DNA of 30,140 nucleotides. Source: a virus. Positions 1 through 30,140 of the stretch are shown here, piece after piece. The notes under the pieces are model-generated. The model searched no databases and was not told the origin of the DNA. It worked only from the letters and a program-made list of their open reading frames with translations. The DNA is taken from the IMG/VR virus record IMGVR_UViG_3300024518_001683, positions 1 to 30,140 of that record, one strand, 5' to 3'. How positions within the stretch are numbered: the stretch's first letter is position 1; every line of letters starts with the position of its first letter. The position numbers and the translations under genes are program-made.

Positions 1-1464
1 TACTATACCAGTTGAAGCCCATTCCGTAACTGGTAGAACAACAGTAATGCCTACTTGATCTGTTGCGTCCCAGTTAAAGGGAGTAGCAGAGCCTCCACTA
101 GCTGTGAAATTATCGAAGACAGGAACGAATGAAGTACCTGAGGTATTCAAGCGAACAGCTCCTGGATAGTATGTATTACCTCCTGATAAATTACGTGCCC
201 ATGCGGTCCCGACAATATCTCCACTAGTAGCTTCCACAGCACTAGAATTTACAGTGAGACCATACGCAGGAGTGTAGTCCATACTACCAGTAACATCACC
301 ACCTGTACCTAATTGGATCACTTCACGCAATTCCATAGAGGAGCCTACTCTTCTTGAGAAGGTCTTCCGAACCCCTCCTGTTCCTAGGGTTAACCAGCTG
401 AGTGTAGGCTGATCCGCTCCAGTCACTTCTTCCCACGCAGTAACAATAGCACCCTGAGCAATAGTTGTACTGCCTGGTCCCACGATTACATTGTCGAAGT
501 ATAAGTTAGAAGCAGATGCATTAGTAGTCTTAATGTGGAATATAAGTCTGTACGAAGTAGAGTCTGTACTTACAAACTGTAGCTGTACTTGTCCATTCGT
601 AGCTATCTTAAGGGTATTATTACTAACTGTAATCAACTGAGCATTAGTTACATCGTAAATGTATATACCAATATCGTCACTTGCATAACTGCCTGTTGTA
701 GTATAATCACAGCTTATCTTCAGAAGCTTATTAGTATCTGCTTCATCTAGTGTGAAGTCATAAGATACACCTTCTCCTTGCTCATTTACTGCTGGTTTAT
801 TAATTCGGAAACTAGCAGTACCTCTAAGAGCAGTACCCGTATCCTTTGTGAATCCGATACTAGCAGTACCTCCTGTACCATCTACAGGATCTGTAACTGC
901 TCCGTCATTATATGTAGCCCATCCATCTGCGTTAACTTCAGAGTCGGGATTCCCAATAGCATTAATCTCCCCAGCTCCAGAGCCTCCGCCCAGAGTGAAG
1001 ATACTTCCACCATTGTCCTTGAACTTAAATGTCGCATCTGTATTATCTACGAATAAATTGTAGTTACCCGAAGTAGGAACAGCTACTGATAATGCATTCT
1101 GTTCTGTAAATCCTTCATAGTCAGCTACAAGAGGACCAGATAACGTCTTGTTACTTAGTGTCTGAGTATCTGTTGTACCTACTATAGATCCTGTAACTCC
1201 GTGAACACCGCTTGATGGCTCATCAACTTCACTACCATGACCTAAGTTAGATATTGTATTACTAGTAGCATCAATTGTCTTATTAGTAACAGTCTGCGTA
1301 GAAGCTTCTCCTAGCACAGTTTCATCTGCGTCTATAGGAGGTAGTTCGATTGTTCTATCAGCTGTATACGTAGTTCCTGAGTTACTGTCTAGAGTAATCT
1401 CTTGACTATTCTGTCTGAATAGAATCTTGAATAGTTCTGATATTGATCCGAATCTCTTAGCCAT
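1..1464 (-). CDS. tail fibre-like structural protein, partial (C-terminus off window)
   Basis: The frame is open from an ATG at 1464 to base 1 (488 codons) with no stop, so the C-terminus lies outside the window. The N-terminus starts MAKRFGSISELFKILFRQ. It is followed by fibre-type linkers (TQTVTNKTIDA, TQTLSNKTLSGP) also found in the protein encoded just upstream. Residues of roughly 200-340 look like a carbohydrate-binding-module jelly roll, ending in a typical NLYFDNVIVGP strand. The inferred role is a virion tail fibre or receptor-binding protein with a glycan-binding domain. The position at the end of the capsid/tail block fits this. The fibre character is fairly secure; the receptor is unknown. 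Confidence 0.75.
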   Translation of the reverse strand, partial: MAKRFGSISELFKILFRQNSQEITLDSNSGTTYTADRTIELPPIDADETVLGEASTQTVTNKTIDATSNTISNLGHGSEVDEPSSGVHGVTGSIVGTTDTQTLSNKTLSGPLVADYEGFTEQNALSVAVPTSGNYNLFVDNTDATFKFKDNGGSIFTLGGGSGAGEINAIGNPDSEVNADGWATYNDGAVTDPVDGTGGTASIGFTKDTGTALRGTASFRINKPAVNEQGEGVSYDFTLDEADTNKLLKISCDYTTTGSYASDDIGIYIYDVTNAQLITVSNNTLKIATNGQVQLQFVSTDSTSYRLIFHIKTTNASASNLYFDNVIVGPGSTTIAQGAIVTAWEEVTGADQPTLSWLTLGTGGVRKTFSRRVGSSMELREVIQLGTGGDVTGSMDYTPAYGLTVNSSAVEATSGDIVGTAWARNLSGGNTYYPGAVRLNTSGTSFVPVFDNFTASGGSATPFNWDATDQVGITVVLPVTEWASTGIV

Positions 1465-1520
1465 TATATATATCCCTTAGTTGCATTCTTGTATAAGTAC
1501 GCACATATCCGCGCGGTTCA

Positions 1521-3158
1521 TTAATTACACTCTTGCACTAGTACGCGCCAGCCACTACCCGTAGGAGCTTCTGAAGCTGTTAGTGTTACATTATCTGCAT
1601 CGTTTCTTGTAATCGTATCTACATCAATAGTCTCACCAGTGTCTATCTCGAATAGCTGAACCATGACATTTACAGTAGAGAAGCTGTGTGTAACTACCTT
1701 CGTAGTACCATCTCCACTTACCCAGTCTGCTTGAGCATTTCTACTACCTAGTATACTTTTATTAGTTAGAGTCTGAGTTGATGATATATCTGCAATCTCA
1801 ACTTCTGATCCTAAGTCACCTATTCTGAATCTAGATGTAGCATCCTTGTCATATATCAATGAAGCATCTGTTGCATCACTCATCTCAACAGTTAGACCTG
1901 CTGTATCATCTGCTGTGGATTGGTTACCACTTACGTTAACTGTAATGTTAGCATCTGTTACGTCTAGCGTATCTGAGTTAACAGAAGTAGTAGTACCATC
2001 AACCTGCATATTACCAGGAATGATTACTGTAGAAGTAGCTGCACCAATTGTTACATTGTTAGCACCAACAGTCGCGCCAATATTCATAGCACTCGCAGCA
2101 CTTACATCTACTGTATCTGTAGTTACAGAAGTAGAAGCTGTTACAGTTGTAGCATCTACTGTAGAAGGAGTCGTTGCACCAACAGTTGTAGCATCAATAG
2201 CACCACCCGTAAGAGATACTGAATCACTATCTTGAGTAGCTATTGTACCCAGTCCTAGTGTTGCATAGTATGAAGTAGGATTAGTTACGGTCCATACGCC
2301 ACCACTCCTAATCATTATGTCATTATCTGTAGGAGATAAGTCTGCGATTGCTTGTAGGTCTGTATTCTGAGTCTGTACATCTGTTCCGATTGTAAGACCT
2401 AGATTATCTCTAGCATCTGTAGCGGAATTAGCTGCAGTTCCACCTCTTGTGATTGCAAGCTGTGCTTCACTAGTTTGAACTCCACCACTATTGTTGATAA
2501 CAACTGCATCTACTGTATCTACAGCTAGTTTAGATCTAGTAATAGAAGCAGAGTTAGATATATCTGCATCATCAATTGAGAGTGGCTTATATGTTAATCC
2601 GTTTACTGAGTCCGCCAAGACATCACCAACAGAATTCGTGTCAGTAGGAGTAGCAACGCTAGATACGTTACCAATTCTTACATTGTATTGATTAAGAGAA
2701 GTAGTACCAACTGTTGTCCAGTCCCAATTACCCGCACCATCGGTCTTAAGTACTTGGTCTACTGTACCATCAGCTCCTGGAAGAGTGAATGATACATCTG
2801 CAGTAACGTCTACTGGAGCTTGTAGTCCTATGTAGTTAGTCTCATCATCATCGTAGAATCTAACATCAGTTCTTAGTAGTAAGTTACGCTCAACTTCTAC
2901 ATCCCCGTGTACGTCGAGAGTGACGTCGTTGTGACTAGCAGTACCGATATGAACGCTACCGCCTGAGCCACTACCACTGGAAATGTCCGCAGATTGAGGT
3001 TCTATGATTATGTCTTCAGATGCTCTTAGTACAAGCTCTTCAAGAGTATTAACGCTTAGATTACCAGCTAAGAGGTCAATACGCTCTAGATTATACCTAG
3101 CATCCGCAGTAAGATCATCACTGAGACGTAGTTTGAGATTGTCAGTTGTTGAAGCCAT
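1521..3158 (-). CDS. tail fibre / virion beta-repeat protein
   Basis: This 545-residue, Thr/Ser/Asp/Val-rich protein has a helical start (MASTTDNLKLRLSDDLTADA) and then long beta-rich repeats. The repeats include SLTGGAIDATTVGA, VTIGAATSTVIIPG and TQTLTNKSIL, patterns common in marine-phage tail fibres. The last 60 residues (VVTHSFSTVNVMVQLF, then RVLVQECN) match a C-terminal domain often seen at the tips of phage fibres. It is probably a trimeric fibre or tail protein acting in the virion. It shares TQTLTNK linkers with the neighbouring partial fibre, suggesting related modules. The exact position in the tail cannot be told from sequence. Confidence 0.75.
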   Translation of the reverse strand: MASTTDNLKLRLSDDLTADARYNLERIDLLAGNLSVNTLEELVLRASEDIIIEPQSADISSGSGSGGSVHIGTASHNDVTLDVHGDVEVERNLLLRTDVRFYDDDETNYIGLQAPVDVTADVSFTLPGADGTVDQVLKTDGAGNWDWTTVGTTSLNQYNVRIGNVSSVATPTDTNSVGDVLADSVNGLTYKPLSIDDADISNSASITRSKLAVDTVDAVVINNSGGVQTSEAQLAITRGGTAANSATDARDNLGLTIGTDVQTQNTDLQAIADLSPTDNDIMIRSGGVWTVTNPTSYYATLGLGTIATQDSDSVSLTGGAIDATTVGATTPSTVDATTVTASTSVTTDTVDVSAASAMNIGATVGANNVTIGAATSTVIIPGNMQVDGTTTSVNSDTLDVTDANITVNVSGNQSTADDTAGLTVEMSDATDASLIYDKDATSRFRIGDLGSEVEIADISSTQTLTNKSILGSRNAQADWVSGDGTTKVVTHSFSTVNVMVQLFEIDTGETIDVDTITRNDADNVTLTASEAPTGSGWRVLVQECN

Positions 3159-3186
3159 TGCTTATCTCGCTTAATTAAGTTACAGA

Positions 3187-3633
3187 TTATGCTTCGGAAC
3201 TGTAGAACTCAATTAGGAAAGTAACTTTACCCGCAGTAAGATCTGCAGTAGCAATGTCTAGAGTAAGATCATCAGAAGATCCCACTTTAATAGCAGTAGC
3301 TGAAGATGCTAGTGCTTGTGATTCTGTTCCACTGAACCCTGTATCGAATGCAAGTGCATCTGATAAGTCAGTAGCTCCAGCTTGAAGTTGTAGGGTAGCT
3401 GCTCCACCAGAAGTGAGTGCAGTTAATTCATCGGAGAATATAGCAGTTACGACAGAGTTATCTGGTAAGCTAATTCCGAAGTTGATTGAACCTTGTGCTC
3501 CAGCATCTTGATCGAAGTCATAAGTTACTAGTTGAGCTTGCTTAGCAAACTTAGATAGCACTCCAGCTTCTCTCTTATTCATTCTGTTGTTAGCTAGTAG
3601 TCCAGGCTTGGTTCTTAGGGATGACTTAGGCAT
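3187..3633 (-). CDS. small capsid-associated structural protein (putative decoration protein)
   Basis: This 148-residue protein has a basic N-terminal arm (MPKSSLRTKPGLLANNRMNK) followed by a beta-rich, Ala/Thr/Asp-rich body ending FLIEFYSSEA. It lies directly downstream of the major capsid gene, separated by a strong hairpin. The basic arm, small beta fold and position suggest a head decoration or head-fibre protein. The function is inferred from position and composition; I see no diagnostic motif. A good Shine-Dalgarno (GGAAGA) precedes the ATG at 3633. Confidence 0.6.
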   Translation of the reverse strand: MPKSSLRTKPGLLANNRMNKREAGVLSKFAKQAQLVTYDFDQDAGAQGSINFGISLPDNSVVTAIFSDELTALTSGGAATLQLQAGATDLSDALAFDTGFSGTESQALASSATAIKVGSSDDLTLDIATADLTAGKVTFLIEFYSSEA

Positions 3634-3661
3634 GATTTGATCTTCCTTATCTGTTGTTAGT

Positions 3662-3713
3662 CCTCTTGATAGGATTATGAAGAGGTTGTGTAGTAGACAG
3701 AAGCCTACTACAC
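3662..3713 (-). other. intercistronic hairpins after the major capsid gene
   Basis: A perfect 9-bp stem (GTGTAGTAG at 3688-3696, CTACTACAC at 3705-3713) with an 8-nt loop follows the capsid stop codon. A second 6-bp stem lies beside it (CCTCTT 3662-3667, AAGAGG 3680-3685). No U-tract follows on the minus strand, so it is not a classical intrinsic terminator. An mRNA-stabilising or processing structure that lets the capsid message outlast its neighbours is more likely (inference). Confidence 0.55.
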
Positions 3714-3731
3714 GTAATGTTAAGCTTACTC

Positions 3732-5099
3732 TTAGCTTACCTTGAAGTTCTCAACGACTGCAATAGATGCAGGGTGATTACATACTAGGACACCGAACGC
3801 TTGTAAGTAACTTACTACGTTGTTAACGTGTCCACCAGATGCGCCTGGCTTCAAGTGGAAGTCTGTTCCGCCTGGTGCCTTAACAGTAGTATAGTCAGTT
3901 CCTCTATATTCGAGAACCTTACCACCACTCTTAGCTTCTGGCTTAATGTACAACTTAGACTTAGGACAGTACTCAGAAGTATATGTCTCGATAGTGTCAT
4001 TGTTGTGTACGTATGCGAAGTAGTTAGTACCACGCTTATTGTCTTGGACTGTCTGGAAACGTCTATCAGTTTCACGAGACTCGATAAGAGTGTCATGAGC
4101 TTCTGGAGCCATACACATCATCTTCCAAGTATATTTACCCTGACCAGCTCGTACCTTAGTCTGGCTAAGTACTTTCTGAATATCAGATACGTCAAGAGTT
4201 GATCCACCAGCATCTCTTCGAGTCGCGCCTGAAGCACCGCTCATAGTAATACCGTGAATAGTACGTCCGTCATCAGCCGCTAGAGATTCTAGTCCTGCCA
4301 TAACTTCAGTAAGAGTTCCATAGTCTGCCACTGGAGCAGTCAAGTCTGGAATAGTAGGTTGTCCACTTCTATAGAAATGATCAGCATCTGCAACACCAGC
4401 AACAGTAACAGTTAATTCTGCACCAGCTGAGTCACGAGCAGATAAAGTAACTTCATCAGTATCTCTATCCTTGTCTTCAATCTTCCAATACGCGAAAGTA
4501 CCAGCAGATACAGTTGGAGCTGTTCCTGCAGTTGAATCTTCTGCATAATGATTAAGCTTATCACCAAACTCGAAGTAACCGATATGTCCTCTGTCTGCGT
4601 TGCCCGTCTTAAGAGAAACTACGATACGTCCAGAAGATAAAGTTGGAGTACCAGAAGAGATACCAGCAACACCAGAACCGTCTGCATAGTAATCAGCCGC
4701 CATTCTACGCTTAGAAGCGATAGTCTTATTCTGAATCTCAAACTCTAGAGGCTTAGCATAAGTCTCAGGAGACTGTTGTGCACGTTCCCACAAGTTATAT
4801 TCTAGGTCAATAGTCGCGTTAATTTCCTTGAACTTAGCAATGTTCTCAGAGATGCTAGACTGTTGTGCGTCTGGGAATGCTCTGTTAGACGTACCTGGAT
4901 CTGCCCACTGAATTGCACCTGGACCATAGTCTGTGGAGAATTGAAATCTGTATTCACGAGCTAAGCTGTTGCCTTCTCTTGAACTAAGTACGTTCTCCCA
5001 GTCACGATAGTCTTCACTAATTTGGTTCCGAACATTGTCGGAGAATACGATCTGGAGTAATGTACCTAGATCGAGTTGGTCTATATTATTAAATGCCAT
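3732..5099 (-). CDS. major capsid protein (N4 gp56-like / HK97-fold)
   Basis: At 455 residues, encoded immediately after portal and scaffold genes, this is the expected major capsid protein that assembles the procapsid shell. The N-terminus (LDLGTLLQIVFSDNVRNQIS), a long helical segment (residues about 85-130) with a YNLWERAQQSPETYAKPLEF stretch, and a C-terminal glycine-rich loop (FHLKPGASGGHVNN) before the last beta strands resemble N4-gp56-type capsid proteins. No N-terminal cleaved domain is obvious. The start ATG at 5099 has GGTAAG upstream. The capsid role is strongly supported by context and size; the subfamily is a judgement from recall. Confidence 0.82.
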   Translation of the reverse strand: MAFNNIDQLDLGTLLQIVFSDNVRNQISEDYRDWENVLSSREGNSLAREYRFQFSTDYGPGAIQWADPGTSNRAFPDAQQSSISENIAKFKEINATIDLEYNLWERAQQSPETYAKPLEFEIQNKTIASKRRMAADYYADGSGVAGISSGTPTLSSGRIVVSLKTGNADRGHIGYFEFGDKLNHYAEDSTAGTAPTVSAGTFAYWKIEDKDRDTDEVTLSARDSAGAELTVTVAGVADADHFYRSGQPTIPDLTAPVADYGTLTEVMAGLESLAADDGRTIHGITMSGASGATRRDAGGSTLDVSDIQKVLSQTKVRAGQGKYTWKMMCMAPEAHDTLIESRETDRRFQTVQDNKRGTNYFAYVHNNDTIETYTSEYCPKSKLYIKPEAKSGGKVLEYRGTDYTTVKAPGGTDFHLKPGASGGHVNNVVSYLQAFGVLVCNHPASIAVVENFKVS

Positions 5100-5167
5100 G
5101 ATAACTTACCTTATAATTGATTAATTACTATGAGCTTAATTGCTCAGGACTTCTACACAAGAAGCCT

Positions 5168-6289
5168 CTACTTACCACTCCAGAAATTGGAGAGGATTCC
5201 ACCTATATCGCCACCCTTAACAGCAGCTCTAAGCGCATCAGCACTCCGATTGCTCTGCACGCCATTGATAACTCTCTTCTGAGCATGTGCTGTAGCTTCT
5301 TCCTTCTTCTTAGCAATAGTCTTCTTAGCTTTTCTCTCGCCTTGGACTGTAATCATCTTCCTGATGTCACTGCTAACTTTCCTGAATTCGCGTCTAGCTG
5401 CTTCGCGTGTGATTGGAGTTCCTGCTTCTTCTGCTGCTGCTAGATTCTCACTAACTTCGTTCCATAGCATGGTATCCAATCTATGCTCCTGTACACTGTC
5501 TCCAAGTTTACCATCGAAACGGAACTTATCGAATGCTGGTGTAACTAGAGCTGATACAGCGTCAAATGCTGCGTCATTCTTGCTCTGCTCAGTCTGCTCT
5601 CGAAGCTCTTGCATCTCTTGCTGTAGTTTCTCGAATGCAGAAGATTGCTTATTAGATTGCTCTCGCTCATCCATTCGCGCCAATTCCTCAGCACTTGCGT
5701 TCTTCCTAGTCTCGTGTCGTTCTATCAGCGATTGTTGATACTTATCATGAGCACCATCACCATCAAGTAGGTCTACTAAGCCTTGGACTCCACCAGAAGC
5801 ATATGCATCCTCTAGCTTACCAAATTGTGCCTGTAATTCCTGATACTTGGGGTTAATATCCTCGTATTGCTTCTTAGCAGTATCTCGTTCGTGTTGCCAC
5901 TTCCTGGCTCCATGTGCGAGTAATGCTTGCTTCTTAATAGCTTCCTTATCTTCGTAGTTAATCTGAAGCTTCTTCTTGCGTCCCCTTGCGTCCTTAACTA
6001 GGACTTCTTCAAGATGCGATTGTACATCGTCAGTCTTCTTCGGAGATGGCTTTTCATCTGCTTCTACAGATTCACTCTCAGTATTGCTATCAATTCCTGC
6101 TGAATCTAGAAACTCTTCCACCGCATCCTTGTCGGTTGGTCTTGAGGTTCTGTCCTCTGATGTTCTCCAGTCGGATGGCTGTTGTGCGCTTGTACCATCA
6201 CCTAAGATTGCATCTCTAGGATCTTCACCATTAGATATTGCTTCAGAAGCACGTTCTAGGTATGATCCTATTCCTGTCTTGTCACTCAT
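5168..6289 (-). CDS. capsid scaffolding protein
   Basis: This 373-residue, highly charged and helical protein has predicted coiled-coil stretches (AKKQYEDINPKYQELQAQFG; EKLQQEMQELREQTEQ) and a basic Lys/Arg-rich region near the C-terminus (KKTIAKKKEEATAHAQKR). This is the standard composition of a phage internal scaffold. I use the ATG at 6289 because GGAGAATATAAT precedes it at good spacing. An in-frame start 26 codons further upstream lacks such a site. Genes order portal-scaffold-capsid, and a consensus promoter sits about 110 bases upstream. The role is to guide capsid assembly and leave the mature head. Confidence 0.82.
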   Translation of the reverse strand: MSDKTGIGSYLERASEAISNGEDPRDAILGDGTSAQQPSDWRTSEDRTSRPTDKDAVEEFLDSAGIDSNTESESVEADEKPSPKKTDDVQSHLEEVLVKDARGRKKKLQINYEDKEAIKKQALLAHGARKWQHERDTAKKQYEDINPKYQELQAQFGKLEDAYASGGVQGLVDLLDGDGAHDKYQQSLIERHETRKNASAEELARMDEREQSNKQSSAFEKLQQEMQELREQTEQSKNDAAFDAVSALVTPAFDKFRFDGKLGDSVQEHRLDTMLWNEVSENLAAAEEAGTPITREAARREFRKVSSDIRKMITVQGERKAKKTIAKKKEEATAHAQKRVINGVQSNRSADALRAAVKGGDIGGILSNFWSGK

Positions 6290-6397
6290 ATTATATTCTC
6301 CGATTATAGCAGTCTTACGGACGTAAGATATGCGGGGTGAGTCCTTGAGTCCCTGAGGGGATATCAAGAGTTAATATAGATGTGATAATTGTCTACG

Positions 6398-6426
6398 ATT
6401 ATAGCATAGACAGTACCCTATGTCAA
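6398..6426 (-). promoter_or_regulatory. consensus sigma-70 promoter upstream of scaffold/capsid genes
   Basis: On the minus strand TTGACA (6426-6421) is followed by a 17-bp spacer and TATAAT (6403-6398), a 12/12 match to the bacterial sigma-70 consensus. Transcription would start near 6391 and read scaffold, capsid and fibre genes, boosting the most abundant virion proteins independently of upstream readthrough. It lies in the short gap between portal and scaffold genes. Confidence 0.85.
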
Positions 6427-6439
6427 GTGTTAAATTACA

Positions 6440-8476
6440 TTACCCATTAATGATAGGAGGTAATTGCTCTGTATCTGCTTGTTCTCCAACCATTTCAGCA
6501 TCTTGGGGTAATGCACCCTGTGGAGGTACAGGAGGAGCTGCACCTGCTGGACCTGCTGCGGGAGCTGCTTCTTCTGCGGCCTTAGCTGCTCTGTCCTTAA
6601 TATGCTTCTTAACTAACAGCTTATGTTCGGGACTAATTGACTCGAATTCTCTGGTCATAATCCATCTCTTACCATAAGCGATCATACTCTCATGATCTTG
6701 TAGCTCTTCAGGAGATATATACTCATCTGTTGCTATCATACGTTCGAAGATCTCACGCTGTCTATCCTCCGATAACTGCATCATATCATATAAGCCTTCT
6801 AACTCATTTAGCTTCATCATCTGTAGACTTACACGAGGAGGTATACCTGCTTCCTTGAATAAAGGTTGCATGGTCATAATCTCTTCTCTACGTGTCATAG
6901 GATCAAGACTAAGACTCGCACCATACTCCACAACTAAGTCCCAGCCACCATCTATATCGGCACCTTTAATGTCAATAGTCTGTAGCGCCTTCTCATTACC
7001 CAGTACTTGAATTGTACGGGGAATATCCCAGTGCTTCCTAACTAAGTTAAGATAGTTCTTGTATATAGATTCTACGAATAGTACGTACTTATTGAATAGT
7101 CTTCTTCTTATCATATTACCCTGGTTCGTAGCATATTGCATACTGAATCCAGATTGTTCACGAGACTGTTGTCCGAACATAGATTCGTTAACACCCGAGA
7201 TATCGTCAATACCCTGCTTAACTCTGTCTCTCATAGTATTAGAGTCTGGCATTGTAGGAGCTGGTTGAATGAAGTGAGGAGGCTGAGTACCTGTCATTTT
7301 AACTATGTCCCAAGGAGTGTTAGTTATACCATCATCAGGAATCTCTGTACCCTCTGGTAGTACCATTCTAACCGCACCGTGAGCTTGTATATTATCTAGC
7401 ATTGCACCATCAAGTCTGTTAAGAATCTCTTGAAGAGGAGTAACATACTCTAGGAAACTCTTACCCCAGATTAAGTGTGGTACATCTATGTCTGTGAATA
7501 TGTGATAGGGAAGTGCTGCCTTCTTGGGTAGCTTGCTTATCTTCGCTTCTATCTCTTCTGGAGACAGTTCTTCATTCTTACGGATAAGTTGAGCTTGTCC
7601 CATTGGGAGGAACCTATGAGGGGAAGGTCCAACTTCTTGCAGAAGTTCTCCGTTCTTAGTACATACGGTGTGTCTGCCCAAGAATCCGTTAACGGGCAGT
7701 CCAGGCTCCCAGTACTCGTAAAGTTCAACCGCATTATACTTAGAGTCATCTAGTGCAGAACGTGAACCATTGTCCTCGTAACTCGCACCAGTACCAGCTT
7801 CATATCTGTTCTGATCTATAATGTCCTTCTTATCTGCACCGAATCTAGATATAGCATCTTCATAGGGCATGTAGATCTTCTCGAAGACGTAGCGTACATC
7901 ATCCCACTGTCCTGCATCAGGATCAATGAACATAGACCAAGGTGAAGGAATAGTGAAGCGCAAGTCTCCTTCTAGTTCCATCTCCCCAGTCTCTTCGTCC
8001 AACTCTATGATATCTCCAGTCGTGGAATCCCAAACGCCCTTCATGAAACCAGAACCGTAAATGAGAGTATCGAGTGCTGATTGATCTATAATCTCTTGCA
8101 TCTTATATTGTCTAATAGCATACCTTACAAGTCTATCTGCAGAGTCTGCTCTACGCCTATCTTCTTGATCATTAGTTGCAGGTCTTGGAACTACTGTAGG
8201 AGGGTTAGCTGATAGTTGAGCATGGATGAATCTTAAGTTCTTAAATGCATAACTAACATCTATATCAGACTGTCCATTGTCTACATCGGGTAAGCCTATT
8301 CCTGAACGGTCTTGTGTGTCGTAACGAGACTTAGTACCTGTACCATAAGAGTTGTAAACTGTACGCTCACTCTCATCCCACATAGACTCTACCATGTCTC
8401 TCTTCTGCTTAGCCCACTCAAGTCTCTTCTTAAGTTCGTGCGTAGCTTCTTCATTAGTCCATACTATAATCTTCAT
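6440..8476 (-). CDS. portal protein
   Basis: This 678-residue protein is encoded between the terminase region and the scaffold, the place and size of a podovirus-type portal. The N-terminus is helical and acidic/basic (ATHELKKRLEWAKQKRDMVE). A central region has the GIDDISGVNESMFG and REQSGFSMQYATNQGN segments typical of portals. The C-terminus is an Ala/Pro/Gly-rich tail (about residues 635-665), as in many portals. Twelve copies would form the DNA-entry ring of the capsid and dock the terminase. Shine-Dalgarno AAGGA lies nine bases upstream of the ATG. Family assignment rests on these motifs and synteny. Confidence 0.87.
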   Translation of the reverse strand: MKIIVWTNEEATHELKKRLEWAKQKRDMVESMWDESERTVYNSYGTGTKSRYDTQDRSGIGLPDVDNGQSDIDVSYAFKNLRFIHAQLSANPPTVVPRPATNDQEDRRRADSADRLVRYAIRQYKMQEIIDQSALDTLIYGSGFMKGVWDSTTGDIIELDEETGEMELEGDLRFTIPSPWSMFIDPDAGQWDDVRYVFEKIYMPYEDAISRFGADKKDIIDQNRYEAGTGASYEDNGSRSALDDSKYNAVELYEYWEPGLPVNGFLGRHTVCTKNGELLQEVGPSPHRFLPMGQAQLIRKNEELSPEEIEAKISKLPKKAALPYHIFTDIDVPHLIWGKSFLEYVTPLQEILNRLDGAMLDNIQAHGAVRMVLPEGTEIPDDGITNTPWDIVKMTGTQPPHFIQPAPTMPDSNTMRDRVKQGIDDISGVNESMFGQQSREQSGFSMQYATNQGNMIRRRLFNKYVLFVESIYKNYLNLVRKHWDIPRTIQVLGNEKALQTIDIKGADIDGGWDLVVEYGASLSLDPMTRREEIMTMQPLFKEAGIPPRVSLQMMKLNELEGLYDMMQLSEDRQREIFERMIATDEYISPEELQDHESMIAYGKRWIMTREFESISPEHKLLVKKHIKDRAAKAAEEAAPAAGPAGAAPPVPPQGALPQDAEMVGEQADTEQLPPIING

Positions 8477-8480
8477 TCTA

Positions 8481-8801
8481 CTAATCCTTCTTCTTCATAT
8501 CGCTACGAGTGCTTGTTGGATGTAATTCAGGCTTACTCTCTATCTTATGATCTGTATCTGTATTGCCATACTTGTATATGATAGGTTGTATCTTCTCTAG
8601 TATCCGTTGTAGCTTAGTACTGAGCTTATCTCTCTTACATAGTTTATTATTCAAGTTACGAATGAATGTCCATTCTCTTCTTGACTCATGTCCAGAGTCT
8701 ATTAACTCTAGTGCCTCATCTACTCGTTCTGAGAGGGATGGTCTAACTTCTTCTCTCTTAGGAGCGGGTGTATCTATTAATATCTTAATCTTCATAGTCA
8801 C
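8481..8801 (-). CDS. hypothetical charged protein between TerL and portal
   Basis: This 106-residue, Lys/Glu/Arg-rich protein shows no recognisable domain. It is mostly helical (SLSERVDEALELIDSGHESR; LSTKLQRILEKIQPI) and ends in a lysine cluster (DMKKKD). The GTG start at 8801 overlaps the stop of the preceding gene (TAGTG) and has AGAGGG eight bases upstream, implying translational coupling; an ATG two codons later (8795) is an alternative. Only four bases separate it from the portal gene. It may be a head-completion or assembly factor by position only. Confidence 0.65.
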   Translation of the reverse strand: MTMKIKILIDTPAPKREEVRPSLSERVDEALELIDSGHESRREWTFIRNLNNKLCKRDKLSTKLQRILEKIQPIIYKYGNTDTDHKIESKPELHPTSTRSDMKKKD

Positions 8802-8953
8802 TAACGGTTCCCTCTTCTGTGTCCCTTAACCACTAACGCGTGTAGTGCTTGCTTATAATATCTACGCATGTGTAGTCTCTCTTGATGAACGCCATACCAG
8901 AAGATTCCATGTAAAGGAACTGTCACCATAAGTACTGATAGTAGTAATAACAT
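8801..8953 (-). CDS. small membrane protein (50 aa)
   Basis: A GGAGGAG site just before the ATG at 8953 supports this 50-residue product, which begins one base after the TerL stop codon. The N-terminal 20 residues (MLLLLSVLMVTVPLHGIFWY) form one hydrophobic membrane segment. The rest is basic (HMRRYYKQALHALVVKGHRR), giving an N-out/C-in or signal-anchor type protein. A holin/pinholin-like or membrane-adaptor role is possible but unproven. A longer frame reaching 9007 exists inside the terminase gene but lacks a good ribosome site. Confidence 0.6.
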   Translation of the reverse strand: MLLLLSVLMVTVPLHGIFWYGVHQERLHMRRYYKQALHALVVKGHRRGNR

Positions 8954-8954
8954 T

Positions 8955-10430
8955 CTAACTCCTCCGTCCACGCTTAATCCGTTGCTTCGTAAGCTTCTTA
9001 GCAGCATTCTGTTTCCTCATTTCTATCTTAACTTGTCTCGCATGATTCTGTTCTAGTAAGTTCTGAGTCCAAGTCTTATTAACTACGGGTACAGAATCTG
9101 TTGGTATCATATCCGCGAAGTACTGAGCTGTGTCTATTAAGTGGAAACTTGAAGAGTTAACTATCTTATTCTCCGCAGTCTCACTCCATCTACACTCTAA
9201 TAGCTCTGTAGCTAAGTTAGCTGATGCAGGAGTTAACTTAATTCGTCCACTAGACAAGACTTGTTGTAGTCCTTTAATCAATTCACCCTTACGACTGTTG
9301 TTCTTAGCGTAAGGAGATAAGTATGCGGGACGAGTTGCTCTACTACTTGCGATTCCTGTGTACCAAACTTCATGAGGATCACATATTCTTCTCATTATGT
9401 TGTAAGGCTTAGTAATAGACATTGCAGCTTCGTATAATTTGACTGGATCGTAGATTCCTTCTAAGTATTCTGCAACTACACAGTACCAAGTGTGAGTGCG
9501 AGGATCTTCTGCCCAGATTGTTAGGCCGAACTTGGACTTAATCGCGGGATCGACTGACTCAACATGTCTCCAACCTCTGTGATAGTAGTCTGGAAGTAGC
9601 GAAATCATGGATTCTTCCTCGAATTCGTACACTGCATCGTCTCCAGTGGTCCATTCTCCATACAGTACAGTCCTTTTATAAGACTCTGAATAACCGTCTA
9701 ATTTCTTGATCTCAGCCTCTATACGGTCCTTATATAGGGGATTATCGAGCTTAGACATCATATACTTCTTAGCTATCGTACCATCTGCAGCTTCAACTAC
9801 TCTCTTAATCTCTGCATTCTTAAACTTAGGAGTGAATGTTGCTAAGAAGTAGCCTTCTCTTGCATCAACACGCCTTTGTAGCTCTTCAAGTATCTTGAAA
9901 CTACCAGGCATCTCGTCTAGCCATACATAGTTACATACATATCCCTGTAAATGCTTACGTGCATTCTCACTACTGTCACTATGTGATACGAATATTATCT
10001 GATCTCCAGTAACCTTATTAACTACGTGCTGTAACTGGTTACCAGTTCTTACTTCCTTCCAGTCTCCTGGATTGGGTAGTAGTGGACGTATCTTACTACC
10101 CCACAATTCAAGCTCAATCATCCTTTTATCCTGCCCTGCAACTAGACACTTCAGAGGAACATTCTTCCAAGCTTCTGGTCTCTTCCAAGTAGGGTGTGTA
10201 TTACTTATTACCCATACTAATTCTCTCGCAGCAACGCTTGACTTGCCACTCTGGTTACCAGCGACTACATATCTGTATTGAACCTTACCAATATCGTTGA
10301 ATATAGTCTGTTGCTTATTGTTAGGTCTACTGTCCATGTCAATGGGATCGAAGCACTCGCGTAATTGGAGAGAGTAGAGTCGATTCATTGCAGCTGCAGT
10401 GATCTTATCTTGATGTATGTTATCTGTCAT
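8955..10430 (-). CDS. terL: terminase large subunit (packaging ATPase-nuclease)
   Basis: This 491-residue protein has all the expected terminase motifs. Walker A is GNQSGKS (residues 58-64), Walker B is YVWLDE (168-173) and the coupling motif is ATFTPK (197-202). The C-terminal RNase H-like nuclease has acidic residues D294 (SVDPA), D351 (CDPHE) and D433/D440 (LIDTAQYFAD). The C-terminus is very basic. It drives ATP-dependent DNA translocation into the procapsid through the portal and cuts concatemers. It lies upstream of the portal in the late block. The length is close to the P22 gp2 class (about 500 residues). Confidence 0.95.
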   Translation of the reverse strand: MTDNIHQDKITAAAMNRLYSLQLRECFDPIDMDSRPNNKQQTIFNDIGKVQYRYVVAGNQSGKSSVAARELVWVISNTHPTWKRPEAWKNVPLKCLVAGQDKRMIELELWGSKIRPLLPNPGDWKEVRTGNQLQHVVNKVTGDQIIFVSHSDSSENARKHLQGYVCNYVWLDEMPGSFKILEELQRRVDAREGYFLATFTPKFKNAEIKRVVEAADGTIAKKYMMSKLDNPLYKDRIEAEIKKLDGYSESYKRTVLYGEWTTGDDAVYEFEEESMISLLPDYYHRGWRHVESVDPAIKSKFGLTIWAEDPRTHTWYCVVAEYLEGIYDPVKLYEAAMSITKPYNIMRRICDPHEVWYTGIASSRATRPAYLSPYAKNNSRKGELIKGLQQVLSSGRIKLTPASANLATELLECRWSETAENKIVNSSSFHLIDTAQYFADMIPTDSVPVVNKTWTQNLLEQNHARQVKIEMRKQNAAKKLTKQRIKRGRRS

Positions 10431-10493
10431 ATTACGATTACTGACCTTAGCTAGTTACTTATATAGACGCGACCGTCAGGAAGAGCGCAGCGA

Positions 10494-10886
10494 TTACTGA
10501 CCCTGTACTACGCGAATCTCGTCAATAGTAACTGCAGAACCTGCACCTGTTGTGATAACGATACGAGCATCTGATCTTAGGGGTAGATTAGTCTGATCTC
10601 CAGCTAACTCTGCTAAGAAGCTAAGAGAGACTGTTCCATCAGCTGTAATTGCTGTTGTCTTACTTTTAACTTCACTAGATGTGAATCCATTACTAGTATC
10701 TTCTAGAGCAATACTAATTCCACCACCCACAGTTACACTACTAACGTCTACGTCTACTATGAAGTTCTTACTGCCATCTTCCGTTATCGCGAAGGTATCA
10801 CTAATTGGAGTAGCTGTCTGACTCGCACCAACATCACCTCTAGTTACAACTTTAATACTCTTACTTGTTCTTGCGTTTGTTCCCAT
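10494..10886 (-). CDS. small beta-rich virion-type protein, tandem paralogue A
   Basis: This 130-residue, Thr/Ser/Val/Gly-rich protein has no charged enzymatic motifs and a likely beta-sandwich. Its C-terminal pattern LPL...RIVITTGAGSAVTIDEIRVV matches the gene immediately upstream (LPL...RVVVTTGATSSLTVNNIKVM), so the two are a tandem duplication. A strong AAGGGAT site precedes the ATG. It is probably a small structural subunit (capsid decoration, neck or tail). This is inferred from fold-like composition and from location between other virion genes. Confidence 0.65.
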   Translation of the reverse strand: MGTNARTSKSIKVVTRGDVGASQTATPISDTFAITEDGSKNFIVDVDVSSVTVGGGISIALEDTSNGFTSSEVKSKTTAITADGTVSLSFLAELAGDQTNLPLRSDARIVITTGAGSAVTIDEIRVVQGQ

Positions 10887-10896
10887 TACTTATCCC

Positions 10897-11307
10897 TTAT
10901 AGTCTTGTCATCACTTTAATGTTATTAACAGTTAAACTACTGGTTGCTCCTGTAGTTACTACTACTCTTATACATTCGAACAGGGGTAATACTAGCGCTT
11001 CTAATGCCACACCCTCATCTAACTTAATACAGTAAACTCCGTCTCCGTCATCTATAAGAACTCCCCCTTGGGGATCTCCTACCTTAGACCAACTAGTAAT
11101 CCCTGAACTCTCTTCTAACTCTATTAGAATCTCTTCACCAGAACCGAGTACTACATTGCTAACTTCTACACTCATTGCGAAGTTGATCGAATCAGAAGCT
11201 GTAATACCATGATCCTTACTAACAACTTCATCAATAGAAGCAGCAGCTATATCTGTAGGATAAGAGTTCTTCTTAGCCTCTATTGGCTTATAGCCTCTTC
11301 CCGACAT
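10897..11307 (-). CDS. small beta-rich virion-type protein, tandem paralogue B
   Basis: This 136-residue protein aligns with its downstream neighbour over the middle and C-terminus. There is a shared strand pattern (INFAMSVEVSNVVLGSGEEI versus NFIVDVDVSSVTVGGGISI) and a shared TTGA(T/G)S end. The paralogue is more acidic and carries an extra glycine/aspartate loop (GDPQGGVLIDDGDGVYC). The start at 11307 lies directly after the stop of the upstream gene. The role is unknown but virion-associated by context. Confidence 0.65.
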   Translation of the reverse strand: MSGRGYKPIEAKKNSYPTDIAAASIDEVVSKDHGITASDSINFAMSVEVSNVVLGSGEEILIELEESSGITSWSKVGDPQGGVLIDDGDGVYCIKLDEGVALEALVLPLFECIRVVVTTGATSSLTVNNIKVMTRL

Positions 11308-11308
11308 A

Positions 11309-11809
11309 TTACTTACACTCGTCTAGTTTACTTAAGAATTGGTCTATCTGCTTAGGTCCAGTGTTATCTAAGTCACTACCCACGTCAATGCCCTTAACTT
11401 CTAGTAGCCATCTACCCACCACTTCACTACAGACTTGTCCATGACTGCCATCTGTAAATGGATTACTCTTCGCTAGTCCTATCTTACATAGGAATATACC
11501 CAGAATCTGCTTCTGACTATATGTAGTTCCTGCATGCTTATGGTAGAATGCGAAATGCTTCAAGATCTCTTCTTCAGTCAATGTAAATGTATACTTCTTG
11601 ATTCGCACTATCTTCTTATCGAATAAAGGCTTATTAAGTAAATGTACATTAGATCCGCTTGCATGATATGCGGAAGATAAGTTAGTATATGCGCAGTCCC
11701 ACTCTAGGGCTACGTGGGAATACTTAGAGAATCCATCGAAAAGTCTAATCAACCAGGATATAGGTACAAACTTCCCCTTAGGCTTAGTGAATGTAATAAT
11801 AACGTCCAT
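11309..11809 (-). CDS. YiiX / permuted NlpC-P60-like cysteine hydrolase
   Basis: The 166-residue protein has the hallmarks of circularly permuted NlpC/P60 (YiiX-like) papain-fold proteins. A YSHVALEW strand near the N-terminus carries His32 and Glu36, and a C-terminal QVCSEVVGRWL helix carries the nucleophile candidate Cys127. These enzymes cleave amide or peptide/lipid-linked bonds, often in cell-wall material. Here it sits among virion genes, so a virion-associated peptidoglycan or envelope hydrolase used during DNA entry is plausible (inference). No signal peptide is visible. It could also be a structural relic of the fold. Confidence 0.65.
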   Translation of the reverse strand: MDVIITFTKPKGKFVPISWLIRLFDGFSKYSHVALEWDCAYTNLSSAYHASGSNVHLLNKPLFDKKIVRIKKYTFTLTEEEILKHFAFYHKHAGTTYSQKQILGIFLCKIGLAKSNPFTDGSHGQVCSEVVGRWLLEVKGIDVGSDLDNTGPKQIDQFLSKLDECK

Positions 11810-11828
11810 AGGATATCTCTCTCTACTG

Positions 11829-12527
11829 TTAAGTACTCGGCTTATGTAAGAATAGGTTACATTTAAGGTCTACGTCTTCGGTGCCTGTGCTTGTATATTG
11901 TAGTCTAATCGTGAATCCTGCCATTAATCTTGCGGGATACTCAATTCTAATTGCATCTTGATTACATACATCAGGATCTACATACCAATGTGTACCAAAC
12001 TGATTAAGAGGAACTCCAGTAGGAGCGGCCACTGCCCAGGGAATACCTGGAGCATACTCTGCTGGATATAGTATACCTGCATATGCGTACCCCTTATCTA
12101 TTATCTGGAAATGTAAGTAGTCACCGTAAAATTGATTCTTCAGGAATAGCTCCATACCATTTACATAGTGTTCTGCATTAAGTGTATAATCAATATCTGT
12201 AGTAGTGCCCTTAGCAGCTATGCCTTCTACTCCTTGTCCGTTGAACAAGAATCCTTCACTAGATCCGAAAGGAGCAGAACGTGTAATCTGTCTATTACTT
12301 CCATCAGTGAATGGCAAGTTAGCATCAGCTAAGTAATTATCTTCGAAGTCTATCTGATCTGCTTGCTTATCATCGTCTTCAGCGTGATCTACAGTACAGT
12401 GTAGTTGTAGGGGACCATCAAATGCCCAGACTAGATAGTTAGCACCCTCGCCCTCGTCTATGTATTGGATACGTAACTTACGAGAGTCTATGAATGACTT
12501 AACTGCTGACCACGTAGTTGATATCAT
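11829..12527 (-). CDS. hypothetical virion structural protein
   Basis: The 232-residue protein has mixed beta composition with many aromatic residues (YAYAGILYPAEYAPGIPWAV; GTHWYVDPDV). It ends in a beta strand pair (FTIRLQYTSTG, LKCNLFLHKPS). There is no known domain that I recognise. The ATG at 12527 has AAGGAGAC upstream and overlaps by one base the stop of the preceding gene, so the two are co-translated. Synteny and composition suggest a tail or neck component. Confidence 0.6.
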   Translation of the reverse strand: MISTTWSAVKSFIDSRKLRIQYIDEGEGANYLVWAFDGPLQLHCTVDHAEDDDKQADQIDFEDNYLADANLPFTDGSNRQITRSAPFGSSEGFLFNGQGVEGIAAKGTTTDIDYTLNAEHYVNGMELFLKNQFYGDYLHFQIIDKGYAYAGILYPAEYAPGIPWAVAAPTGVPLNQFGTHWYVDPDVCNQDAIRIEYPARLMAGFTIRLQYTSTGTEDVDLKCNLFLHKPST

Positions 12528-13240
12528 TATGTCTCCTTCGTTAAATCGACCATGATACGTTCTAATTTCCTACCATTGTTATTACTGTTAGCTCTTGCCT
12601 TAATAGTAACGCTAGTAGCATATGCAATAGGATACTCTGGAGAGAAGGATACTGTCTTCTTCGTCTTATCATATGTTAACCAAGTTCTATAAGAAGCTAC
12701 ATCATCGTACATGTCCTTAAGTTCCTTGATATCTGCATCGAATAGTTCCTCACCATCTACTTCACATACTACTTCTATGTTCTCGCTGTTAAGATCTAAT
12801 ATGAAGTTAGCAAACTGTCCCGAACCCGAGTAAGTAAATGCGGTGTAATGTGTCTGATTCTGTCCGGGAAGAGCTTGATTAGGCTTACTTAATACTATTC
12901 GTGCCTTCTTAGAATACGTAGGAGACGCTGAAGTTACACTAACAGCAGCATTTACTGCGATTGCATTGCTTACAATGTCTACGCCTTCTATTACTACCTT
13001 AGTTATATTATTCTTAAGGAAGTCTATAGCTTCGCTTAGGTCTGTTATATCATTAGATCCAGAGTTGTCAGCGGCCATTACAGCAGAAGTACTAGCTATA
13101 TCTGCAAGTACTGTAGGATCTGTGGAGAAGTTAGCATCTTCTTGAGCTTGTATTAAGTAGTAAGCACCAGCATTTATAGTAACACCAACGTAGGTTACTG
13201 CAGCTCCTGTATTATTCTTAATGTACTTAGTAAACGCCAT
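12527..13240 (-). CDS. hypothetical virion structural protein
   Basis: This 237-residue protein starts MAFTKYIKNNTGAAVTYVGV and has beta-rich ends with an acidic central helix (LFDADIKELKDMYDDVASYR). No enzymatic motif is seen. A short upstream reading frame repeats its first eight codons almost exactly, suggesting a past partial duplication. Ribosome site AGGAGGATTCT precedes the ATG. It is probably a tail or baseplate component by context. Confidence 0.6.
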   Translation of the reverse strand: MAFTKYIKNNTGAAVTYVGVTINAGAYYLIQAQEDANFSTDPTVLADIASTSAVMAADNSGSNDITDLSEAIDFLKNNITKVVIEGVDIVSNAIAVNAAVSVTSASPTYSKKARIVLSKPNQALPGQNQTHYTAFTYSGSGQFANFILDLNSENIEVVCEVDGEELFDADIKELKDMYDDVASYRTWLTYDKTKKTVSFSPEYPIAYATSVTIKARANSNNNGRKLERIMVDLTKET

Positions 13241-13307
13241 AGAATCCTCCTACAGTGCGTGTAGTAGCTATGCAATTTATTGCCTTAACGTACTTAGTGA
13301 ATGCCAT
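13227..13307 (-). pseudogene. truncated duplicate of the start of the 237-aa gene (26 aa)
   Basis: The minus-strand ATG at 13307 opens MAFTKYVKAINCIATTRT and runs to a stop at 13227 inside the next gene. Its first eight codons copy those of the neighbouring gene (MAFTKYIK) at the DNA level with a few changes, after which similarity ends. AAAGG lies upstream, so it may still be translated. It is best read as a remnant of a duplicated gene or a duplicated initiation region. Confidence 0.5.
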
Positions 13308-13325
13308 ACTGCTACTTACCTTTTA

Positions 13326-13784
13326 CTACGCGTCTGTCTTAATCTTGATCCAGAAACTTACATCTCTACAGGAACCGCTAGTTATTCTTACAGAGACTTC
13401 ATCACTAGCTACAAGGGCTGTTGATAAGCCTGCTAGTATACCACGATTATCTGCTGTTACTGTGAGTGTATCTGTTACTCCACCATTCACATACACGGAG
13501 AATGTTACTGTAGAATTTACTCTGAAGGAAACTGACAGAGAAGTTAGTGTACCTTCTTCCGCTACTACGAATGGTCCATCATCACTGGATACACCTTTAA
13601 ATGTCTGGAGCCATGTATTATTATTCGCGTTGCCATCATAGCCGAAGTTAACTGCCATACGCGCAGAACCTGCATCATTCTTAACTTCTTCAATAGCTGA
13701 TTGCGTCTCTTCTGCTACGAAACCATTAGTCTCATTGTCGAAGGGTACAGACTCAGCTACTTGTGCTATGGGTAAAGTAGACAT
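13326..13784 (-). CDS. virion protein with VPFDN-TNGF...AIEE motif
   Basis: This 152-residue protein begins MSTLPIAQVAESVPFDNETN and continues GFVAEETQSAIEEVK. That motif (VPFDNxTNGFxAxxxQxAIEE) recurs in many phage fibre and collar proteins as a helical trimerisation segment. The rest is a beta sandwich (LTSLSVSFRVNSTVTFSVYV). It is likely a trimeric tail, collar or short-fibre subunit. No cofactor or catalytic motif is seen. Confidence 0.7.
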   Translation of the reverse strand: MSTLPIAQVAESVPFDNETNGFVAEETQSAIEEVKNDAGSARMAVNFGYDGNANNNTWLQTFKGVSSDDGPFVVAEEGTLTSLSVSFRVNSTVTFSVYVNGGVTDTLTVTADNRGILAGLSTALVASDEVSVRITSGSCRDVSFWIKIKTDA

Positions 13785-13787
13785 TAA

Positions 13788-14099
13788 TTAGCCACCTTCC
13801 ATTACACGTAGAGACTTACCCGCTCCTGTTGCTATAGCGTATAAAGTTGCGGATTGGCCTACGTTGATTGGTACTATCTGATTCTTGAATATCTCAATAC
13901 CAGTACTCGTTGTTACTGTATTATCGAATCCTATGAAGATGCCCTTGTCCTTAGGCTGAAGGAGTACAATCTGTCTTCCTTCCTTAGAGTCTGCAGATAC
14001 AGTAACTTCAATAGCTGTCGTACCCACTGTAATATCACCCTGACTACCATCGGAGAATAAGGTATCGTTATAGTCTGTATCTATTACGCCACCACTCAT
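13788..14099 (-). CDS. small beta-sandwich virion protein
   Basis: This 103-residue protein resembles the C-terminal third of the 267-residue protein encoded upstream. Both show a strand with IG (GIFIGFDNTVTTSTG versus TAFIGSSSVTAATG), a central glycine turn, and the ending IATGAGKSLRVME versus AITSGASKTADMRIME. It thus looks like a free copy of a virion surface domain. It overlaps the upstream gene at its start (shared ATG/stop region at 14099). Confidence 0.65.
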   Translation of the reverse strand: MSGGVIDTDYNDTLFSDGSQGDITVGTTAIEVTVSADSKEGRQIVLLQPKDKGIFIGFDNTVTTSTGIEIFKNQIVPINVGQSATLYAIATGAGKSLRVMEGG

Positions 14100-14350
14100 T
14101 ATTCAGTATCTCCTGTACTGTTGCTACTATTATCTATCTGATCGTCCACAGTATCATCTATACTGCCTTCACTCTTAATCTCTAGAATGTTATCTTGGAT
14201 CTTCTTACCCAAGCCATTATACCACATAAGGAGTCCGTAAACTTGCATCAGTTCCTTCGTTCCTAAGTCATCCCACTTTACATGCTTCATCAATATCTTA
14301 GAGAATTCCGCCAACTTCTGTGAGTCTTCTTGTGTGAAAGTACCGTTCAA
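14099..14350 (-). CDS. hypothetical helical protein, TTG start
   Basis: This 83-residue protein has a helical first half (FSKILMKHVKWDDLGTKELM) and an acidic, Ser/Asn/Asp-rich tail. No family recognised. The start is a TTG at 14350, supported by AGGAG at eight-base spacing; no better ATG lies nearby. It overlaps the next gene by one base. The function is unknown; it could be a chaperone or assembly cofactor for neighbouring virion proteins. Confidence 0.6.
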   Translation of the reverse strand: MNGTFTQEDSQKLAEFSKILMKHVKWDDLGTKELMQVYGLLMWYNGLGKKIQDNILEIKSEGSIDDTVDDQIDNSSNSTGDTE

Positions 14351-14395
14351 GATACGTCTCCTATATGTTAATTACGCGTTACTTACTATACAAGT

Positions 14396-14422
14396 TCTAT
14401 TCACGAACTGATCATGAATAGA
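14396..14422 (-). other. intercistronic hairpin
   Basis: TCTATTCA (14396-14403) pairs perfectly with TGAATAGA (14415-14422) around an 11-nt loop, just after the stop of the 267-residue gene. No U-tract follows, so a processing or stability element is more likely than a terminator. Confidence 0.45.
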
Positions 14423-14429
14423 TTACTTA

Positions 14430-15233
14430 TTATGCAAGCTCCATGATTCTCATGTCTGCAGTCTTAGAGGCTCCAGAAGTGATAGCATGAATGTCGATGT
14501 TAGCTCCAGCACAGATGCTGACATAAGATCTACGTCCGATTGGGAAGCCGGTTGCTGCTGTAACACTTGAAGAACCGATGAAGGCAGTGTCATTACCAAT
14601 GTTAGCAATCCACATCTCTTGTCTGTTCGCTAGGTCTGTGCCTACTAAGTCAGTTGCTGTGTTGTTAACTGCAGTCGCAGTGTTAACTACAGAGTTGTTA
14701 GGACAGCTCATAGAGAATGAACCTGCGATTCTTAACTCACCAGTGTCGTTAACCTGTAATGGAGAGTAATCTCCGTCTGCAGATACCATCGTTCCACCAG
14801 CGTCATTACGAACTGCTAGAGGCATAGTACCGACATCTCCACTTACATGTGCGGAGTCTTCTGCAAAGGATAGATTCTGAACTTCTAATAGTAGAGAAGC
14901 TAAGTCAGTTCTGACTGTCGCATCTGTTACGTAAAGTTCACCCGTTGCGTTACTCTTAAATGCGGCGTAATCACCGTCTGTATCCGTAGATGCAGCTAGA
15001 GTGTCTTGCCTCACTGTTAATACGAAGTCACCAGCATCGCCTGAAGTTGCAGCAGAGTCTTCGTCATACTGACCTGAAGTCTGTACAATGTTAACGTCTA
15101 GTGCTTGATCTGAACCGACTAGAGTACTTGTTAAAGCGACTCCCGCAGAGTCTAGAAGAAACGAACCAATCGTGTCGTGCTCGTCTGTTGCTTCTGCATC
15201 AGTTGGATCAAAGTGGATTTGATACTTACTCAT
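14430..15233 (-). CDS. virion structural protein with duplicated surface domain
   Basis: This 267-residue protein contains two internal repeats with EDSA...SGDxG and LxVRxDxxx...DGDY units (QYDEDSAATSGDAGDFVLTV; SFAEDSAHVSGDVGTMPLAV). Then comes a C-terminal beta domain (residues about 180-267) similar to the 103-residue protein encoded downstream. The repeat-containing N-terminus resembles phage structural proteins that line the capsid or tail surface. Start at ATG 15233 with AAGGGGAAT upstream. Confidence 0.7.
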   Translation of the reverse strand: MSKYQIHFDPTDAEATDEHDTIGSFLLDSAGVALTSTLVGSDQALDVNIVQTSGQYDEDSAATSGDAGDFVLTVRQDTLAASTDTDGDYAAFKSNATGELYVTDATVRTDLASLLLEVQNLSFAEDSAHVSGDVGTMPLAVRNDAGGTMVSADGDYSPLQVNDTGELRIAGSFSMSCPNNSVVNTATAVNNTATDLVGTDLANRQEMWIANIGNDTAFIGSSSVTAATGFPIGRRSYVSICAGANIDIHAITSGASKTADMRIMELA

Positions 15234-15262
15234 ATGCTATTCCCCTTATACTGTAGATCGTC

Positions 15263-15604
15263 CTACAGCCATGACTCTAATGTAACCACTACATCAGACT
15301 TAGTACTTTGTATGTATATTGTAATTGCACCAGCACTCTTACTTAAGTGTTCTCTTCTTATGTAAGCACCCTGGTTAAGCTTAATATAGTTAGTTCCAGA
15401 TTCTGTTGCTACATAGGCTAACTTGACAGTCGCGCCTTTAGTTAGTGTGCGTATCTCGAAGAAGCCTACTCCTGCACGTAGTGTGAAGGATGTCTCAGTA
15501 CTTGGCGTACTGGACGTTGTTATTGTGTCAATCTGTTGACCTGAATACTCTCCAGCTTCTGACGAGCTGGGGTATCTACTTCGATTGCTTCGTTCGATAG
15601 GCAT
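15263..15604 (-). CDS. small beta-rich virion protein
   Basis: This 113-residue protein has a basic Ser/Arg N-terminal arm (MPIERSNRSRYPSSSEAGEY) and a beta domain ending VVVTLESWL. The layout of strands (FFEIRTL, NYIKLNQGAYIRR, ITIYIQST) parallels the small domains encoded downstream. GAGGAGA precedes the ATG. It is the first gene after an internal consensus promoter, consistent with the start of a virion-protein transcript. Confidence 0.65.
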   Translation of the reverse strand: MPIERSNRSRYPSSSEAGEYSGQQIDTITTSSTPSTETSFTLRAGVGFFEIRTLTKGATVKLAYVATESGTNYIKLNQGAYIRREHLSKSAGAITIYIQSTKSDVVVTLESWL

Positions 15605-15655
15605 CGCTCGTCTCCTCGCTCTGCGTATGTATGTAATGAATTAAGCTAGACATCT

Positions 15656-15684
15656 ATTATATCATAGTCCTATTGTGCTGTCAA
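15656..15684 (-). promoter_or_regulatory. consensus sigma-70 promoter for virion-protein block
   Basis: On the minus strand TTGACA (15684-15679), 17-bp spacer, TATAAT (15661-15656): a 12/12 match. Transcription would begin near 15649, leaving a leader of about 45 bases before the ATG at 15604. It splits the late block into a packaging/regulatory head and a structural body. Confidence 0.85.
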
Positions 15685-15692
15685 CTAGTAAA

Positions 15693-16046
15693 TTAGTAGT
15701 TACGCTTATATATCTGGCTTAAGCCATTCTCAAGAGCAGTCACAAGCCCTTCCTCTAACTTATCATGATCCTCTGAGGGATCGGCTCCTTCTAATATATC
15801 AGACTGCCCTGCAAGATATAGAATAGCATGTAGTGTCTCATGAAGAAGGGTAGATTCTATAAGGGCTTCCGTCTTATTCTCCGTAAGAGATATCTGTATT
15901 TGCCTTTGGTCTCCCCTAGTAAATCCTACTAAGGCATCCTTTTGTTCCTTGTCTTCAAGAGCGTAGACTTTCTCTTCATACCTAATTTCAAACGGAATCC
16001 CCGATATCATCACTTGGGTGGGTCTCTTCTTCGTCTGTCGAGCCAT
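15693..16046 (-). CDS. HExxH zinc-metallopeptidase-like protein
   Basis: This 117-residue protein carries LLHETLHAILYLAG with zinc-ligand motif HETLH (residues 69-73). A downstream acidic helix (DKLEEGLVTALENGL) could supply the third ligand, as in gluzincin/ImmA-SprT-type mini-peptidases. The N-terminal strand set (FEIRYEEKVYAL...RQIQISL) also fits. The substrate is unknown; cleavage of a regulator or virion protein is a guess. Its start codon lies inside the preceding gene (59-base overlap), so the two are tightly coupled. Confidence 0.7.
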   Translation of the reverse strand: MARQTKKRPTQVMISGIPFEIRYEEKVYALEDKEQKDALVGFTRGDQRQIQISLTENKTEALIESTLLHETLHAILYLAGQSDILEGADPSEDHDKLEEGLVTALENGLSQIYKRNY

Positions 16047-16530
16047 CTGATTTATCCTTAATTGTTAGGGTTCGTTTACTTATGAAGTCTTCTAACTGCT
16101 TAACGTCCATGTTCCCAATAGCCGCATCTGCATACTCAGTTTCCTTCTTACTAGGCATTCTATCGTCTAGTTCCATGGCTAGCTTAATCGCAGCTACCAT
16201 ACTGGATTCCTTGGTATCAGGATCTGATAGGATATCTGAGAGTCTATCTAACGCTAAGTGGGCTATGTATGCCTTCTTCTGATTGAACTCCTCTGTATTG
16301 AGGAACCACGCAGGGAAGCCCTCTTGGCTCCACCATTTACTTACTCTGCCATCTCCAGTCACATATGCTACTTGTGCTGCGTTGATAGCGAGATGATCGT
16401 TGTATAAAGGATTATCTGCTACTGTAGCCCAGAATGCGCTCTTCACCATCCTATGCTTAGGTTCTGGAGAGAAGGTCACATCTGAGATGATAGCCTCTAG
16501 CTCCTTGTGTATAGTACTCTTACGAGGCAT
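15988..16530 (-). CDS. putative terminase small subunit
   Basis: This 180-residue, mostly helical protein has an N-terminal DNA-binding-like region with basic residues (STIHKELEAIISD; EPKHRMVKSAFWATV). A following helical oligomerisation region (YIAHLALDRLSDILSD; MVAAIKLAMELDDRM) leads into an acidic tail. This layout fits a phage small terminase, which recognises the packaging site and loads TerL. The gene lies at the start of the late block; TerL is 5.5 kb downstream, which is unusual. It could instead be another DNA-binding regulator. Confidence 0.5.
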   Translation of the reverse strand: MPRKSTIHKELEAIISDVTFSPEPKHRMVKSAFWATVADNPLYNDHLAINAAQVAYVTGDGRVSKWWSQEGFPAWFLNTEEFNQKKAYIAHLALDRLSDILSDPDTKESSMVAAIKLAMELDDRMPSKKETEYADAAIGNMDVKQLEDFISKRTLTIKDKSDGSTDEEETHPSDDIGDSV

Positions 16531-16798
16531 ACAACATCCTCTTCATGTTCTCTGAGGCTGTAACAGCGAATATGGCGCGTCCATACTCTAGTTGGAGGTC
16601 TGATATGAATCCACACTGTTCGAGCCACCTGAGGTACTCTCTGAGCCTGCTAGAGGGAACACGTAAGCTACGTGCGAATGGTCCTGTCTTGAGGAGGACT
16701 ACATCGTCCTGCCATACTATGTCTGGTCTAGACTGAGCGTATAGGAGGATACAGAGTATCTTATATGGATTTAATCTGTCTCTACGAGGCTTTTGCAT
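16520..16798 (-). CDS. winged-helix-like DNA-binding protein
   Basis: The 92-residue product (ATG at 16798, AGGAA seven bases upstream) is basic. It shows a winged-helix pattern: a helix at 9-20 (YKILCILLYAQSR), recognition helix SSRLREYLRWLEQCGFI (about 53-69) and a beta wing (LQLEYGRAIFAVTA). It is the first gene of the late operon and overlaps the next by 11 bases. It may regulate the adjacent control region. A GTG start at 16891 would add 31 residues, but it has no ribosome site and overlaps a conserved leader element. Confidence 0.6.
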   Translation of the reverse strand: MQKPRRDRLNPYKILCILLYAQSRPDIVWQDDVVLLKTGPFARSLRVPSSRLREYLRWLEQCGFISDLQLEYGRAIFAVTASENMKRMLYAS

Positions 16799-16877
16799 TA
16801 TATTCCTGATGTAGTTGAGAATAGGGAGAAGTACGATATTATAGGAGAGGAGAGATAGGTGTGATCGAGACCTAATA

Positions 16878-16890
16878 CCATCTTCCCCCA
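16878..16890 (-). repeat. 13-bp leader element, leftward copy
   Basis: TGGGGGAAGATGG read on the minus strand, about 70 bases downstream of the leftward promoter's expected start. An identical copy in the other orientation lies at 17196-17208, so both divergent transcripts carry it in sense. A shorter GGGGGAAGA copy occurs on the minus strand near 17929-17937. Confidence 0.75.
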
Positions 16891-16962
16891 CAGAAGTGCA
16901 GTATACTGAGTATAAGCGGTACCTTAGTAGATAAGGTCGAGTATAGTCTCAATCACGGTCCA

Positions 16963-16991
16963 ATTATAACGTATCTGTATCATAATGTCAA
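16963..16991 (-). promoter_or_regulatory. leftward (late) consensus sigma-70 promoter
   Basis: On the minus strand TTGACA (16991-16986), 17-bp spacer, TATAAT (16968-16963): 12/12 consensus. Expected start near 16956, giving a leader of about 158 bases before the first late gene. Its -35 is 58 bp from the -35 of the rightward promoter, a compact divergent pair where one bound protein could control both. Confidence 0.88.
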
Positions 16992-17049
16992 GGGTTAATT
17001 GCGAAGTATCTGATAAGTAGTCTATATCGCTAAGGGTATACGAATATGC

Positions 17050-17078
17050 TTGACATCTAGTATGAAGTACAGTATACT
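17050..17078 (+). promoter_or_regulatory. rightward (early) consensus sigma-70 promoter
   Basis: TTGACA (17050-17055), 17-bp spacer, TATACT (17073-17078): 11/12 consensus. Transcription would start near 17085 and run through a leader of more than 1.1 kb before the first gene at 18256. That is remarkably long, unless the promoter drives an RNA product or an element in the region. Confidence 0.82.
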
Positions 17079-17084
17079 AAATAG

Positions 17085-17153
17085 TAGTAGACAGCCTCCT
17101 AAATGTAAGTTAACTGTCGATACAGTTACTTAACTCTTAGTCGACAGCTACTA
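17085..17153 (+). other. structured 5' leader of rightward transcript
   Basis: Directly at the expected start, TAGTAG (17085-17090) can pair with CTACTA (17148-17153). This encloses a hairpin in which 17106-17117 pairs with 17122-17132 (ACAGTTACTTA) with one bulged T and a 4-nt loop. It could be a regulatory or transcript-protecting fold. Confidence 0.5.
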
Positions 17154-17195
17154 TACTATATACAAGATACTTATATCTAGTATGCCAACACATCA

Positions 17196-17208
17196 TGGGG
17201 GAAGATGG
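17196..17208 (+). repeat. 13-bp leader element, rightward copy
   Basis: Identical to the leftward-leader element (TGGGGGAAGATGG) and in sense to the rightward transcript, about 110 bases after its expected start. Candidate protein-binding or antitermination-type site. Confidence 0.75.
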
Positions 17209-17278
17209 AATCTCTTCTCTGTATCCTCTACATAGCTTCTTAACAGTAGACTACCCTCCATACATGATAGGTTGTATA

Positions 17279-17489
17279 GTGCGATACGGTAGACCTACCT
17301 CTTCACCCTTGTGCGATACAGTAGCGTAACTAGAGTAGCTGTTGCGTAACTAGTCTAGTATAGCATCATAGGGGTAAGGTAGTAGGCTAATAGCCTCTTA
17401 CTCAGCTAGATGGCGTACCATAGTACACAGCCTCCTCTAGTAGTTAGGTGCGAACCTCGAAGCAAGTAGCCTCTCTGTCGCGTAACTAG
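17279..17489. repeat. short direct repeats in control region
   Basis: GCGTAACTAG occurs three times (17324-17333, 17344-17353, 17480-17489). GTGCGATAC(G/A)GTAG occurs twice (17279-17292, 17311-17324), abutting the first GCGTAACTAG. Spaced identical decamers look like binding sites (iterons or operators); which one cannot be told from sequence. Confidence 0.55.
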
Positions 17490-18082
17490 TACCCTAAGCT
17501 TGTACTATCTTGTAACTCACAGCAGCTTAAATGGCATCCTCCCATTACAGGAAGTAGCAGTAGCTTGTACAGTTATGTAACTATTCAGTATAGTATATCC
17601 CCCACAGTTTCTTACACCCCCCAACACAGTATTATCACATGGTTTATCTATCCTCCGCTATGTCGTATTGTGCGCGACTTAGTGTACCTTTACGTCTGTG
17701 TGTACCAGTAGCGTAGCTCGTTTCTCTAGCAGGCACGAAACTGTAGAAGGGTAAATTACTTACTGGATTCGTGACCAACACCACTCCCCCAATCCCATCA
17801 TTCTCTCCGTGTGTGTGTATGAATAGCAAGGGTTGAATTACCCTCAGCTGCTTACTGCTTCTACAGTTCCGCTAATACCCAAGTGAACCTATTACGTGAC
17901 GTTACGCATATAGCTACTCTTCCCCCCAACAACAGATACGGGTGCTGTCGATACTGCGCAAGTACAACGATACTAAGCAGTCGATGCAGATTCCTATATG
18001 TGGAGTGGCGCGAACCTTGTCTCTGCAACAGTCGTGCCAAGTTGAGGTGATTAACCCTGCTATATATAGATGAAGTCTGATT

Positions 18083-18104
18083 AGGGTGCAATTTACTGCA
18101 CCTT
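18083..18104 (+). terminator. hairpin near end of control region, weak terminator candidate
   Basis: GGTGCA (18085-18090) pairs with TGCACC (18097-18102) around a 6-nt loop, extendable to about 8 pairs, followed only by TTTACTAA. It could attenuate the long rightward leader. The U-tract is too short to be sure. Confidence 0.4.
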
Positions 18105-18255
18105 TACTAATAATACAAATTAAATGTCACTATTACCTCAATGATATCAATCAACTGTAAATTAATTCAAGATAGTCCTAAAGTTTAATTAGTTTCTACC
18201 GATAAGCTTATTATAATTCAGAGATACAATAACAACAGGGAAAAGGAGATACAAC

Positions 18256-18534
18256 ATGATGAAACGTAACATTACATTTAGCAGCGAATTCGGTTCAATT
18301 GATGATAGCCAGCTCTTAGGATACTTGTGGGAAGGTGAACTAGTCCAGGAATCTACCGTAACAGAAGAAGACTTAGCTAATCACGACATCAGTCCTATAT
18401 ACGCATCACAACTAGAGCATGCTTCTAGTTACGACTTCATTCGCTGGATAACCAACGATCATTGTATAGTTGAAGCTTGGCGCGTAAGACGTGGGCGCAT
18501 CTATTACTTCGAATACAGCCTTAAGACGGTATAA
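18256..18534 (+). CDS. hypothetical protein, first gene of rightward block
   Basis: This 92-residue protein has an acidic first half (SSEFGSIDDSQLLGYLWEGE) and a beta/aromatic C-terminus (EAWRVRRGRIYYFEYSLKTV). No family recognised. AAAAGGAG lies eight bases before the first of two adjacent ATGs, so I use 18256. As first gene of the rightward block it is probably expressed early. Confidence 0.7.
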   Translation: MMKRNITFSSEFGSIDDSQLLGYLWEGELVQESTVTEEDLANHDISPIYASQLEHASSYDFIRWITNDHCIVEAWRVRRGRIYYFEYSLKTV

Positions 18535-18571
18535 TATAGCTACTTAAACTTAACGGACAAGGAGATACAAC

Positions 18572-18817
18572 ATGGACACAATAGAAATTAGACGGATTGG
18601 TGATAATTACTACCAGATTAGACGTGAGGTAGTTTACGGATTAGACATGATAATACTCAAGGTCTGGAACCCTTCAACGGGTAAAATCATAGAAGAGAGC
18701 GGCCATTTCAGCATCATGCAGGCCACGCAGAAACTGATTAAGATATGCAGCACTGCCGTTAAGCAGGTCGACGATGCAACAACAAGTGAAACGATAGACT
18801 ATAGGCAATTAGGCTAA
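18572..18817 (+). CDS. hypothetical protein
   Basis: This 81-residue protein starts with two beta strands (TIEIRRIGDNYYQIRREVV) and then a helix (SIMQATQKLIKICSTAVKQV). There is no recognised domain. AAGGAGATACAAC before the ATG repeats the leader of the preceding gene, showing a duplicated translation-start module. Confidence 0.7.
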   Translation: MDTIEIRRIGDNYYQIRREVVYGLDMIILKVWNPSTGKIIEESGHFSIMQATQKLIKICSTAVKQVDDATTSETIDYRQLG

Positions 18818-18844
18818 TAGTAAGTAACAGATAAGGAGATGAGT

Positions 18845-19123
18845 ATGTCGAATGCATTAATCAGAGAATTGACTATGGGTTGCGCTGGAGATGATTACGG
18901 TTGGGCTATGGGCTGCTGGTTTGCTATCGCGGATCGTATTCACCACGATTTAGACGAATTGTGTCCAGATCATTGGGAACATACAGCAGGGATGGGCGGA
19001 CCTGATACGGATAGTTACGAATACGAACTAGCTCAATCTTATGACTTAGACGAATTAATTGAGACAGGCAATATATTATACAGATACGTTAAGTATCTTA
19101 AGTATAAAGGATTGGATTACTAA
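18845..19123 (+). CDS. hypothetical acidic protein with GW segment
   Basis: This 92-residue acidic protein has an aromatic segment DDYGWAMGCWFAIADRI (about residues 15-31) and a C-terminal helix (LIETGNILYRYVKYLKYKG). The ATG at 18845 is chosen because AAGGAG at 18833-18838 gives proper six-base spacing; an ATG at 18839 abuts the site. The DxGWxxGxW stretch recalls the GW microproteins downstream but lacks their Tyr-Met and N-terminal signature, so I do not count it as a member. Confidence 0.7.
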   Translation: MSNALIRELTMGCAGDDYGWAMGCWFAIADRIHHDLDELCPDHWEHTAGMGGPDTDSYEYELAQSYDLDELIETGNILYRYVKYLKYKGLDY

Positions 19124-19165
19124 CATAGATAAACTAACACAGATATAAATGAAAAGGAGAGTAAC

Positions 19166-19441
19166 ATGTTACGAGAATCGAAAGTAGCTGGACTAACAGC
19201 AGCAATCAGAAGCACAGTAAGAGACTATAGCGATAGTGAGTACATTCACTATTATATTAAATGGGAGGGTAACGATCACGACAGGTATTGGGAGATGTCG
19301 ACTGACTTCGAACTACCACGAGAAGTGAGGTACATGGCTTACGATCTAATGAAATTAACTAGACCAATGCAATTGGTATCCTTCAATCAATGGAAGCCTG
19401 AGGGACAGACTTCAACAGCAACATTGAAACTGGTATCATAG
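19166..19441 (+). CDS. hypothetical protein
   Basis: This 91-residue mixed alpha/beta protein has aromatic strand YIHYYIKWEGNDHDRYWEMS and a later helix (REVRYMAYDLMKLTRP). No match recalled. AAAAGGAGAGTAAC precedes the ATG, a leader type reused at 20677 and 21915. A gap of 133 bases without a gene follows. Confidence 0.68.
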   Translation: MLRESKVAGLTAAIRSTVRDYSDSEYIHYYIKWEGNDHDRYWEMSTDFELPREVRYMAYDLMKLTRPMQLVSFNQWKPEGQTSTATLKLVS

Positions 19442-19543
19442 TGACTCACGCGAGGTGCAATTAATTAACAGCATACAAGGCAGTGATATTGTAAGGGTAA
19501 TAAGATTGATTAAAGTTTACGGGCATAGTGCTCGATAAGAGAT

Positions 19544-19566
19544 TATAAGTAACAGATTAATAGGAG
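19544..19566 (+). repeat. 23-bp leader repeat, copy 1
   Basis: Identical over 23 bp to 20398-20420. Both copies end in the ribosome-binding site (ATAGGAG) of the following gene, so the whole leader was duplicated. Shorter relatives (AACAGATAAGGAG) precede genes at 18845 and 28112. Confidence 0.7.
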
Positions 19567-19574
19567 GATACCAC

Positions 19575-19793
19575 ATGAGGGAAGAAATAACAGATACAGA
19601 ATTATATGAGCGGTATGATGATATGCTCGACGAGTGCTACGAGGACCATCCCCTAGGATACAGTTCTAGCGACATATTGAAGAACTGTGATAGCACAGCT
19701 TATAGATGTGGGTTCTCTGATTGGTTAGATAGTGAGCTGGGTGAGACTATTGAAGAAGTAGATGATAAGTACTACGATAAGGAGAACATATAA
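19575..19793 (+). CDS. hypothetical acidic protein
   Basis: This 72-residue, strongly acidic protein (ELYERYDDMLDECYEDHPLG; EETIEEVDD-like tail) is probably helical. Highly acidic phage early proteins sometimes mimic DNA or bind host enzymes, but no motif proves that. AGGAGGATACCAC precedes the ATG; the stop overlaps the start of the next gene. Confidence 0.68.
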   Translation: MREEITDTELYERYDDMLDECYEDHPLGYSSSDILKNCDSTAYRCGFSDWLDSELGETIEEVDDKYYDKENI

Positions 19794-20206
19794 TGAGATA
19801 TCGTAAGCGAGATAATACAATGATAGGCAGCAACGTGACCTTCGGACTAGACGATCAATCAGGCTGGAGTTATGGCTGGTGGCAGGTTAGTAAACTAATT
19901 GGCGATACGATAGTATTCAATCAATACTTTTACGGACAAGCTACAAGCGGCCATCAGTGTAAGATTAGGAGGCTGTTAGATGCTGAGTATAAGGTGTTAG
20001 TAGTTGAAGCACCGGATGGATTACAAGCAGGACTAGAGCCATGTATCATGTATCATAAGAGACTAATTGTAGAGTTAGAAGAACAGATAGCTAAACCACG
20101 CACGAGGCGTACGACTAACGAACGTAGGCGGCAAGATATAAGTCAGCATAGGGACAAGATTGAAGCATTAAGAGACTTACAAGCAGTAGAGAAGGGAGCA
20201 GCGTAA
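19793..20206 (+). CDS. hypothetical protein with basic coiled-coil C-terminus
   Basis: This 137-residue protein has an N-terminal beta/aromatic part (LDDQSGWSYGWWQVSKLIGD). Its C-terminal half is helical and rich in Arg/Glu (RRTTNERRRQDISQHRDKIE). The start ATG overlaps the previous stop (TAATG) and follows GATAAGGAGAAC. It ends in TAATG with the next gene, so three genes are translationally linked. The function is unknown; nucleic-acid binding is possible from the basic helix. Confidence 0.65.
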   Translation: MRYRKRDNTMIGSNVTFGLDDQSGWSYGWWQVSKLIGDTIVFNQYFYGQATSGHQCKIRRLLDAEYKVLVVEAPDGLQAGLEPCIMYHKRLIVELEEQIAKPRTRRTTNERRRQDISQHRDKIEALRDLQAVEKGAA

Positions 20207-20388
20207 TGCGTGGTAAGAGTTTAACAAGTAAGGTATTCACTGCGCAATGGACCGTAGGATACTATGGCTGGGGAGAGGGTTACATGGACGCGTGTCGGGG
20301 ATATCGGGAATATATACAGCTCTGTAGATATCGTGGAATAATGAATGGCTGGCCTCTCGATGTGAAGGAGAACGAGAATTGGTACTAA
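20206..20388 (+). CDS. GW microprotein family member 1
   Basis: This 60-residue protein, coupled to the upstream gene by TAATG, shows the family core VGYYGWGEGYMDACRGY (residues 17-33). An N-terminal KSLTSKVFT element and a late MNGW segment are also present. Over a 53-base span its DNA shares two blocks (11 and 15 bp) at equal spacing with the member at 28302, so the two are recent relatives. There is no signal or membrane segment. The function is unknown. Confidence 0.8.
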   Translation: MRGKSLTSKVFTAQWTVGYYGWGEGYMDACRGYREYIQLCRYRGIMNGWPLDVKENENWY

Positions 20389-20397
20389 CAGCTTAAC

Positions 20398-20420
20398 TAT
20401 AAGTAACAGATTAATAGGAG
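20398..20420 (+). repeat. 23-bp leader repeat, copy 2
   Basis: Identical to 19544-19566 and likewise ends in the ribosome-binding site of the next gene (ATG at 20429). Confidence 0.7.
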
Positions 20421-20428
20421 AACATATA

Positions 20429-20632
20429 ATGACCTTAGCAGAAATTAGACTGATTAACACAGAGGAGGGAGTTAGAGAAGCTGTTGCTTATCTTGTATCT
20501 GTACAAGAGTTTCTAACCTTTGGAGAGGAGCGTGGCTTTGTTAGTGTCATTCGTGAGGCAGCACAGAAGATAGGGATAACCAATAAGCAGTTAATGGAAA
20601 TGTCAAGGGAGAACGTAACTACCGGACAGTAG
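20429..20632 (+). CDS. hypothetical helical protein
   Basis: This 67-residue protein is almost fully helical (EEGVREAVAYLVSVQEFLTF; GFVSVIREAAQKIGITNKQL). The last helices resemble a small helix-turn-helix (AAQKIGITNKQLMEMS), so DNA binding is possible but weakly supported. TAGGAG precedes the ATG within the repeated 23-bp leader. Confidence 0.68.
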   Translation: MTLAEIRLINTEEGVREAVAYLVSVQEFLTFGEERGFVSVIREAAQKIGITNKQLMEMSRENVTTGQ

Positions 20633-20676
20633 ATAGTCTACGCTCGTAATCAACAGCACTAGAAAAGGAAAGTAAC

Positions 20677-20988
20677 ATGAATGTAACATATAATGAAGCA
20701 CTAATAAGTAACTATGGGGAACTAATGCACCTACGATTACGGGTAGAGATGCTACGCGATAGCTTAGACATGATGCATGGCATGACACTAGAACAGATAC
20801 TACCAGCTCATGACTTGTCAATAGTCTTAGAAGATGATACGATGCTCGCGTGTAAGAGTGTAGATGATATCGAGAGGCTAATGATAATCGCGAGAGATAC
20901 TTGCAGCGAGTTAATTGAGGCAGCTAAGAAACTTGGAAGCGATGGGGTGCTTAAGATTAAGGGCAGTACAGAGACACTACTTAACTAA
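20677..20988 (+). CDS. hypothetical helical protein
   Basis: This 103-residue, leucine/methionine-rich, acidic helical protein (LMHLRLRVEMLRDSLDMMHG; DDIERLMIIARDTCSELIEA) has coiled-coil potential. No known domain. AAAAGGAAAGTAAC precedes the ATG. Confidence 0.68.
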   Translation: MNVTYNEALISNYGELMHLRLRVEMLRDSLDMMHGMTLEQILPAHDLSIVLEDDTMLACKSVDDIERLMIIARDTCSELIEAAKKLGSDGVLKIKGSTETLLN

Positions 20989-21007
20989 CAATGTAAGGAG
21001 AGTGGAG

Positions 21008-21409
21008 ATGAACGTGAATGAAATGGCAGATTCAATAATAGAAGAGTACACTAAGTACAGTACTGTAGAAATTGAACCGCATATACGCAGTTTCATAAGC
21101 AGAGATAGGGAGAGAGATACTATGAGCACTGTAGTGAAAAGTTACGAGGCTATGACAGGGGATACACAGGATAAGGAGCAGGGAATGTCAAAGGTTGATT
21201 ATAATGGTTGGAAGAACTACGAGACATGGGCAGTCAATGTCTTACTATCTAATAGTGAGTTTCTATATCAGGCGATGATAGATACTCGCAGCGAGGAAGA
21301 GTTACACGAGCTAGTAGTCGCGTGCATTGATCCAAGCGAGGGGATTAACTTAGCTATTGTAGATTATACAGAACTGTACACTAACTTACATGATGATGCA
21401 GGGGAATAG
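21008..21409 (+). CDS. NGWxNYETW (DUF7249-like) phage protein
   Basis: The 133-residue frame contains YNGWKNYETWAVNVLLSN (residues 65-82), the signature of a widespread small phage family annotated as DUF7249 (from memory). I use the ATG at 21008 (GGAG upstream). A second start at 21185 (M60) has AAGGAG at ideal six-base spacing and begins MSKVDYNGWKN, giving a 74-residue product of the size usual for the family. The first 59 residues may be an added leader or a separate product from one message. The function of the family is unknown to me. Confidence 0.75.
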   Translation: MNVNEMADSIIEEYTKYSTVEIEPHIRSFISRDRERDTMSTVVKSYEAMTGDTQDKEQGMSKVDYNGWKNYETWAVNVLLSNSEFLYQAMIDTRSEEELHELVVACIDPSEGINLAIVDYTELYTNLHDDAGE

Positions 21410-21426
21410 ATAGAGATGGAGAGATT

Positions 21427-21609
21427 ATGAAGGCAAGTAGTTTAACTGAGAAGCTAGAGCTAGCTAACTGCTCTGATCCTGGATATATAGGCTGGGATGA
21501 TGGGTATATGTATAACGCGAAGGGTTACGATGAGGCTGTAGATGTGAATATGAAGGGTCTATGTATGGATGGTTTCTTATTCTCTACAAGCATCGGTGAG
21601 ATGAGATAA
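21427..21609 (+). CDS. GW microprotein family member 2
   Basis: This 60-residue protein starts MKASSLTEKLE and carries the core PGYIGWDDGYMYNAKGY (residues 18-34) and a late CMDGFLF element. That order (N-terminal A-x-x-L-T, GWxxGYM, then MDGW/F) defines the family best. It follows the DUF7249-like gene by 17 bases with a GGAG-type site. Confidence 0.8.
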   Translation: MKASSLTEKLELANCSDPGYIGWDDGYMYNAKGYDEAVDVNMKGLCMDGFLFSTSIGEMR

Positions 21610-21623
21610 CGGGAGAATAAGAG

Positions 21624-21803
21624 ATGATAGCAGTAACACTAGTAGACTACCCTTTTACCCACAGTTATGCTCCAGGTTATTGGAGTTGGGGATCTGGTTA
21701 TATGAGGAGACAGCTGGGGTATCCTGATATCTCTGATATACACGAGCGAGTGGAGTGCATGGACGGTTGGATGCTTATGGAGAAACGGACAGATTATAGA
21801 TAA
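21624..21803 (+). CDS. GW microprotein family member 3
   Basis: This 59-residue protein (MIAVTLVDYPFTHSYAPGYW...) has core PGYWSWGSGYMRRQLGYPD and late CMDGWML, directly alignable to member 2. ATG at 21624 follows GGGAGAATAAGAG. Members 2 and 3 are adjacent and form a tandem pair. Confidence 0.8.
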   Translation: MIAVTLVDYPFTHSYAPGYWSWGSGYMRRQLGYPDISDIHERVECMDGWMLMEKRTDYR

Positions 21804-21857
21804 AAGGATACGTAGCTAGACTACGCTCAGTAACGTGTAAGGAGAGCAACTCACATC

Positions 21858-21908
21858 TACGTAACAAGTATACTCCCGTTACGGGAGTGTATAGTATCAG
21901 AAAAGGAG
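21858..21908 (+). promoter_or_regulatory. 51-nt repeated leader with hairpin, copy 1
   Basis: A perfect stem ACTCCCG/CGGGAGT closes a TTA loop and is flanked by conserved sequence ending in AAAAGGAG, the ribosome site of the gene at 21915. A copy with about four changes lies at 22295-22345. The hairpin just before the ribosome site could control translation or mark an RNA-processing site. Confidence 0.65.
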
Positions 21909-21914
21909 AGTAAC

Positions 21915-22283
21915 ATGATTCAAGTTAGTAGTAGAATACAGATTAGAAGCGAGGGACTAGACAAGCATGTCATCATACTAGATGGCGTAGTGCGAGACGG
22001 TGTATACACCACAATGGGAGAGGTGATTGATGCGATAGAGAAGATACGTGCAGGTCTCAAGAAGAAGATACCAGTTAGAGCAATGGGAGCTAATACTACC
22101 TTCTTCGCGGATAAGATACATGCAGATGCGCGAGAAGCTTCGAGGGTTCAACGCCAATGGGTTGCGCATAGTGTGTACTCTTATGATAAGATAGTTGAGA
22201 AGAATAGAGAGAGAAGGGTTAAGAGAAGTGATGATCTTACTCCTCAATCAATCGAGGATCTATTCGATAAGAGAGGGGGATAG
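21915..22283 (+). CDS. hypothetical basic protein
   Basis: This 122-residue protein has an N-terminal beta domain (SRIQIRSEGLDKHVIILDG) and a basic helical C-terminal half (YDKIVEKNRERRVKRSDDL) ending SIEDLFDKRGG. There is no known domain. Its translation is preceded by the repeated 51-nt hairpin leader. Confidence 0.68.
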   Translation: MIQVSSRIQIRSEGLDKHVIILDGVVRDGVYTTMGEVIDAIEKIRAGLKKKIPVRAMGANTTFFADKIHADAREASRVQRQWVAHSVYSYDKIVEKNRERRVKRSDDLTPQSIEDLFDKRGG

Positions 22284-22294
22284 TAACTTACAGA

Positions 22295-22345
22295 TACGTA
22301 ACAAGTATACGCCCGTTACGGGAGTAGACAGTATCAGAAAAGGAG
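22295..22345 (+). promoter_or_regulatory. 51-nt repeated leader with hairpin, copy 2
   Basis: Second copy of the leader at 21858-21908. The CCCG/CGGG stem core and TTA loop are kept and the ends match exactly (TACGTAACAAGTA...AGTATCAGAAAAGGAG), while outer stem bases changed. It precedes the gene at 22356. A degenerate GCCCGTTGTGGG occurs before the gene at 22623. Confidence 0.65.
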
Positions 22346-22355
22346 GGAGTAGAGT

Positions 22356-22568
22356 ATGAACGGAACTAGAATTAGAGCATTTACATATGACGGGAGCGGG
22401 GAGTGGGGAGTGGTGTATATGGCAGCAGTACCTCATAGATATGTGGGGAGGAGACTTATGTGGAGACTAATTTGCGACGAATTAACATTCCCCCTTGACA
22501 ATCATACATCAGAACTATATATTAAATGGAGAGTAGAGAGAGTACATGACAACACATTAGCTAGATAA
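22356..22568 (+). CDS. divergent GW microprotein candidate
   Basis: This 70-residue protein begins MNGTRIRAFTYDGSGEWGVVYM and continues AAVPHRYVGRRLMWRL. The GEWGVVYM segment resembles the family core, but the N-terminal A-x-x-L-T and the MDGW element are absent, so membership is weak. AAAAGGAGGG precedes the start. Inside it a TTGACA-17-TATATT promoter-like site (22495-22523) points toward the next gene. Confidence 0.6.
   Translation: MNGTRIRAFTYDGSGEWGVVYMAAVPHRYVGRRLMWRLICDELTFPLDNHTSELYIKWRVERVHDNTLAR
22495..22523 (+). promoter_or_regulatory. candidate sigma-70 promoter inside small gene
   Basis: TTGACA (22495-22500), 17-bp spacer, TATATT (22518-22523), 11/12 consensus. It would drive the DUF6745-like gene at 22623. 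It lies within a coding sequence, so the match could be chance. Confidence 0.45.
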
Positions 22569-22622
22569 GTAGAACGATAAGCCCGTTGTGGGAATATCAG
22601 CACACAATTAAGGAGGCCATTA

Positions 22623-23981
22623 ATGACTACAACGATTAAGAACATCATGAGTAAGATCGAGACAGAGAAGCCAGACATATATAAGTCTATACTTGCAAGC
22701 GCAGCACTTAAGCCAGAGAAGCTAGGGGTATTAACTCCCGAGCAGGAAGCAGTTAAGGCGTACTTCAAGGAAGCCTACGTTCCATATGGACATGACACAC
22801 TAACGGGGGATGAAGATTATAATTACTCCTTCGAGCAGTACTGTAACATTATGACAGACATCGACAGGACCGCGCCTAAGTATGGTTACTTCCTAGTTGA
22901 GTCGCAGCTGGGTATCAATCGTCTCTGTTCTCTGATATACGACAGACGTACAGCGGGTATCGTTGACGATCACTTCCCCACAGAGCTGCTACCTAAAGGA
23001 TTCGATCCCGAAGAGTATGCTAAGGGTAATATCCCTGACGGTTCCTTTGATCGTATCATCAAGACCGAAGACATCTTAGCATTTATTAAGCGAGAGTATA
23101 ATGACAAGGGTAATACCCTATCTCATGACTCTAGTAACATAGTACATGGTGGCGTACATGATGCAGGTTGGATTGCACACTATCAGTACTTACGCTATGT
23201 TGGTGGTATCGAGACTGCTCGCAACATTGACTTCATGTGTGAATTCTCTAAGGATATAGGCTGGTGGGCACCCTTCGAAGACTTCCTACTCATGCAGATG
23301 AAGCCGACTATCTGTAAGGTTGAAGAAGAAGAACGCAGACCTATGGCAGGGTATAGAATGCACAGCTTCGATGGTCCTTCAATCAAGTGGCGTGATGGTA
23401 CTTACCTAAACTACATCTACGGTGTTAAGATTGATAATGATGCTATCGTTAACTTAGACAAGGATTCTACTGAGTTAGCGAACATGTACTTCACTGAGCA
23501 GAATGCTGAAGTTAGACTTGCGATTGGCTCTAAGGTGGGACTTGATAGATTAGCTGAGAAGATGCCACAGACTGTACTCGATACTACTACACTCGACAAG
23601 TTCCCTATTGTACTAGCAGACTTTCAGAGAAGAGAGGAGGGTAAGCCTTTCGTCTTCACTAATGCAGACGGAGTTGATGTAACAGTTGATGCTGGGGTTA
23701 AGGAAGAACTTCCACCATGGTCTCTTACAAGTAGCGGTTCACTTGATACGAATGCAGTAGCATATACGCTGCTCGATATTGAGATGGCAGATGGTACACA
23801 AGAGAGGTACTTGAAGATGGGTAACGCGAGTGAAGATAAGATTCACATTGAGTGCGTAACTCAGGAATGTAATTCTGTACTTGATGCGCTCGCATTCAGG
23901 TGGGGTATCACGACTGAAGAATTCAGTGAAGTGGTTGGGTATGAGAATGGGGTATACACCAAGTTCTCAGCATTAGCATAG
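22623..23981 (+). CDS. DUF6745-like protein
   Basis: The 452-residue protein resembles DUF6745 proteins of bacteria. It shows HDAGWIAHYQYLRYVGG (residues 179-195), DIGWWAPFEDFLLMQMKP (211-228), the GPSIKWRDGTYLNYIYGV segment (251-268) and NAEVRLAIGSKVGLDRL (294-310), in the expected order. The C-terminal part (VLDALAFRWG) matches the family's usual end. The biochemical role of DUF6745 is not known to me. AAGGAGG six bases upstream makes the start certain. In bacteria the family is commonly next to a small GHxH/HEEH protein; the same partner is encoded about 280 bases downstream. Confidence 0.75.
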   Translation: MTTTIKNIMSKIETEKPDIYKSILASAALKPEKLGVLTPEQEAVKAYFKEAYVPYGHDTLTGDEDYNYSFEQYCNIMTDIDRTAPKYGYFLVESQLGINRLCSLIYDRRTAGIVDDHFPTELLPKGFDPEEYAKGNIPDGSFDRIIKTEDILAFIKREYNDKGNTLSHDSSNIVHGGVHDAGWIAHYQYLRYVGGIETARNIDFMCEFSKDIGWWAPFEDFLLMQMKPTICKVEEEERRPMAGYRMHSFDGPSIKWRDGTYLNYIYGVKIDNDAIVNLDKDSTELANMYFTEQNAEVRLAIGSKVGLDRLAEKMPQTVLDTTTLDKFPIVLADFQRREEGKPFVFTNADGVDVTVDAGVKEELPPWSLTSSGSLDTNAVAYTLLDIEMADGTQERYLKMGNASEDKIHIECVTQECNSVLDALAFRWGITTEEFSEVVGYENGVYTKFSALA

Positions 23982-23988
23982 CTCGCGT

Positions 23989-24016
23989 ACTCGCTCTGCA
24001 TTGTGTCGGAGCGAGT
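23989..24016 (+). terminator. hairpin after DUF6745-like gene
   Basis: ACTCGCTC (23989-23996) pairs perfectly with GAGCGAGT (24009-24016) around a 12-nt loop, starting eight bases after the stop codon. The following bases (TACTTAGG) are not a U-run, so it may be a partial terminator or processing site. Confidence 0.45.
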
Positions 24017-24052
24017 TACTTAGGGGAGCATAGCATAATGTGAGGAGGATGT

Positions 24053-24220
24053 ATGGGAGCACTAAGAGTAGGCCTGACGAGTGGACTTGATGGTACATGG
24101 GGAATATATCAGAAGAGGCGTAAGGGAGATGTCTGGATCATATGGAATGGGCGAACAGATCCATTCACTTCATGGAGAATCCAACTGGAGATTAAGCAGC
24201 AACAGAGACATACGCAATAG
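24053..24220 (+). CDS. small Trp-rich protein (GW family, weak)
   Basis: This 55-residue protein (MGALRVGLTSGLDGTWGIYQ...) has a GTWGIY segment and WIIWNGRTDPFTSWR, rich in Trp and Gly. It sits between the DUF6745-like gene and its partner. GAGGAGG precedes the ATG at short spacing. It is similar in size and composition to GW microproteins, but the core motif is only partial. Confidence 0.6.
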   Translation: MGALRVGLTSGLDGTWGIYQKRRKGDVWIIWNGRTDPFTSWRIQLEIKQQQRHTQ

Positions 24221-24262
24221 GGCGTACGTATAGATAAGAACAGTATGAAAAGGAGTAACAGT

Positions 24263-24640
24263 ATGAGAGTAATTAACATGAACACAGCAGGCACACATGG
24301 TGATGTAAATGTCAGACCATTCAATGGTAAGCTAGATCTGAGTAAGCTTAAGAAGCGTGACTCAAACTGCTTAGCATATGGAGAAGTCACAGGGCATAAG
24401 CATGCATTCGGAACTACCCACACAGCACCGCTAGAGTACACTGGTGATCAGCTCAAGGGTACATCGTATGCTATCTACGACAACGAAGCTACGGGTGAGA
24501 CCTTCGCAGTAGTGGAGAAGACTACGCCACTATCTCATGAGGAGCATCTGACTATCAACGTGGAACCAGGTGTGTACAAGATCGGGATTGCACAGCAGCT
24601 TGATCCTTTCTCGAAGCGTATCGAGCAAGTCGCGGACTAA
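24263..24640 (+). CDS. GHxH/HEEH partner of DUF6745
   Basis: The 125-residue protein has HGDV near the N-terminus (residues 12-15), GEVTGHKHAF (40-49) and LSHEEHLTINVEPGVYKIGI (90-109). It ends LDPFSKRIEQVAD. This matches the small family found beside DUF6745 in bacteria (usually HGDV, GExTGHAH, HEEH...G.Y, YD.F...RxVxD; from memory). Five conserved histidines suggest metal binding (inference). Start at 24263 is chosen because AAAAGGAG lies seven bases upstream; an ATG at 24245 would overlap that site. Confidence 0.75.
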   Translation: MRVINMNTAGTHGDVNVRPFNGKLDLSKLKKRDSNCLAYGEVTGHKHAFGTTHTAPLEYTGDQLKGTSYAIYDNEATGETFAVVEKTTPLSHEEHLTINVEPGVYKIGIAQQLDPFSKRIEQVAD

Positions 24641-24644
24641 TTAA

Positions 24645-24663
24645 CGAACCTTAAGTAGGTTCG
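24645..24663 (+). other. short hairpin downstream of the HEEH gene
   Basis: CGAACC (24645-24650) and GGTTCG (24658-24663) form a 6-bp stem with a 7-nt loop a few bases after the stop. No U-tract is present. Confidence 0.35.
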
Positions 24664-24722
24664 GAGTTACGAGTGACAGCCGATTAAAGAGCGCCTTAAG
24701 CGGCCTACTATAAGGAGACTGT

Positions 24723-24872
24723 ATGTCAGCACAAGAAACGACACTTGGTAGAGAAGAGTGGGGAGGACAGGGCTGGGGTTGGAATCGTGATTGGTTATCC
24801 TACGGTAGATATCACCACTTACATCCAGTTAACCCGTGGATATGTATTCCTCTACGAGATGAGTATATATAA
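24723..24872 (+). CDS. GW microprotein family member 4
   Basis: This 49-residue protein (MSAQETTLGREEWGGQGWGW...) is Trp-rich, with core GGQGWGWNRDWLSYGRY. AAGGAG five bases before the ATG. The N-terminal signature is altered, but the GWGW followed by a Tyr-rich stretch fits. It overlaps nothing and ends ten bases before the next start. Confidence 0.7.
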   Translation: MSAQETTLGREEWGGQGWGWNRDWLSYGRYHHLHPVNPWICIPLRDEYI

Positions 24873-24882
24873 GGAGACAGAT

Positions 24883-25062
24883 GTGGAAGCAAGTAGCGTA
24901 AATGACTTCGCCTATACAGGCACCTGGCCTCTTGATCGTAAGCTGACAAGTGGTAGATATAGCTGGGGAGCCTCTACGTACACGCTCTACAGATTTCGTG
25001 ATAAGCAGTTTCCGCAGTTTCCTTGGATGATGGATGAGCTATGGTATGAACAGCGAGTATAA
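24883..25062 (+). CDS. GW microprotein family member 5 (GTG start)
   Basis: This 59-residue protein with GTG start reads VEASSVNDFAYTGTWPLDRK and contains LTSGRYSWGASTYTLYRF, a divergent form of the core, then PWMMDELWY. AAGGAG lies six bases before the GTG. A longer in-frame start at 24745 overlaps member 4 and has no ribosome site, so I reject it. The VxAxxV start matches members at 25568, 26572 and 28938. Confidence 0.68.
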   Translation: MEASSVNDFAYTGTWPLDRKLTSGRYSWGASTYTLYRFRDKQFPQFPWMMDELWYEQRV

Positions 25063-25076
25063 GGAGGAGGTATATA

Positions 25077-25568
25077 ATGCTTGTATTAATGGGTAACATA
25101 TTAGTACTAATACTAACAACAGCATTCGACTTGGGGATGACACTAAGTAATGGGCAGGAACTACTAGTGCGAGAGATACTAACATCCTCTCAATTAGACT
25201 CCGTTGATGACAATAGACTACTCATGTCAATCATCTCAGCAGAGAGTGACTTCAAGCAGACAGCTATCAGTAACAGGAACGCTTATGGCTTGATGCAGCT
25301 AACGAGGCCAGCAGTTATAGACGCAGCTAGAGAGTGTGGATTATCTGAGACAATTAAGATGACTGAACTACTTGACGTACATAAGAATGTAATGTATGGT
25401 ACATGTTATCTGAAGAAGTTAATCAGAGAAGAAGACAGTAACTACGTAGCAGTACTAGCAATTTACAATGGTGGGTATAGGCAGTTGAATCTACTGAAGA
25501 GAGATAAGAGATTAGCATCAGAGACTGCACAATTTATAACCGAAGTAATGTATAAGGGAGGCTTATAG
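25077..25568 (+). CDS. lytic transglycosylase (SLT domain) with N-terminal signal/anchor
   Basis: The 163-residue protein has a hydrophobic N-terminus (MLVLMGNILVLILTTAFDLG) that could be a signal or signal-anchor. An SLT/lysozyme-like domain follows: catalytic Glu56 in IISAESDFKQTA, then AYGLMQLT (69-76) and VLAIYNGGYRQL (126-137). It would cleave peptidoglycan glycan strands, in the periplasm if exported. It is encoded in the rightward block rather than with late genes, so it may act as an exported endolysin or in cell-wall remodelling. AAGGAGGAGG precedes the ATG. Confidence 0.85.
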   Translation: MLVLMGNILVLILTTAFDLGMTLSNGQELLVREILTSSQLDSVDDNRLLMSIISAESDFKQTAISNRNAYGLMQLTRPAVIDAARECGLSETIKMTELLDVHKNVMYGTCYLKKLIREEDSNYVAVLAIYNGGYRQLNLLKRDKRLASETAQFITEVMYKGGL

Positions 25569-25741
25569 TGGACGCAACAGCACTAACAGGATATAAGAAG
25601 GGCTTCGACACGGGCGGAGGAGCTACTGACTGGGGACATGAGTATATGCTACATCAGGGGGGTGCTACTCAGTACGCTGCGGTGTGTATGTATCTTCTAG
25701 TAACACACGAAACTAAGTATATGTATGCATACAGTATATAA
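25568..25741 (+). CDS. GW microprotein family member 6 (GTG start)
   Basis: This 57-residue protein starts at a GTG overlapping the transglycosylase stop (TAGTG). It reads VDATALTGYKKGFDTGGG, then ATDWGHEYMLHQGG, a clear WGxxYM core with the x-A-x-x-L-T N-terminus. The C-terminus is Tyr/Met-rich (THETKYMYAYSI). The overlap implies translational coupling to the lytic enzyme gene. Confidence 0.75.
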   Translation: MDATALTGYKKGFDTGGGATDWGHEYMLHQGGATQYAAVCMYLLVTHETKYMYAYSI

Positions 25742-25806
25742 GCAGTCACGTCCTGCGAAGTGTACGAACTAAGCATAAGGGAAGCACACAGTATGTAAGC
25801 AGTAAC
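25728..25806 (+). repeat. imperfect 22-bp direct repeat
   Basis: 25728-25749 and 25785-25806 match at about 19 of 22 positions around CAGTAT(A/G)TAAGCAGT. The first copy spans the stop of the preceding gene. It looks like a small local duplication upstream of the ClpP-like gene. Confidence 0.5.
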
Positions 25807-25832
25807 AATAACAGTAAATGGAGAGTAAGTAA

Positions 25833-26555
25833 ATGAGTAATGTAATCACGAGACTATTAGTATTAGCAGCAGGGATACTACTTGTAACGACAAGTGTAGG
25901 AGCAGCGAAGCCTATCTTCACAGTGAAGAATGCGAAGCAGGTAGTCATATTAAATGACGTAATCCAAGGAGCATACGCAGCAAGCTTAGCATCACAGATC
26001 AGTAGCCTAGCACAGGACAAGGGAGCTACTAACATAGACATTATAATCAACAGTCCTGGTGGTAGTATCGTAGCTGGTATGTTCATCGTATCTGCAATCG
26101 AGAGAGTGAAGAGTAGGGGAGTAGTAGTGAGGTGCGCGGTTCCACGCTTCGCAGCAAGCATGGCATTCCAGATTCTAAGCCACTGCAGCGAGAGGTATAT
26201 ATTACCCCAAGCATTCGTACTATGGCATCCACCCCGAGTAGCTCTGATGTATGCGATCATTACACCAGAAGCAGCACGAGGATTACTAGCATCGCTTGCA
26301 GACTGGGAGAATGTACTAGTCACGCAGCTTAAGAAGCAGATGAATATAAACTCGCGGAAGTTTAAGTCGTACTACAATGCAGAGAAGTTAGTGTTGGGTA
26401 GTGAGTTAGTTGAGATCACTGAAGGATTCGCAACCGTAGTAGATGACATACGAGGCATACCCGATACAGCGTGGGTAGATGGTAGGAAGAAGAGTAGAGG
26501 AGCACGAGGACTTGTACCCTTCGAACTAGATTATACCTGTACTAACTGTAGATAG
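25833..26555 (+). CDS. ClpP/crotonase-superfamily serine protease-like protein with signal peptide
   Basis: The 240-residue protein begins with a typical signal peptide (MSNVITRLLVLAAGILLVTT, then SVGAAKP; cleavage likely after A24 or A25). The ClpP-like fold follows: IINSPGGSIVAGM (71-83), nucleophile candidate Ser109 in RFAASMAF, and His132 in FVLWHPP. The position of the third catalytic Asp of ClpP has no obvious Asp. The C-terminus has a CTNC pair. Exported ClpP-like phage proteases are unusual; it may act in the periplasm or membrane. GGAGAGTAAGTAA precedes the ATG. Confidence 0.8.
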   Translation: MSNVITRLLVLAAGILLVTTSVGAAKPIFTVKNAKQVVILNDVIQGAYAASLASQISSLAQDKGATNIDIIINSPGGSIVAGMFIVSAIERVKSRGVVVRCAVPRFAASMAFQILSHCSERYILPQAFVLWHPPRVALMYAIITPEAARGLLASLADWENVLVTQLKKQMNINSRKFKSYYNAEKLVLGSELVEITEGFATVVDDIRGIPDTAWVDGRKKSRGARGLVPFELDYTCTNCR

Positions 26556-26571
26556 ACTAGGAGATATAATA

Positions 26572-26739
26572 GTGAGAGCAGAGAAGATGGTAGAGTGGGA
26601 CGTGGGCGGCTTCAGTTGGGGAAGAGATTATATGAGTGGACAAGTGGGGTGGCGACTACCAGCAGCATACTATAGGCACCTATCCATGCCCATAGCAGGG
26701 TGGACACAACGAGAAGTAATATGGGAGATGTGCGTATGA
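26572..26739 (+). CDS. GW microprotein family member 7 (GTG start)
   Basis: This 55-residue protein with GTG start reads VRAEKMVEWDVGGFSWGRDY and continues MSGQVGWRLP. The core is FSWGRDYM. A Trp-rich end (AGWTQREVIWEMCV) corresponds to the MDGW region of other members. TAGGAG lies upstream. Its stop overlaps the next ATG (ATGA). Confidence 0.78.
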   Translation: MRAEKMVEWDVGGFSWGRDYMSGQVGWRLPAAYYRHLSMPIAGWTQREVIWEMCV

Positions 26740-26867
26740 GCGGAGAACAGAGTATAGATGTAAGCGATTTCAATATGCCTGATGTATACTGGAAAGGCTG
26801 TCCTAACTACTTACAGATTATGGAGACCGGCTTACTTATGATAACGGATGAGGAGCTGCGACAATGA
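26736..26867 (+). CDS. hypothetical microprotein, tandem duplicate A
   Basis: This 43-residue protein (MSGEQSIDVSDFNMPDVYWK...) overlaps both neighbours by ATGA. Its first 20 residues match the next gene (MSGEQSLDTRDFNEARAYWW), showing a tandem duplication. It is acidic and helical at the C-terminus. Unknown function; the ATGA overlaps make translation likely. Confidence 0.65.
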   Translation: MSGEQSIDVSDFNMPDVYWKGCPNYLQIMETGLLMITDEELRQ

Positions 26868-27004
26868 GCGGAGAACAGAGCTTAGATACAAGAGACTTCA
26901 ATGAGGCTAGAGCATATTGGTGGGAGGCACGAGATACCCACCTTCACTCAAGGTTCATGTATCGTTTACTATGTAGCGAGACATTCGGGGAGATGCGCGT
27001 ATGA
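26864..27004 (+). CDS. hypothetical microprotein, tandem duplicate B
   Basis: This 46-residue paralogue of the preceding gene shares MSGEQS(I/L)D and DFN...YW, then diverges (EARDTHLHSRFMYRLLCSET). It ends GEMRV with ATGA overlap to the next gene, mirroring the way the upstream gene ends EMCV. The boundary itself was therefore duplicated. Confidence 0.65.
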   Translation: MSGEQSLDTRDFNEARAYWWEARDTHLHSRFMYRLLCSETFGEMRV

Positions 27005-27189
27005 ACAGTGTTAACTTAACAAGTAGTGTATTCAGGCTACCCGCAACAGGCATTACTCATTGCTACTGGGGATGGGGATGGGGTTATATGTACCGTGAGC
27101 TGGGGTATGATGGTGCTGTCGATTCCCGGGGTCGAGGTAAGATGCATGCTAGGGTACTTACAGAGAAGCGTTGGAGGCTATATGAGTAA
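27001..27189 (+). CDS. GW microprotein family member 8
   Basis: This 62-residue protein starts MNSVNLTSSVFRL and has the strongest core, CYWGWGWGYMYRELGYDGAV. It overlaps the previous gene by ATGA and the next by eight bases. The VNLTSSVF start aligns with KSLTSKVF of member 1. No signal or membrane helix. Confidence 0.82.
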   Translation: MNSVNLTSSVFRLPATGITHCYWGWGWGYMYRELGYDGAVDSRGRGKMHARVLTEKRWRLYE

Positions 27190-27544
27190 CTGCACATGTG
27201 ACGTTTACATCACAGGCTGTACCTGTGGGTTCTTCGCGCTGGAACAAGCTAGTAAACTAAGTGGCAAGCCTATCACCTATACGGGAGCAGACGATCCTTG
27301 TACACGTGAAGATACTACAAGTAAGAAGCTAGTACAGTCTACGCAAGGAAGTAGTACAACAGTCAAGACATTAGGAGCTACGCATCAAGGAGGCAGGACG
27401 TATAGCAGAGTAGAGTTGCCCTGTGAGTCAGCGGCTTGGAAGAACTACTTAGCAGATCCGACTAACTTATTCTGGAAGACTAAGGTACTTGAAGAATTTG
27501 AGCGTCATGTGACAGCCTACGCAACTGCTCAGGGGAATCCGTAA
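27182..27544 (+). CDS. hypothetical Cys-rich protein
   Basis: This 120-residue protein begins MSNCTCDVYITGCTCGFFAL; the C-x-C...C-x-C pattern at residues 4-14 suggests metal or disulfide binding. The rest is Thr/Ser-rich, with a helical C-terminus (KTKVLEEFERHVTAYATAQG). GGAGG precedes the ATG at 27182; a longer in-frame start at 27026 only shadows the preceding gene. Its last 46 bases are duplicated downstream. Confidence 0.68.
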   Translation: MSNCTCDVYITGCTCGFFALEQASKLSGKPITYTGADDPCTREDTTSKKLVQSTQGSSTTVKTLGATHQGGRTYSRVELPCESAAWKNYLADPTNLFWKTKVLEEFERHVTAYATAQGNP

Positions 27545-27625
27545 CCATGCGAATCGAGTATGCAATACGAGACAGAGCAGAGCGTCATGTGACAGCATAC
27601 GCAACTGCTCAGAAGAATCCGTAAC
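27500..27625 (+). repeat. 46-bp direct repeat of a gene end
   Basis: 27500-27545 and 27580-27625 match at 43 of 46 positions and encode the same C-terminus (ERHVTAYATAQ(G/K)NP and stop). The 34 bases between them are unrelated. This is the scar of a tandem duplication followed by an internal deletion of the second gene. Confidence 0.8.
27547..27624 (+). pseudogene. remnant of duplicated Cys-rich gene (25 aa)
   Basis: The ATG at 27547 opens MRIEYAIRDR and then the duplicated tail ERHVTAYATAQKNP. It has no clear ribosome site but starts just after the stop of the full gene. It is probably a decayed copy, although a coupled 25-residue product is possible. Confidence 0.5.
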
Positions 27626-27647
27626 TATATAGAGGAGAGAGATCATA

Positions 27648-27878
27648 ATGAAAGCAGAAGCACTAGTATATAGCGATTACGGCATTGATAACTATCCATA
27701 CAGTCCTCATGCAGGTAACTCTCATTGGGGATCAATAAGAGGGTGTACTCCTCCTTATTCTTATGGACCATGCGAATTTATGCATTGCTATATAGTACAT
27801 GATGGCCTCCTTCACTACCCTGGAAGAAGAGACGCAGCTTACAAGACAGATAAGGAGATAGTAACATGGACGCAGTAA
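27648..27878 (+). CDS. GW-related microprotein, SHWG subtype A
   Basis: This 76-residue protein starts MKAEALVYSDYG, contains HAGNSHWGSIRGCTPPYSYG (residues 21-40) and a later VHDGLL. The next gene has the same layout (AGESHWG, PSYSYG, MDGYVL), so the two are paralogues. They form a subtype of the GW family with SHWG in place of GWG. GGAGAGAG precedes the ATG; the end overlaps the next start by 13 bases. Confidence 0.75.
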   Translation: MKAEALVYSDYGIDNYPYSPHAGNSHWGSIRGCTPPYSYGPCEFMHCYIVHDGLLHYPGRRDAAYKTDKEIVTWTQ

Positions 27879-28099
27879 CATTAGCAACGAGACGTATGAG
27901 AATTTACCCTAATGTATTCAGTACATATGCTGGAGAGAGTCATTGGGGAATACCAACAGGCGGAGCTGTGCAGTATGTTCCTTCTTATTCTTACGGATTC
28001 ATTAGTGAGAGTAGGATCATGGACGGGTATGTATTAAGAGAAATTTGGCAACCAGACGGCTGGATAAGATACTCAACAGATAAGGGACTTAACAGATAA
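27866..28099 (+). CDS. GW-related microprotein, SHWG subtype B
   Basis: This 77-residue protein starts MDAVTLATRRMRI and has YAGESHWGIPTGGAVQYVPS (residues 21-40), then YSYGF and IMDGYVL. The N-terminal x-A-x-x-L and late MDGY tie it to the GW family. AAGGAGATAGTAAC precedes the ATG, the same leader as the following gene. Confidence 0.78.
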   Translation: MDAVTLATRRMRIYPNVFSTYAGESHWGIPTGGAVQYVPSYSYGFISESRIMDGYVLREIWQPDGWIRYSTDKGLNR

Positions 28100-28111
28100 G
28101 GAGATAGTAAC

Positions 28112-28315
28112 ATGGGTGAAGTAATATACTTACATAAGAAGAGAGAAGAGAAGAAGACAGAAGAACTAGTGAAGAAGACAGATGCAGTCGAGGCACTACT
28201 CACAGCATTCAGACTTAATCAGAAGTCAGAAGATAGACTAGAGCGTGAGCGGATACGAGACAATGCAAGAGTGAAGAGATCGTATAGACTAGGGAGTAAG
28301 GATGATGCGGAGTAA
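28112..28315 (+). CDS. hypothetical charged helical protein
   Basis: This 67-residue, Lys/Glu/Arg-rich protein (YLHKKREEKKTEELVKKTDA; SEDRLERERIRDNARVKRSY) is probably one long helix or coiled coil. No family recognised. AAGGAGATAGTAAC leads to the ATG; the end overlaps the next gene. Confidence 0.68.
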   Translation: MGEVIYLHKKREEKKTEELVKKTDAVEALLTAFRLNQKSEDRLERERIRDNARVKRSYRLGSKDDAE

Positions 28316-28505
28316 CACGAGACTAGTAGATGAGGTATTCACTCAGCCCTACATGTCAAGCCACAGGGGATGGGGAGAGGGTTACTTGCCCAACAACGGG
28401 GAGGAGCTACGTAGGCCTGCATATGTGATACAATTCTTAGAGATGAATATTCTCAATGAGATAGATATGTACGAATCACTAGATTATAAACTGGAGACGA
28501 AGTAA
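28302..28505 (+). CDS. GW microprotein family member 9
   Basis: This 67-residue protein (MMRSNTRLVDEVFTQPYMSS...) contains HRGWGEGYLPNNGEEL. DEVFT and GWGEGY lie at exactly the same distance as in member 1 (KVFT...GWGEGY), and the DNA is also conserved there. Either of two adjacent ATGs could be used (28302 or 28305); GGGAG is upstream. The C-terminal half is acidic and unlike other members. Confidence 0.78.
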   Translation: MMRSNTRLVDEVFTQPYMSSHRGWGEGYLPNNGEELRRPAYVIQFLEMNILNEIDMYESLDYKLETK

Positions 28506-28819
28506 TGAAGAGTATTAAATTCCAATTCAAGCTTAACCCTGCAACTTCTCAAGTAGACGAGGCGATAGTGTACTTCGCTAACTTGACGGGCAAGGGAGTA
28601 AGAGAGTATGTTAGGATGGCTGTCGAAGAACGTACAGCACAGCTAGCGCAGGCACTTAGAGAACAAGCACAAGAACAGTTAGATGCTGAAGAACGAATAG
28701 AGGGAGATACTACTATTGAAGAATCTGAGGGAGATGTACAGACTAGCGGGACACAGAGCATTCAGAGCGACGAGACGACAGAGACAAGTGATGATACTGG
28801 GACCGTCCCCAGTAGCTGA
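28505..28819 (+). CDS. hypothetical protein with RHH-like N-terminus and acidic tail
   Basis: The 104-residue protein has a beta strand (KSIKFQFKLN) followed by two helices (DEAIVYFANLTGKGVREYVR; MAVEERTAQLAQALREQAQ), an order like ribbon-helix-helix or ParR-type DNA-binding proteins. A 45-residue Glu/Asp/Ser/Thr-rich tail follows. The start overlaps the previous stop (TAATG). DNA binding is only suggested. Confidence 0.6.
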   Translation: MKSIKFQFKLNPATSQVDEAIVYFANLTGKGVREYVRMAVEERTAQLAQALREQAQEQLDAEERIEGDTTIEESEGDVQTSGTQSIQSDETTETSDDTGTVPSS

Positions 28820-28925
28820 TAAGTATGTAGGATACTATGTTGGTGCAGAGAATGAGTCTGATTTAAAGTTCTTCGACTGTGAGGAAGAGGACGTGTGGAG
28901 TAGCATGACGACACTATTAGAGTAA
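28791..28925 (+). CDS. hypothetical acidic microprotein
   Basis: This 44-residue protein (MILGPSPVADKYVGYYVGAE...) is acidic at the C-terminus (FDCEEEDVW). The ATG at 28791 overlaps the end of the preceding gene by 29 bases and has only a weak ribosome site, so coupling is assumed. It fills the gap before the next GW gene. Confidence 0.5.
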   Translation: MILGPSPVADKYVGYYVGAENESDLKFFDCEEEDVWSSMTTLLE

Positions 28926-28937
28926 AAGGAGTATATA

Positions 28938-29099
28938 GTGAGAGCACTTACAGCAGAAGCATTTACAGGAAGACCTCTCCGAAGAGATGGGTTCCTAACT
29001 TGGGGAGGATTCGGTTGGGGTATAGAGAGGATGCTGACCGCCTCCGAATTAGTCCTATACGGATGGATACAGACTGATAAGATCAGGGAGCAGAGATGA
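28938..29099 (+). CDS. GW microprotein family member 10 (GTG start)
   Basis: This 53-residue protein with GTG start reads VRALTAEAFTGRPLRRDGFL, then TWGGFGWGIERMLTASEL and YGWIQTDK. The core FGWGIERM has Glu-Arg in place of the usual Gly-Tyr. AAAAGGAG precedes the GTG. Its stop overlaps the next ATG (ATGA). Confidence 0.75.
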   Translation: MRALTAEAFTGRPLRRDGFLTWGGFGWGIERMLTASELVLYGWIQTDKIREQR

Positions 29100-29155
29100 G
29101 AGCAATACAGACAAGTAACTGCTGCGATATGCGGAGAAAAGGAGCAGCTACGTGA
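29096..29155 (+). CDS. 19-residue mini reading frame
   Basis: ATGA-coupled frame MRAIQTSNCCDMRRKGAAT whose first four residues equal those of its neighbours (MRAI). It is probably a truncated GW gene or a coupling leader that delivers ribosomes to the next GTG start, which overlaps its stop (GTGA). Confidence 0.4.
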   Translation: MRAIQTSNCCDMRRKGAAT

Positions 29156-29307
29156 GAGCAATTAACGCACTAGGGAGGCACACATCAGGCTGGTTCAGAT
29201 CGTGGAACTATGAACAGGCACCTTTCCTCTATGGTCTTCCCATATATAGTAGTAACATAATGGAGACTTGGATATTAGGGACAGTTGATATAGAGATGCG
29301 ATATTAA
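29152..29307 (+). CDS. GW microprotein family member 11 (GTG start)
   Basis: This 51-residue protein with GTG start reads VRAINALGRHTSGWFRSWNY and continues EQAPFLYGLP, ending with METWILGTVDIEMRY. SGWFRSWNY is a degenerate core. AAAAGGAG lies seven bases upstream. The VRA start and W-I-L end place it in the family, with lower confidence than members 1-3 and 8. Confidence 0.65.
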   Translation: MRAINALGRHTSGWFRSWNYEQAPFLYGLPIYSSNIMETWILGTVDIEMRY

Positions 29308-29326
29308 CACAGGGTAGGAGCTGGAT

Positions 29327-29953
29327 ATGATTATAGGATTAGACGATTACATACATGAGATAACAAGCACTCAGCGTGCGTTGGCAGCAGAGGAGATACG
29401 TAATGGAAGAGATGTGTATCCCTCACCATTCGCTGCGGAATACCTAAGCGCACTGCGGTTAACCCCCTTAGATAGGTGCAGAGTAGTGATACTTGGTAAC
29501 GCACCCTCACCCGAAGACGTGTCAAGGATGACGGTCTCTTCACGTGTGAATCAAGCAGAGCACTCAGCATTATCCTATACAGAGTCTAAGTATAGGAGCA
29601 AGTTTAGTGAGCTACTCGGGGGAGTAGATGTAACAATAAGACTCATGAAGTCATGGGCGAAGCAGGGAGTACTACTTCTTAATAGACACTTGACAAGTAA
29701 TGTAACCTGGGGATGGGAGACAGTTACAGATTCTATTCTTAATTTACTTGACAGTCTAGGAAGAGATATAGTATATGTAATGATGGGTAGAGAAATGGAG
29801 AACGTGATCACTCGTAACGTACAGAATATCAAGCAAGCCATCATCCTACCCCACCCTACACGTAAGGACTTCATGAAGCAGAACATGTTCGACTTAATTG
29901 ATACGGGATTACTTAACTTGGGATATGAAGAGGGGATACAATGGACGCAATAA
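29327..29953 (+). CDS. family-1 uracil-DNA glycosylase homologue lacking catalytic motif
   Basis: The 208-residue protein aligns along its length with family-1 UDG: VYPSPFAAEYLSAL (30-43), RVVILG (52-57), SWAKQGVLLLN (109-119), GWETVTDSILNLL (129-141), LPHPTRKDF (174-182). The GQDPYH motif that supplies the water-activating Asp is here GNAPSP (57-62), so Asp is Ala59 and Tyr is Ser61. Asn119 and His176 remain. It probably binds DNA or uracil without normal cleavage (inference). TAGGAGC precedes the ATG. Host or phage UDG-like roles in replication, or a decoy, are possible. Confidence 0.85.
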   Translation: MIIGLDDYIHEITSTQRALAAEEIRNGRDVYPSPFAAEYLSALRLTPLDRCRVVILGNAPSPEDVSRMTVSSRVNQAEHSALSYTESKYRSKFSELLGGVDVTIRLMKSWAKQGVLLLNRHLTSNVTWGWETVTDSILNLLDSLGRDIVYVMMGREMENVITRNVQNIKQAIILPHPTRKDFMKQNMFDLIDTGLLNLGYEEGIQWTQ

Positions 29954-30072
29954 GCTTGGAGCGAGTACATAGCAGGTATACTTTATACCACGAGGTCGTG
30001 AGGGGCAAGGTCATAGGACTGCCTCGGACAATATTACTAGAGGTAAACTACTTGACTTGGGAGACAGAGTAA
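29941..30072 (+). CDS. hypothetical microprotein
   Basis: This 43-residue protein (MDAISLERVHSRYTLYHEVV...) overlaps the end of the UDG-like gene by 13 bases. GAGGGG sits six bases before the ATG. The MDAxxL start recalls the GW family (MDAVTL), but no GW core is present; a YLTWE segment ends it. Its stop is followed at once by the next ATG. Confidence 0.6.
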   Translation: MDAISLERVHSRYTLYHEVVRGKVIGLPRTILLEVNYLTWETE

Positions 30073-30140
30073 ATGATACATAAGAAGATAGTTAAGGATA
30101 TAGATGGCAGAGTAGATGTTGAGATTGACAGCTCAGATGC
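30073..30140 (+). CDS. hypothetical protein, partial (runs off right edge)
   Basis: The ATG at 30073 follows the previous stop directly (TAAATG) and opens MIHKKIVKDIDGRVDVEID without a stop before the window ends. Only 22 full codons are seen; no function can be assigned. Confidence 0.5.
   Translation, partial: MIHKKIVKDIDGRVDVEIDSSD

Follow-up and report, generated by a model that had tools for sequence, protein, structure and literature searches.

How does a short virus record come to hold a long series of small genes built around one glycine- and aromatic-rich core, and what could their products do? The window, meaning the whole stretch of DNA analysed here, is an entire IMG/VR virus record of 30,140 bases that is classed merely as virus. 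An earlier note had placed in it at least 11, and about 15, small genes of a multiplied family, referred to below as GW microproteins. The ORFs were located where that note had placed them and the multiplication itself stands; the count is revised to ten firm members, or at most 14 with the weaker candidates.

Layout of the virus record

The genes are arranged in two blocks. The minus-strand block, running from about 16891 down to 1521, encodes a P22/SU10-type portal and the terminase large subunit, together with a probable major capsid protein at 3732-5099, judged by position and size only. The plus-strand block extends from 18256 to the right end and, from inspection of ORFs and Shine-Dalgarno (SD) sites, holds about 38 mostly small genes. 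Its plus-strand genes include those for a DUF7249 protein (21008), a DUF6745 protein (22623), an SLT-domain protein (25077), and a Clp-type protease (25833), as well as gene 29327, with homologs that two Acinetobacter phage records list as uracil-DNA glycosylase. A sigma-70 promoter-like site at 17050-17078 on the plus strand (TTGACA-17-TATACT, 11/12, a consensus match only) leads into this block, while a perfect sigma-70 consensus lies on the minus strand at 16991-16963, giving a divergent promoter region. All GW members sit in the rightward, non-structural block, where they make up about a quarter of the genes, and none is found in the leftward block with the terminase and portal.

A family of paralogous small proteins

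The family pattern begins with M-x-[AGS]-x-x-L-[TV], followed by a variable-length loop, a Gly/aromatic run, and the core W-G-x-[GDE]-Y-M. The core is usually followed by G-Y four residues further on, and several members carry M-[DN]-G-[WFY] 18 residues after it. A conserved set of Cys or His residues is absent from the GW members. An N-terminal M-x-A occurs in 12 of the 21 genes of at most 80 aa and in none of the 15 longer genes (Fisher p 3e-4).

Leave-one-out profiles recovered all six members then used in a six-frame search, at E 9.3e-17 to 1.6e-3, compared with a best E of 0.014 to 0.11 among 16,160 shuffled frames. A profile built from five seeds (20206, 21427, 21624, 26572, and 27001) and searched against six frames found 28302/28305 at E 9.4e-5 and 25568 at E 0.0016, with the best antisense frame at E 0.56. 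Recovery of these other members above background is what the earlier note had expected of a profile from the same five genes, and antisense or shuffled frames do not carry the motif as often. Six plus-strand ORFs contain WG..YM, compared with none on the minus strand and an average of 0.012 in residue shuffles of the right-block ORFs; its DNA form TGGGGANNNGNNTAYATG is present six times and never appears in 100 dinucleotide shuffles. Both patterns were defined after the sequences had been seen, so profile recovery is the fairer and stronger test.

With seven seeds, the next ranks were taken by 27866 (E 0.028) and 28938 (E 0.037), just before the best decoy (E 0.077), and each of these two scored above 300/300 shuffles of its own composition. 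As a group, the seven divergent candidates beat their own shuffles (Fisher combined p 0.007), whereas no such excess is seen for the remaining genes of the right block (p 0.58). Seven core members are thus united by profile, two by shuffles, and one via a paralog. On this profile evidence, seven rightward ORFs of 55-66 aa are one paralogous family, to which three further firm members belong.

All members and candidates are read from the plus strand. The strongest leave-one-out score is that of the reference sequence at 21624..21803 (59 aa, SWGSGYM, MDGW; E 9.3e-17), followed by 21427..21609 (60 aa, GWDDGYM, MDGF; E 2.1e-12; codon log-likelihood ratio +17 nats), by 20206..20388 (60 aa, GWGEGYM, MNGW; E 1.9e-11), which has the SD AAGGGAG and a start overlapping the upstream stop, and by 27001..27189 (62 aa, GWGWGYM; E 1.7e-7), which is joined to the upstream gene by an ATGA overlap. 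Two more firm members begin with GTG, namely 26572..26739 (55 aa, SWGRDYM; E 3.3e-4), with an ATGA overlap to the next gene, and 25568..25741 (57 aa, DWGHEYM; E 0.0016), with a TAGTG overlap to the SLT-domain gene. The member at 28305..28505 (66 aa, or 67 from the ATG at 28302; GWGEGYL) is that found by the five-seed profile at E 9.4e-5, and its leave-one-out score was reached by 0/300 shuffles. Also counted as firm are the divergent 28938..29099 (53 aa, GTG start, FGWGIERM; seven-seed E 0.037, 0/300 shuffles) and two genes of the SHWG type: 27866..28099 (77 aa, MDGY; seven-seed E 0.028, 0/300 shuffles) and its tandem paralog 27648..27878 (76 aa), which is 37% identical to it and whose membership comes via that pair only (own p 0.11).

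Beyond these ten, two candidates are marginal against their own shuffles, at 24723..24872 (49 aa, five Trp; p 0.023) and 24883..25062 (59 aa, GTG start, YSWGAS; p 0.020), and two are weak, at 22356..22568 (70 aa, EWGVVYM, which carries WG..YM; p 0.056) and 29152..29307 (51 aa, GTG start, MRAINALG; p 0.056). Membership of the ORFs at 24053 and 29941 is unsupported (p 0.85 and 0.54 against their own shuffles). A 19-aa ORF, MRAIQTSNCCDMRRKGAAT, at 29096..29155 joins 28938 and 29152 through ATGA and GTGA overlaps; it is unsupported by the profile (p 0.37) and is possibly the remnant of a GW copy.

Coding character and descent

Judged by SD sites and codon usage, the members look like genuine coding genes. 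Every one has a GGAG-type SD-like site at a normal distance, and stops and starts overlap or abut at 20206, 25568, 26736, 26864, 27001, and 28305, in agreement with the coupling by overlaps reported earlier. The codon log-likelihood is positive in each member, whereas all 55 antisense ORFs of at least 45 aa are negative, with a maximum of -0.03 per codon. Across members, the third codon position is less conserved than the first two, which indicates that conservation acts at the protein level. These observations bear on the proposal that the series is not a protein family but a repeated DNA or RNA element, such as a promoter or processing site, with one frame open by chance. Such an element would account for the visibility of the core in the DNA (TGGGGANNNGNNTAYATG; repeats D1 and D3). 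However, every occurrence of the motif falls in one and the same frame of an ORF preceded by an SD site and places the core W between residues 16 and 25; conservation extends to the N-terminal and late motifs, both the coding-like codon usage and the excess conservation at positions 1 and 2 speak against it, and Rfam gave no match. An RNA element read as protein was rejected, and the proposal as a whole is extremely improbable.

Members are 22-42% identical to the reference at 21624, and synonymous sites are therefore near saturation. Where residues are identical, the same codon is used in 51% of cases against 38% expected from codon usage, a comparison in which the pairs are not independent; this sharing of codons suggests descent by duplication within this lineage. 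Tandem duplicates also occur in the rightward block, as 27648/27866 and as the MSGEQS genes 26736/26864, and 49 nt of the 3' end of gene 27182 are present twice, at 27500 and 27580.

Composition and predicted structure

By composition, the GW proteins appear to be soluble. No 19-residue stretch exceeds a Kyte-Doolittle value of 0.91, so that the earlier view that membrane segments are lacking holds, and a membrane or secreted peptide of the holin-like or superinfection exclusion type was rejected on the same maximum. The pI of the members spans 4.2 to 9.9. This spread is consistent with different partners, without demonstrating them, and argues against one common polyanion ligand. A DNA-mimic role for the whole family was rejected since the charge is not consistently acidic.

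AlphaFold with the family alignment gave two models at pLDDT 45.3 and 43.7, with no confident fold. A C-terminal beta hairpin is drawn in both, mostly at pLDDT of about 50-60, and is not relied on here.

Search for relatives

A scan of 14 candidates against Pfam, PHROGs, NCBIfam, and PADLOC gave no match better than E 0.1, and a sequence-profile search of the PDB matched no family of solved structure; a hit to a 35-residue spider peptide (E 0.34 to 0.41 over 22 positions) was taken as chance. In INPHARED, tblastn with a family consensus found no relative, its one match covering 15 residues at E 2. Nor did a relative emerge from an alignment scan and three DNA patterns in IMG/VR or from one DNA pattern in GTDB contigs; the patterns in both collections demanded a fairly exact core that divergent relatives would escape. 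Matches to the DNA patterns in records L003, L011-L022, L023, L028, and L029 were due to chance, lying out of frame, among stop codons, in unrelated proteins, or at the end of an apparent DNA polymerase. A profile search of about 1,175 genomes, 385 from an alphaproteobacterial class and 395 each from the Streptomyces class and the Dyadobacter phylum, recovered no member, a weak negative for a phage whose host may lie outside these groups.

Scans of viral contigs with the terminase large subunit, the portal, and the DUF6745 protein gave a sole match, the 10.5-kb fragment IMGVR_UViG_3300033149_002496 (L002), which is the nearest relative detected (terminase 77% and portal 85% identical). It is a structural-side fragment without the rightward block and thus uninformative on the GW family. 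Four records with distant portal matches (about 22-28%) carry no GW member. A description of the family was not found in the open-access literature. The earlier statement that no described family shows this pattern agrees with the lack of a match in any library or collection searched, and by these sequence comparisons the GW family is new to every resource searched.

Possible functions

Small podoviruses carry ORFan accessory genes that are short, lie between conserved genes, often with ATGA overlaps, and are usually single-copy. Orphan small phage accessory proteins are therefore an already known kind; the unusual part here is multiplication within one genome, to about a quarter of the rightward genes. 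In Bacillus phage SPO1, a host-takeover module of 26 genes has hallmarks that include small size, clustering, and strong ribosome-binding sites, and several of its products inhibit different host processes (PMC6873191). The GW block is similar in grouping numerous small proteins whose genes have strong ribosome-binding sites. What defines the SPO1 module, however, is its position, early expression, and toxicity, whereas the GW set consists of at least ten genes of one ancestor. To our knowledge, no single paralogous family constitutes the SPO1 module.

Our preferred reading, held tentatively at a probability of roughly 40%, is that the GW proteins would be host-directed early accessory proteins of a small podovirus, lineage-specific and duplicated, with copies diverging toward different host targets. 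Repeated local duplication of an ancestral gene of about 55 codons may have given rise to copies within the rightward block, which then became dispersed between other genes. Each copy would have retained the M-x-A-x-x-L-T stretch and the W-G-x-x-Y-M core, likely as a fold nucleus, while flanks and net charge diverged, so that the partners of individual copies might be different host proteins or variants of a single one. The proteins would probably be made early and act on the host, in takeover or counter-defence. Common descent, coding character, solubility by composition, and placement among non-structural genes are the observations from which this reading starts; early timing and host targets are inferred from the example of small early phage proteins, among them those of the SPO1 module. 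The near-consensus promoter at 17050-17078, the SD sites, and the non-structural block are indirect indications, compatible with the early, strong expression expected of host-takeover proteins. We infer one fold with variable surfaces across the copies. Diversifying selection on them is put forward as a hypothesis, and redundant copies losing constraint would produce the same divergence. A bolder version, in which a novel domain with the W-G-x-x-Y-M core serves as a scaffold and at least ten copies have been re-targeted to separate host proteins as a binder library in one genome, is speculative and may well be wrong.

Other explanations were weighed against the same data. A selfish or near-neutral expansion, in which duplication is easy, selection weak, and most copies redundant and decaying, would fit the steep divergence, the short or unrecognisable candidates at 24723, 29152, and 29096, and the duplicated gene 3' end at 27500/27580, observations that together suggest active duplication and decay. 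Against it, each of the ten firm copies has an intact ORF, an SD site, and a positive codon score, the core members retain the same core positions, codon positions 1 and 2 are conserved more than position 3, and phage genomes are compact; we consider such an expansion doubtful, if worth keeping in mind. It is also unlikely that the paralogs are subunits of a hetero-oligomer (ring, filament, or shell) assembled through the Gly/aromatic core and used in infection. Homotypic packing would be in keeping with the conserved core, the variable flanks, and the similar lengths of the members, and co-expression with their translational coupling, but the copies are spread over 9 kb among unrelated genes, and both the loop before W and the C-terminal tail differ in length among members.

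A regulatory role is suggested by the way in which copies are interspersed singly among the block genes, often overlapping a neighbour's start or stop: they could be nucleic-acid-associated proteins, or modulators of transcription or translation, each regulating neighbouring phage genes. This is improbable, as positive charge is not consistent (pI 4.2 to 9.9), no known DNA- or RNA-binding family was matched, and no shared DNA element lies beside each copy.

Concluding remarks

Should the GW copies bind different targets, as the preferred host-directed reading would have it, the small phage would have built its host-interaction kit by duplication and not by acquisition of unrelated genes, and the family would offer a compact natural scaffold for new binders. 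Even otherwise, ten orphan paralogs within 30 kb make it possible to examine the origin and divergence of small viral proteins.

Additional features of the genome

The small-gene block carries a second pair of tandem paralogs (26736-26867 and 26864-27004), both of whose products begin with MSGEQS and whose genes are coupled by ATGA overlaps. GW genes, encoding the microproteins with the W-G-x-x-Y-M core, flank this pair on either side; the family profile ruled out both MSGEQS proteins as GW members.

Repeated sequences were also found. A 68-nt intergenic repeat (21841-21908 and 22278-22345, 87% identity between copies) directly precedes each of two consecutive genes, and a degenerate third copy, seen by eye, may lie near 22578-22602. 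Within the repeat is a 7-bp hairpin, ACTCCCGTTACGGGAGT, imperfect in the second copy, and the element is possibly an operator or mRNA-processing site. Gene 27182 is followed by a copy of its own 3′ end (ERHVTAYATAQ..NP-stop), which gives a 49-nt direct repeat (27500-27548 and 27580-27628), apparently a partial duplication.

The Clp-type protease domain protein (25833-26555), encoded in the non-structural block, has head maturation proteases as its best PHROG matches, and its domain follows a putative signal peptide recognized by eye. The 29327-29953 product, a distant uracil-DNA-glycosylase-like protein, matches phrog_12143, of unknown function in PHROGs, and shares 26-31% identity with phage proteins, of which two carry the annotation ung.

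Between the structural and small-gene blocks sit two divergent sigma-70 promoter-like sites (16963-16991 and 17050-17078). These nearly perfect sites suggest that the phage host reads the sigma-70 consensus.
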